A stretch of DNA of 46,539 bases, taken from positions 1 to 46,539 of the forward strand of contig CADDYV010000025.1 in assembly GCA_902810695.1 (NCBI GenBank), in the 5' to 3' direction. The DNA is from Actinomycetota bacterium (GTDB lineage: Bacteria > Actinomycetota > Rubrobacteria > Rubrobacterales > Rubrobacteraceae). The position numbers and the translations under genes are program-made. The notes under the pieces were generated by a model. The model searched no databases. It saw nothing but the letters and a program-made list of their open reading frames with translations, and was not told the origin of the DNA. Of this stretch, positions 1 through 46,539 are shown piece by piece (within the stretch, counting starts at the first letter, position 1; every line of letters starts with the position of its first letter).

Positions 1-574
1 CCAGCCAGCAGGACAAACCACACGATGGGGGTATGCCTTCGCGCACTTCGAGCAGACGCAGCGCCCTGTTTTCTCTTAGAGCATCAAAACGTTGCAACTC
101 ATCGGCGTAAAGGTCATCCTGAGTGTTACTCTTCGGGTTGAGCTTTCGTATCGCTACCGCTAATTGGTGCGATATCCGCTCAGCAGGGGGACTAACCTCT
201 CCTCTTGCCATCATCGGCCACTCATCTTTGATCTCTACTCTGGCGTATGAGACGGCGAGATCTTGAACTTGAGTGCGCTGCGGGTCAGGGAAACCTTCGG
301 CGAGCCAGTAGATCCGCTGCACGGCCTCAGCCTCTGATGCCACGGTCTGCTTTGCACTCTCGTACTGCTGCCACACCAGATACAGGGAGAAACCCAGAGA
401 TATACCGAACATCACGTAGAGTGCGGCGTAGATCGCCCCGGTGGGAGCATGATGCGACTCGAGAAGCTTCACCGGAACGAAGCGATAGGTCAAAGCCAGC
501 CCCACGATGGCGCATGCCACGGCTGCCAGGAGGGTCAGAGTACCTGACAGTATCGTGATCACCACGCTGTTCAA
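1..574 (-). CDS. DUF4239 family membrane protein, cut by window edge, with a frameshift
   Basis: Reading leftward from a TTG start at 574-572, preceded by a good ribosome binding site (AAAGGAGAGG), the protein has an N-terminal membrane helix, a second helix around residues 45-62, and then a soluble stretch rich in Glu, Arg and Gln. This layout, and the ending REGIPPIVWFVLLAG, match the DUF4239 (bestrophin-like) family of unknown function. That ending is only obtained after a one-base frame change at the G run 27-31 (five G; six would keep the frame), so either the gene is broken near its third helix or there is a homopolymer sequencing error. The rest of the gene lies outside the window. The family is fairly clear; the biological role is unknown. 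Confidence 0.6.
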   Translation of the reverse strand, partial: MNSVVITILSGTLTLLAAVACAIVGLALTYRFVPVKLLESHHAPTGAIYAALYVMFGISLGFSLYLVWQQYESAKQTVASEAEAVQRIYWLAEGFPDPQRTQVQDLAVSYARVEIKDEWPMMARGEVSPPAERISHQLAVAIRKLNPKSNTQDDLYADELQRFDALRENRALRLLEVREGIPPSCGLSCWL

Positions 575-723
575 TTTACCTCTCCTTTATACCTGGCGGA
601 GGCGCTCTCTGTTGGTGGGGCTTGGTCTGAAGAAGATTATCGGAAAAGCGGCTTCGAGTCTTTAATCGCCGGGCTTTGATTTGATGCGAAGAGGCCCATG
701 CTCCGGCAGGATACAGTACATAG

Positions 724-760
724 GTAGGGGGCCATACCCGCGTGGCGCAAGTTCCCCTAC
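724..760. repeat. Hairpin-forming inverted repeat in the 575-942 gap
   Basis: GTAGGGG (724-730) pairs perfectly with CCCCTAC (754-760), and inside it GCCA pairs with TGGC. No U-run follows on either strand, so it is not a standard terminator. The remainder of the 575-942 gap shows no convincing gene; open frames there are short, start weakly, and run antisense into the VOC gene. The hairpin may belong to an untranslated leader or be chance. Confidence 0.3.
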
Positions 761-942
761 TCGCCAAGAAACGTGGCATGTAGAAGATGTCCGGGCGATT
801 GGCGAGATAAGCCGGTATATTTTGCGGAGTCCTTGGGCCAGTTGTTACCAGTTGATGCGGAGACGACGCTCCAGTACCAGAATGAATGGAAGGAAGTGCC
901 CCCTACCTATCGGCTACTGGTCTATCCGATTCACCGGACTGG

Positions 943-1734
943 TTAGTCGTCAGTCTCGCCCGCAAACACGGCGAACACCGCTCCCTGGGGATCTCTTGCC
1001 ACCGCGATCTTGCCTGCCGGGCCAATCTCAAGTGGTCCGGCCATCACACTTCCGCCCAACCCCTGTATTCTCTCTACGGAGTCCTCGCAGGATGGAACCG
1101 TAAAGTAGGCGAGCCAGTATGGTGGCACATTCTGCTCCTGCTCGGACAGCGGCGTGATCCCACCGTTACTGAAGCCGGCGTTCTTGATCACCAGGTAAAC
1201 GACCTTGCCGTCCTCTTCCATAGGCTCCAGCTCCCAGCCGAAGAGCCCTCTGTAGAATTCGGCAGCCACCTCAAGATTGTGCGTATGAAGCTCGTTCCAG
1301 GTGAGGCATCCAGGATCGTTAACCCGCCGTGCTCCGATATGCCTCGCTGGCTGCCATACCGCAAACGTGGCGCTCGTCGGGTCCCCGATGATGGCCATCC
1401 GCCCTGCATCCAGGACATCGAACGCCTCAGCATGGACTGTGCCGCCCAACTCACGCGCTTGCGCCGCCGCTGCATCGGCGTCCTCAACGTTTACGTAGGA
1501 GAACCAGTAGGGTGGGACACCTTGCTCACGCTGCTCGCTAGAAAGCTCGTTGAGGCCACAGATTACATCTCCATCCAGGCGCATCATCGTGTAGGTGGCA
1601 GCGTCTCCAGCAGGCATGTCCTCTGCTTCCCAGCCGAACAGATCACAATAGAAGCTCTTGGCGGCCTCTGGATCCGGGGTCTGCAAGTCCACCCAGGAGA
1701 AGGTTCCTGGCTCGTAGTGCTCTCTTTTTCCCAT
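943..1734 (-). CDS. VOC superfamily protein with two glyoxalase-like domains
   Basis: A 263-residue protein made of two tandem vicinal-oxygen-chelate domains, roughly residues 9-118 and 138-258. Both halves repeat the same plan: a W-x-(D/E)-L start, a helix with FY..LFGWE, a VPPYW strand and a DP..A.FAV(W/F) end. This resembles the actinobacterial CFP-30B-like group (glyoxalase/bleomycin-resistance fold), whose substrates are mostly unknown. The start ATG at 1734 is preceded by AGGAGTAGCAG, a reasonable ribosome binding site. It stands alone, 200 bp downstream of tRNA-Lys on the same strand. Domain assignment is strong; calling it a lyase or dioxygenase would be unsupported. Confidence 0.85.
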   Translation of the reverse strand: MGKREHYEPGTFSWVDLQTPDPEAAKSFYCDLFGWEAEDMPAGDAATYTMMRLDGDVICGLNELSSEQREQGVPPYWFSYVNVEDADAAAAQARELGGTVHAEAFDVLDAGRMAIIGDPTSATFAVWQPARHIGARRVNDPGCLTWNELHTHNLEVAAEFYRGLFGWELEPMEEDGKVVYLVIKNAGFSNGGITPLSEQEQNVPPYWLAYFTVPSCEDSVERIQGLGGSVMAGPLEIGPAGKIAVARDPQGAVFAVFAGETDD

Positions 1735-1943
1735 CTGCTACTCCTTCACATTGGCACTGGCACGGGGCTAGATGGAGCAAGTCTACGGGGAGGAGTATTG
1801 TTTACCAAGTAGCAAATAAGGGACGTTACCCGCCTCTTCCACGTAACAGGAAAGTCACCGCTCCAGGCACTCCGCGGATCAAGGTTCCCGCTTCGAAGGC
1901 TAAAAAACAGAGTCTTTCCGCAGTTTATTGGGGAATTTGGAAG

Positions 1944-2016
1944 TGAGCCGCCCAGGACTCGAACCTGGAACCCAGAGATTAAGAGTCTCTTGCTCTGCCA
2001 ATTGAGCTAGCGGCCC
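1944..2016 (-). tRNA. tRNA-Lys (anticodon CTT)
   Basis: The reverse strand folds into a complete cloverleaf. The acceptor stem is GGGCCGC/GCGGCTC with one G-U pair, the anticodon stem AGAGA/TCTCT has loop CTCTTAA (anticodon CTT), and the T-arm CCAGG/CCTGG has loop TTCGAGT. The discriminator base is A and the CCA end is not encoded. Seventy-three nucleotides, no intron. Confidence 0.95.
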
Positions 2017-2110
2017 TCAGAACGGCATTATAGCATTGGAACAATGATAAAAAAGTCGCCACGAGGCTTGCACTTCTCATCGAGGGAGATTACAATATTT
2101 ATAACATCTC

Positions 2111-2180
2111 AGCGGCTCTGTCGGGAGCCCGCTAAGGGCCGGAAAAGGGTCTCTCCCTTCTGTAGAAACCGGCCCTTTTT
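2111..2180 (+). terminator. Double hairpin ending in a rho-independent terminator
   Basis: The first hairpin (2111-2133) pairs AGCGG-CTC with GAG-CCCGCT. The second pairs AAGGGCCGG (2134-2142) with CCGGCCCTT (2169-2177) and runs into a T tract (2176-2180). No upstream gene on the plus strand needs it, because tRNA-Lys points the other way. It may end a short untranslated RNA starting in the AT-rich stretch 2040-2105, or act as an attenuator for the acetyltransferase that begins 130 bp later. Confidence 0.6.
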
Positions 2181-2308
2181 CGTGCACTGGTTGGATCGGC
2201 GAGCAGAGCATTATACTTGCCTTTAATATTGGCGGTATAACACTGGGTTTCTGGAGGGAAGGATCCACCATATACGCTGAAGAGCTTACGGTCATAAAGG
2301 GAGAGTCG

Positions 2309-2818
2309 GTGTCCTTGAGGTTCCCGCGTCCTTCGGATGTGGAAGTGGTATACGCGTGGGACAGGGACCCGGAGCTTGCAGCCTGGAACGGGCGTCCGCC
2401 GATATCCATATCCCTGGAGGCGGCTCGCAGGGATTACCTGTCGCGCTGGGAGGACCAGGGGGTAAAGACCTTCATCATCGAGGCAGCCGGTGAGGCGGTC
2501 GGAATGGCGACGCTTTACGACTTCAGGAGAGGGGGGTGCGACCTCGGCATCAAGATAGGCCCAAGAGACATGCGGGGGCGCGGGTACGCGAGAGAGACCG
2601 TAGAGCTTCTGGTCGGCTACGCCTTCGATGTCCTGGGCTTGCAGGTGGTGCGCGGCTCGACCCTGTCCCACAACGAACGGATGCAACGAGTCTTCGAGAA
2701 GTGCGGATTTCGGCAGGTGGGGAGTGGAACTTTGATCAGCCGCTTCGACAGCCGCCGTTACACGGAAATCTTCTACGAGCGTCACCGGAATTCTGGTTCT
2801 GGGTCTGATGCCCGGTAG
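2309..2818 (+). CDS. GNAT family N-acetyltransferase
   Basis: Predicted acyl-CoA-dependent N-acetyltransferase of the RimJ/RimL-like GNAT group. Visible marks are the N-terminal LRFPRPSDVE strand, the acetyl-CoA loop RDMRGRGYARE near residues 86-96 (R-x-x-G-x-G/A pattern), and the C-terminal strand with N-E-R-M-Q-R-VFEKCGFR, the usual N...F.k.GF motif. The GTG start at 2309 has GGGAG just upstream. The frame stays open further upstream, and the extra residues (...AEELTVIKGES) look protein-like, so the real start may be near 2270 behind GGAGGGAAGG using a non-standard ATA. Substrate cannot be told. It stands alone between the 2111-2180 terminator and the STAS-HATPase promoter. Confidence 0.85.
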   Translation: MSLRFPRPSDVEVVYAWDRDPELAAWNGRPPISISLEAARRDYLSRWEDQGVKTFIIEAAGEAVGMATLYDFRRGGCDLGIKIGPRDMRGRGYARETVELLVGYAFDVLGLQVVRGSTLSHNERMQRVFEKCGFRQVGSGTLISRFDSRRYTEIFYERHRNSGSGSDAR

Positions 2819-2870
2819 TGAACCGTGATCCCCTGACAACTCTCTCGACCGGCGATGCGTGCCAAATAGG

Positions 2871-2876
2871 TAGAAT
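2871..2876 (+). promoter_or_regulatory. Probable -10 element of the STAS-HATPase gene (leaderless)
   Basis: TAGAAT lies 8 nt before the ATG at 2885. Transcription would start at or within two bases of the start codon, and no ribosome binding site is visible. No good -35 is seen at 16-18 bp spacing. Confidence 0.45.
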
Positions 2877-2884
2877 ACAGATTA

Positions 2885-3808
2885 ATGGACATGCAACTCG
2901 AACTCAACGTCCGGCGGCGAGGCGCGATGAGCGGGGTTCTGACCCTCGGCAGCCTCGACCCCGCTTTCGAGGCCGCAGCTCACATCGCCGGAGAGCCGGT
3001 CGTGCTCGACCTGCGGGGAGTGGAGTTCGTCGAGCCTGCCGGGATCTGCGGACTCGCCGTGCTGCTGGAGCACCTTACCGGACGCTCGGAGGAGGTCAGT
3101 CTCTCCCTCTCGGGGTGGAACGTCCCGGCGTACCTGGAGCGGATGGACTTCTTCAAGATCTTCGGCGGGCGGGTGCGAACGAACGCGGATGTGGCCTCCC
3201 TGGAAGAGCGCGAGCGCCACGATCCGGGAACCCTGCAGGAGCTGATCAACTTCCGCACCGAGGATGAGATTCCCGGTATCATCGAGCGTATCTCGGAGAT
3301 CCTGGAGAACCGCGGCTACCGGCTGCGCGAGCGGGTGGCCATCTGCTCCACGCTCTCGGAGGTCTGCTCGAACGCCGCCGAGCACAGCGCCTCACCCTGC
3401 GGAGCCTACGCCGCCGTCCAGGCGTACCATCACATCGTGAGCGGCTCCCGCAGGCGCGGCGAGGAGGTGCTCATCGCCATAGCCGACGGCGGGGTCGGCG
3501 TGCGCGAAACCCTCTCCCGCAACACCAAGTACGCCGAGTACACCGTTACCGACAACGACGCGCTGCGCTACGCTCTCAAAATGGGTGTCTCCGGCACCGG
3601 CGAGGTCGGGCGCGGCGGCGGCCTCACCCTCGTCGCCCAGATCGCAACCAGATCGGGGGGCTCGCTCTCTCTGAGGAGCGGCTCCGGCCGCGTAACCGCC
3701 TACAAAAACCGCAAGAGCTCCCGCATCGTCCCCAATTTCCCCGGCACCTTCGTCCGCGTCTCACTGCCCCGCACTCCAGCCGAGAAGAAAGAGAAAGACC
3801 GTGAATAA
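2885..3808 (+). CDS. STAS domain-HATPase fusion protein (anti-sigma-like)
   Basis: A 307-residue fusion. Residues ~10-100 form a STAS domain (VVLDLRGVEFVEPAGICGL), the fold of anti-sigma factor antagonists. Residues ~130-295 form a GHKL ATPase with an N-box EVCSNAAEHS, a G1 box IADGGVGV and a G2 box GRGGGLTLV. In classic partner-switching systems these are separate proteins (SpoIIAA and SpoIIAB types), so one chain carries both halves. In the STAS part the usual D-S-S-G phospho-serine site reads E-P-A-G, so switching by serine phosphorylation looks unlikely. It sits 53 bp before the DUF4325 protein and 2.1 kb before a sigma factor gene, which invites but does not prove a regulatory link. Confidence 0.8.
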   Translation: MDMQLELNVRRRGAMSGVLTLGSLDPAFEAAAHIAGEPVVLDLRGVEFVEPAGICGLAVLLEHLTGRSEEVSLSLSGWNVPAYLERMDFFKIFGGRVRTNADVASLEERERHDPGTLQELINFRTEDEIPGIIERISEILENRGYRLRERVAICSTLSEVCSNAAEHSASPCGAYAAVQAYHHIVSGSRRRGEEVLIAIADGGVGVRETLSRNTKYAEYTVTDNDALRYALKMGVSGTGEVGRGGGLTLVAQIATRSGGSLSLRSGSGRVTAYKNRKSSRIVPNFPGTFVRVSLPRTPAEKKEKDRE

Positions 3809-3824
3809 AAAGCAGAAAATCCCG

Positions 3825-3853
3825 TTGATTTTCCCTCACGAGCAGGGTACAAT
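3825..3853 (+). promoter_or_regulatory. Sigma-70 type promoter of the DUF4325 gene (leaderless)
   Basis: TTGATT (3825-3830), a 17-bp spacer and TACAAT (3848-3853), followed after 8 nt by the ATG at 3862. No ribosome binding site is present, so the mRNA should be leaderless. It lies in the 53-bp gap after the STAS-HATPase gene, so this gene can be transcribed separately. Confidence 0.65.
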
Positions 3854-3861
3854 CCAGTCAA

Positions 3862-4467
3862 ATGATTTCACTGAACACAGTGAGGATAGATCCGGTGCCT
3901 GAGAAGCGGGCGCAGCGAGTTTTCGAGGTTGCTGGGGGCAATTTCGGGGGCAGGCTGATGGTAACGCGGAGGGCTGGCCGGGCGGTTCGGGAGGCTCTCG
4001 CGGAGGCGCTGGAGGGGTTGTCGGAGAACGGCACGCTGTATGTGGACACCCGGGGCGTGGAGATGATGGACTACTCGTTCGCGGACGAGGCGCTGGGCAT
4101 AATGGCGTCGAGGATCGCAGGCGGCGAGTACGGAGATAAGCACCTCGTCCTGGTTGAGGAGGAGCGGGATCTCCTGGAGAACGTCGAGGCGTCCTTGCGG
4201 CAACGGTCTCTGGCCCTGATCCGGGTAAACGAGATCGGCGGGGAGCCGGATATCGTCGGCAAGATCCCCGACCATCTGGTGGATACCCTGAAGGCCATCT
4301 ACGACGCGGGCTCCATTACCAACGCGGCGCTCGCGGCCAAGCTCGGCCTCAACCATACCGCCTGCAACAACCGCGCAACCAAGCTCGCCAAGCTCGGCCT
4401 CATCCACCGCCGCGTGGAAACCGCCGCACCCGGCGGACGCCAGTATACCTACGAGAGAATAGCCTGA
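3862..4467 (+). CDS. STAS-like DUF4325 protein with C-terminal winged helix
   Basis: Residues ~25-115 match the STAS-like DUF4325 pattern (LYVDTRGVEMMDYSFADEA, the family's 'DFsGV...SFaDE' core). Residues ~135-200 are a winged-helix DNA-binding domain (ITNAALAAKLGLNHTACNNR, then an RATKLAKLGLIHRR recognition region). DUF4325 proteins are often encoded beside GHKL ATPases, as here, and are thought to be partner-switch sensors, but their job is not established. The DNA-binding tail suggests a transcription factor whose STAS-like part reads the state of the neighbouring ATPase. The start ATG is fixed by the promoter position. Family call is good, function inferred. Confidence 0.75.
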   Translation: MISLNTVRIDPVPEKRAQRVFEVAGGNFGGRLMVTRRAGRAVREALAEALEGLSENGTLYVDTRGVEMMDYSFADEALGIMASRIAGGEYGDKHLVLVEEERDLLENVEASLRQRSLALIRVNEIGGEPDIVGKIPDHLVDTLKAIYDAGSITNAALAAKLGLNHTACNNRATKLAKLGLIHRRVETAAPGGRQYTYERIA

Positions 4468-4528
4468 TGTTTTTATTTGACCTTAGCCTCATCAATTTCA
4501 GTGAGGATACACCGAAGGAGGTGCGCAG

Positions 4529-5083
4529 GTGAGAGAGGAGTACATGATCGAGCGCGGAGGCCGGCGGTTTGTGCTGTACGCAGGCCTTCTGGAGGAGGCG
4601 CACGCGCGAGGCTTGAGGAGCATCGAGACCGAGCTTTTGCAGATCCCCAATGCCGAGAACGGCCAGGTCGCGATAGTCAAGGCTGTGGTGAGAACGGAGG
4701 AGGGGAAGTTTGCCGGGATCGGCGATGCGAGCCCGGAGAACGTGAACCGGGCGATAGCGCCGCATTTGATCCGGATGGCCGAGACGAGAGCCAAGGCGCG
4801 CGCTCTGAGGGATGCGATCAACGTTGGTGTTACGGCCTTCGAGGAGCTTGGAGGCGAGGAGCCGGAGGCGGAGGTCCGGCAGCAGCCTCGGATACCGCAG
4901 GAAGACAATAAGGGTTCTCTACCTGCGACGCGCAAGCAGCTCAACTACCTGGAGGCTTTAATCTCCGACGTGGTCGAGGATGGTGTGCCCAAGTTCGAGG
5001 AGATGGTCGGGAAGAAGGTCGGTGAGCTGACCCGTGAGGAGGCTTCCGAGTGGATCAGCCGCCTCTCCGGGAGAGCGGCGTGA
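4529..5083 (+). CDS. Rad52/DdrA-like single-strand annealing protein (tentative)
   Basis: A 184-residue protein. The N-terminal two thirds carry AIVKAVVRTEEGKFAGIGDAS followed by IRMAETRAKARALRDA, the pattern seen in Rad52/DdrA-type and phage annealing proteins ('GDAS...RmAETRAiaRAL'). After a linker rich in Glu, Pro and Gln (~110-130) comes a short domain beginning ATRKQLNYLEAL and ending LTREEASEWISRL, which is common at the C-terminus of recombination and annealing proteins. The start GTG has a near-perfect site AAGGAGGT at 4515-4522. It overlaps the next small gene by one base (TGATG), so they are co-translated. A role in DNA repair or recombination is likely; strand annealing itself is inferred. 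Confidence 0.55.
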   Translation: MREEYMIERGGRRFVLYAGLLEEAHARGLRSIETELLQIPNAENGQVAIVKAVVRTEEGKFAGIGDASPENVNRAIAPHLIRMAETRAKARALRDAINVGVTAFEELGGEEPEAEVRQQPRIPQEDNKGSLPATRKQLNYLEALISDVVEDGVPKFEEMVGKKVGELTREEASEWISRLSGRAA

Positions 5084-5280
5084 TGCGGATCTGGATCTCA
5101 ACCCTCGGCGAAGAGGCCGTCTACGAGGCGGACCTTCCTTCCTGCTGCCGCAAAGAAGCCCGCGGTGCAGGCGACTCGTTCGAGTGCATCTCGTGCGGGG
5201 CTGCCTGGCAGAAGCCGCTCCCGACGGAACCGGAGGAGTGCGCGTTCACGGAGAGTCGGGAGCAAAAAGGAGCCGCCTAG
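5083..5280 (+). CDS. Small Cys-rich protein, zinc-ribbon-like (copy 1)
   Basis: Sixty-five residues. The ATG at 5083 overlaps the stop of the annealing-protein gene. A Cys-Cys pair (LPSCCRKEA) is followed about 15 residues later by C-x2-C-G (ECISCGAAWQ), a layout able to bind one zinc ion. The protein encoded from 5608 repeats the same plan, so the two look like diverged relatives. No known family was recognised. Co-translation with the annealing protein suggests an accessory or regulatory role, which is only a guess. Confidence 0.55.
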   Translation: MRIWISTLGEEAVYEADLPSCCRKEARGAGDSFECISCGAAWQKPLPTEPEECAFTESREQKGAA

Positions 5281-5323
5281 TAAATAGGGAAAGGCCGGAG
5301 AACAAATGGAGAGGAGGCCCCAG

Positions 5324-5611
5324 ATGCACGAAGAGTTCTATCTCCACATCCTGAAGCAGCACCACGAGGAGATGATACGCGAGGTCGAGTTGAACCACCT
5401 GGCGAAAACACTGCGCAAGAGGGGTGGGAGTCGCGGCGGAATAGGGGAAAGCTTGGGACGGATTATGGGGTTTCTCGGAGCTTTGAGAGATCCTGGAGTT
5501 ACCGGTGGTGGTACGAGGATATCGGCTCTCGCGCGGCACAGGAGGCTGTGGAGCAGGGAAATCGGCGGATGCCGGACCAGGGCCGGAAGGTGCAGAAAGG
5601 CAGAGTGGTGA
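5324..5611 (+). CDS. Short hypothetical protein with amphipathic N-terminal helix
   Basis: The ATG at 5324 has GAGGAGG seven bases upstream. The first ~36 residues (MHEEFYLHILKQHHEEMIRE, then VELNHLAKTLRKRGG) resemble the short helical proteins of about 40-50 residues found in many actinobacteria, of unknown function. The remaining ~60 residues are low-complexity Arg/Gly-rich and look less protein-like. A second frame is also open from about 5420 through the downstream gene, so a frameshift near codon 40 is possible. The stop overlaps the GTG of the next gene (GTGA, 5608-5611), which supports the annotated reading. Confidence 0.45.
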   Translation: MHEEFYLHILKQHHEEMIREVELNHLAKTLRKRGGSRGGIGESLGRIMGFLGALRDPGVTGGGTRISALARHRRLWSREIGGCRTRAGRCRKAEW

Positions 5612-5880
5612 GAAAGAGAGCTTTGCGTCCCGATACCACGATCGCTCCGGCGGGAAAGCCGGAGGAGGAGATCTACGTGGGCTCTTTGCCGGTGTGCTGC
5701 CTGCGGTCTCTGAAGCTGGCGGCGCTGGCGGAGCCGGAAAACCGCCGGTCGCTCATGCTCGATTGTTCTTCGTGCGGGCGGAGTTGGTGGATTACCTCCA
5801 GCCTGGACGAGCGGCTCCTCAAACGGTTCGTTACCCACGGCGGGCCGCGCGTAACAGGCGGCACGCACCCTGCGGCGTAG
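5608..5880 (+). CDS. Small Cys-rich protein, zinc-ribbon-like (copy 2)
   Basis: Ninety residues from a GTG that overlaps the previous stop. The middle repeats the plan of the protein at 5083: [12 protein letters not shown], then ~20 residues later [11 protein letters not shown]. The shared LP-x-CC ... C-x2-CG-x2-W pattern suggests duplication and a zinc-binding finger. Upstream starts in the same frame (5548, 5569) are possible, but the GTGA overlap is the best cue. It lies 34 bp before the sigma factor gene, so it may be co-transcribed with it. Function unknown. Confidence 0.5.
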
Positions 5881-5914
5881 ATCTCGCGAAAACACAGAGG
5901 GAGATAGGAAAAAG

Positions 5915-6751
5915 GTGGAAACGAAGGACACTCTCACACAGTATCTCTCGAAGATACAGGATGGCACGCTGCTAAACGCCCAGGAGGAGCGCGAACTCTC
6001 GCGGCTGGCGCACCAGGGAGACAAGAGGGCGCGGCGAAAGCTCATAGAGTCGAACCTGCGGCTGGTGATATCCATCGCCAAGAAGTACCGAGGAAGGGGC
6101 GTTCCCTTCGAGGATCTCATCCAGGAAGGCAACGCCGGCCTGATAAAAGCGGTCGAGAGGTTCGACCCCGAGATGGGAAACCGCTTCTCTACGTATGCGA
6201 CGTGGTGGATACGTCAGGCCGTAACCCGCGCCATCGCCGACCACTCGCGTACCGTCCGGCTTCCAGCTCACGTTGTTGATGCGCTGTTCAGGCTGCGTCG
6301 CGCCGAAGCGGCCCTGAGCGTCGAGCTTGCCCGCGAGGCTACAGACGAAGAGCTTGCGGCCAGGCTGGAGATAGAACCCCACGAAGCCCGCAGGCTGCGC
6401 AAGGTCGGACAGCCGATCGGAAGTATCAATACAAGACTCGCGGAAGACGGAGCCGAGATGGGGGATCTGCTGCCAGACGAGGGTTCGGAGAGCGAGTACG
6501 TCCGCGTCGAGACCGGGCAGTGGGAGCGGACTCTGGTAGAGGCCGTGAGCGCGCTTCCAGAGCGCGAAGCCCGCGTCATCCGGATGCGTCACGGACTCGA
6601 TGGAGGCAAAGGTCGCACCCTGCGCGAGATCTCAGAGGTTCTGGGTATTTCTCAGGAGCGAGCGCGGCAGGTCGAGATCAAAGCTCTCAGGACCATCCGC
6701 ACGGGCCGGCACTCCGGGATGCTGCGCCAGGCTCTCTCGGAAGCCGTCTAG
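5915..6751 (+). CDS. Group 2 RpoD-like sigma-70 factor
   Basis: A 278-residue sigma factor lacking region 1.1. Region 1.2 begins at [11 protein letters not shown]. Region 2 contains [38 protein letters not shown] (2.2) and [17 protein letters not shown] (2.3-2.4, the -10 reader). Region 3 spans ~115-175, and region 4 ends with [20 protein letters not shown] (4.2, the -35 reader). These match primary-type consensus closely, so it should recognise promoters like the TTGAnn/TAnnnT ones seen in this window. The GTG start follows GGAAAAAGG. It is most likely an alternative primary-like sigma factor for stress or stationary phase; the housekeeping sigma should be longer and lie elsewhere. Confidence 0.9.
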
Positions 6752-6899
6752 GCTCGCGTGATCTTGGGCGAACCCTGTTAGGTTTTCAACAATCCCCTGC
6801 GGCGCTTGCATCCGCGTTTCACGCGCTTCTGTTACACTTTTTCCGGTAGCAAGGTAACGCTCCGGGAGACTGGAGTCTTACACAGGGGTGAGGTGAAGT

Positions 6900-8498
6900 A
6901 TGGACCTAGCGGTTCGCAAAGTGGCGCTGGAGAGATTCGGGGTCGAGGACCTCGGGACGCTGCACGAGAATCTGCCGCCTGCCCGTCTGGTCGAGGCAGC
7001 CATCAGGCGCAGGGAGGGCCTGCTTTCTGCTTCGGGGGCCTTGATCGTCAAGACCGGCAAGAGAACCGGGCGATCACCAAAAGACAAGTTCATCGTCGAG
7101 GACGATCTCACCAGAGACAAGGTGGCCTGGGGCAATACCAACAAACCCTTCTCGAAGGAAGCCTTCGGGGCACTTCTGGAGAAGGCGGCCGCTTACCTGG
7201 ATGAGCTCGAAGAGGTGTGGGTGGTGGATGCCCACGCGGGCGCGGACCCCCGCTACCGCCTCAGCGTCCAGGTCGTAACCGAGCACGCCTGGCAGGCTCT
7301 GTTTGCCCAGCAGCTCTTCCTGCGCCCTTCCCGCGAGGATCTCGACACTTTCCAGCCTGACTGGACGGTGATAAGCCTGCCCGGTTTCCTGACCGACCCC
7401 GAAGAGGATGGAACCAACTCGGAGACGTTCGTCGGCGTTGACTTCTCCCGCAAGGTAGTCCTGATCTGCGGCACTGCCTACGCCGGGGAGATCAAGAAAT
7501 CCATCTTCTCCGTCCTGAACTTCGTGCTGCCGGTGGAGTATGGCGTTCTGCCCATGCACTGCTCGGCCAACATCGGGGAAAACAACGACGTCGCCCTTTT
7601 CTTCGGGCTCTCGGGGACTGGCAAGACGACGCTCTCGGCGGACCCCAACCGGCGCCTCATCGGGGACGACGAGCACGGCTGGTCGGACAGAGGCATCTTC
7701 AACTTTGAGGGCGGCTGCTACGCCAAGACCATAGAACTCTCCAGGGAGAAGGAGCCCCAGATTTACTCCGCGGTCCGTTTCGGAGCCGTTCTGGAGAACG
7801 TGGGAGTAGACCGCCGCAGCCGCGAGGTGGACTACTCGGATGATTCCCTCACCGAAAACACCCGCGTCGCCTATCCTCTGGAGCATATCGAAGGGTACGT
7901 CCGGGAAGGGATGGGACCCCACCCCAAAGCCATCCTCTTCCTCACGGCGGACGCCTTCGGAGTATTGCCGCCCATAAGCGTCCTCTCTCCCGAGCAGGCC
8001 GCCTACTACTTCCTCTCCGGATATACGGCCAAGCTCGCCGGAACCGAGGCCGGGATGGAAACAGAGGTAGAGGCAACGTTTTCGGAGTGCTTCGGGGCTC
8101 CCTTCCTGCCCCTGCCGCCTACGAGCTACGCCAGGATGCTCTCCGAGAAAATTAAAGAGCACAACGTGCGCTGTTACCTGGTGAACACCGGCTGGGTAGG
8201 CGGCCCCTACGGGATCGGACAAAGGGTGGATATAAAGATGACCCGGAGGATGGTCGAAGAGGTGATCTCCGGCGAACTCGATAACGTGAAGACCTGGGAG
8301 CACCCCATCTTCGGCCTCAACGTGCCCGAAGAGATCCCCGATGTCCCGAACGAAATCCTCAATCCCCGCGAGACCTGGAGCGACAAAGACGCTTACGACC
8401 GGAAAGCTCGCGACCTGGCCGGACTCTTCCAGAAGAACTTCACCAAGTTCGAGTCCGAAGTTGACGAAGAGGTGCTGAAAGCCGGGCCTCGAACCTGA
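6900..8498 (+). CDS. pckA: Phosphoenolpyruvate carboxykinase (ATP)
   Basis: Catalyses oxaloacetate + ATP to PEP + CO2 + ADP in the cytoplasm, the first committed step of gluconeogenesis. Its 532 residues equal the usual length of the ATP-type enzyme. Diagnostic motifs are GKRTGRSPKDKF near residue 57, the P-loop GLSGTGKTTLSAD near 236-248, the metal-binding GDDEHGW that follows, and the NTGWVGGPYG segment near 432. The GTP-type enzyme has different motifs, so the ATP assignment is firm. The ATG follows GAGGTGAAGT. No convincing promoter is seen in the 148-bp gap after the sigma gene. It converges on the ABC exporter operon with only 9 bp between stops. Confidence 0.96.
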   Translation: MDLAVRKVALERFGVEDLGTLHENLPPARLVEAAIRRREGLLSASGALIVKTGKRTGRSPKDKFIVEDDLTRDKVAWGNTNKPFSKEAFGALLEKAAAYLDELEEVWVVDAHAGADPRYRLSVQVVTEHAWQALFAQQLFLRPSREDLDTFQPDWTVISLPGFLTDPEEDGTNSETFVGVDFSRKVVLICGTAYAGEIKKSIFSVLNFVLPVEYGVLPMHCSANIGENNDVALFFGLSGTGKTTLSADPNRRLIGDDEHGWSDRGIFNFEGGCYAKTIELSREKEPQIYSAVRFGAVLENVGVDRRSREVDYSDDSLTENTRVAYPLEHIEGYVREGMGPHPKAILFLTADAFGVLPPISVLSPEQAAYYFLSGYTAKLAGTEAGMETEVEATFSECFGAPFLPLPPTSYARMLSEKIKEHNVRCYLVNTGWVGGPYGIGQRVDIKMTRRMVEEVISGELDNVKTWEHPIFGLNVPEEIPDVPNEILNPRETWSDKDAYDRKARDLAGLFQKNFTKFESEVDEEVLKAGPRT

Positions 8499-8507
8499 CC
8501 GTATAAC

Positions 8508-10271
8508 TTACGCCGCGAACTGCGACTCGTAGAGGCGGCGGTAAGCGGAGGGTTTCGAGATGAGCTCCTCGTGAGAGCCCTGCTCCACGACGCGGCCCCC
8601 GCTTATGAGAAGGATGCGATCGGCCCGCCGGACGGTGGAGAGCCGGTGGGCGATCACGACCGAAGTGCGCCCGGCGAGAAGCTTCTGCAGGGCCTCCTCT
8701 ATTCGGGTTTCGGTGGCGAGGTCCACGCTGCTCGTGGCCTCGTCCAGAATGAGTATCCGGGGCTCTGCCAGAAGCGCCCGGGCGAAAGCGATAAGCTGCC
8801 GCTCGCCGACCGAGAGCCTGCCGCCGCGCTCGCGAACCTGCGTCTGGTAACCCTCCAGGAAGTTCTGGATGAAGTCGTCCGCTCCCACTACCTTCGCGGC
8901 CGCGACGATCTCCTCGTGGGCGGCGCCAGGGCGTCCGTAGCGGATGTTCTCCTCTATGGTTCCGGTGAACAGGAAAGTGTCCTGCAAAACCACGCCCATG
9001 CGCGAGCGCAGCGAGGAGCCCCGGATGTCTCTGAGGTCCTTGCCATCTACCAGCACCTTGCCGGAGGTCGGGTCGTAGAGCCGCGAGAGGAGCTTGACGA
9101 TAGTGCTCTTACCCGCGCCGGTCTCACCGACGATGGCCAGAGTCTCGCCGGGTTCGATGCGGAAGCTCACGTCCTCCAGGACCGGGTCCCCATTTCCGTA
9201 GGAGAAGCTGACGTGGTCGAACTCGACCTCGCCCTCGATGTGCTTGAGCTTCCGGGCGTTCGGGTGGTCGGCGCGGTCGGGCTCGGTGTCGAGAACGGAA
9301 AAGACCTTCTCCAGCGAGGCCATCGTGCTCTGCAGGTCGGAGTAGAGCTGGGAGAGCTGCTGGATCGGCTGGAAGAACATGTTTACGAGCCCGATGAACG
9401 CTACCAGGTGCCCGACGGTCATGGCGCCGTCCACAACCCTGAATCCGCCGTAGAGCAGTACGACCGCGAGCGCGACCGCCCCCAGAAACTCCACCCCCGG
9501 AAAGTACATTGAGGAGAGCTGGGTGGTGCGAACGTTGGCTCTTCTGTAGGCGTGATTGCGCCCGTCGAACTCCTCGAAAGCGCGGCGCTCGCGCGTGAAC
9601 GCCTGCACGACGCGCATCCCGGAGATGTTCTCCTGCAGGAAGGCGGCGATATCGGCTATCGCCTCGCGGGCGCGCCGGAAGGCCCGCATGCTGTTTACCC
9701 GGTAGTACGCGGTGGCGACGACCATGATCGGGCTTATCGTCATCGTGGCCAGTGCCAGCTTCCAGTCGAGGATGAAGATGGCGATAAATACTCCGAGGAG
9801 GGTGAGGCTGTTCTTGATGAGGTTCTGGACGCCGTCGTTTAAGAGGTTGGTGAAGTTCTCGATGTCGTTGGTGAGGCGCGAGATGATCCAACCCGCCTTC
9901 TGCTCGGAGAAGTACTGCAGGCTGAGTGACTGCAGGTGCCCGAAGAGCGTGTTTCTGAGATCCAGGATGACGTGCTGGCCAACCCACCCCAGCCCGTAGG
10001 TCTGAATGTACCCGAAAACCCACGAGGCTCCGGCGGCGAGCAGGTACAGCGCCACCGAGAGGTAGATGACGTTGAGGTCGGGACCGTGTCCCTTCTTGGT
10101 GCCGAGCCCGTAGTCCACGGCGTAGCCGACGATCAGGGGTCCCGCGAGGTCCGCGCCGGTCGCCAGGGCGGTGATGACCCCGAGCCCCGCGAGCCGCCAC
10201 CTGTACGGTCCCGCAAAAGCAAGGAGCCGCAGCAGCGGGAAGCCCATCAGGTACGTCTTCAGGCCCCTCAT
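8508..10271 (-). CDS. ABC exporter half-transporter, subunit 2 (degenerate signature)
   Basis: A 587-residue half-transporter: six membrane helices (~1-320) fused to an ATPase. It has Walker A GETGAGKST, Walker B with catalytic glutamate (ILILDEATSSVD), and H-loop VIAHRLST. The ABC signature reads LSVGERQ instead of LSGGQ. Its start overlaps the stop of the partner gene (ATGA, 10271-10268). Together they form a heterodimeric exporter of the TM287/288, BmrCD or LmrCD type, which move lipids, drugs or peptides outward. The degenerate signature here pairs in the dimer with the degenerate Walker B of the partner. Substrate unknown; the neighbours give no clue. Confidence 0.92.
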   Translation of the reverse strand: MRGLKTYLMGFPLLRLLAFAGPYRWRLAGLGVITALATGADLAGPLIVGYAVDYGLGTKKGHGPDLNVIYLSVALYLLAAGASWVFGYIQTYGLGWVGQHVILDLRNTLFGHLQSLSLQYFSEQKAGWIISRLTNDIENFTNLLNDGVQNLIKNSLTLLGVFIAIFILDWKLALATMTISPIMVVATAYYRVNSMRAFRRAREAIADIAAFLQENISGMRVVQAFTRERRAFEEFDGRNHAYRRANVRTTQLSSMYFPGVEFLGAVALAVVLLYGGFRVVDGAMTVGHLVAFIGLVNMFFQPIQQLSQLYSDLQSTMASLEKVFSVLDTEPDRADHPNARKLKHIEGEVEFDHVSFSYGNGDPVLEDVSFRIEPGETLAIVGETGAGKSTIVKLLSRLYDPTSGKVLVDGKDLRDIRGSSLRSRMGVVLQDTFLFTGTIEENIRYGRPGAAHEEIVAAAKVVGADDFIQNFLEGYQTQVRERGGRLSVGERQLIAFARALLAEPRILILDEATSSVDLATETRIEEALQKLLAGRTSVVIAHRLSTVRRADRILLISGGRVVEQGSHEELISKPSAYRRLYESQFAA

Positions 10272-12025
10272 GCGGAAGCCTGCTCCCAGCCTTCGGGGCC
10301 GTACATGCTCGCGTAGAGGCCGCCGAGAGCGACAAGTTCTTCGTGCGTGCCCGACTCGACGATGCGTCCTTCGTCGAGAACCAGGATGCGGTCGGCGAGC
10401 AGGATGGTCGAGAGCCGGTGGGCGACCACGAAAGTCGTAAGCCCGGAAGCCTCGTGCAATGCGCCCTGAAGCGCCTCCTGGATCTGCTTCTCCGTCTCGG
10501 CGTCAACGCTGCTCGTGGCGTCGTCGAGGATGAGGATTTTGGGGTTCTTCACCAGGGCGCGGGCTATCGCCACCCGCTGCTTCTGGCCGCCGGAGAGTGT
10601 GATGCCCCACTCGCCGACCATCGTATCGTAGCCTTCGGGGAAGCCGGATATCTGGTCGTGTATGCCCGCTATCTTCGCCGCGCGTACGATCTCCTCTTCC
10701 GTGGCATCCTCGTTTCCGAAGGCGATGTTGTCCCGGATCTTCTCGGAGAACAGAAACGTCTCCTGCGGCACCACCCCGACGCTCCGGCGCAACTCGTCGA
10801 GATCCAGCTTCCTCACGTCCACGCCGCCGACGAGCACAGATCCCTCTGTGGGGTCGTAGAAGCGAGGGATGAGCGAGAGCAGCGTGGACTTCCCCGAGCC
10901 CGTCGCGCCGACGACCGCCACCGTCTCTCCCGGCTCGACCCGGAAGCTCACGCCTTCGAGTACCCGCGCTCCGGTACCGTAGGCGAAGGAGACATCACGG
11001 AACTCGACCCCGAGGGGGCCATCGCCTGCGGGGAGCGGCTTCGGGTCCGGCGGGTTCTCGATGTCGGGTGTGGTGTCGAGTATCTCGAAGACCCGCTCGC
11101 TGGCGGCCAGGGCGCGCTGTCCCTGGTCTATGACCATCCCGAATCCCTGCATCGGCCACACGAGCTGCATCAAAAAGAGCTGGAAGAGGACGAAGTTACC
11201 GAGGCTCAGGGAGCCTGCGACGTAAGCCCGACCCCCGAAGAAAAGGAGCAGCGCGACGGAGACCGCCGGCAGAAAGCTCATTCCGGGAATGTAGAAGGCC
11301 CGGAGTCCGCGGGCGGCCAGGGTCTCGGTCAGGACTCCCTCGGCCTTGTCGCCGAAGCGTTCGACCTCGAAGGGTTCGCGGGCGAAGCTCTTTACGACCC
11401 GGATGCCGGAGACGTTCTCCTGCACGCTGGTTGTAACGTCGGCCAGCCGCCGCTGGACGGAGCGGAAGATCGGGTGGACTTTGTCCGCAAATCGCCAGGC
11501 GGAGAGTGCCAGGAAGGGCATCGGGATCAGGACGATGGCGGCGAGGCCGGGCGAGATGTAGAAGAGCGCGACGGCGACTACCGCCAGTGTGATCACGCTG
11601 ATAAAAAGCTGGAACATGCCGAAGCCGACGAAGAACCGGATCACGCGCAGGTCGTTTGTCGCCCGCGAGACCAGCTCGCCCGTCGGGGCCCGGTCGTAGA
11701 AGCGGTGGGAGAGGCCGAGCATCCGTCCCAGGAGCTTCCGGCGCATCCGGTACTCGACGACGTGGCCGAGGTAGTTGGTCGAGTAGCGCCTGCCGGAGTT
11801 GAACGCGAACCGCAGCAGGGCCAGCCCCAGGACGGCTCCGGCCAGCGGCCAGAGCACTTCCGGGTTGCTCTTCGCAGCCGAAGGGAAGGCGCGGCCTATG
11901 CCCCTGCTGACCAGCCAGGACACGGCGAGGTTCGTGACCGTGTACCCCACCGCGCAGATAATGCCCACGACCAGAAGCCAACGCTTGCCGCGGGTGAACG
12001 ACATCAGCCTGTAAAACGTTCTCAA
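10268..12025 (-). CDS. ABC exporter half-transporter, subunit 1 (degenerate Walker B)
   Basis: A 585-residue half-transporter and first gene of the pair. Six helices precede an ATPase with Walker A GATGSGKST, a canonical signature TLSGGQKQRV and H-loop FVVAHRLST. The residue after Walker B, normally the catalytic glutamate, is aspartate (LILDDATSSVD). This is the hallmark of the subunit contributing the non-hydrolysing site in heterodimeric exporters. The start is a TTG at 12025 (LRTFYRLMSF...) behind AAAGAAAG, a weak site; no ATG fits. The 264-bp gap to glyA carries the divergent riboswitch leader of that gene and presumably this operon's promoter. Confidence 0.92.
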   Translation of the reverse strand: MRTFYRLMSFTRGKRWLLVVGIICAVGYTVTNLAVSWLVSRGIGRAFPSAAKSNPEVLWPLAGAVLGLALLRFAFNSGRRYSTNYLGHVVEYRMRRKLLGRMLGLSHRFYDRAPTGELVSRATNDLRVIRFFVGFGMFQLFISVITLAVVAVALFYISPGLAAIVLIPMPFLALSAWRFADKVHPIFRSVQRRLADVTTSVQENVSGIRVVKSFAREPFEVERFGDKAEGVLTETLAARGLRAFYIPGMSFLPAVSVALLLFFGGRAYVAGSLSLGNFVLFQLFLMQLVWPMQGFGMVIDQGQRALAASERVFEILDTTPDIENPPDPKPLPAGDGPLGVEFRDVSFAYGTGARVLEGVSFRVEPGETVAVVGATGSGKSTLLSLIPRFYDPTEGSVLVGGVDVRKLDLDELRRSVGVVPQETFLFSEKIRDNIAFGNEDATEEEIVRAAKIAGIHDQISGFPEGYDTMVGEWGITLSGGQKQRVAIARALVKNPKILILDDATSSVDAETEKQIQEALQGALHEASGLTTFVVAHRLSTILLADRILVLDEGRIVESGTHEELVALGGLYASMYGPEGWEQASA

Positions 12026-12162
12026 ATTGCGGCGCTTTCTTTAAATATTTCTTTGCAGAAACGCTAAAACGACCGCATCCGCGATCAAACACAAACAAGT
12101 CTATACCTTCCTTAGCATAAAACAACCGATGCGCACTTTTGAGGTTGCGGGCGGAGAGCACT

Positions 12163-12256
12163 CAGGCTATGCTTCGAGCATAGCAACTGGCGCGTAAAGG
12201 TGGAGAACCACCGGGGAGCTACAGAGAAGCGGCGTCGCGCGCCTGGGCGCCCTCAC
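12163..12256 (+). promoter_or_regulatory. ZTP riboswitch (pfl motif) in the glyA leader
   Basis: The leader contains both conserved blocks of the pfl RNA in order. The first is AACTGGCG (12185-12192), followed by a GGTGG/CCACC hairpin (12199-12212) and GGGGAGC (12213-12219). About 20 nt later comes CGCCTGGGC (12240-12248). TAGC (12181-12184) and GCTA (12218-12221) close the first stem around them. This aptamer senses ZTP/ZMP, which rises when 10-formyl-tetrahydrofolate runs short, and typically controls one-carbon and purine genes. It lies directly before glyA, whose product makes methylene-tetrahydrofolate. A competing hairpin, GCTATGC/GCATAGC (12166-12184), overlaps the 5' stem strand and may be the alternative fold. 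Confidence 0.85.
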
Positions 12257-12286
12257 GGAAGCCGTATACGAGCGACCGAGGAGGGC
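12249..12286 (+). promoter_or_regulatory. Expression platform: RBS-sequestering pair
   Basis: GCCCTC (12249-12254), directly after the aptamer's last conserved block, is the exact complement of GAGGGC (12281-12286), which overlaps the ribosome binding site GAGGAGGG of glyA. No terminator hairpin with a U-run is present, so the switch probably acts on translation. That ligand binding frees the site is inferred. Confidence 0.5.
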
Positions 12287-12288
12287 AC

Positions 12289-13593
12289 ATGAGTGATACG
12301 CCGCACGAAAGTCCGTTTCTCGCCAGCGTTGACCCCGAAATTTCGGCCCTGATCGAAGCCGAGGAGCTTCGGGAAGCCGAGAAGCTGCGCATGATCCCTT
12401 CGGAGAACTACGCTTCTCCGGCGGTGCGCAAGGCCACCGGCTCCGTCCTGACCAACAAGTACTCCGAAGGCTACCCCGGCAGGCGTTACTACGAGGGGCA
12501 GCAGATCGCCGACCGGGTAGAGGAGGTCGCCGCCGAGCGAGCCAGAGACCTCTTCGGGGTCGAGCACGCCAACGTGCAGCCCTACTCGGGCTCGACTGCG
12601 AACCTGGCGATCTACCTGGCTTTCCTGAACCCTGGCGACACGGTAATGGGAATGAGCCTGCCGATGGGCGGCCACCTGACGCACGGGTGGGGAGTCTCGG
12701 TCACGGGGAAGTGGTTCAACGCCGTCCGCTATGGCGTAAAGCCGGAGACGGGACGGGTGGATCTCGACGAGGTCCGCGCGCTCGCGAAGGAGCACCGTCC
12801 CAGGATCATCTTCTGCGGCGGGACGGCGATACCGCGGATTATAGATTTCGCCGCCTTCGCGGAGATCGCGGAGGAAGTGGACGCGCTGCTGGTGGCGGAC
12901 GTGGCGCACATCTCCGGCCTGATCGTGGGCGGCGTCCATCCCTCTCCCGCGGGTTACGCATCGGTGATCTCGACGACCACCCACAAGACCCTGCGCGGTC
13001 CGCGCGGCGCGATGCTCCTCTCGGACGTGGAGTACGCCGGTGCGCTCGACCGCGCCGTCTTCCCGGGCCTCCAGGGTGGTCCTCATGACAACACCACAGC
13101 CGCCATCGCCGTCGCGCTCCACGAGGCTTCTCAGCCAGATTTCAAAGACTACGCCCGGCGTATCGTCGCAGACGCGAAGGTGCTCGCCGAATCGCTTATC
13201 GAGCGCGGCTTCGATCTGGTTTCGGGCGGCACGGACAACCACCTGATCCTCATAGACCTCACCTCGAAGGGCGTTCCCGGCAAGCCAGTTGCGAAGGCTC
13301 TGGATCGGGCCGGGATCGTGGTCAACTACAACACCGTGCCCTTCGATCCCCGCAAACCCTTCGACCCGTCGGGCATCCGGCTCGGAACCCCGGCGCTCGC
13401 CACCCGCGGCATTGGCCCCGAGGAGATGCCCCGGATCGCAGGCTGGATAGACGAGGTGACAGAAGCCACCAGGCGTGGTGACGAAGATACGCTCGACCGC
13501 ATCCGCGGCGAAGTCCGGGAGTTCGCGCTGGAGTTCCCGCCGCCGGGTTTCGCAGAAGAGTGCTCGCGGCTGGCGCTGGAGAGGAGCACTTGA
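12289..13593 (+). CDS. glyA: Serine hydroxymethyltransferase
   Basis: PLP enzyme that converts serine and tetrahydrofolate to glycine and 5,10-methylene-tetrahydrofolate, the main source of one-carbon units. The 434 residues match family length. Visible marks are the N-terminal MIPSENYASPAVRKATGS, YSEGYPGRRYYEGQ, the strand DVAHISGL that stacks on PLP, and the Schiff-base lysine in STTTHKTLRGPRG near residue 232. The ATG at 12289 follows GAGGAGGG. It stands alone, controlled by the ZTP riboswitch just upstream, which fits a demand signal from folate shortage. The stop is 12 bp from the stop of the convergent EamA gene. Confidence 0.97.
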   Translation: MSDTPHESPFLASVDPEISALIEAEELREAEKLRMIPSENYASPAVRKATGSVLTNKYSEGYPGRRYYEGQQIADRVEEVAAERARDLFGVEHANVQPYSGSTANLAIYLAFLNPGDTVMGMSLPMGGHLTHGWGVSVTGKWFNAVRYGVKPETGRVDLDEVRALAKEHRPRIIFCGGTAIPRIIDFAAFAEIAEEVDALLVADVAHISGLIVGGVHPSPAGYASVISTTTHKTLRGPRGAMLLSDVEYAGALDRAVFPGLQGGPHDNTTAAIAVALHEASQPDFKDYARRIVADAKVLAESLIERGFDLVSGGTDNHLILIDLTSKGVPGKPVAKALDRAGIVVNYNTVPFDPRKPFDPSGIRLGTPALATRGIGPEEMPRIAGWIDEVTEATRRGDEDTLDRIRGEVREFALEFPPPGFAEECSRLALERST

Positions 13594-13605
13594 GTCCAGG
13601 AGGGT

Positions 13606-14517
13606 TTATCCGGCCTTCTGTGGGCGATTGACCAGGTAGATCCCGGTGAGGATCAACGCTGCTCCTATAACCAGGAAAATGGTGAACGGCTCCCCCAGGA
13701 ATATGGTGCCGATGGCAACCGAGGTGAGCGGGACGAAGAAGACGTATGCCGAGACCCGGCTCGCCTCGCCGGCGCTCACGAGCCCCAGCCACAGCACCCA
13801 GGCGAGTGTGATCCCCCCGATCGAGATGTAGATCAAGCTCACCCAGAAGTCTGCCGCGGACCAGTGGATCGCGCTCCACGACTCGGTCGCCGTGCCCGCG
13901 AGCGTGAGGAAGATGCCGCCGAGCACGAACGAGAGGGCCACGAACCAGAGCATCGAGACCTTCCCCTGCACCCGCTTGAAGTACACGGTCCCGATAGCCC
14001 AGCTAAGGCCGCCTAAAGAGCCAGCGATCACACCGGCAAACGGTATCTGTCCTGAAAGGCCCTCGGCGCTCACGGCCACGACGCCGAAAAAGCCCAGGAT
14101 CAGACCAGCGACCTTGGTGGGTGTGAGCTTCTCCCCGAGGAACAGTGCCGCGAGTAACCCCACGATTATGGGTTGCAGATAGATCAGGACCGCCGCAAGC
14201 CCCGAAGGCAGGTAATTGACCGCAATCGTCTGCAACCCCACGAAAAGTCCCGAGTTGAAGACCGAGGAGATCAGAAACACCGGCCACACCCCGCGCAGCC
14301 TGAGCTTGCCGCCCCATATCACGGCCACCGTGACCAGGGCGAAGCCGCCGAGAAGGACGCGCAATCCGGCGAACAGCAGCGGGGGAGCGTCCCTGAGCCC
14401 GATCTTCACGAACGGGAATGACGCTCCCCAGATCAGGGCCAGCGCCGCGAAGGCGAGCGTGGCGTTTCTGCGCGAGGCGAGCGTGTTGCTGTCGAAATTG
14501 AAGCTTCGGCGGAGCGT
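13606..14517 (-). CDS. EamA/DMT family transporter with an apparent ACG start
   Basis: About ten membrane helices in two EamA repeats, typical of 10-TM drug/metabolite transporters of ~300 residues; substrates vary widely. The first helix (ALALIWGASFPFVKIG) is clearly coding, but the frame above it has no ATG, GTG or TTG back to the stop of the upstream gene. The first codon after that stop is ACG (14517-14515), placed seven bases behind GGAGG inside the end of the aldo/keto reductase gene. That would give a 303-residue protein of normal length. The alternative GTG at 14409 would delete most of helix 1. So either ACG is used, or an ATG has been mutated or misread. Confidence 0.75.
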   Translation of the reverse strand, partial: TLRRSFNFDSNTLASRRNATLAFAALALIWGASFPFVKIGLRDAPPLLFAGLRVLLGGFALVTVAVIWGGKLRLRGVWPVFLISSVFNSGLFVGLQTIAVNYLPSGLAAVLIYLQPIIVGLLAALFLGEKLTPTKVAGLILGFFGVVAVSAEGLSGQIPFAGVIAGSLGGLSWAIGTVYFKRVQGKVSMLWFVALSFVLGGIFLTLAGTATESWSAIHWSAADFWVSLIYISIGGITLAWVLWLGLVSAGEASRVSAYVFFVPLTSVAIGTIFLGEPFTIFLVIGAALILTGIYLVNRPQKAG

Positions 14518-15495
14518 TTAGTCGCCTCCCTCTGGAGAGGGACCGCCAACGGCGACCGCATCTCGCATGATGTCCTCGATCTCGCGCAAATCATCCTCGG
14601 AGAGATCGAACTCGGCTGCGGGGGCGGTGCCCTCGATCTGGTCCGGACGGCGGGCCCCGACTATCGCGACGTCAACGGCTGGATTGGCCAGCGTCCAGGC
14701 CACCGCAAGCTGGGCGACGGTGTGCCCGCGCTCTGCGGCGAAACGCTTTAGCTCTTCGACTTTTTCCAAATTTTTCTTGAAATTTTCGCCCTGGAACATG
14801 GGACTCGATGCCCGCCAGTCGTCGTCCGGGATCCGGGTCTCGGGGGTCATCTTGCCGGAGAGGAGTCCGTGGGCCAGAGGCCCGTAGACCAGAACCCCGA
14901 TGCCGTGCTCCTCGCAGTAGGGGAGTATCTCATCCTCGATCTCGCGCCGGAAGAGGTGATACGGCGGCTGGAGGGAGTCTATCCTGCGCGTCTGCTCGAA
15001 CTCGGCCATCTGCGCTACGTCGTAGTTCGAGACTCCGACGTAGCGGATCTTACCCTCCTCGACCATCTCCTCCAGCGCGCCCGCGGTCTCCGCGAAGGGC
15101 ACGTTCGGGTCGGGCCAGTGCACCTGGTAGATGTCTATGTAGTCGGTGCCGAGAAATCGCAGGGAGTCCTCGACGCCCTGGCGCAGCCAATCGGGGCTAG
15201 AGTCCCGGCGCATCTGTCCGTTCTCCATCCGCAGGCCGCCTTTGGTGGCGATAACCACCTCCTCGCGGCGGTTCTTTATCTCGGGCTCCAGAGCCTCCCC
15301 GAGAAGTTTTTCGGAAGCCCCGAATCCGTAAGCCTGGGCGGTGTCGAAGAAGTTGATCCCCAGCTCTCGCGCCTGCCGGATGGCCCTCTTGAGATCATCC
15401 TCTTCGACGGCCCCCCAGCTTCCGCCGGCCTGCCAGGTTCCAAAACACACGGTCGAGACATTCAGGTCTGTCTGTCCGAAAAGGGTATAGCGCAC
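14518..15495 (-). CDS. Aldo/keto reductase
   Basis: A 325-residue NADPH-dependent aldo/keto reductase (TIM barrel). The family marks are GTWQAGGSWG, then FFDTAQAYG carrying the catalytic Asp and Tyr, ATKGGLRMENGQ with the catalytic Lys, YQVHWPDPNVPF with the catalytic His, and the C-terminal NADP-binding region IVGARRPDQIEG. The GTG at 15495 (VRYTLFGQTDLNVS) was chosen because family members begin with '(M)xYrxLGxTgLxVS'; AGGAGG lies 10 bases upstream. Upstream extension to 15729 adds non-homologous residues. Likely reduces a sugar or small carbonyl; the exact substrate is unknown. The EamA gene follows directly, so the two may be one operon. Confidence 0.9.
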   Translation of the reverse strand: MRYTLFGQTDLNVSTVCFGTWQAGGSWGAVEEDDLKRAIRQARELGINFFDTAQAYGFGASEKLLGEALEPEIKNRREEVVIATKGGLRMENGQMRRDSSPDWLRQGVEDSLRFLGTDYIDIYQVHWPDPNVPFAETAGALEEMVEEGKIRYVGVSNYDVAQMAEFEQTRRIDSLQPPYHLFRREIEDEILPYCEEHGIGVLVYGPLAHGLLSGKMTPETRIPDDDWRASSPMFQGENFKKNLEKVEELKRFAAERGHTVAQLAVAWTLANPAVDVAIVGARRPDQIEGTAPAAEFDLSEDDLREIEDIMRDAVAVGGPSPEGGD

Positions 15496-15679
15496 TCTTA
15501 AACTACCTCCTGAAAATATCCTTTCGAATACTACAAAAATCTGCCCATCTGGGACTCCTGGTAAACGCGGATAACTGTTTTGGCCCCTGATCCGGGAGAT
15601 TTGATTCACAAAGCTTGTCCTAGTCCCTCCCGACTCGGTACTCAAAACTCCCCCGAAGACGCAGGAACCGCAAAATTTG

Positions 15680-16690
15680 CTAGGTTCCGTTGATGAGGAT
15701 CTTGAGCGCGTTTTCGCTACCCTGGTCAAGCAGGGATAAGGCCGAGCCGATCTCGGCGAAGTCGAAGCGGTGGGTGATGAGGGGTTTGGGGTCTACAACT
15801 CCATCTTCCAGGAGCCTGAGAACGTACGGGAAGGCTCCGGCGCTGTTGCGCGAGCCGAGCAGGTCTACCTCTTTGCGCATGAGCGTAACCGTGTCCACCG
15901 CGACCGCTCCCTGGTTCCAGCCGATCAAAACTATCCTGCCCGCGTGGGCCACGAGGTCGGTGGTCATCCGGGTGCAGGCGGCGCTACCGGTAGCCTCGAA
16001 GACCACGTCGGCCATCTCCCCGCCGGTGGCCTCCACAACCGCCCGGACGGGGTCTTCCGGGAGAGGAGTCGCACCGAGGGACCCGGCGACGCCGAGACGC
16101 CAGGAGTCGAGGTCCGCGACCAGCACGCGGCATCCCCGGCCTCTCGCGAGGATCTGAGCTATCAAAAGCCCGACGGTGCCAGCCCCGAACACAAGGGCTA
16201 CCTGTCCCGCCTCCGCCTGCGACCGCTGCACGGCGTGGTAGGCGATGGTGGTCGGCTCTGCCAGCACTGCGCTCTCGTCGGGCATACCGTCGGGGACCGG
16301 GTGCAGGCGGCGCACATCCACCGTGTTCGTCTCCCTGAAGCCGCCGCCGGTCTGCACGCCCAGGACCTTGAGGTTCGCGCAGCAGTTGTAGCGCCCTATC
16401 CGGCAGGCGCGGCAGTAGCCGCAGGAGACGAGCGGTTCGATTACGGCACGCCGACCTTCGAGTTCCGGCCTTTCGGGAGACTCCAGCACGTCCACCAGCA
16501 GCTCGTGGCCGAGCACGAGCGGGTATCCGACGAGCGGCGAGGTTCCCCGGTAGGCTGCGAGATCCGAGCCGCAGATGCCGCCCGCGCGCAGACGCACCAG
16601 CGCCTGACCGGGTTCTCGACGGGGTGATTCGGCCCCGACTACAGTGATGCTCCCCGGTTTCTCGAGTACGATTTCTCTCACTGCTCCCAC
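15680..16690 (-). CDS. Zinc-dependent medium-chain alcohol/polyol dehydrogenase
   Basis: A 336-residue MDR protein. Residues ~38-66 hold the catalytic zinc site (GGICGSDLAAY, LGHELLVDV). Residues ~88-105 hold the structural zinc cysteines (CGYCRACRIGRYNCC), and FGAGTVGLLIAQ is the Rossmann nucleotide loop. The pattern resembles L-threonine, sorbitol or galactitol dehydrogenase-type enzymes acting on secondary alcohols with NAD(P). The start is GTG 16690 behind GGAAGGTGGGAG. It is divergent from the LarA-like gene, with 160 bp between them; dehydrogenase and LarA-like epimerase pairs can serve hydroxy-acid or sugar-acid catabolism, which is inferred here. Confidence 0.88.
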   Translation of the reverse strand: MGAVREIVLEKPGSITVVGAESPRREPGQALVRLRAGGICGSDLAAYRGTSPLVGYPLVLGHELLVDVLESPERPELEGRRAVIEPLVSCGYCRACRIGRYNCCANLKVLGVQTGGGFRETNTVDVRRLHPVPDGMPDESAVLAEPTTIAYHAVQRSQAEAGQVALVFGAGTVGLLIAQILARGRGCRVLVADLDSWRLGVAGSLGATPLPEDPVRAVVEATGGEMADVVFEATGSAACTRMTTDLVAHAGRIVLIGWNQGAVAVDTVTLMRKEVDLLGSRNSAGAFPYVLRLLEDGVVDPKPLITHRFDFAEIGSALSLLDQGSENALKILINGT

Positions 16691-16850
16691 CTTCCGAAGC
16701 GTTTTTAGCGTGGTGCAGGCATTCTAGCCTCCTCGGTTGATTGTGGCTGCGGGTCCGGGGCTCAGGGGTGGCTCTTGACTTGGTAGACTATTCAGGAGAA
16801 ACGGTATCCGGCGTCCTGCGCCGGAGATCTCCTTCTGCGGGGGTGATGGA

Positions 16851-18122
16851 GTGAAACAGATCGTTCGGGACGAGATAGAGGAACTGCTCGGCGGGGTGAA
16901 GCTGCCGCCGATTGCGCTCGTGGAGCAGAGCGTGGACGCTCCGGGGGCCCTCGGGGACATCCGCTCCGCGGTGCGGGATGCGCTTCGGCAGGTAGAGCTG
17001 CCGGAAGGCTCGGTGGCGATAGGCGTCGGGAGCCGGGGGGTGGGCAAAATCGGCGAGGTCGTCGCGGCGCTCGTCGAGGCTTTGAAAGAGGCTGGGGCCA
17101 AGCCTTTCGTCGTACCGGCGATGGGCAGCCACGGGGCCTCGACCGCCGAAGGGCAGGCGGACGTTCTCAGGCATCTCGGGGTGAGCGAGGAGAAGGTGGG
17201 ATGCCCCATCCGGGCGACGATGGAGGCCGTGAACGTGGGGGAGACGCCATCAGGTGTCGCGGTCTACATGGACAGAAAAGCCTACGAGGCGGACTCGGTG
17301 GTGGTGGTAAACCGCATAAAGCCGCACACCGCCTTCCGTGGAGAGGTGGAGAGCGGGCCGACCAAGATGCTCGCCATCGGACTCGGCAAGCAGAAGGGGG
17401 CGCACTCGATCCACGCCGCAGGCTGGGGCAACATCCACCGCACCATCCCAGAGGCCGCGCGTGTCTCAATAGAGACCGGCAAAGTAGCCTTCGGGTTAGC
17501 CGTTCTCGAAAATCCCGACGAGGAGCCCTGCAAGGTGGTGGCCATCCCCGCGCGGGAGCTGGAGTCGAGAGAAGCCCCGCTTCTTGAGGAGGCCAAGCGC
17601 ATCCTGATGCGGTTGCCCTTCGAGGAGCTGGACGTGCTCGTGGTGGATGAGATCGGCAAGAACATAAGCGGCGACGGCGCAGACCCCAATGTAACCGGAC
17701 GCTACCCGACGCCCTACGCCGAAGGCGGTCCCAGGGTCGGGCGCATGGTCTTCCTCGGCCTCACGTCCGAGACCGGCGGCAACGCCAACGGCGTCGGGCT
17801 GGCCGATGTGGTAACGCAGCGGCTGGAAGAGGAGATGGACCGCTCCGCAACTTACATGAACGCCCTAACCTCAACAGTCCCGGACACCGTTCGCCTCCCG
17901 ATGGTCATGCCCACCGACAGGCTCGCCATAGCCGCGGCCCTGGAGATGTGCGAGGGCATCTCCCCGGAGGATGCCCGCCTCGTCCGCATCCAGAACACCC
18001 TCAAGCTCCGCCGGATGTGGGTCTCCGAGGCTCTGCTCTCCGAGGTGGAGTCTGATGAAAGACTCAAGGTGGTCGAAGACCTGCGGCCCATATCTTTCGA
18101 CGTGGACGGAGCCTTGATCTGA
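16851..18122 (+). CDS. LarA-like (DUF2088) nickel-pincer-type isomerase homologue
   Basis: A 423-residue homologue of lactate racemase LarA. Characteristic are the N-terminal nucleotide-type loop IGVGSRGVGKIGEVV, then VPAMGSHGAST (the conserved GSHG) and the central VNRIKPHTAFRGEVESGPTK-type block followed by MLAIGLGKQKGA. In characterised members the conserved Lys/His of this block hold a nickel pincer cofactor and catalyse racemisation or epimerisation of 2-hydroxy acids. Whether this relative binds the cofactor is unknown; no cofactor genes (larB, larC, larE) are present in the window. The GTG start follows GGGGGTGATGGAG. Being divergent from an MDR dehydrogenase suggests a joint catabolic role. 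Confidence 0.8.
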   Translation: MKQIVRDEIEELLGGVKLPPIALVEQSVDAPGALGDIRSAVRDALRQVELPEGSVAIGVGSRGVGKIGEVVAALVEALKEAGAKPFVVPAMGSHGASTAEGQADVLRHLGVSEEKVGCPIRATMEAVNVGETPSGVAVYMDRKAYEADSVVVVNRIKPHTAFRGEVESGPTKMLAIGLGKQKGAHSIHAAGWGNIHRTIPEAARVSIETGKVAFGLAVLENPDEEPCKVVAIPARELESREAPLLEEAKRILMRLPFEELDVLVVDEIGKNISGDGADPNVTGRYPTPYAEGGPRVGRMVFLGLTSETGGNANGVGLADVVTQRLEEEMDRSATYMNALTSTVPDTVRLPMVMPTDRLAIAAALEMCEGISPEDARLVRIQNTLKLRRMWVSEALLSEVESDERLKVVEDLRPISFDVDGALI

Positions 18123-18246
18123 TCCGATAACAAAGCGGATTGCTCGAAAATCACGCTCCAGACATTCCGGTGAAAAAGGTGGGGGCCGGAGGGAGCAAAT
18201 AAAGCCTCTCGTCCGAGACAGCAGGGAAATACTGTCCAGACGGAGG

Positions 18247-18269
18247 GTGTAGCGGACCTGTCGCTACAC
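18247..18269. repeat. Perfect 8-bp inverted repeat
   Basis: GTGTAGCG (18247-18254) and CGCTACAC (18262-18269) flank a 7-nt loop. No T-run follows, so it is not a normal terminator; it may still stop or stabilise the LarA-like transcript or be an operator. It lies in the 352-bp gap 18123-18474, which shows no gene. The gap also contains TATAAT at 18339-18344. Confidence 0.45.
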
Positions 18270-18338
18270 GTAACTGACGTTCTCGAAAGCTTGGTGAAAA
18301 AGGCTGGCGAGAGTGTATCCGGTCCGGTGCGGCTCGCG

Positions 18339-18344
18339 TATAAT
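18339..18344 (+). promoter_or_regulatory. Consensus -10 element TATAAT
   Basis: A perfect TATAAT 131 bp upstream of the signal-peptide gene. No recognisable -35 at normal spacing (TATCCG is there), so strength is doubtful. It would give a long leader of about 125 nt. Confidence 0.35.
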
Positions 18345-18474
18345 GTTTGTGATTTTTGCTTCTTGAGAGCTCCTGAGAAGTCGTTGTGAAAGCAACAGAA
18401 AGGCGGCATGAGAGGGCGACGAAATCACATGAGGAAGATCTGATGTAAACAAAAGTTTGCCGCGAAGGGGGAAA

Positions 18475-18831
18475 ATGAGCAAGAAATTCGGCGTACTGTT
18501 GCTGCTGATCGCAGGCCTCTCATTAGGCCTCGCTTCGTTAGCGTTTGCGCAGGGAGGATCCCAGCAGAGGATTTTATTCCAGCACAGGCTTTTCCGGGCC
18601 AACCTTCACCCTCTCAACCGCTCGGGAGCGAGCGGGACCGCCATCATTAACCGGGGCGGCAGGCGCCTTGAGACCCACATCGTCTCCCGCAGACTGGCGC
18701 CTAGCCTACCTCACGCCCAGCACATCATCTCTTCTCCATCTACAACAGAGAGTTCGCCAGATCCGATACCGATCCAGGGGCGCTCCTCAGCTTCGTCAAC
18801 GTCCGTAAGGTCTTTAATCCCCTGGCGTTGA
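18475..18831 (+). pseudogene. CHRD-like secreted protein, truncated N-terminal part
   Basis: The first 26 residues (KKFGVLLLLIAGLSLGLA...AFA) are a clear Sec signal peptide. Residues ~38-85 then read like the start of a CHRD/spondin-like domain (RANLHPLNRSGASGTA, later LAPSLPHAQHI, as in 'L.PLN.SG.SGTA...GL.PG.PHAQHIHG'). Right after HAQHI the sequence turns into Ser/Pro-rich junk in this frame, while another frame becomes protein-like. A full CHRD protein would run about 50-100 residues further. The ATG at 18475 is behind GAAGGGGGA. Best explained as the 5' remnant of a deleted gene fused to the remnant described next. Confidence 0.55.
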
Positions 18832-19196
18832 CGCGGGGTAACACGCAGTCGGCACCGAGCAACCTGGTTGCGTGGTTTAAACGGAACCCGAGATTGAATA
18901 CCTCAGAACCGGTTCCAATCTCCATGGGGGGCGTATCCGGCGAACGGTTTGACGTGACCGTATCCTCCCTGCCAAAGAAGAGATCCGACGAGTGCGAGGA
19001 TTGCGTCCCCGTCTTCCGTCTGGAGGACGGGGATCCCATATCGATCGTCAAAGGGTTCAAGCAGCGGATCTTCCTTGTGAAAGGCATCGAATCTCGGACG
19101 GTGGCTATAATCTTCTACGCCCCGGCCGGTCAGTTCAGGCAATATCTCCCAGAGGTGCAGAAGGTCCTGGACAGCGTAAACTGGAAAGGTGTGTAG
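18705..19196 (+). pseudogene. C-terminal part of a secreted actinobacterial protein, start lost
   Basis: Open from 18705 after a stop at 18702-18704. From about 18735 the frame reads like conserved protein: SDTDPGALLSFVNVRKVFNP, then LVAWFKRNPRLNTSEPVPIS, a Cys pair ECEDCVP, and an ending VAIIFYAPAGQFRQYLPEVQ. I recall this arrangement ('P..LVAWL..HP.L.T..P.PV.vGGv.G..FD') from uncharacterised actinobacterial exported proteins, but name no family. No good start exists at the head; a TTG at 18828 would leave 122 residues. The missing head and the CHRD-type sequence in front of it suggest an internal deletion joined two genes. Confidence 0.5.
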
Positions 19197-19382
19197 AAAC
19201 GAGGAAGCTCCCCCCCGAAGAGGAAAGCCACATTTTCAACTCCGGCTGCGCCATCACTGAACTGCCTGAAGCCTCAGCACTGCAGCCACAAGCAGCGATG
19301 CTTTTCCTCTTCAACAACACTCCTTCTTCTCCATAGGCGCGATACGACGCAATTCAGAGGAATATTTTCCAAAAACCTGCTC

Positions 19383-19410
19383 TTGAAAGTTCGCTCGCCC
19401 ACGGTAGCAT
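19383..19410 (+). promoter_or_regulatory. Promoter of the TetR-MFS operon
   Basis: TTGAAA (19383-19388), a 16-bp spacer and TAGCAT (19405-19410). The operator described next starts two bases after the -10, so bound repressor would cover the transcription start. The rest of the 249-bp gap 19197-19445 has no gene. Confidence 0.6.
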
Positions 19411-19411
19411 C

Positions 19412-19430
19412 AAACTGAACTGTACAGTTT
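19412..19430. promoter_or_regulatory. Palindromic operator for the TetR regulator
   Basis: Arms AAACTG (19412-19417) and CAGTTT (19425-19430) surround a core, and the perfect 12-bp palindrome AACTGTACAGTT sits at 19418-19429. Size and place, between -10 and ribosome binding site of the TetR gene, are typical of TetR autoregulation. Confidence 0.65.
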
Positions 19431-19445
19431 GAGAAGGAGTAATAG

Positions 19446-20093
19446 GTGGTTTCGGGTTCGGAGGAGCTAAAGCCGCGGGCGAGGGCGAAGCGACGTCAGA
19501 TCTGCGCCGGGGCCCAGCGGTTGTTTATCGAGAGGGGGTTTGCGGGAACGAGCACGGATGCGATAGCGGCGGAGGCGGGTGTCTCCAAGCAGACGCTCTA
19601 CGCCTACTACCCGAGCAAGGAGGATCTGCTGGTAGACGTTCTCAGGCGGTTCATCGGGGAAGGCCCCAAGGAGTGGATGCTCGAGAACGAGCCCTTCCTG
19701 GAGGACCTCGAACATCTGCGGGAGGCTCTGGTGAGCCTGGCACACAAGATAGTAGCGACCCTCATGCAACCCGAGTGGCTGGCGCTGGTGCGTGTGATCG
19801 TCGCGGAGACCCCCAGGCTGCCGCAGCTAGGAGAGCTGTTCTGCTCGACCGTGCCGGAGCGGGGCCGGGAGAGCTTCTGCGCCTTCCTGGAGCACGCCCA
19901 GGAGCGGGAGCTGGTCAGAGAGGTGAAAAAAGATGTGGCGTGGCGGATGTTCGTCGGGCCGCTGTTGACCTACTTCATGCTCGGCGGGCTTTTGCTCGGG
20001 CAGCCGCAGCACGAGCCCGATGCCGAGAGCATCGAGGAGATCGTCGACCTGTACGTAAAGGCGATAGCAACCCGGGAGGAGAGCTCTACGTGA
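19446..20093 (+). CDS. TetR family transcriptional regulator
   Basis: A 215-residue repressor. The N-terminal domain (~15-62) is a TetR helix-turn-helix: RRQICAGAQRLFIERGFAGT, then STDAIAAEAGVSKQTLYAYY and PSKEDLL. The C-terminal part is a helical ligand and dimer domain with a hydrophobic last helix pair (WRMFVGPLLTYFMLGGLLLG), like AefR/AcrR-type efflux regulators. The GTG start lies behind GAAGGAGT. Its stop overlaps the GTG of the efflux gene (GTGA), so the two are co-translated. It most likely represses its own operon through the palindrome at 19412-19430 until a drug-like ligand binds. Confidence 0.93.
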   Translation: MVSGSEELKPRARAKRRQICAGAQRLFIERGFAGTSTDAIAAEAGVSKQTLYAYYPSKEDLLVDVLRRFIGEGPKEWMLENEPFLEDLEHLREALVSLAHKIVATLMQPEWLALVRVIVAETPRLPQLGELFCSTVPERGRESFCAFLEHAQERELVREVKKDVAWRMFVGPLLTYFMLGGLLLGQPQHEPDAESIEEIVDLYVKAIATREESST

Positions 20094-21976
20094 CCGAAAC
20101 TCTGGCCGCTTCCCGTTCCAGGTCGGACCGCCGCAGGTGGTGGGCGCTTGCCGCCACGTGTTTCGGCCTGCTCATGGCGCTTCTGGACGTTACTGTCGTC
20201 AACGTGGCATTGCCGGTCATCCAGAAGGATCTCAACGCGGGATTCTCGGACCTGCAGTGGGTCATAGACGCCTACACCATTGCGCTTGCGGTCTTTCTCG
20301 TTACCGCCGGGAGGTTAGGCGATATCTTCGGGCGCAAGCGGGTATTCATGACCGGGCTCGGCGTCTTCACCGCTGGTTCCCTGCTCTGCGCGCTCTCCGG
20401 GAACTTCACCGTGTTCGGGTTCTCGCACATCCAGCTTTTGTGGGGTGCGCGTGTGATCCAGGGGCTCGGCGGGTCGGTGATGCTCCCGCTCTCGCTCGCC
20501 ATCATCTCGGCCACGTTCGAGGGCCGGGAGCGGGGCATGGCAATCGGGTTCTGGGGCAGCACCGCCGGGCTAGCAACGGCGGTTGGTCCCGTGGTCGGTG
20601 GATTTCTGGTCGAGAAGGTAAGCTGGCAGTCCATCTTCTACCTGAACGTGCCCATCGGCGTCATCGGGATACTGGTCGCCACGTGGGCCATCCGGGAGTC
20701 GCGCGACGAGGGGGTTCCCCGCTCCGTTGATGTGTTCGGGCTCGCGACCGTAACGGTGGGCCTGTTCTGTCTGGTTCTGGCCCTGATCCAGGGTGAAAAC
20801 AAAGGCTGGGGCTCGGCCTACATCATCACGCTGTTCGTGGTGGCGGGTATCTCGCTTGTTATCTTCGTCGTAGGCGAGCTCTTAATAAAGAACCCGATGG
20901 TTGACCCCCGGTTGTTCAAGAACAGAAGCTTTACCGGGGCGGCGATCACCGCCTTCGCGCTGAGCTCCGGGCTGTATGCGCTGTTTCTGTTCCTCACCCT
21001 GTATTTGCAGAACTCTTTAGGCTTCAGCGCCCTGGAGACCGGACTCAGGCTGCTCCCCCTGAGCGGGATGGTACTCTTCGCCGCCCCGGTCGCCGGGGCC
21101 CTGACCGGCCGCATCGGCCCCCGCCCGGTGCTCTTTACGGGGATGGTTCTGCTCACCATCGCGGTCTTTTTGATGACGCGCATCTCTCCGCAGGATCAAC
21201 AGTCCGACTGGGTGATATTGCTGCCGTCCTTCTTCATCGCGGGGTTGGGCAGCGGGATCGTCAACCCGCCACTTTCCACCGTGGCCGTGAGCACGGTCGG
21301 TGCGGCGAGGGCGGGGATGGCCTCCGGGGTCAACAACGTCTGCCGGCAGGTGGGCATAGCGTTCGGCGTCGCGTTCTGGGGTGCTATCCTCACCAACCGC
21401 TACAACGGCTACGTGCACGATAAGATCCTGGCGCTAGACGTGCCCCGGCTGAGCGGTGGGATCAGGCACAGGATCATAGAGGGAGTCCAGAACGCCGGGA
21501 CGACCGCCGGAAGCACCGCTCTGAAGCAGGCTCCGCCGCGTTTTCAGCACATGCCCGGCTTCTCCCAGATCCAGCAGATCGCCCGCGCCTCGTTCATTGA
21601 CGGTACGGTAGACATCTTCAGACTCGCAGCGATAATGCTCGCCGCGGGCGCCCTCGCCGCCATCGTCCTGATCCGCAGATCCGACCTGGTCGGCGCCTCG
21701 CAGGGAGCGGGCGAATCTGGTAGAGACGGAAAGCCGGAGATAGACCCCTTGCTCGGCGGGATCGCGCTTACCTACCTGAGCCGCAGGTTAGAGAACCTGG
21801 ACGGTGACTCTCCCAACCTGGAGGCTGCGGCGGCGTCTCTAGTTCCCGCCGAAGAAGGTTCGGCCAGGGAACGCGCCCGGAAAGCGGGACGGCAGATCAT
21901 CGAGCCCCTGGCCGTAAGGATGCTTCTGGATGGTGTTCGCGAGAGAAGGGGTGGAAACTTACACGACAAGACGTAA
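20090..21976 (+). CDS. DHA2-type MFS multidrug efflux transporter
   Basis: A 628-residue proton-coupled antiporter of the EmrB/QacA (14-helix) group in the inner membrane. Visible are helix 1 with LLMALLDVTVVNVALP (the group's D1 motif), motif A GRLGDIFGRKRVF after helix 2, and motif C AVGPVVGGFLVE in helix 5. A soluble tail of ~110 residues (from ~520) contains LLGGIALTYLSRRLE. Long tails are known in actinobacterial members. The GTG at 20090 overlaps the regulator's stop, with GGGAGGAGAG upstream. A longer open frame from 19673 runs antiphase through the regulator and is spurious. It probably exports hydrophobic or cationic compounds. Confidence 0.93.
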   Translation: MTETLAASRSRSDRRRWWALAATCFGLLMALLDVTVVNVALPVIQKDLNAGFSDLQWVIDAYTIALAVFLVTAGRLGDIFGRKRVFMTGLGVFTAGSLLCALSGNFTVFGFSHIQLLWGARVIQGLGGSVMLPLSLAIISATFEGRERGMAIGFWGSTAGLATAVGPVVGGFLVEKVSWQSIFYLNVPIGVIGILVATWAIRESRDEGVPRSVDVFGLATVTVGLFCLVLALIQGENKGWGSAYIITLFVVAGISLVIFVVGELLIKNPMVDPRLFKNRSFTGAAITAFALSSGLYALFLFLTLYLQNSLGFSALETGLRLLPLSGMVLFAAPVAGALTGRIGPRPVLFTGMVLLTIAVFLMTRISPQDQQSDWVILLPSFFIAGLGSGIVNPPLSTVAVSTVGAARAGMASGVNNVCRQVGIAFGVAFWGAILTNRYNGYVHDKILALDVPRLSGGIRHRIIEGVQNAGTTAGSTALKQAPPRFQHMPGFSQIQQIARASFIDGTVDIFRLAAIMLAAGALAAIVLIRRSDLVGASQGAGESGRDGKPEIDPLLGGIALTYLSRRLENLDGDSPNLEAAAASLVPAEEGSARERARKAGRQIIEPLAVRMLLDGVRERRGGNLHDKT

Positions 21977-22022
21977 AGTCAGAGGAAAGTGGAGATTAGA
22001 TCGTAAAGAGGAGGCTTGTGTC

Positions 22023-22457
22023 GTGACCAAATACGTCATCGGAATAGTGGGTGCCCTGCTGGGACTTCTGGGGGGGCTGTGGCTGATGCTCGCGCCCTTC
22101 GCCCAGGGCTACCAGCTATCCGGCGCAAACTGGGCTGACGCCACCAAAGCAGACTTCTGGACCGGTATCGCGCTTGTGATCATCTCGGTCGGAGGGATTG
22201 TGCTGTACACCCTCGCGCTCGTCGAGGAGCTGCGCAGCCGGGGCATCATAGAGCGCAGGGTCAAGCCTCAGCCCCAGCAGCCGCAGGAGGCGGCTCCGCA
22301 GGCGGCATCCCAGGGTAACATCGAGCAGATGCTCGTCCCCCTCCTGAACGAGATGCTCAAGGATATGCAGGAGCAGCGCCAGAGGCGTAACGGCGAGGGT
22401 AGCGAGTATCCCGCCCACGAAACCAGCCAGCAGCAAGGAAGGAGCACCCAGCAATGA
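22023..22457 (+). CDS. Small two-helix membrane protein, SPW-repeat-like (copy 1)
   Basis: A 144-residue protein. Helix 1 is GIVGALLGLLGGLWLMLAPF, followed by AQGYQLSGANWADATKADFW and helix 2 (TGIALVIISVGGIVLYTLAL). The tail is rich in Gln and Pro with a short amphipathic segment (IEQMLVPLLNEMLKDMQEQ). The GG-x-WL-x2-APF..GYQ pattern resembles SPW-repeat proteins. The GTG at 22023 has AAAGAGGAGG nine bases upstream and is preferred over frame extensions. It overlaps the next gene by four bases (ATGA). Forty-six bases after the efflux gene, so perhaps the same operon. Function unknown. Confidence 0.7.
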   Translation: MTKYVIGIVGALLGLLGGLWLMLAPFAQGYQLSGANWADATKADFWTGIALVIISVGGIVLYTLALVEELRSRGIIERRVKPQPQQPQEAAPQAASQGNIEQMLVPLLNEMLKDMQEQRQRRNGEGSEYPAHETSQQQGRSTQQ

Positions 22458-22732
22458 CCAGACAGGCCAGGATAGGAGTCGTGACGACCATCCTCACGTT
22501 CATCGGGGGGATGTGGCTGTTCTTCGCCCCCTTCATAGTGGGCTACCAGAAGGTGGGCCAGCACTGGGTCGAGGCGACCCGCAACGACCTGTGGATCGGG
22601 GCCGGTTTGATCTTCTTCGCCGGGCTCACCTTGCTGCTCTTCATTGCCTTTGCCCTGCGCGACGCCGCCCGCGCTGCCGAGATCAGGAAAGCACGCCGCG
22701 AAGCCTCAGAGGGCGCTTCACAGGAGGGGTGA
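22454..22732 (+). CDS. Small two-helix membrane protein, SPW-repeat-like (copy 2)
   Basis: Ninety-two residues, co-translated with the previous gene (ATGA). It repeats the same plan: ILTFIGGMWLFFAPFIVGYQ, then KVGQHWVEATRNDLWIGAGL, a second helix, and a charged tail RAAEIRKARREASEGA. About 40% of the core positions match copy 1 by eye, so the pair arose by duplication and may form a hetero-oligomer. Role unknown. Confidence 0.7.
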   Translation: MTRQARIGVVTTILTFIGGMWLFFAPFIVGYQKVGQHWVEATRNDLWIGAGLIFFAGLTLLLFIAFALRDAARAAEIRKARREASEGASQEG

Positions 22733-22843
22733 CCTCCCGCTCAGAACTCCACGGAACCGGGGTTAGGTCGCCCGATCCCGCCCGATGATTCTCTGCGGGA
22801 GTAGAATCCCAGGAGAACAATACTGAAAGAAGCCGGGACGCGC

Positions 22844-23581
22844 ATGAACACCTGTACCCACGACGAAGCCGGGAGGTCGGTTCCGGAAGGCCGTGCGGCA
22901 AAACCTAGACCGCCCCGGCGTCGTCTGCTGGCATCCCTGGCGTTTGTAGTCGTCCTCGGGGCGGGCCTCTGGTTGTTGCGCGGCCCTCTTGGCGACGCCT
23001 ACGCCTTCGTCGAGCACCTCAACGTCCAGACCTTCCATCACATCGTTGATGGGTTCGGGGCCTGGGCTCCGCTCGTCTCGGTAGCCCTCATGGTTGCGCA
23101 CGGGCTCGTGCCTTTCCCGGTGGAAGTTCTCGCGGTGGCGAACGGGGTCGCCTTCGGCCCCTGGCTCGGGTTCGCTCTGACCTGGGTGGGGATGGTACTC
23201 GCGTCCTGGCTCGGCTACGCCATCGCGCGTCTGGTCCGTCCGCTGGCACTGCGACTGGTGGGCCCCAAGCGATTGCTCCGGGTCGAGCGCCGCGCGGCTC
23301 ACGGGACGTGGTGGGAGCTTGTGGCCCTCCGCCAGGTTCCTTTTATCTCCTTCTGCCTGCTCAACTTCGCGCTCGGTCTGCTCGGCATACCTTTTCGGAA
23401 GTTTGCCTGGACGACCGCGGTCGGGATCGTACCCAGCATAGCCCTCACCATCCTGGCCGGGCAGGCTTTGAGCGCGGGGTTCTGGGCCCTGAGCATCGTC
23501 GGCGTCATCCTCCTGGTTTTGATACTCGTCCGGCATTTCCGGAGGAAGGGACATCCGCCCCGGCAACCGCGAGTTCGCTAG
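22844..23581 (+). CDS. TVP38/TMEM64 family membrane protein
   Basis: A 245-residue integral membrane protein with a Pro/Arg-rich N-terminus, a first helix (LASLAFVVVLGAGLWLL) and the VTT/SNARE-associated core. GLVPFPVEVLAVANGVAFGP is the family's (G/P)-x-P-x-E..A.ANG-x-x-FG block, followed by GMVLASWLGYAIARLV. RQVPFISFCLLNFALG-type and IPFRKFAWTTAVGIVPS motifs come next. Members of this DedA-related superfamily are linked to lipid scrambling or flipping; the role here is unproven. Its stop (23579-23581) overlaps the stop of the convergent egtD remnant. Confidence 0.85.
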   Translation: MNTCTHDEAGRSVPEGRAAKPRPPRRRLLASLAFVVVLGAGLWLLRGPLGDAYAFVEHLNVQTFHHIVDGFGAWAPLVSVALMVAHGLVPFPVEVLAVANGVAFGPWLGFALTWVGMVLASWLGYAIARLVRPLALRLVGPKRLLRVERRAAHGTWWELVALRQVPFISFCLLNFALGLLGIPFRKFAWTTAVGIVPSIALTILAGQALSAGFWALSIVGVILLVLILVRHFRRKGHPPRQPRVR

Positions 23582-24152
23582 ACGGCTTTCCCACCGAGGG
23601 CTCGCCCGAAGATCGTCGCTATCGGTGTACATGTCGAGCGGGGTGATAGCTGATTTCTCGAATATCCGGGCGACGGATCCGGCGGTGAACTTGGCGCTGA
23701 TCTCGGCGCTCATCCCCTCGCCCTCCGCGAAGGACACACGCAGGTCCAGCTCGGATAAATAGACTTCCTGCTCGACCTTCGAGTCGAGCCACATCTCCAT
23801 GCAGGATTTCTCCGGATCGTAGGCCGCGCGGTGCTCAAACAGGTCTGGGTGGAACCCGCCACCGAGGTTTTCGTTCAGGACTTTCAGCAGGTTCTTGTCG
23901 AAGCGCGTCCGGGCGATGATCCCCCGGCCCTGTCCCGCAGTATGGAGAGCTCGGCACGGGTCTGGTAGTACTCGGGTAGCTCCGTTATCTTCTCAAAGAG
24001 CCTGGAGCCTTCGGCATCGTAGAGGTATTTGGGCCACGGTGAGAGGTCCTTCGGCTCACCGAGCAGCCCGGCGCGGACGTCGCGAGCCATCTGAAAGTGC
24101 CTTCTTCGGGGTTTTCGAGCTTAAAGATCTCCAGGCTCCCTCTGCGTTCCAC
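23578..24152 (-). pseudogene. egtD: Broken egtD (histidine N-alpha-methyltransferase)
   Basis: Remnant of the SAM-dependent enzyme that trimethylates histidine to hercynine, the first step of ergothioneine synthesis. The head begins at GTG 24152 ([15 protein letters not shown]), then needs a one-base shift near 24092 to continue as [15 protein letters not shown] and [19 protein letters not shown]. Near 23940 the middle is missing: the sequence jumps to the C-terminal part ([19 protein letters not shown], then EISAKFTAGSVARIFEK). A final shift near 23610 is needed to end as LFGRALGGKAV at the TAG at 23580. Only ~190 of ~320 residues remain, and the SAM-binding core is lost. Three lesions make a sequencing artefact unlikely. 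Confidence 0.85.
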
Positions 24153-24179
24153 GGTGCCGTTCTCCTTCCTCGGAGCCTA

Positions 24180-24965
24180 CTACAGCGGCCTGAGCGACGC
24201 GTTTCCTTCACGACTTACCAGGAGCATGTGCCGGTCGGGTACGCGCCGCCATTTTTCGTCTTTGTAGAGGCGCTCCGAGGCCACGACGACCGCTTCCGGG
24301 AACGCTTCTCCATCCTCGATGAAGTACAGGGAGTTGCCTTCGCCTTCCTGTGAATAGCGCGTGAAGGCCATGTCCTTGCCGTCTGTGATCGCCAGGTTCA
24401 GGTGCGTCTGCACACCGAGCCTTTCGCAGACCTCCGAGACGTGGCGGACGGTCGCGGCGAGAGCTTCCGCGAGATCACTCTCCCTCAAGCGGTCGAGCAG
24501 GGTGGCGAAGATCGTCTCCGAGTCCGTAACGCCGAGCAACCCGGCATAGGACTCGTCGCTTAAAGAGTCGCGCAGAGCGCGCATCGCCGTGTGGCGGAAG
24601 TTCTCTATCGCGCCGTTGTGCATGAACGTGTAAGGACCCGAGGAGAACGGCGGAACCCCGCTCTCTTCGACCGGAAGCCCCGGCGTCGCGCTCCGGACGG
24701 CGGCGAAGATGTTTTGGGCTTTGATCTTCGGCGCTATCCCCGCGAAGGTCCGGTCAGCCCACAGCGGTTTGTCCGAGCGGTAGACGGCTGGCTCCTCGCC
24801 CGACCACGGGACGTACCATCCCGTCCCGAAGCCGTCGGCGTTTACCACGCCGCTCATCATCTCCTGGGGCGCGTAGCTCTGTACCAGGAGCGAGTGCTCC
24901 GGCTCCAGGAGAACCGAGGAGAGCGTAACCTCCGGCCCGCCCAGATAGGCAACCATGCGGCACAT
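24180..24965 (-). CDS. egtC: Ergothioneine biosynthesis amidohydrolase EgtC
   Basis: Class II glutamine-amidotransferase-fold hydrolase that removes the gamma-glutamyl group from gamma-glutamyl-hercynylcysteine sulfoxide. The nucleophile is Cys2 (after Met removal, CRMVAYLGG). Other marks are the NADGFGTGWY loop near residue 43, HNGAIENF near 116 (the GFGxxW and HNG signatures), and VVASERL near the end. 261 residues is normal. It lies between egtB and the egtD wreck, as in actinobacterial egtBCD clusters. It appears intact even though the first enzyme of the path is not. The upstream 70 bp contain short direct repeats. Confidence 0.92.
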   Translation of the reverse strand: MCRMVAYLGGPEVTLSSVLLEPEHSLLVQSYAPQEMMSGVVNADGFGTGWYVPWSGEEPAVYRSDKPLWADRTFAGIAPKIKAQNIFAAVRSATPGLPVEESGVPPFSSGPYTFMHNGAIENFRHTAMRALRDSLSDESYAGLLGVTDSETIFATLLDRLRESDLAEALAATVRHVSEVCERLGVQTHLNLAITDGKDMAFTRYSQEGEGNSLYFIEDGEAFPEAVVVASERLYKDEKWRRVPDRHMLLVSREGNASLRPL

Positions 24966-24974
24966 GTTAGCTCT

Positions 24975-25039
24975 CAGCCATCAGCATTCAGCCATCAGCC
25001 TTTCTTTCGTCGAGGCCTGATCGCTGACACCTGATCGCT
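24975..25039. repeat. Two short direct-repeat pairs with a common 14-bp period
   Basis: CAGCCATCAGC occurs at 24975-24985 and 24989-24999; CCTGATCGCT occurs at 25016-25025 and 25030-25039. Both pairs are spaced 14 bp apart. They fill the gap between egtC and egtB, and the last overlaps the egtB stop. Too few and short to be CRISPR; they look like slipped-strand minisatellite-type repeats. Confidence 0.6.
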
Positions 25040-26345
25040 ACCTCGCACAGCGAAAGCCCACGAAGAGCTGGCGCCGGATGGGGTAGTCCCAGTTGCGGAA
25101 GGTGTTGCGGATGGCGCAGGGACGGGTCGCCCAGGAGCCGCCGCGCAGGACCTTGTAGTCTGGGCCGAAGAAGACCTCCGAGTACTCCCTGTACGGGAAG
25201 CTCTCGAATCCGGGATAGGCCGCGAAGTCCGAAGCGGTCCACTCCCACACGTCCCCGATCATACCCAGGACGCCGTATGCGCTCGCGCCCGCTGGGTACG
25301 CGCCGACCTGCGCCGGGCGGAAGGCGAGTTGGTCCAGGTTGGCTTTCTCGGGTGTTGGTTGCTCCTCTCCCCACGGATAAAGAAGCCTCTTGGTCTCCGT
25401 CTTCGGGTCCCAAGAGGCCGCCTTCTCCCACTCCGCTTCCGTCGGAAGCCGCTTGCCGGCCCACCGGGTGTATGCGTCGGCTTCGTACCACGAGACGTGC
25501 ACGACCGGCGCGCCGGCATCCAACGGTTCGTCGAAGCCGAAACGCTCGGTCCACCAGTCGTGGGGTTCCTTCTGGTACCAGTGCTTGGGAGCGGAGATAC
25601 CGTTCTCCCGGATCCAATCCCAGCCTACCGGGTCCCACAGCTCTCTCTTCTCATAGCCGCCGTCCTCGACGAACTCCAGGTAGGAGCCGTTGGTTACGGG
25701 CGTTGTGTCTATGTAGAAGCCCGGCAGGTGCACTTCGTAAGCCGGTCCCTCGTTATCCAGCGCGAGTTCCTCGTCATCGGTGCCCATGACAAACCTGCCG
25801 CCGGGCACGAAGACCATCTCCTCTTCGGGCGGGTTGCCTGCGGGGAGTTGCCTCTGTTCTGGTGGCTCGTAGCCCCTGCCCTTCTTGAGCTGGAGAGTCT
25901 GCAGCATCGTCTCGTTGTGCTGGGCCTCGTGCTGGATGACCATGTTGTAGACGAAGCCGTCTTTAAGAAGCGCATCGCCGGATTCGAGGTCCGCTTTCTG
26001 CAGTTCCTTGAGGACCTGTTCCCGAATGGTGTCGAGATAGCGGTCTGCCGACGCCCTGTCCAGCATCTCCAGCGAGGGACGTTCGCTGCGAGGTGTGATC
26101 GTGGCGTCGTAGATCTCGAAGAGAGCTTGCTCGGAGAGTTCTTTGCCGAATGCCTCTTTGAGCAGCCAGAGCTCTTCGTAGTTGGCGATGTGGCCGTAGT
26201 CCCAGATCAGGGGACTCATGATCTCATCGTGCTGCGCGTAGAGGTCTTCGTCGGATACGCTCTCTAGTAGCCATCTGGTACGCTCCCTCGCCTCCTGCAA
26301 CGCGCGGGCGAGGTCTTCTTTGAGAGTCTGCTTTCGAGTATCCAT
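25038..26345 (-). CDS. egtB: Ergothioneine biosynthesis iron-dependent sulfoxide synthase EgtB
   Basis: Non-heme iron enzyme that joins hercynine to gamma-glutamylcysteine (or cysteine) with oxygen. The N-terminal DinB-like helical domain (~1-160) carries YGHIANYEELWLL and the QHEAQHNETMLQ iron-ligand region. The C-terminal formylglycine-generating-enzyme-like domain (~180-435) has GNPP..., PVTNGSYLEF, RLPTEAEWEKAA and RGGSWATRP, ending in GFRCAR. The ATG at 26345 (MDTRKQTLKEDL) fits the family start; the 12 extra upstream codons do not, although no clear ribosome site precedes either. 435 residues is normal. With egtD broken it may lack its hercynine substrate unless a second egtD exists. 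Confidence 0.93.
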   Translation of the reverse strand: MDTRKQTLKEDLARALQEARERTRWLLESVSDEDLYAQHDEIMSPLIWDYGHIANYEELWLLKEAFGKELSEQALFEIYDATITPRSERPSLEMLDRASADRYLDTIREQVLKELQKADLESGDALLKDGFVYNMVIQHEAQHNETMLQTLQLKKGRGYEPPEQRQLPAGNPPEEEMVFVPGGRFVMGTDDEELALDNEGPAYEVHLPGFYIDTTPVTNGSYLEFVEDGGYEKRELWDPVGWDWIRENGISAPKHWYQKEPHDWWTERFGFDEPLDAGAPVVHVSWYEADAYTRWAGKRLPTEAEWEKAASWDPKTETKRLLYPWGEEQPTPEKANLDQLAFRPAQVGAYPAGASAYGVLGMIGDVWEWTASDFAAYPGFESFPYREYSEVFFGPDYKVLRGGSWATRPCAIRNTFRNWDYPIRRQLFVGFRCAR

Positions 26346-26377
26346 AACGATGAATGGTAGAGGCAGGAGTACCCCTG

Positions 26378-27331
26378 TCAAGTAACTTGCAAAACGATCT
26401 TGCCTCGTCCGTGCCCGGAGTCGAGGCGTTCATGCGCTTTGCCAACCTCGGTGAGGTCGAGCGTCTCGTCCACGAGCGGCTTCAGCTGGCCGCGCTCGAT
26501 GAGGCGGGTCATCTCCTGCAGGCGCTGGCGCTCCCTGGTGAGGAACACGCCATAGAGCGTCTGGTTCTTCGTGTAGAGCCCGGTGAGGTCGCCCTGCGTC
26601 CCGAGTATCGTGGCGATCCGTCCGAAGGGCCGGGTGTAGGCGACGCTCTGGACGCAGATATCCCCGCCCACGGTGTCGAAGACGGCATCCACGCCTTCGC
26701 CCGCGGTCTCCTCTAGCGCCACCTCTGAGGTGTCCTGGTCTCTGTAGTCCACGGCGGCGTCGGCGCCGAGATCTCTCAGCGTCTTCTGGTTGTCCGCTCC
26801 CGCCGTCGCCAGGACCCGCGCTCCGGAGGCTTTGGCGAGCTGGATCGCGAACGACCCCACCCCGCCGGCTCCGCCGTGGATCAGGACGGTCTCTCCCACC
26901 CCGACACCGAGCCTGCGCACGATCGCCTCGTAGGCGGTTCCGCCCGCGAGCGGTACCGCCGCAGCCTCGATGTGGCTGAGCGACGGGGGTTTTCTCGCCA
27001 CTATCCTCGCCGGGACCACATCGTACTCGGCGTAGCTCCCGTTGGATCTCTCGCCGAATACCTCCGGCGTGTAGTAGACCTCGTCTCCGGCAGAGAAATC
27101 ATCCACCCCGGGACCGACCTCCTCCACGACCCCGGAGACATCCGCGCCGAGGATTACCGGGGGTTCGAGCCCGAAGGCCCTTCCCTCGGCCCGGATCTTG
27201 GCGTCTACCGGGTTGGTCCCGGCTGCTACCACCCTGACCAGCAACTCTCCAGGCCCTGCCTCCGGCTTCGGGACATCCCTCTCCTCGAACAACTCCGGGG
27301 ACCCAAACTCCGGTGTAACCATCGCGCGCAT
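26378..27331 (-). CDS. NADP-dependent quinone oxidoreductase / zinc-free MDR
   Basis: A 317-residue medium-chain reductase of the zeta-crystallin/QOR group. It lacks the zinc cysteine cluster. The GroES-like domain has GTNPVDAKIR and ILGADVSGVV (the QOR 'GxDxxG' block). The Rossmann loop is HGGAGGVGSFAIQLAK, followed by ATAGADNQKTLRDLGADAA, and the tail is GKIVLQVT. Such enzymes reduce quinones or enals with NADPH. The ATG at 27331 follows GGAGAGGAG and is preferred over the upstream extension. The gene ends 32 bp before egtB on the same strand, so it may head the egt transcript and join a redox-protection unit. Confidence 0.9.
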   Translation of the reverse strand: MRAMVTPEFGSPELFEERDVPKPEAGPGELLVRVVAAGTNPVDAKIRAEGRAFGLEPPVILGADVSGVVEEVGPGVDDFSAGDEVYYTPEVFGERSNGSYAEYDVVPARIVARKPPSLSHIEAAAVPLAGGTAYEAIVRRLGVGVGETVLIHGGAGGVGSFAIQLAKASGARVLATAGADNQKTLRDLGADAAVDYRDQDTSEVALEETAGEGVDAVFDTVGGDICVQSVAYTRPFGRIATILGTQGDLTGLYTKNQTLYGVFLTRERQRLQEMTRLIERGQLKPLVDETLDLTEVGKAHERLDSGHGRGKIVLQVT

Positions 27332-27511
27332 GTTTGCTCCTCTCCGCTGCGTAACTCTGATTTTCTGTGCCCGGCGTGCCGGTTTTCCAAACGAGGACCT
27401 CTGGATAAACGGTCTCCGGGCGGGGACGGTGGCGGAGACTTCCGCTCGCTGCGTCCTCAACAAGGGACGTAAATGTTTAGAATACACAGAGAAGTTGGGA
27501 AAGGAGGCGGA

Positions 27512-28048
27512 ATGCCTGAGAGAGAGCCACAGGCGGCACGGGAATTGACGGGGGCGTTCGGAGAGTCTTACCAGACGTTCGTGAAGAACGTTGCGGAGGC
27601 ACAGCAGAGAAACACCAGGCTCGCCCAGGGTTGGTTCGAGGGCGTCACCGGTCTTTTGGAGAGCCAGATGGAGACCAACCGGGCCCTGACGAAAGCTATG
27701 GAGTCCTACGTCTCCGTCGTGGACGAGGCGTTGAAGAGCCAGGAGCGGACCAACCGCGCCCTGAAGGACAGCCTGGAAGCCTACCGGGAGGTTATCGAAC
27801 GGGCGAACGGGATCCAGCAGCGCAACGCCGATATCACGCGCAGCTTCTTCGAGAGCATGACCGGTGAACTGGAGGAGCAGGTGCAGAGCAACCAGAAGAT
27901 GGCTCGGGAGCTGACGGAGGGTTCGCAGAGACAGCTGGAAGCATTCCAGAAAATGCTCCAGGAGGCCGCGAACTCCTACGCGAGCCTGCTGAACGCCCCC
28001 TACGACTTCTACCGGCGGGCGATGGGGGCTGCGAGAAAAACCGAGTAG
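27512..28048 (+). CDS. Phasin-like coiled-coil protein
   Basis: A 178-residue, almost wholly helical, amphipathic protein rich in Gln, Glu, Asn and Arg. It contains ~30-residue internal repeats, each with a (N/Q)R(A/N)(L/T) turn, for example ESQMETNRALTKAMESY and KSQERTNRALKDSLEAY. This is the look of phasins, which coat polyhydroxyalkanoate granules, but no PHA synthase is in the window, so the label is tentative. The ATG at 27512 has AAAGGAGGCGG in front. TAGAAT at 27478-27483 is a plausible -10. It is followed 32 bp later by the semialdehyde dehydrogenase and may share its transcript. Confidence 0.5.
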   Translation: MPEREPQAARELTGAFGESYQTFVKNVAEAQQRNTRLAQGWFEGVTGLLESQMETNRALTKAMESYVSVVDEALKSQERTNRALKDSLEAYREVIERANGIQQRNADITRSFFESMTGELEEQVQSNQKMARELTEGSQRQLEAFQKMLQEAANSYASLLNAPYDFYRRAMGAARKTE

Positions 28049-28080
28049 TAGAGCTACTGCAGACGTACAGAGGAGGTGCC

Positions 28081-29550
28081 ATGCAGCAGACGCAAGAAAC
28101 GCTCCGGCGGGTCAGAAACTTCGTGGGCGGCATCTGGGAGGATGCGGACGGGCTCGAAACCGAAGCCGTCTACGACCCGGCCACGGGGAAGGTGATAGCC
28201 CAGAGTCCTCTCTCCACCTACCAGGACGTAGACAGGGCCGTCAAAGCCGCCCAAGCTGCCTTCTCCGGGTGGGCTGCTACCCCGGTGGTCAAGCGTACCC
28301 AGATCTTGTTTCGCCTCAAGATGCTTATGGAAGAGCACTTTGAGGAACTGAGAGACCTCGTTACTTTAGAGAATGGCAAGGATGCTAAAGATGCCGCTGG
28401 TGAGGTAAGACGCGGCATCGAGGTGGTGGAGTTCGCCTGCGGGATGCCTACCCTGCTTATGGGGGAGACGGTAAGGGATGTGGCTTCTGGGATAGACAAC
28501 GCAAGCTACCGCTACCCGCTGGGGGTGGTGGCAGCGATAACCCCATTCAACTTCCCCTGCATGGTTCCTTTGTGGACTTTGCCCATAGCGATAGGGGCGG
28601 GCAACACCTACATCTTGAAACCTTCTGAGAGAACCCCTTTATCCGCCCAGAGGTTAGGGGAGCTTCTTATGGAAGCCGGTCTTCCAGAAGGGGTCTTCAA
28701 CATAGTTAATGGGGCCAAGGAAGCGGTTAACGCAATACTTGAGCATCCGGGGATAAAGGCCCTCTCCTTTGTAGGCTCTCAGCCGGTAGCTGAGCATGTC
28801 TACCGGGTAGGATGCGCCCATGGCAAAAGGGTGCAGGCTCTCGCAGGAGCCAAAAACGCCATGATCGCCATGCCCGATGCGGTTTTGGAGAGAGCAGTTC
28901 CGAACATCATCTCCAGTGCTTACGGCAACGCAGGAGAGAGATGCCTTGCCGGAAGCGTGCTTATAGCGGTGGGAACCGAAGAAGAGCAAGAGAGGCTCAT
29001 AGAGAAGGTAAAGAAGGCAGCCTCAGAGATGAAAGTAGGTCCTGGATACGAAGAGGGATCCGAGCTAACACCCCTCATCCGTGACTCCCACCGGGAGAAG
29101 GTAAGAGGCTATGTAGACCTGGCAGAAGAGGAAGGAGCAGAAGTAGTCCTCGATGGAAGGGTGCCCCCAAGAGAAGAAGGCTTTTTCTTTGGGCCCACCA
29201 TCCTCGATAAGGTAACAGAGAAGATGCGGGTAGCGAGAGAGGAGATATTTGGGCCTGTGCTCTCGGTGGTGCGGGTAGGCACCCTCGACGAAGCCATAGA
29301 GTTCACCAACGCATCACCCTTTGGCAACGCCTGCTCGATCTACACCGAGAGTGGTTCTGCGGTGCGGCACTTCAGGGAGCATGTGGAAGCGGGGATGTTG
29401 GGGGTGAATGTAGGAGTAGCAGCACCCATGGCGTTCTTCCCGTTCAACGGGATAAAGAAGTCCTTCTATGGGGACTTGCACGCAACCGGCAAGGATGGAG
29501 TAAGGTTTTTCACCGAAAACAAGGTCCAGATTACCCGCTGGCTCTCCTGA
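28081..29550 (+). CDS. mmsA: Methylmalonate-semialdehyde dehydrogenase (acylating)
   Basis: Oxidises methylmalonate semialdehyde with NAD and CoA to propionyl-CoA (or malonate semialdehyde to acetyl-CoA), at the end of valine, and in some bacteria inositol, catabolism. 489 residues, of which the family marks are VAAITPFNFPCMVPLW, the NAD loop FVGSQPVAEHVY, the catalytic Cys in NAGERCLAGS, and FFPFNGIKKSFYGDLHA. The ATG follows GAGGAGGTGCC. From about 28300 onward codon use differs from neighbours and from its own first 220 bp: many AGA/AGG, ATA, GTA and TTA codons. This hints at recombination with foreign DNA. Propionyl-CoA made here could feed the carboxylase encoded at 40-44 kb. Confidence 0.94.
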   Translation: MQQTQETLRRVRNFVGGIWEDADGLETEAVYDPATGKVIAQSPLSTYQDVDRAVKAAQAAFSGWAATPVVKRTQILFRLKMLMEEHFEELRDLVTLENGKDAKDAAGEVRRGIEVVEFACGMPTLLMGETVRDVASGIDNASYRYPLGVVAAITPFNFPCMVPLWTLPIAIGAGNTYILKPSERTPLSAQRLGELLMEAGLPEGVFNIVNGAKEAVNAILEHPGIKALSFVGSQPVAEHVYRVGCAHGKRVQALAGAKNAMIAMPDAVLERAVPNIISSAYGNAGERCLAGSVLIAVGTEEEQERLIEKVKKAASEMKVGPGYEEGSELTPLIRDSHREKVRGYVDLAEEEGAEVVLDGRVPPREEGFFFGPTILDKVTEKMRVAREEIFGPVLSVVRVGTLDEAIEFTNASPFGNACSIYTESGSAVRHFREHVEAGMLGVNVGVAAPMAFFPFNGIKKSFYGDLHATGKDGVRFFTENKVQITRWLS

Positions 29551-29590
29551 ACAAGCTGACCGCCGCCTCGTAAGCGCCGCGCTGTGCCGC

Positions 29591-29618
29591 TGGACGGCTC
29601 GCTCCAGACCTGTATAAT
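29591..29618 (+). promoter_or_regulatory. Promoter of the cysM-mec-cysO-moeZ operon (leaderless)
   Basis: TGGACG (29591-29596), 16-bp spacer, perfect TATAAT (29613-29618). The cysM ATG begins nine bases after the -10, so transcription starts at or next to it. No ribosome binding site is present. Confidence 0.65.
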
Positions 29619-29627
29619 AAATCCGAC

Positions 29628-30551
29628 ATGATTACTCGGATTAAGGACAGGCTTGGCGTAAGCCCCACGGAACTCGTAGGGAACACCCCGCTCTTCGAGC
29701 TTTCGAGCATCGGGAGCGAGGTTCCCGGGGTCAGGATACTGGGCAAGGCGGAGTGGTACAACCCCGGCGGGTCGGTCAAAGACAGGCCCGCTTTGTGGAT
29801 GATCCGGGACGGCGAGCAGAGCGGAAAGCTCACGCCGGAGAAGACGATTCTCGATGCAACGAGCGGAAACACGGGGATCGCCTACGCCTGGATCGGGGCG
29901 GCGCTCGGGTACAAAGTAAAGCTGTGTATGCCCAAAAACGCGAGCGAGGAGCGCAAGAAGATCCTGCGCGCCTACGGGGTGGAGTTCGTACTCACCGATC
30001 CCGGAGAAGGCTCAGACGGAGCCATCCGCGAGGCGAGGCGGCTCTACGAAGAGGAGCCGGAGAGATACTTCTACCCCGACCAGTACTCCAATCCGGCAAA
30101 CCCCCGCTCGCACTACGAGTCAACCGCGCCGGAGATCTGGGAGCAGACCGAGGGTGATATCACGCACTTCGTGGCGGGGCTCGGGACGAGCGGCACGTTC
30201 GTCGGGACGGCGAGCCGTCTCAAGGAGTACAACCCGGAGATAAAGGTGATCTCCTTCGAGCCGGACTCGCCGTTTCACGGGATCGAGGGCATGAAGCACA
30301 TGGAGAGCGCGATCGTGCCCCAGATCTACGACCCGACCATCGCGGATGAGAACCGCTCCACCGCGACCGAAGAGGCCTACGAGATGGTCAAGCGGGTCGC
30401 GCGCGAGGAAGGACTTCTCATCGGCATCTCGGCGGGGGCTGCCGTGGCGACTTCTCTGAAGGTTGCGAAAGAGATAGAATCCGGGGTCGTCGTGGCGATA
30501 CTGCCCGATGGGGCAGACAAGTATCTCTCCGAGAGCTTCTGGGAGGAGTAG
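29628..30551 (+). CDS. cysM: CysM-type cysteine synthase (sulfur carrier-dependent)
   Basis: PLP enzyme of the cysteine synthase family: replaces the activated hydroxyl of (O-phospho)serine with sulfur from a protein thiocarboxylate. Marks are the N-terminal PTELVGNTPL, the Schiff-base Lys in YNPGGSVKDRPA near residue 51, the phosphate loop ATSGNTGIA, and GLGTSGTFVG. It lacks the C-terminal CBS domains of cystathionine beta-synthases. The assignment as CysM rather than CysK rests on the next three genes, which encode the hydrolase, the carrier CysO and the activating enzyme MoeZ, exactly as in the mycobacterial pathway. The stop is 3 bp before mec. Confidence 0.92.
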   Translation: MITRIKDRLGVSPTELVGNTPLFELSSIGSEVPGVRILGKAEWYNPGGSVKDRPALWMIRDGEQSGKLTPEKTILDATSGNTGIAYAWIGAALGYKVKLCMPKNASEERKKILRAYGVEFVLTDPGEGSDGAIREARRLYEEEPERYFYPDQYSNPANPRSHYESTAPEIWEQTEGDITHFVAGLGTSGTFVGTASRLKEYNPEIKVISFEPDSPFHGIEGMKHMESAIVPQIYDPTIADENRSTATEEAYEMVKRVAREEGLLIGISAGAAVATSLKVAKEIESGVVVAILPDGADKYLSESFWEE

Positions 30552-30554
30552 CCT

Positions 30555-30974
30555 TTGCCGCTCAAGATAGGCCGGGGAGACATCGGGCACATCGAGGAGC
30601 ACGCGAAGGAAGCGTACCCCGAAGAGTGCGCCGGGGTTCTCGTCGGGATGGATGTGGGCGAGATGAAGATCGTGGTGGACGTGTGGCGCGCGGATAACAC
30701 CCACGAGGGCGAACGCGGGCGCCGCTTCCTCATAGAGCCGTTGAAGATCAAAGAGTTCGAGGAGAGGGCGCAGGAGCGGGACCTGGACGTGCTCGGGTTC
30801 TACCACTCCCACCCCGACCATCCGGCAGAGCCCTCCGACTACGACCGGGAGCACGCCTGGCCCGGCTGGTCCTACGTTATCGCTTCTGTGAGTGAGGACG
30901 GGTTGAAGGACGTGCGCTCCTGGGTGCTCAAAGATGATCGCACGGGATACGACGAGGAGTCGCTGGTACAGTAG
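30555..30974 (+). CDS. mec: Mec-type JAMM/MPN zinc metallopeptidase
   Basis: A 139-residue JAB1/MPN hydrolase. The JAMM motif is complete: an upstream Glu in YPEECAGVL, then HSHPDHPAEPSDYD with the two histidines and the Asp that hold zinc. In the mycobacterial pathway Mec+ cuts cysteine from the CysO-cysteine adduct. Here it could also trim the two residues that follow the Gly-Gly of the carrier encoded next. The TTG at 30555 is the start (LPLKIGRGDIG), overlapping no other gene. Tight packing after cysM supports co-transcription. Confidence 0.92.
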   Translation: MPLKIGRGDIGHIEEHAKEAYPEECAGVLVGMDVGEMKIVVDVWRADNTHEGERGRRFLIEPLKIKEFEERAQERDLDVLGFYHSHPDHPAEPSDYDREHAWPGWSYVIASVSEDGLKDVRSWVLKDDRTGYDEESLVQ

Positions 30975-31018
30975 TTTCTCCGCAGGTTTTCAGAAGGATT
31001 TAGGGAAGGAGTCCTGAT

Positions 31019-31297
31019 ATGCCGAAGGTGAAGATCCCCACCCCTTTGAGACAGTATGCTGGCGGGAATTCCGAGGTCTCGGTCTCCGGTGGTACGGCCG
31101 GTGAGACCCTCGGTAATCTTGCCGATGAGTACCCGGATCTCAAGCAGCACCTCTATACCGGCGACGGCAAGCTGCGGTCGTTCGTGAACGTCTACAAGGG
31201 TGACGAGGACATCCGCTATCTCGATGGCCCCGACACGGCGGTGGCGGAGGAAGATGAGATCTCCATCATCCCCTCCATCGCCGGCGGCCGATGTTGA
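31019..31297 (+). CDS. cysO: CysO-like ThiS/MoaD-family sulfur carrier with Arg-Cys tail
   Basis: A 92-residue ubiquitin-fold sulfur carrier. The core has PTPLRQYAGGNSEVSVSGGT and ends ISIIPSIAGGRC. Working carriers end in Gly-Gly, which is adenylated by MoeZ and converted to thiocarboxylate. Here Arg-Cys follows the Gly-Gly, so the protein should need trimming before use, presumably by the JAMM peptidase encoded just upstream. The ATG follows AAGGAGT. It sits third in the cysM-mec-cysO-moeZ order. The carrier's route to cysteine resists oxidative damage better than free sulfide, which suits an organism with other redox genes. Confidence 0.9.
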   Translation: MPKVKIPTPLRQYAGGNSEVSVSGGTAGETLGNLADEYPDLKQHLYTGDGKLRSFVNVYKGDEDIRYLDGPDTAVAEEDEISIIPSIAGGRC

Positions 31298-31370
31298 AAT
31301 TTAGATAAGCAAGGTTTTCGGTGCTGATACGCACCGCCACATTTGAACGCTGAAGAGAGGTTTTTACATT

Positions 31371-32552
31371 ATGGAGACACGTCAACCTTTGATACAAAAC
31401 GCCAACGGCGCGGTCGAACTCTCTAACGAGGAGATCAGCCGCTACAGCCGCCACCTCATCATGCCCGAGGTGGCGCTCGAAGGGCAGAAGAAGCTCAAGC
31501 AGGCGCGGGTTCTGACCATCGGAGCCGGGGGACTGGGGGCTCCGCTCGCGATGTATCTCGCCGCGGCGGGCGTCGGAACGATAGGCGTCGTTGACTTCGA
31601 CGTCGTGGATGAGTCCAACCTGCAGCGCCAGATCATCCACGGCACCTCCGATGTGGGCCGTCCCAAGCTGAAGAGCGCTCGCGAGACTATCCAGGATATA
31701 AACCCCAATGTAAAGGTCGAGGGCTTCGAGGAGCAGCTCACGAGCGAGAACGCTTTAGACATCTTCCGCGATTTCGACATCATCGTGGACGGGACGGACA
31801 ACTTCCCGACGCGCTACCTGGTAAACGACGCGTGTGTGCTTCTGGGCAAGCCGAACGTCTACGGTTCGATCTTCCGCTTCGAGGGACAGGCGAGCGTGTT
31901 CTACGCCGAGGAAGGACCGTGCTACCGCTGCCTCTATCCTGAGCCGCCTCCTCCAGGTCTCGTGCCGAGCTGCGCCGAGGGCGGGGTGCTGGGGATACTG
32001 CCCGGCGCCATCGGGACCATCCAGGCCACCGAGACCGTCAAGCTCATACTCGGGATCGGGGAGCCCCTGATCGGGAGGTTGCTCCTCTACGACGCCCTCT
32101 CGATGCGCTTCCGGGAGATGAAGCTCCGCAAGAACCCGGAGTGCCCGATCTGCGGCGAGAACCGCACGATCCACGAGCTCATAGACTACGAAGAATTCTG
32201 CGGCATCCCACAGGCGCAGGCTGCCGAGCAGGAGGATGAGGTACCTGAGATCACGGTCCAGGAGCTCAGGGAGAAGCTGAACAACGGCGGAATCTCCGTG
32301 CTCGACGTGCGCGAGCCGCACGAGTACGAGGTCGCCAACATCGGCGCGCCCCTGATCCCGCTCGGAGAGCTGCCGGAGCGCTACCAGGAGCTCGACAGAG
32401 ACGAGCCGCTCGCCGTGCACTGCAAGAGCGGAGCGCGCAGCGCCCGGGCCGTTAAACTGCTCAAAGATGCGGGCTTCAAGGAGGTCTACAACGTCAAGGG
32501 CGGCATCAACGCCTGGAGCGAGGAGATAGACCCGAGCGTTCCCAAGTATTAA
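31371..32552 (+). CDS. moeZ: MoeZ-type adenylyltransferase/sulfurtransferase (ThiF-rhodanese)
   Basis: A 393-residue two-domain enzyme that activates carrier proteins and loads sulfur. The ThiF/MoeB domain (~15-265) has the ATP loop GAGGLGAPLAMYLAAAGVG, FEGQASVF, two zinc-binding Cys pairs (CYRCLYP, CPICG) and the catalytic Cys in LVPSCAEGG. The rhodanese domain (~290-390) carries the persulfide Cys in HCKSGARSA near residue 350. MoeZ serves both CysO and MoaD in mycobacteria; here it is the last gene of the cys operon. The ATG follows GAAGAGAGG. A near-palindrome CCCAA...TTGGG (32544-32566) lies just at the stop and could be a weak terminator. Confidence 0.95.
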   Translation: METRQPLIQNANGAVELSNEEISRYSRHLIMPEVALEGQKKLKQARVLTIGAGGLGAPLAMYLAAAGVGTIGVVDFDVVDESNLQRQIIHGTSDVGRPKLKSARETIQDINPNVKVEGFEEQLTSENALDIFRDFDIIVDGTDNFPTRYLVNDACVLLGKPNVYGSIFRFEGQASVFYAEEGPCYRCLYPEPPPPGLVPSCAEGGVLGILPGAIGTIQATETVKLILGIGEPLIGRLLLYDALSMRFREMKLRKNPECPICGENRTIHELIDYEEFCGIPQAQAAEQEDEVPEITVQELREKLNNGGISVLDVREPHEYEVANIGAPLIPLGELPERYQELDRDEPLAVHCKSGARSARAVKLLKDAGFKEVYNVKGGINAWSEEIDPSVPKY

Positions 32553-32677
32553 TAAGTATTGGGCGTGGGAGCCGGTCGCTCCTGCACTACTTTGAGCTAT
32601 CAATGCTGCTTTCGGGGCATATGTTCGTAACCCGGTCAGTACGACGAACTCCTCACGCCGCTCGCTTTGAGTGATTA

Positions 32678-32707
32678 TTGGCTGGATGCCTGGGCCCCGG
32701 ATATGAT
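32678..32707 (+). promoter_or_regulatory. Promoter of the second VOC gene
   Basis: TTGGCT (32678-32683), 18-bp spacer, TATGAT (32702-32707), then a 28-nt leader with AAGAAGGAG before the ATG at 32736. Confidence 0.55.
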
Positions 32708-32735
32708 AAATCCGGTTCGAAAGAAGGAGTCAACT

Positions 32736-33236
32736 ATGCCCCGTGAGACCATACCCGCGCAGACCAGGATCGGGCACGTCCACCTCAAGGTCTCCAACCT
32801 GGAACGCTCAGTTGCTTTTTACCGCGACCTGATGGGCTTCGAGGTTACGGCTCGCTATGGAGCGGAAGCCGCTTTTCTTTCCGCGGGTGGCTACCACCAC
32901 CACATCGGCCTGAACACGTGGGAGAGCAAGGACGGTTCCCCGCCGCCGCGCAACACCACCGGCCTGTACCACTTCGCCATCAACTACCCCACGCGCAAAG
33001 ACCTGGCCGTCGCCCTGAAGCGACTTCTGGACGCCGGGTGGCCCATTGACGGGGCTTCGGACCACGGCACCCACGAGGCGATCTACCTGCATGACCCCGA
33101 TTACAACGGCATCGAGCTGGCCTGGGACCGGGAGCCCAGTGAATGGCCGCGGATCGGAGACAGGCTGAACTTCATGACCCGGCGGCTCGATTTCGAGGGC
33201 TTGCTCGCCGAGCTGGAACAGCCGGCCAGAGGGTAG
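32736..33236 (+). CDS. VOC family dioxygenase/glyoxalase-like protein
   Basis: A 166-residue single-chain VOC protein with two beta-alpha-beta halves. Metal-ligand candidates are His in IGHVHLKVSNLERSVAFY, His-rich GGYHHHIGLNTW, and Glu in YNGIELAWDREP. The spacing resembles the catechol 2,3-dioxygenase-like branch (CatE/BlcYwbC-type), where two His and one Glu bind Fe or Mn. Substrate unknown. The ATG at 32736 follows AAGAAGGAG and gives the standard family start; 23 extra in-frame upstream codons lie across its own promoter. Single-gene unit. Confidence 0.85.
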   Translation: MPRETIPAQTRIGHVHLKVSNLERSVAFYRDLMGFEVTARYGAEAAFLSAGGYHHHIGLNTWESKDGSPPPRNTTGLYHFAINYPTRKDLAVALKRLLDAGWPIDGASDHGTHEAIYLHDPDYNGIELAWDREPSEWPRIGDRLNFMTRRLDFEGLLAELEQPARG

Positions 33237-33489
33237 GAACCCAGCATCCCTTGATTTCGAGGCGCGTGCTCCTCGCTGTACTATCCGGTAGAAATTGAGT
33301 TGTGCGGCACAAGTTGCTAGGCTGCGAGAACCCGGAGATGTGGGGGAGGTGCGAGTGGAAAAGGCGTTTCGAATGCGTCCCCGACCCACCGACGGAACTT
33401 TCCTGCACGGGTGTAGCGAGCCTACCTGTATTGCCGGATCTACGCGGCTGCGGCGGTGTACTATTGCTACGGAAAGGAAGCTTGAGGAT

Positions 33490-34272
33490 ATGTTCGACTA
33501 TCGCTCGATGTTCGACCTTTCGGGAAAGAGCGCCCTCGTGGTGGGAGCGGGCAGTGGCATCGGGAGGGCCGGCTCCCACGGCCTCTCAGCCTTCGGGGCG
33601 GAGGTTATCTGCGCGGACGTGAATGCCGAAAACGCCCAAAGGACAGCACAGGAGATCGAAGCCGAAGGCTACAAGGGACAGGCGCTGGAGCTGGATATGT
33701 GCGATCCGTCGAGCGTCCGGGCTGCGGTCGAGCTGATCGAATCCCCGGACGTGCTGGTTGCCACGCCGTCCATCAACGTCAGGAAGCCACTGCTGGAGAT
33801 CACGGACGAGGAGTTCGACCGGGTTGTAGAGCTGAACCTGAAGGGCACCTTCCGCCTGATCCGGGACTTCGGGCGAGGCATGGCGGAGAGGGGATCGGGG
33901 AGCATCATCGCCTTCTCCAGCATCCGGGCCCAGACGGTCGAGCCGGGCCAGGGTATCTACGCCGCTACCAAAGCCGGGGTCGTCCAGATGCTGAGAGCCC
34001 TGGCAGCCGAACTGGGAGAGCGGGGGGTGCGGGTCAACGCCATCGCCCCCGGCATCGTCGAGACGCCGCTTACCAACCAGATCAAAAACATCCCCCAGTG
34101 GTACGAAGCCTACGCCCAAAAGACCATCCTGGGTAGGTGGTCCGAAGCACACGAACTGGTCGGAGCTATCGTCTACCTCGCCTCTGATGCCAGTTCTTAT
34201 GTAACGGGATCTTTGATGCTCGTTGATGGGGGCTGGACCGCCGCCGATGGTCGCTACATCCCTCCGCTGTAA
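33490..34272 (+). CDS. Short-chain dehydrogenase/reductase (SDR)
   Basis: A 260-residue classical SDR. The cofactor loop is VVGAGSGIGRAG, the catalytic Tyr-Lys is IYAATKAGV, the catalytic Ser is in IIAFSSIRAQT, and PGIVETPLTNQI and VTGSLMLVDGGWTA are the usual C-terminal blocks. The canonical NNAG after strand 4 reads TPSINVRKP, an accepted variant in some polyol and sugar dehydrogenases. An acidic ADVNAE follows strand 2, so NAD is likely preferred. The ATG at 33490 follows GGAAGCTTGAGG. The 253-bp gap in front (33237-33489) shows no gene or clear RNA. Confidence 0.9.
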   Translation: MFDYRSMFDLSGKSALVVGAGSGIGRAGSHGLSAFGAEVICADVNAENAQRTAQEIEAEGYKGQALELDMCDPSSVRAAVELIESPDVLVATPSINVRKPLLEITDEEFDRVVELNLKGTFRLIRDFGRGMAERGSGSIIAFSSIRAQTVEPGQGIYAATKAGVVQMLRALAAELGERGVRVNAIAPGIVETPLTNQIKNIPQWYEAYAQKTILGRWSEAHELVGAIVYLASDASSYVTGSLMLVDGGWTAADGRYIPPL

Positions 34273-34276
34273 GTTA

Positions 34277-34306
34277 TTGACAATGTGCACATATATGCAA
34301 GACTTT
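34277..34306 (+). promoter_or_regulatory. Candidate promoter of the ECF transporter operon with palindrome
   Basis: Perfect TTGACA (34277-34282) and, 18 bp on, a poor -10 GACTTT (34301-34306). A 10-bp palindrome ATGTGCACAT lies between them and could be an operator. No riboswitch is visible that would name the vitamin transported. Confidence 0.4.
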
Positions 34307-34335
34307 AATCGTTGGACGAGCAGGAGGAACGAGAG

Positions 34336-34932
34336 ATGATGACGGAGTCGGGGAGCGGGAGGCGGGGCTCGGTATTCAGCTTCAGGGTGCGGCAGATCGT
34401 GGTCGCCGGGGTTCTGGGAGCGATAGCTGTTTTGCTCGGCGTGACGCGGTGGGGGTTCATCCCGGTGCCGAACCTGGCTGGAAACGCGACGATCATGCAC
34501 GTGCCTGCGATTCTGGGTGGCGCGCTCGAAGGGCCGGTGGTGGGCTTCCTGGCTGGAGCCATCTTCGGCATATTCTCGTGGATAGACGCCACCATACCTC
34601 TGTTCAAGGACCCGATAGTGGCTGTAGTGCCGAGGCTGTTTATCGGGGTGGTGGCCTGGGTTGTGTTCGCGCTTTTGCGGAAGCGCAGCCTGAGCGTGGC
34701 CTCTGCGCTTGCGGGCATTCTGGGCTCTGCGACGAACACCGTCGGGGTGCTCGGGCTCGCGGTGTGGCGGGGTTACCTGCCGCCTGCGGCGATCGTGCCG
34801 ATAATCCCGCAGGCCATAGCCGAGGCGATTCTGGCGGCCATCATAACCGTCGTGGTGGTCAGGGGAGTTATGCTGGTCCGCAGCGGGCGTACGACCGCTC
34901 CGGAGACCAAGGACGAGGAGCGCCGGTACTAG
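34336..34932 (+). CDS. ECF transporter S component (substrate-binding membrane protein)
   Basis: A 198-residue protein of about six helices, giving substrate specificity to an energy-coupling-factor vitamin importer. Typical S-component signs are GVLGAIAVLLGVTRWGFIPV, the loop NATIMHVPAILGGALEGPVV, and FLAGAIFGIFSWID with small-residue helix packing (A-x3-A) needed to bind EcfT. The MHVPAILGG segment recalls pantothenate- or cobalamin-type S proteins, but I cannot name the substrate. The start ATG 34336 (or 34339) follows GGAGGA. It is followed by ecfA1, ecfA2 and ecfT, so this is a dedicated (group I) system. Confidence 0.85.
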   Translation: MMTESGSGRRGSVFSFRVRQIVVAGVLGAIAVLLGVTRWGFIPVPNLAGNATIMHVPAILGGALEGPVVGFLAGAIFGIFSWIDATIPLFKDPIVAVVPRLFIGVVAWVVFALLRKRSLSVASALAGILGSATNTVGVLGLAVWRGYLPPAAIVPIIPQAIAEAILAAIITVVVVRGVMLVRSGRTTAPETKDEERRY

Positions 34933-34945
34933 GGGCTGCGCGGGT

Positions 34946-35803
34946 GTGATCGAGATCGAGGATCTTTCGTTCGCCTACCGGACCGGCGAGGAAGATGCGA
35001 TCCCGGCGCTGCGGGGCGTAAACCTGCGGATAGGGCCGGGGCAGTTCGTCGCGGTTATCGGGCACAACGGCTCGGGGAAGAGCACGCTGGTCAAGCTGCT
35101 CGTCGCGGTTCTGTACCCGACTGAAGGCCGGATTCGGGTAGACGGCATCCCGGTTCGTCCCGGCAACGAGTGGGAGGTGCGCGAGAGGATCTCGGTAGTC
35201 TTCCAGGACCCCGACGACCAGCTCGTGATGAACCGGGTCGCCGATGATGTGGCCTTCGGACCGGAGAACCTGGGGCTTCCGAGAGAGAAGATAGCGGAGC
35301 GTGTGCACTCGTCCCTCGAAGCACTCGGCCTGGAAGAGATGGGGGAGCGCCTGATCGAAGACCTCTCCCCCGGCCAGAAGCAGCGGGTGGCGATAGCGGG
35401 CGCCCTGGCGATGCGGCCCCGGTTTCTGGTGCTCGACGAGCCGACGACACTGCTTCCGGCTCCGGTCGCCGCGCGCCTGATCTCCACGGTCAGGGATCTC
35501 AACCGCAGCGGGGGTATGGGAGTGTTGCACATCACGCACTCCATGTCCGAGGCGGCCCTCTTCGACCGGGTGGTCGTCATGGACGAGGGGAAGCTCGTCC
35601 TGGATGGAACTCCCGCCGAGATCTTCCGTGAGGTGGACAGGCTGAGGTCCATAGGTCTCGATGTTCCCCCCGCCGTGAGCCTGGTGCACCGGTTGCGGGC
35701 CCGCGGCGTCCCGCTCGAAGGCGACATCCTCGACGGAGCAGACCTGCGGCGGGCGCTCGCCGCCCTTGCAGAATCTCCGGCATACCGGCGGTGCTCCGGC
35801 TGA
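34946..35803 (+). CDS. ecfA1: ECF transporter ATPase EcfA1
   Basis: A 285-residue ABC ATPase. Walker A is GHNGSGKSTL, the Q-loop VVFQDPDDQLV (typical of EcfA), the signature LSPGQKQRVAI, Walker B with Glu FLVLDEPTT, and the H-loop HITHSMSEA. Two deviations stand out: the signature has Pro (LSPGQ), and the D-loop after Walker B reads LLPAPVA without the usual Asp. The P-loop and H-loop are intact, so its own nucleotide site should work with the partner's canonical signature. GTG start 34946, 13 bp after the S gene, and a one-base overlap with ecfA2. Confidence 0.93.
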   Translation: MIEIEDLSFAYRTGEEDAIPALRGVNLRIGPGQFVAVIGHNGSGKSTLVKLLVAVLYPTEGRIRVDGIPVRPGNEWEVRERISVVFQDPDDQLVMNRVADDVAFGPENLGLPREKIAERVHSSLEALGLEEMGERLIEDLSPGQKQRVAIAGALAMRPRFLVLDEPTTLLPAPVAARLISTVRDLNRSGGMGVLHITHSMSEAALFDRVVVMDEGKLVLDGTPAEIFREVDRLRSIGLDVPPAVSLVHRLRARGVPLEGDILDGADLRRALAALAESPAYRRCSG

Positions 35804-36675
35804 TGGAAGCCGGCACGTCTCCCGTTATCGAGCTGAAGAACTTCCGCTACACCTACCTCGAAGGTACTCCGAGAGCGGTCGAGGCCATCCGGGATGTCTC
35901 GCTCGAAATACACCGGGGTGAGAGGGTGGCGATAGTCGGGGCCACCCAGTCGGGGAAGTCTACCCTGGTAGATGCGCTGGTGTACCTGCTGCGTCTGGGA
36001 AGCGGCCAAGTGTTTTACGAGGGCGAGGACGTTACCGCGCCGGGCTACGACAGGGGAAAGCTGCGCCGCGAGATAGGCGTAGTCTTCCAGAGCCCCGACG
36101 CACAAATCGTGGAGAACATCGTCGGTGCGGATGTGGCTTTCGGGCCGACGGCGGCGGGGATCCCGGCGGAAGAGACGAGAAAGCGCGTCGAGGAGAGCCT
36201 GAACGCCGTGGGATTGTCGTATCCCGAGTACCGGTTGCGCTACGTCCACGCGCTCTCGGGCGGGCAGCGCCGCCGGGTGGCGATTGCCGGGGTGCTCGCG
36301 ATGCGCACGCCCGTGCTCGTGCTCGATGAGCCGACCGCCGGGCTCGATCCGCGGGGTCGGCGGGAGTTGCTGGATCTGCTGCTCAACCTGCGGAAAGAAC
36401 GCGAGCTTACGCTCGTGGTGTGCTCGGCGGGACTGGAGGAGGCGAGCCTGCTCTGCGACCGCTTCGTGGTGCTCGATGCGGGAAAGGTAGTCATGGACGG
36501 GCCTGCGCGCGAAATTCTGCGCCGATCCAACAGACTCGCCGAACTGGACATCTCGCTCCCCGAGACGGTAAACGTCGCCTCCGAGCTAAAGAAAATCTTC
36601 CCCGACTTCCCGACCAGCCTTCTGACGGAAGAGGAGCTAGAGGCGGAGATCCTGAAGCATCTGGGAGCAGGGTAG
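35803..36675 (+). CDS. ecfA2: ECF transporter ATPase EcfA2 with altered H-loop
   Basis: A 290-residue ABC ATPase. Walker A GATQSGKSTLV, Q-loop VVFQSPDAQIV, signature ALSGGQRRRVAI and Walker B LVLDEPTAGLDP are fine. Where the H-loop His should be (TH-x2-EEA), the sequence reads CSAGLEEA, so His is replaced by Ala. Together with the LSPGQ signature of EcfA1, which completes this site in the dimer, one of the two ATP sites looks impaired. The start is the ATG in the TGATG overlap at 35803; a GTG at 35791 is possible. The C-terminal ~60 residues form the dimerising helical tail common in EcfA. Confidence 0.92.
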   Translation: MEAGTSPVIELKNFRYTYLEGTPRAVEAIRDVSLEIHRGERVAIVGATQSGKSTLVDALVYLLRLGSGQVFYEGEDVTAPGYDRGKLRREIGVVFQSPDAQIVENIVGADVAFGPTAAGIPAEETRKRVEESLNAVGLSYPEYRLRYVHALSGGQRRRVAIAGVLAMRTPVLVLDEPTAGLDPRGRRELLDLLLNLRKERELTLVVCSAGLEEASLLCDRFVVLDAGKVVMDGPAREILRRSNRLAELDISLPETVNVASELKKIFPDFPTSLLTEEELEAEILKHLGAG

Positions 36676-37506
36676 GTGTTCGAGCTTCAACGCAACGTCA
36701 TCTTCGGGCAGTTCGTGGACACCGGCTCGCCGGTCCACCGGATGGACCCGCGCCTGAAGCTGGCGGCGGCGTTCGTTCTGATCGTGGCCTCGTTCCTGAT
36801 CGACACTTTCGCAGGCTACGCCCTGGTATTGCCGCTCCTGGTGTTAATCCACGTGCTCTCGCGGGTTCCGTTCGGATACCTTTTGCGGGGCTCGCGCTTC
36901 TTTCTGGGGTTTCTGGTTTTTATCCTCGTTTTCCAGGTTCTCTTCTATCCCGGAGAGGTGCAGCCTTCGAATGTGCTGTGGAGCTGGGGTGTGCTCTCGG
37001 TTTCGACCACGGGGATCCGGTTCGCCGCGATCGTGGGCCTGCGCGTGCTGCTTCTCTACTACGTTACGACCATGCTGATGCTGACAACTTCTCTCGTGGA
37101 CCTGACCAACGCTCTGGAGCTTGTCTTCAGACCGCTGCAGCGGCTCAGAGTCCCGGTCAACGAGATGGTCCTGGTGTTCGTCATCGCGATCAAATTCGTC
37201 CCCATCTTTATCGAGGAGATAGAACGTCTCGCCAAGGCCCAGACCGCCCGCGGCGTACCCTTTGACGAGGGCGGGGCCATCAAACGCGCCCGGCGCATCG
37301 GAAGGCTGCTCGTCCCCATCTTTATCAGCGGGTTCAACCGCGCCGACGTTCTCACAACCGCCATGAACGTCCGATCCTACCGGGGCGGACGGGGCCGCAC
37401 CAAGCTGCGTCGGATGCACGCGAGCGCGGGCGACTGGACCGCGCTGGTGCTGATCATCTCCTGGGTGCTCGTAGCCTGGCAGTTTCCTGCTTCCGGCTGG
37501 CTTTGA
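36676..37506 (+). CDS. ecfT: ECF transporter transmembrane protein EcfT
   Basis: A 276-residue membrane scaffold that couples both ATPases to the S component. About five to six helices; the sequence HRMDPRLKLAAAFVLIV near the N-terminus is the family's 'DPR.Kl' mark. The coupling-helix Arg motifs are AQTARGVPFDEGG near 190 and the second NVRSYRGGRG near 232, with EELERLAKA-like EEIERLAKAQ before the first. The GTG at 36676 directly follows the ecfA2 stop. Last gene of the operon; convergent with the membrane protein/XRE pair after 37 bp. Confidence 0.92.
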   Translation: MFELQRNVIFGQFVDTGSPVHRMDPRLKLAAAFVLIVASFLIDTFAGYALVLPLLVLIHVLSRVPFGYLLRGSRFFLGFLVFILVFQVLFYPGEVQPSNVLWSWGVLSVSTTGIRFAAIVGLRVLLLYYVTTMLMLTTSLVDLTNALELVFRPLQRLRVPVNEMVLVFVIAIKFVPIFIEEIERLAKAQTARGVPFDEGGAIKRARRIGRLLVPIFISGFNRADVLTTAMNVRSYRGGRGRTKLRRMHASAGDWTALVLIISWVLVAWQFPASGWL

Positions 37507-37543
37507 GTACTAGGAGCACCAGTAAGGCAAGTGTCTGGATAGC

Positions 37544-37951
37544 CTACGAGCGTCGTTGCAACCAGAAGAACGCCGCCAGATAGGAGAGACCGGCGAGTGC
37601 TCCAAGCCACGCGTAGGGGCTACCGCTGTGACCCCGAGCTATCTCGTACAGAAAGCCCCCGATTATGGCGAAGATCGTGACGAGCCCGGCAAAGGCCGTC
37701 GCCCTGAGATCAAAGGATCGCCACCGCTCATCGGAGGGCTGGCCTCTGAGCGCCCGGATCACCTCGCTGCGCCCGCCCACAATCAACAGGACTGCTACGG
37801 CGGACATCAGCGCCAGCCCTCCCACACCGGACTTCGGATCGCCACCTGCCCAGAAAGCGATAAGATAGGCGATCCCTATTCCCACCGCCAGAGTCGGCCC
37901 CAACCACTTCGACCACCTCGAACCGCCGTGTTCATTCCTTGCCATCTTCAC
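37544..37951 (-). CDS. Four-helix membrane protein paired with an XRE regulator
   Basis: A 135-residue hydrophobic protein with helices near 18-38, 43-60, 84-105 and 112-130 and a basic N-terminus. The second loop GGRSEVIRALRGQPSDERW followed by DLRA resembles DUF2178-type proteins, which commonly sit beside short XRE regulators as here. The GTG at 37951 sits within the end of the regulator gene behind AGGAGG (overlap 20 bp), so translation is coupled. Function of such pairs is not established; a sensor role or a target of repression are both possible. Confidence 0.75.
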   Translation of the reverse strand: MKMARNEHGGSRWSKWLGPTLAVGIGIAYLIAFWAGGDPKSGVGGLALMSAVAVLLIVGGRSEVIRALRGQPSDERWRSFDLRATAFAGLVTIFAIIGGFLYEIARGHSGSPYAWLGALAGLSYLAAFFWLQRRS

Positions 37952-38132
37952 GAAAAACCTCCTCTACATATTTGCCGAAGAACCGCGCGAGCGCCATCGC
38001 CAGCGGCAAAGAGGGCGTGTAACGTCCGGTCTCGATCGCGTTGATCGTCTGCCTGGAAACCCCAAGCTCCTTCGCCAACTGTCCCTGCGATAGTCCTCGC
38101 TCCGTCCTGAGCGCCCGCACGTCGTTTTTCAT
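37932..38132 (-). CDS. Short XRE-family HTH regulator
   Basis: Sixty-six residues that are almost entirely a Cro/C1-type helix-turn-helix: RALRTERGLSQGQLAKELGV, then SRQTINAIETGRYTPSLPLA, and FFGKYVEEVFRED. This is the YozG/YvaO-like minimal regulator often encoded with a small membrane protein. The ATG at 38132 comes six bases after the -10, so the transcript is leaderless. A large dyad across its promoter strongly suggests autoregulation. Confidence 0.9.
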   Translation of the reverse strand: MKNDVRALRTERGLSQGQLAKELGVSRQTINAIETGRYTPSLPLAMALARFFGKYVEEVFREDGKE

Positions 38133-38134
38133 GC

Positions 38135-38179
38135 TGTAAAGTTAGCTTGTCATGAACAGGTTGTCAAGTGAGCTTTACA
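38135..38179. promoter_or_regulatory. 45-bp dyad operator overlapping the XRE promoter
   Basis: Outer arms TGTAAAG (38135-38141) and CTTTACA (38173-38179) match perfectly. Inner arms CTTGTCA (38146-38152) and TGTCAAG (38162-38168) match at 6 of 7, with equal 4-bp gaps on both sides. On the minus strand this covers TTGACA (38167-38162), a 17-bp spacer and TAACTT (38144-38139). A further CTTTACA lies at 38255-38261 on the side of the next gene. The gap 38133-38320 is AT-rich and contains no other gene. Confidence 0.7.
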
Positions 38180-38281
38180 AAAAATGCCTTTCCAGTGAGA
38201 AAGCCTATTATCTTCGTGGATGCACTGACGGCCAACAATCTAAAAAGGAATATACTTTACAAAATCGTAACCCGGATATTA

Positions 38282-38310
38282 TTGCTTTGTTACTTGTATT
38301 TACTTAAATT
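38282..38310 (+). promoter_or_regulatory. Promoter of the secreted hypothetical protein
   Basis: TTGCTT (38282-38287), 17-bp spacer, TAAATT (38305-38310), about ten bases before the GTG at 38321. The CTTTACAAAA repeat of the neighbouring dyad lies 20 bp upstream. Confidence 0.5.
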
Positions 38311-38320
38311 TGTGCGATAG

Positions 38321-38821
38321 GTGGCGGAAAGTGGGAAGATGGTGAAGAAAATGAGAATAACGCTCGCTGTGATCGCCGCGGTAATTCTCGCTGCGGTGGC
38401 TGCGACGGCTGCGGTCGGGCGTGGAGATGGGGCTTCGGAGAAGGCATCCAGTGGTCATTCGTCGGACAGGTCAGGGGCGAGCCTCGGAATAAATCCTCGC
38501 AAGGGCACCTGTCCCAAAGCCGTACCGGACGGGCTGCCTCCGAACGCGCTGGCGGGGGCGACCAACGATGCGCTCGCCGAGGCTCCGAAGCTCTACTCGC
38601 AGAATACGAGAGGCCGGTACGCTACCCTGGCGCAGTTGGTCAGATCGGGGAGCCCGCGGAGCGGGACGTTCAGGGAGTGCGGCAAGCGGCTGAACAACCG
38701 CAGCGTGGAGGTGGATATGATCTTCCCCCACGCGGGGTACCATAGCGCCAGCCTCTCCCAGGCGAGCGTGTTCGTGGCGCGCTTCGACGGGCGCTACCGG
38801 GTGTGGGGGATCGCGCACTGA
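38321..38821 (+). CDS. Secreted hypothetical protein with two conserved-looking Cys
   Basis: A 166-residue protein. Residues ~11-32 (RITLAVIAAVILAAVAATAA) form a signal peptide or anchor; a Ser/Gly-rich linker follows. The mature part from ~62 has NPRKGTCPKAVPDGLP and FRECGKRLNNRSVEVDMIFP, with one Cys each that could form a disulfide, and ends VARFDGRYRVWGIAH. No family recognised. The GTG at 38321 could be replaced by the ATG six codons later, which has a purine-rich stretch upstream. Its promoter faces away from the XRE gene and may share its regulator. Confidence 0.65.
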   Translation: MAESGKMVKKMRITLAVIAAVILAAVAATAAVGRGDGASEKASSGHSSDRSGASLGINPRKGTCPKAVPDGLPPNALAGATNDALAEAPKLYSQNTRGRYATLAQLVRSGSPRSGTFRECGKRLNNRSVEVDMIFPHAGYHSASLSQASVFVARFDGRYRVWGIAH

Positions 38822-38842
38822 GTGAGGCGGCCCGTGTTCTCT

Positions 38843-39949
38843 CTACAGCGTCTCCCTGCGCCGGAATCGCTGGCCGTAAGGGTGGCCGGTGTGGAGGCGT
38901 TCCATAGAGCTTATCGCCTGTATGCGCTCCAGGGCTAAAGTGTCGGCGGCGATGTTGGTGGGGACGCCGTCGCGTTTGGAGATGGCGATGATGCTCTTTA
39001 CCGAGTCGTAGATGCGCATAACGCGCTTGGTCGCCCTCCCGCGGTGGTAGCCTTCAAGCTCGTCTGCGACGTTTATGAGGCCGCCGGCGTTTATTACGTA
39101 GTCGGGGGCGTAGAGGATGCCGCGCTCGGCGAGCTCCCCGCCGTGACGCGGTTCGAGCAGAACATTGTTGGCGCTGCCGGCGACTATCCGGCAGCGCAGA
39201 CGGGGGATGGTCTCGTCGTTGATCACAGCCCCCAGCGCGCACGGGGCGAAGATGTCGCAGGGCATGGAGAGGATCTCATCGGGCTCGACCGGCTTGGCCC
39301 TGAACTGCCTGACCGCGCGCTCTACGGCCTCCTCCTCGACGTCGGTTACGATGAGGTGTGCGCCCTCCTCATGCAGCAGTTTGCACAGGTTGTGTCCCAC
39401 GTGACCCAGCCCCTGCACGGCGATCGTTCTGTCGTCCAGAGAGGTAGAGCCGAAGACCTCCTCGGCGCAGGCCCGCATCCCCTGCACGACGCCCAGCGCC
39501 GTCAGCGGCGAGGGATCGCCGGAGCCGCCGTGGGTTACGTCCACACCGACCACGTGCGAGGTCTCGACCTGGATGTGGGTGATGTCCTCAGTCGAGGTTC
39601 CCACGTCCTCGGCGACGATGTAGCGCCCGCCGAGGGTTTCGATGTAGCGCCCGAAAGAGCGGAAGAGCGCCTCGGACTTGTCCGTGTGCGGGTCGCCGAT
39701 GATCACCGACTTTCCGCCCCCAAGATTAAGGCCGCTCGCGGCGGCCTTGTAAGTCATCCCTCTTGCCAGGCGTAGAGCGTCTACTACTGCCTCATCCTCG
39801 GATGCATAGGGATACATCCGGCAGCCGCCTAGAGCCGGGCCTAGCGTGGTGTCGTGGATGGCTATGATGGCCTTCAGGCCAGTCTGACGGTCGTGACAGA
39901 ACACGATCTGCTCGTAGCGGTACTCCGCCAGCTTCTCGAAGATTTTCAC
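38843..39949 (-). CDS. Leucine dehydrogenase (Glu/Leu/Phe/Val dehydrogenase)
   Basis: NAD-dependent oxidative deamination of branched-chain amino acids to 2-oxo acids. A 368-residue protein matching leucine dehydrogenases. The marks are [16 protein letters not shown], the catalytic Lys in [13 protein letters not shown] near residue 80, and the Rossmann loop [15 protein letters not shown] near 180. [13 protein letters not shown] and [15 protein letters not shown] follow. The ATG at 39949 follows AAAGGAGGAG. It is convergent with the secreted protein and divergent from the acyl-CoA carboxylase operon, with only 105 bp between. The pairing fits degradation of Val/Ile/Leu towards acyl-CoAs that the carboxylase can use. 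Confidence 0.92.
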
Positions 39950-40040
39950 TTCTCCTCCTTTTCCCGGTAACTGAATCCGGGATTTAATTTTACTACCTCG
40001 CAGGGAGAGGCTCGGCAGAAAATCGCGTGCAGGCGCGTGC

Positions 40041-40046
40041 TAGAAT
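40041..40046 (+). promoter_or_regulatory. -10 element of the carboxylase operon (leaderless)
   Basis: TAGAAT ends 8 nt before the ATG at 40055, and no ribosome binding site is present. No clear -35 at the usual distance. Same geometry as at 2871, 3848 and 29613. Confidence 0.45.
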
Positions 40047-40054
40047 GCCCGGAT

Positions 40055-41629
40055 ATGCAAGGTGAAAGGCTCGGGGAGAGAAGTACCGCCGGTAAGATCG
40101 AGGGCCTGAAGAAGCTGCGCGAGGCTGCTGCGAACCCGGCTTCCGAGAACGCCGTCGCGCGCCAGAAGGAGAAGGGCAAGCTCACCGCCCGCGAACGCAT
40201 AGAGTTGCTTCTGGACGAGGGAACTTTCGTCGAGCTGGACCGCTACCGGGTGCACCGTTCCTACAACTTCGGGCTGGAGAAAAACCGGCCCCTGGGAGAC
40301 GGGGTCGTTACCGGGTACGGTGAGATCAACGGCAGGAAGGTCTGCGTCTTCTCGCAGGATTTTACGGTCTTCGGCGGTTCTCTGGGCGAGGTCTACGCGC
40401 AGAAGATCTGCAAGGTCATGGACCTCGCGCTCTCGACGGGATGCCCCATAATCGGGTTGAACGACTCGGGCGGGGCGCGCATCCAGGAGGGCGTGGTCTC
40501 TTTAGCGGGATACGCCGACATCTTCCACCGCAACGTCAGGGCTTCGGGGCTCGTGCCCCAGATCAGCGTCATCATGGGGCCGTGCGCGGGCGGGGCGGTC
40601 TACTCGCCCGCGATCACCGACTTCATCTTCATGGTCGAGGAGACGAGCCACATGTTCATCACCGGCCCCGATGTCATAAAGAGCGTAACCGGCGAGGAGG
40701 TCAGCTTCGAGGACCTGGGCGGCGCGGGGACGCACAGCACCAAAAGCGGCGTTGCCCACTTCTCCGCACCCGATGAAGAGACGTGCCTCGAAGACGTACG
40801 CTACCTGCTCTCGTTTTTGCCGGAAAACAACCTGGAGACGCCGCCGTACTACAAACCCACCGACTCGCCGGAGCGGATGGAGGAGGCTCTGGCCTCGCTC
40901 GTTCCCGACTCGCCCCGGCAACCCTACGACATCCGGGAGGCCGTCGGGATGGTCGTGGACGACGGGGAGTTCTACGAGGTGCAGGAAGGCTGGGCGCAGA
41001 ACCTCGTCGTCGGCTTCGCGAGGCTCGACGGGCACGCCATCGGCGTCGTCGGGAACCAGCCGATGGTGCTGGCGGGGACGCTGGATATAAACGCGAGCAT
41101 CAAGGGAGCGCGGTTCGTCCGCTTCTGCGATGCCTTCAACATCCCGCTTCTCACCTTCGTGGACGTGCCGGGGTTCATGCCGGGCACAGACCAGGAGTGG
41201 GGTGGCATCATCCGCCACGGAGCGAAGCTCCTCTACGCCTTCTCCGAGGCGACGGTCCCGAAGATGACCGTCATTACCCGTAAGGCTTACGGCGGGGCCT
41301 ACGACGTCATGTGCTCCAAGCACATCGGGGCGGACGTGAACGTCTCGTGGCCGACGGGTGAGATCGCGGTGATGGGCGCGCCCGCTGCGGTCGGGATCAT
41401 CTTCAGGCGCCAGATCTCCGAGGCCGAGAACCCGGAGGCCGAGCGCGAGGCGCTCATAGAGAACTACGAAGAGCAGTTCAACAACCCGATGGTCGCCGCC
41501 GAGATGGGATACCTGGACGACGTGATAGACCCGCGCGAGACGCGCCCCTACCTCATCAAAGCCTTGCAGATGGTCCGCTCCAAGCGCCCCGAGCGGCCGC
41601 AGCGCAAGCACGGAAACATCCCGCTTTAA
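40055..41629 (+). CDS. Acyl-CoA carboxylase, carboxyltransferase (beta) subunit
   Basis: Transfers CO2 from carboxybiotin to acetyl- or propionyl-CoA. A 524-residue crotonase-fold carboxyltransferase with both halves. The N-terminal half has [20 protein letters not shown] and the acyl-CoA site [20 protein letters not shown] with oxyanion [12 protein letters not shown]. The C-terminal half has [20 protein letters not shown] and [21 protein letters not shown]. Asp in AYGGAYDVM is the residue linked to propionyl-CoA preference in actinobacterial AccD5/PccB, so propionyl-CoA is the likely main substrate. The ATG at 40055 is set by the leaderless promoter; a TTG/CTG-type start 18 bases upstream is less likely. 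Confidence 0.93.
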
Positions 41630-41684
41630 GATATGCTGCCGGATAAAATGGTGTAGAGCACCTGGCAGGCGATTGGAGTTAGGC

Positions 41685-42638
41685 ATGTCGAAGAGCAAAG
41701 TATCTGAGGCTTCGGGTACCGTCCTGGATGCGATCGGAGATACCCCACTTATCGAGGTAGAAGGAATATGGTGCAAGCTGGAGTATCTGAACCCTTCGGG
41801 TTCGATCAAGGCGCGCATCGCCAAATACATGATCGAACGCGCCGAGCAGGAGGGCCTGCTCAAGCCCGGCGACACCATCGTCGAGGCCACATCCGGCAAT
41901 ACCGGAAACGCCCTCTCGATGGTCGCCGCCGTAAAGGGCTACAGGATGCTCGTGGTGATGCCGGAGGGGATGAGCTCGGAGAGGGTAGCCATAAGCCGGG
42001 CGTTTGGGGCCGATATCCTTCACGTTGGCCACTTCCACGTGGATGAGGCGCTCACCAAAGCCAGGGAGCTGGGACGCGAGGAGGGCTACTTCTGTCCGTC
42101 GCAGTTCGAGAGCGAGTGGAACGTGGAGGAGAACAGAGTATGGCTGGGACCGGAGATCCTCTCCCAGCTTCCCGAGGGAAGAGTGCCCGACGCGCTGGTG
42201 ATGGGAGTTGGCACGGGCGGGACGATCGTCGGGGTCGGGCAGACTTTCCGGGAAGTCAACCCCAGGGTGCGGCTGTTCGCGATGGAGCCCGACGAGTCTT
42301 GCACCATACTGTGCGGCGAGGTGGGTGAGCACCTGATCGAGGGGATCTCCGACGGGTTTATCCCCGGCATCTTCTCCCGACACCAGAACCTGGTGGACAC
42401 GACGCTCTCCGTCGGGAGCGAGGAGGCGGTCGAGGCGATGCGGTACCTGGCCAGGCGTTACGGGCTCTTCGTGGGACCTTCGAGCGGGGCGAACCTGGTG
42501 GCCGCCAGAAGAGTCAGGGAGAATCACCCGGAACTGAAGGCGGTTGTTACGCTGTTTTGCGACGAGGGTGAGAAGTACATCCAGGAGCACTTCGCGGAAC
42601 CGGACGAGGTGCAGGTGGACGCGGGGACGTTCTCCTGA
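41685..42638 (+). CDS. Second cysteine synthase-family PLP enzyme
   Basis: A 317-residue fold-type II PLP enzyme. It has IGDTPLIEVEGIWCKLEYLN, the Schiff-base Lys in NPSGSIKARIAKYM, the phosphate loop ATSGNTGNALSMVA, and GVGTGGTIVGVG. The family includes cysteine synthases, cystathionine beta-synthases and related beta-replacement enzymes. It differs from the CysM at 29.6 kb in the N-terminus and in the YFCPSQFESEWNVEEN segment, so it is probably not a simple duplicate. Its place, between carboxylase beta and epsilon/alpha, is unusual. The ATG 41685 (TTGGAGTTAGGC upstream) is preferred to the TTG four codons earlier. Substrate unresolved. Confidence 0.85.
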   Translation: MSKSKVSEASGTVLDAIGDTPLIEVEGIWCKLEYLNPSGSIKARIAKYMIERAEQEGLLKPGDTIVEATSGNTGNALSMVAAVKGYRMLVVMPEGMSSERVAISRAFGADILHVGHFHVDEALTKARELGREEGYFCPSQFESEWNVEENRVWLGPEILSQLPEGRVPDALVMGVGTGGTIVGVGQTFREVNPRVRLFAMEPDESCTILCGEVGEHLIEGISDGFIPGIFSRHQNLVDTTLSVGSEEAVEAMRYLARRYGLFVGPSSGANLVAARRVRENHPELKAVVTLFCDEGEKYIQEHFAEPDEVQVDAGTFS

Positions 42639-42835
42639 GACGCCCTGCTCCAGACCCCGAAGAAGCTGCCGCGATCCTGGCGGCCCTGAAAGTCCTGCGC
42701 CTGCAAGAGCCTGAGGGACCAGCGCCGCAGACGGGCCGATGGGAGCTTGCGGGGAGGATCGGGAGGCCGCTTTCGCCGTGGGCAGAGCTGGAAGGCTCGA
42801 TGTGGTCGTACCCTGACTGGGAGGGGCAAAGTTAG
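42635..42835 (+). CDS. Acyl-CoA carboxylase epsilon-like subunit (probable CTG start)
   Basis: A 66-residue frame fills the gap between the PLP enzyme and the alpha subunit: DPEEAAAILAALKVLRLQEP, then TGRWELAGRIGRPLSPWAEL and a WSYPDWEGQS end. Helix-plus-'W-x-x-(A/S)-(G/R)-R' tails and position match epsilon subunits that help assemble actinobacterial acyl-CoA carboxylases. No ATG, GTG or TTG precedes the helix in this frame; the CTG at 42635 overlaps the previous stop (CTGA), as GTGA and ATGA overlaps do elsewhere in the window. The stop is immediately followed by the ATG of alpha. It was found by reading frame continuity, so the start is inferred. Confidence 0.7.
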   Translation: MRRPAPDPEEAAAILAALKVLRLQEPEGPAPQTGRWELAGRIGRPLSPWAELEGSMWSYPDWEGQS

Positions 42836-44566
42836 ATGTTCGAGAAGGTGCTGGTGGCGAATCGCGGCGAGATCGCCGTCAGGATAATCCGCGCCCTGCG
42901 GGAGCTTGGCGTATCCAGCGTCGCTGTCTACTCGGACGCCGATAGGGAGTCGCTGCACGCGGAGCTTGCGGATGAGGCTTACCACGCCGGTCCGACGCCC
43001 GCTGTCGAGAGCTATCTGAACATCGAGAAACTCGTCGAGGTGGCGAGGCGTTCGGGAGCGGAGGCGGTGCATCCGGGGTACGGATTTCTGGCGGAGAGTG
43101 CCGCGTTCGCTCGGGCGGTTGGGGAGGCGGGGTTGGTCTGGATCGGACCTCACCCAGAGGCGATAGAGGCGATGGGCTCCAAGGTCGAGAGCCGCAGGAT
43201 CATGTCGAGGGCCGGGGTTCCGATCACACCCGGCACCGAAAACCCGATAGAATCCGCCGACGCCATTTTCGAGTTCGCCGGAGTGCATGGTTATCCGGTG
43301 GCGATCAAAGCCTCCGCGGGCGGCGGGGGCAAGGGCTTTGCCGTCGCATGGGACAAGACGGAGGCGAAAGGTGCCTTCGAGCGGGCGAGCCGGGAGGGTG
43401 AGGCGTACTTCGGGGACGGCGCCGTGTACCTGGAACGTTATCTTTCGGGACCGCGGCACATCGAGATACAGGTCCTGCGGGACCGGCACGGTAACGCCGT
43501 CCACCTCGGCGAGCGGGACTGCTCGATCCAGCGCCGCCACCAGAAGCTCGTCGAAGAGTGCCCCTCTCCCGCCATAGATCCCGCGATGCGCGAAGAGATG
43601 GGTGAGGCGGCGCTCCGGGCGGCGGAGGCCGTCGGGTACGACAACGTGGGAACCGTGGAGTTTCTGGTGCAGGACGAGGATTTCTACTTCCTGGAGATGA
43701 ACACCCGCGTGCAGGTCGAGCACCCCATAACCGAGGAGGTTACGGGGGTGGACATCGTGCAGACCGGCATCCGGATCGCCGCCGGAGAGCCCCTGCCCTT
43801 CTCGCAGGAGGAGATAAGCTGGCAGTGCCACGCCATAGAGGTCAGGCTGAACGCCGAAGACGCCGCGAACGGATTTGCCCCGAGTCCGGGCTTCGTTACC
43901 GTCTATGGGGAGCCGGGTGGACCCGGAGTACGGGTGGACTCCTCGCTTTGGGGGCCGGGGCTGGTCCCTGAATCCTACGACCCGCTCTTCGCCAAGCTCA
44001 TCGTCCGCGGCTCGGATCGGGAGGATGCTCTGCGGCGGCTGCGGCGCGCCCTTGCGGAGTTCAGGGTAGAGGGGATCTCCACGACGCTCCCGTTCTTTGA
44101 GGCGATTCTGGACGACGAGGTCTTCGTCTCGGGCAGATACACCACAGGGTTCATCGAAGAACGGATGGAGAAGCTGGAGATCGAAGCCGCTCCTGTCGGC
44201 GAGAAGGACGAGGCCCCGGAGAAAACGGTCCGGGAGGTCGAGGTCGAGGTGAACGGGAGGCTCTTCCGGGTGAAGGTCTACTCCGAAGGGGAGCAACCGG
44301 ATGACAGCGCGCCGAGGCGCAGGACCCTCACGAACCGGCGGGCGGCGGTGAGCGAGGGAGCGGTAACAGCCCCGATGCAGGGGACGATCGTGCGGGTGCT
44401 CGTCGAGGAAGGCCAGGAGGTCGCCACAGACGAGGCAGTGTGCGTGCTGGAGGCGATGAAGATGGAGAGTGAGATCCGCTCCCAGAGAGGCGGCACAGTC
44501 TCGAAGGTTCTCGTCGAGGAAGGCCAGACCGTGCGCTCCGGCGACCCGCTCATAATAGTAGAGTAA
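42836..44566 (+). CDS. Acyl-CoA carboxylase alpha subunit (biotin carboxylase + BCCP)
   Basis: A 576-residue biotin protein. Residues 1-445 are an ATP-grasp biotin carboxylase: VLVANRGEIAVRIIRALREL, the Gly-rich ATP loop KASAGGGGKGF, EMNTRVQVEHPITEEVTGVD, and DPLFAKLIVRG. A linker (~445-505) leads to the C-terminal biotinyl domain with EAMKMES; its Lys near residue 541 is biotinylated. Such alpha chains serve both acetyl- and propionyl-CoA carboxylases and pair with the beta and epsilon subunits encoded upstream. ATG 42836 directly follows the epsilon stop, with GGGAGGGG upstream. The linker shortness (no BT-domain) fits the actinobacterial AccA type. Confidence 0.95.
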   Translation: MFEKVLVANRGEIAVRIIRALRELGVSSVAVYSDADRESLHAELADEAYHAGPTPAVESYLNIEKLVEVARRSGAEAVHPGYGFLAESAAFARAVGEAGLVWIGPHPEAIEAMGSKVESRRIMSRAGVPITPGTENPIESADAIFEFAGVHGYPVAIKASAGGGGKGFAVAWDKTEAKGAFERASREGEAYFGDGAVYLERYLSGPRHIEIQVLRDRHGNAVHLGERDCSIQRRHQKLVEECPSPAIDPAMREEMGEAALRAAEAVGYDNVGTVEFLVQDEDFYFLEMNTRVQVEHPITEEVTGVDIVQTGIRIAAGEPLPFSQEEISWQCHAIEVRLNAEDAANGFAPSPGFVTVYGEPGGPGVRVDSSLWGPGLVPESYDPLFAKLIVRGSDREDALRRLRRALAEFRVEGISTTLPFFEAILDDEVFVSGRYTTGFIEERMEKLEIEAAPVGEKDEAPEKTVREVEVEVNGRLFRVKVYSEGEQPDDSAPRRRTLTNRRAAVSEGAVTAPMQGTIVRVLVEEGQEVATDEAVCVLEAMKMESEIRSQRGGTVSKVLVEEGQTVRSGDPLIIVE

Positions 44567-44570
44567 GAGC

Positions 44571-45662
44571 GTGGCCGAGCAGGCATCGGAGTTCGAGTGG
44601 CGCGGCGGGGGCGAGGAAGCCGAGATCTTCCTCTACGCGCCCGATGATTCCGCGTTCGAGCGGGTTCTTCCCGCCACCAGGATTCCCGGCGTGGGGAGCC
44701 CCGTATACGCCGCCGCATCCCAGGATGGTTTCGGATGGGCCGCCGCTTCCTCCTCGCACGTTGCACCGGACCTCTTCTCTGCTCCCGTTTGCGGATTGCT
44801 GTTAACCGCGGAGGTCGCTCTCGGGAACCTCGGGATGCCGCCGGAAGAGGTGCCACGTCTTATCTCACGCAACCTCACCGAGGTGCGCCTGCCTTCTCTC
44901 TCCGAAGCGGGGGTGCGCAGGATCTGCGAGTCCGGCGCGTACGGGGCCGCGGAGGACGGTCTGATCGAGGAAGAAGACCTGCAGTTCTTCGGCAGACGGG
45001 AGAGTGAGCCCGACTCGCTAATCCGCCGGGCGATATCCGCCGGAACGCGCGACTGGGACGAACCTGGAAAGGTGCAGGTGTACTCGATAGAGGAGATTCT
45101 GGACTCGGAGAGGGCGGAATCCAGGAATCTCGGAGCAGGTGCGCTTGCCGTAGTTACTTGGGTCGGAGCAGGAGAACTCGGGCGGCTCGCGCTCGATGCC
45201 CACCACCAGCGCATCGCGGACCGGGCCGAGAGCGGCGACTTCGGTGCGGAAGCGGATCTCCCGGCAGCTCCGGTGGATACCGAGGAAGCAGACGATCTCC
45301 TGGCGGCAGCCGGGGCCGCGTCCAACTTCGCGGACGGGCGCGCCGCGCTCTTGCTGTACGCGCTGAGGCGTTCCCTGGAGGAGGTTGCCGGAGCGTTGGG
45401 GCTGCGGGCGGTATGGATGGTCGGTGGGGTCGAGGATCAGGACGGTCTTCTCGTTCATCGCTGGAGGCTTGCTGCGGTGAGGGAGGGTGAAGTTCTGGTT
45501 GCGGGCGATAACGTGGCGGCGGGAGCAGGTAGGATGCTCGGAAGTGCTCCCGCCTTCGGTGTGCCGGAGAGCGAGGGACGCTGGATCTGGGAGGAAGCCG
45601 GGTTGCTGGAGCGTTTAGCCAGAATGCGCTCCATAGAGAGTGGGAGTCGGGAAAGACGATAG
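44571..45662 (+). CDS. Degenerate RtcB-like protein (catalytic residues lost)
   Basis: A 363-residue protein following alpha by 4 bp. Its blocks line up in order with RNA ligase RtcB. APDLFSAPVCGLLLTA matches the 'vGvDIGCGM' active-site strand, ALAVVTWVGAGELGRLALDA matches the 'iMlHSGSRGiG' block, and LAAAGAASNFADGRAALLLY, then VWMVGGVEDQDG, match the 'AmqFAslNR...HHNy' part. But the Asp of D-x-x-C-G is Ala (Cys kept), the His of HSGSRG is Thr, the later His is Gly, and the C-terminal HGAGRxMSR block is missing. It should bind no Mn/GTP in the normal way. The neighbourhood (carboxylase, DUF5654) does not explain it. Alignment by eye only. Confidence 0.5.
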   Translation: MAEQASEFEWRGGGEEAEIFLYAPDDSAFERVLPATRIPGVGSPVYAAASQDGFGWAAASSSHVAPDLFSAPVCGLLLTAEVALGNLGMPPEEVPRLISRNLTEVRLPSLSEAGVRRICESGAYGAAEDGLIEEEDLQFFGRRESEPDSLIRRAISAGTRDWDEPGKVQVYSIEEILDSERAESRNLGAGALAVVTWVGAGELGRLALDAHHQRIADRAESGDFGAEADLPAAPVDTEEADDLLAAAGAASNFADGRAALLLYALRRSLEEVAGALGLRAVWMVGGVEDQDGLLVHRWRLAAVREGEVLVAGDNVAAGAGRMLGSAPAFGVPESEGRWIWEEAGLLERLARMRSIESGSRERR

Positions 45663-45674
45663 GGAGGAGTCAGC

Positions 45675-45923
45675 TTGAGCAGCGAAGTTCTGGATAAGAT
45701 GTTGCAACTCATCACTGCGGCCTTCGGGCTGGTGGCGGCGCTGGCATGGAATGACGCCATCCAGACGCTGTTCGGGGCGGTTTTCGGCACGCAAGGAAAC
45801 CTTGCCGCCAAGTTTTTCTACGCGGTAGTCGTAACCGTTGTGATGGTCATCGCCACGGTAAGGCTCGGGAGGTTGGCCGAGCGGGTCCGGAAAGGAGAGG
45901 AAGAGGAGTCTACCTCTCCCTGA
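45675..45923 (+). CDS. DUF5654 family small membrane protein
   Basis: An 82-residue protein with a TTG start (SSEVLDKMLQLITAAFGLVA), a first helix (~8-25), AWNDAIQTLFGAVFGTQGN, and a second helix AKFFYAVVVTVVMVIATVRLG. The AWN-x-(A/T)-I..LF...FG pattern is that of DUF5654, a two-helix membrane family of unknown function. GGGAGGAG precedes the start. Likely the last gene of the carboxylase operon; its end overlaps the end of the convergent BFN gene by 14 bp. Confidence 0.8.
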   Translation: MSSEVLDKMLQLITAAFGLVAALAWNDAIQTLFGAVFGTQGNLAAKFFYAVVVTVVMVIATVRLGRLAERVRKGEEEESTSP

Positions 45924-46416
45924 AGTCCTCCGGAGAGACCCTGTTTACCCACTCCTTGAACTTGTCCACAACCTCCTCTTCGGGAGCTTCCTCCATAGAC
46001 TCCTCGAAGACGACGCTCGCCTCCTCTATGACTTCGTCGGAGGCGAAGATCTCAGCTCCGGATCTAATCGCCAGAGCTATAGCGTCCGAAGGCCGGGAGT
46101 CTACCTCCACGACGCGCCCATCTATCTCCAAGGTGATGGTGGCGTAGAAGGTGGACTCTTCGAGCCGGGTTACCGTTACCCGCTCCATGGAGCCGCCCAG
46201 CTCGTTGACGAGGTTTACCGCCAGGTCGTGGGTTAGAGGACGGGGAAACTCCTGGTTCTGGAGTTTCATGAGGATTGCACGGGCTATGTCCTGGCCGATC
46301 CAGATCGGGAGGTAGCGGTTATCGTCCTCGACCTTGAGTATCACGATAGGAGTGGAGCTGAAAAGATCCATGTTGATGCCGTAAATGGACATCCGGGTGA
46401 AGCCATCAGCGCTCAC
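45910..46416 (-). CDS. Bifunctional nuclease (BFN/DUF151) family protein
   Basis: A 168-residue protein of the DUF151/BFN family. Typical are the opening INMDLFSSTPIVILK with DDNRYLPIWIGQDIARAILM, the middle THDLAVNLVNELGGSMERV, and VEVDSRPSDAIALAIRSGAEIF, which carries the conserved RPSDA. The acidic tail (EESMEEAPEEEVVDKFKEWV) corresponds to the region near the putative UvrC-like UVR motif of relatives. Plant BFN1 is a nuclease; bacterial members are common in actinobacteria and their role is not settled. GTG start 46416 behind GAGAGGAGC. Confidence 0.9.
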   Translation of the reverse strand: MSADGFTRMSIYGINMDLFSSTPIVILKVEDDNRYLPIWIGQDIARAILMKLQNQEFPRPLTHDLAVNLVNELGGSMERVTVTRLEESTFYATITLEIDGRVVEVDSRPSDAIALAIRSGAEIFASDEVIEEASVVFEESMEEAPEEEVVDKFKEWVNRVSPEDFRER

Positions 46417-46463
46417 TGGTTATGCTCCTCTCACGCTGCGAAGCCGTGTATCTATACCAAGCA

Positions 46464-46538
46464 TCAGAGTAGATTGTACTTCCGGCGGTGCCGCTCTTCA
46501 ATCAGCTTGCCAGCCGCAATAACGTGTTGTACAGTATC
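46464..46538 (-). CDS. C-terminal end of a protein running off the right edge
   Basis: Reading leftward, the last 24 codons of a frame (ending ...HVIAAGKLIEERHRRKYNLL, stop TGA at 46466-46464) look coding: helical, charged, with no rare-codon runs. It stands 47 bp before the BFN gene, perhaps as the upstream gene of that operon. Too short to name. Confidence 0.35.
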   Translation of the reverse strand, partial: DTVQHVIAAGKLIEERHRRKYNLL

Positions 46539-46539
46539 C

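Follow-up and report, generated by a model that had tools for sequence, protein, structure and literature searches.

To our knowledge, RtcB has been treated as a fold with a single function, that of an RNA ligase that occurs in every domain of life. Lys480 of the P. horikoshii enzyme matters for catalysis. The active site of this ligase holds two Mn ions and GMP and involves Asp95, Cys98, His203, His234, His329 and His404 (PMC10630183). A precedent for non-catalytic protein binding by RtcB is given by the RtcR system, in which the CARF domain of RtcR is a binding partner of E. coli-type RtcA and RtcB, whose catalytic activity is not needed for this (PMC9650030). More broadly, pseudoenzymes such as the trypanosomal AdoMetDC prozyme have, as outlined in the sources cited, kept their fold, lost catalysis, remained under selection and probably act by binding, all of which seems to apply to the protein described here; the prozyme of those accounts activates its own active paralogue, however, whereas the RtcB-fold protein persists in genomes without an active RtcB (PMC5201418, PMC5106787).

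The gene described here belongs to the class Rubrobacteria. It is fairly probable that it encodes a class-specific, vertically inherited RtcB pseudoenzyme that acts by binding a protein or a non-RNA ligand and not by RNA ligation.

The RtcB-fold gene and its neighbours

The window, that is, the whole stretch of DNA that was analysed (46,539 nucleotides), contains an intact open reading frame for a protein of 363 amino acids (44571..45662, forward strand), identified as a relative of RtcB by Pfam, PDB and profile matches, by an AlphaFold2 model and by its orthologues. Its GTG start lies 4 nt past the stop of a gene for a biotin carboxylase with a C-terminal BCCP domain (42836..44566, forward strand). 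The same operon region includes, on the same strand, a gene for a carboxyltransferase subunit (40037..41629), for which the best model is mmdA, of the PccB/AccD-type CT family. Between the two carboxylase genes is a cysteine synthase-like gene (41673..42638, forward strand), to which none of the relatives' loci examined has a match at E 1e-5, and which therefore looks like a lineage-particular insertion. The next gene downstream encodes a small DUF5654 protein (45675..45923, forward strand), as is often the case, and is followed by a convergent gene for a bifunctional-nuclease-domain (BFN) protein (45910..46416, reverse strand). The BFN gene is the constant convergent neighbour, and in this genome its end overlaps the end of the DUF5654 gene. 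A full RtcB gene adjoining an archease gene is present on a different contig of the same genome, so the RtcB-fold gene is a second, divergent homologue.

The RtcB fold

The initial annotation had seen the order and content of the RtcB blocks in this protein, and the sequence match does run from end to end. The single sequence matches the Pfam RtcB family with 24.2 bits (E=2.3e-5), short of the PF01139 gathering cut-off of 27 bits, which a handful of orthologues narrowly exceed (28-37 bits), and it finds Thermus TTHA1785 (2epg_A) with E=4e-7. Profile-profile comparison with RtcB (hhalign), a search of the type that had been proposed together with structure prediction, gives a probability of 98.3% and E=1.3e-14 over 351 columns.

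An AlphaFold2 model made from the 26-row orthologue alignment A1 has a pLDDT of 93 and a pTM of 0.92. The top 16 Foldseek matches to this model are all RtcB (E 1.7e-19 to 1.2e-15), and the 17th has E=0.14. In VIA-align, 347 of the 363 residues can be aligned with TTHA1785/RtcB (Z 41.4, rmsd 2.1), and P. horikoshii RtcB gives Z 37.5; only RtcB entries score above the best non-RtcB chain, at Z 5.3. The weak, partial matches to other folds (Z about 5) were taken as chance. The protein is thus confidently predicted to adopt the RtcB fold over its full chain, as the initial annotation expected, and no fold unlike RtcB emerged.

The closest likeness is to the RtcB1 type (PF01139; archaeal and Thermus-like RtcBs such as PH1602 and TTHA1785), with which the protein shares the whole fold (Z 37-41, rmsd about 2.1-2.2 Å), the order of strands and helices, and the scaffold motifs L-P-G, D-L, R-A, A-A-P-x-x-S/T-x-E and V-H-R. 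It differs from this type in being about 110 residues shorter, acidic and Lys-poor, in the absence or lack of conservation of Asp95, Cys98, His203, His234, His329, His404 and the terminal Lys, and in that its gene also occurs where archease is missing. The RtcB2-type ligases found in other genera of the class are members of the same superfamily and co-occur with the RtcB-fold gene in some genomes, but the profile similarity to them is insignificant at this depth (hhalign probability 0.2%); by profile scores the RtcB-fold family is far closer to RtcB1 than to RtcB2.

Loss of the ligase active site

The metal-binding Asp and His residues of RtcB, which the initial annotation described as replaced, are all either replaced or deleted in the profile alignment and across 26 orthologues. 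The equivalent of Asp95 falls inside a deletion just before C74 (profile alignment). In the 26 orthologues, the His203 column is occupied by G, V, F, A or E, and the His234 column is equally variable (R, G, D or S, with W once), W197 being the residue at this site here (codon 45159..45161, forward strand). His329 is replaced by Trp in every orthologue (26/26); this residue, W282 (codon 45414..45416, forward strand), is followed by an invariant G285-G286. The Cys of D-x-x-C-G had been thought to be kept, with a check of its conservation in relatives suggested, and that check goes against it. C74 (codon 44790..44792, forward strand), which pairs with catalytic Cys98 in the orthologue and profile alignments, is retained only in this genome and in genus g2; the column contains R in 17 of the 26 orthologues, C in 3, W in 2, Y, L and A in one each, and one masked position. 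The family therefore does not have the two-metal site (Asp95, Cys98, His203, His234 and His329) that an RtcB ligase requires.

The C-terminal active-site block had been reported as gone. This is correct for H-G-A-G-R, the block of the guanylylated His404, which is deleted and whose aligned column has no conserved His under every alignment setting tried. The region as a whole, however, is only shortened. The V-H-R block survives as a remnant of the RtcB V-H-R-K-G-A block in orthologue and profile alignments (codons for H296-R297 at 45456..45461, forward strand), with H296 in 25 and R297 in all 26 of the orthologues, and the last core strand is retained. The chain stops before the position of the terminal Lys: the structural match to PH1602 ends with the pairing of model residue 357 and P. 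horikoshii residue 478, two short of Lys480, and the orthologue tails have no Lys there. Residue pairing in the C-terminal third shifts with the alignment settings, and single pairs in this part are tentative; the loss of His404 is independent of these uncertain pairings.

Much else in the protein is conserved. Among the 26 orthologues there are 33 invariant columns, with a mean column identity of 58%, and the invariant polar residues are R100, D136, R153, R160, H211, R214, D242, R267, R297, E341 and E342. The last two belong to a family-invariant W-E-E motif (W340-E341-E342, codons 45588..45596, forward strand) just past the site of the lost H-G-A-G-R block (His404). That the protein is non-catalytic is something that we infer, since these invariant polar residues could form a new active site.

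The composition of the family also seems ill suited to RNA. The 26 RtcB-fold proteins have a median pI of 4.6, a net charge of -24 and one Lys per protein, compared with a pI of 6.4, a net charge of -3 and 19 Lys for the true RtcBs of the same class. RNA binding is unlikely because the RtcB-fold protein is so acidic and almost free of Lys, and the RNA-sensing role that had been suggested for it loses ground accordingly. The companion suggestion of nucleotide sensing finds no support, the GTP- and metal-binding residues being gone. A new ligand is possible.

Distribution and selection

Orthologues are present in 34 of the 39 genomes of the class, some of them cut by contig ends. Three of the five genomes without the gene are incomplete (G017, G028 and G032; 60-83%), and absence from G022 is uninformative, its BFN gene running up to a contig edge, which leaves G010 as the only clean absence. 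In 11 orthologue pairs, dN/dS ranges from 0.16 to 0.36 with NG86 and, for the pairs computed, from 0.09 to 0.24 with YN00. The gene is under purifying selection across the class; with dN/dS well below 1 and orthologues in so many genomes, it is real and not a chance reading frame. Pairwise divergence tracks that of rpoB (r=0.85, slope about 4), as expected from vertical inheritance.

In the tree, the RtcB-fold family forms one clade with 100/100 support, and its branch is about 3 changes per column long. Its point of origin within the RtcB tree is left unplaced, since attachment is unreliable for so long a branch. The proposal in the initial annotation of a catalytically stripped RtcB-fold family is supported, and the clade bears out that the family is a distinct one; its non-ligase role we also infer.

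A family-profile search of 296 genomes of the phylum outside the class, with at most six candidates scored per genome, gave only matches to full-length RtcB in open frames of at least 460 residues. All the matches listed when 84,980 species genomes were scanned by pattern were in Rubrobacter-type or unclassified actinobacterial contigs, and no relatives of the family were found in the viral contigs searched. Within what was searched, the family is specific to the class.

In Rubrobacter marinus (NZ_CP045121; L048 / L093), the carboxyltransferase and RtcB-fold genes are both frameshifted. Since the carboxyltransferase gene is affected too, assembly error is a likelier cause than gene death.

Possible functions

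Because the active site is gone and yet the gene is selectively kept across the class, the fold has probably been put to another use. On this reading, an ancient descendant of RtcB retained the fold while the site for metal and GTP was lost, and it would now serve as a scaffold or regulator by binding either a different protein or, in a remodelled pocket, some ligand other than RNA. The partner is the least certain part of this explanation. Tentatively, this may be the first family of the RtcB fold whose function has nothing to do with RNA, a regulator connected with acyl-CoA metabolism that binds a ligand or a protein and has a new site around Trp282 and conserved Arg, His and Glu residues. 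Gene order points to the acyl-CoA carboxylase, or to the metabolism around it; direct binding to the carboxylase we regard as rather unlikely.

The leading specific rival is that the protein is dedicated to the acyl-CoA carboxylase encoded upstream, as an accessory subunit or regulator, in a role like that which small epsilon subunits play in actinobacterial carboxylases. Its strength lies in the gene order. Nearly all loci examined have the carboxyltransferase, biotin carboxylase-BCCP and RtcB-fold genes in this order, with the convergent BFN gene downstream, often after DUF5654, and in nearly every locus outside genus g2 the RtcB-fold gene lies directly behind biotin carboxylase-BCCP, usually within 50 nt (4 nt here). 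This linkage is seen in ten of the genera examined, and to that extent the initial annotation was right to place the gene in a carboxylase operon; the link, however, is not obligate. The genomes of genus g2 (G001 and G013) nowhere encode the carboxyltransferase or the orthologous biotin carboxylase, but they keep the RtcB-fold gene, between a dehydrogenase gene and, as here, the BFN gene; it has a dN/dS of 0.20-0.26 and evolves no faster or slower than rpoB predicts (mean residual 0.00 sd). Conversely, G010 has the two carboxylase genes but no RtcB-fold gene; the loss is clean, with no remnant in the 414 bp gap between biotin carboxylase and BFN genes. Gene order thus ties the RtcB-fold gene strongly to the carboxylase, but the tie is obligatory in neither direction, and since g2 keeps the gene without the carboxylase, a further role must exist for it or at least be possible. 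A carboxylase subunit is therefore a doubtful reading, and one that must explain g2. Some other biotin-dependent enzyme could be a partner there, as g2 retains paralogous biotin carboxylases, the best of them about 55% identical.

The g2 RtcB-fold protein is 55% identical to the copy in this genome, with 87-90% for neighbours. Faster evolution in g2 after loss of the carboxylase was considered and rejected (residuals of 0.00 sd against rpoB, -0.26 sd against BFN and +0.31 sd against the dehydrogenase). The g2 loci L081 and L088 show a clean natural deletion of both carboxylase genes between the dehydrogenase and RtcB-fold genes, which is useful for testing the role of the carboxylase.

It is unlikely that the protein has acquired a new function, enzymatic or ligand-sensing, in a putative remodelled pocket with invariant Trp282 in the place of His329 together with the invariant Arg, His, Asp and Glu residues. 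The invariance of these polar and aromatic residues, several of them not found in RtcB, despite fast evolution fits such a pocket, but H296, R297, D178, P234, E239 and R153 look like inherited RtcB scaffold.

Far less probable is a regulatory paralogue of true RtcB, acting for example in a heteromer or in competition for archease. Homology to RtcB1, and the co-existence of RtcB1 and archease with the gene in this genome, would suit such a role. However, RtcB and archease are missing from many genomes that keep the gene, including the near-complete G004 and G016 (3-4 contigs), and RtcB-fold and RtcB genes are adjacent in no locus examined. RtcB1 with archease is present in nine genomes of the class, and about ten genomes of at least 90% completeness have the RtcB-fold gene without any true RtcB (G002, G003, G004, G005, G011, G012, G015, G016, G023 and G027; the G005 copy is cut by a contig end and the G023 copy is frameshifted). 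Persistence in such genomes makes regulation of RtcB unlikely, and the distribution across the class led us to reject regulation of RtcB or archease.

True RtcB (e.g. G000:C10:74404-76264) is itself patchy in the class, with RtcB1 and archease in some genera, RtcB2 without archease in others, and neither in many near-complete genomes. At L064 (G031:C189, 19-2337), an RtcB2-type ligase is split by an apparent intein just before the catalytic Cys, and RtcB2 frames of 800-1100 amino acids in other genomes of the class may hold the same intein.

Least credible is a decaying, functionless gene carried along in the operon, for which one could cite the fast divergence (slope about 4 against rpoB), the loss of the active site, the frameshifted R. 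marinus copy and the clean loss in G010, but which is effectively refuted by the class-wide dN/dS (0.09-0.36 in 11 pairs), the 33 invariant columns and retention in 34 of 39 genomes, the R. marinus frameshift being a likely assembly error.

Implications

No paper describing a pseudo-RtcB family of this kind turned up in the library searched. For annotation, the family is a warning that a low-scoring RtcB match in these genomes does not mark an RNA ligase; to credit genomes such as G004 and G016 with RNA repair would be a mistake. For the fold itself, a pseudo-RtcB that is kept class-wide, even in genomes without an RtcB ligase, would show that the RtcB fold has a second use.
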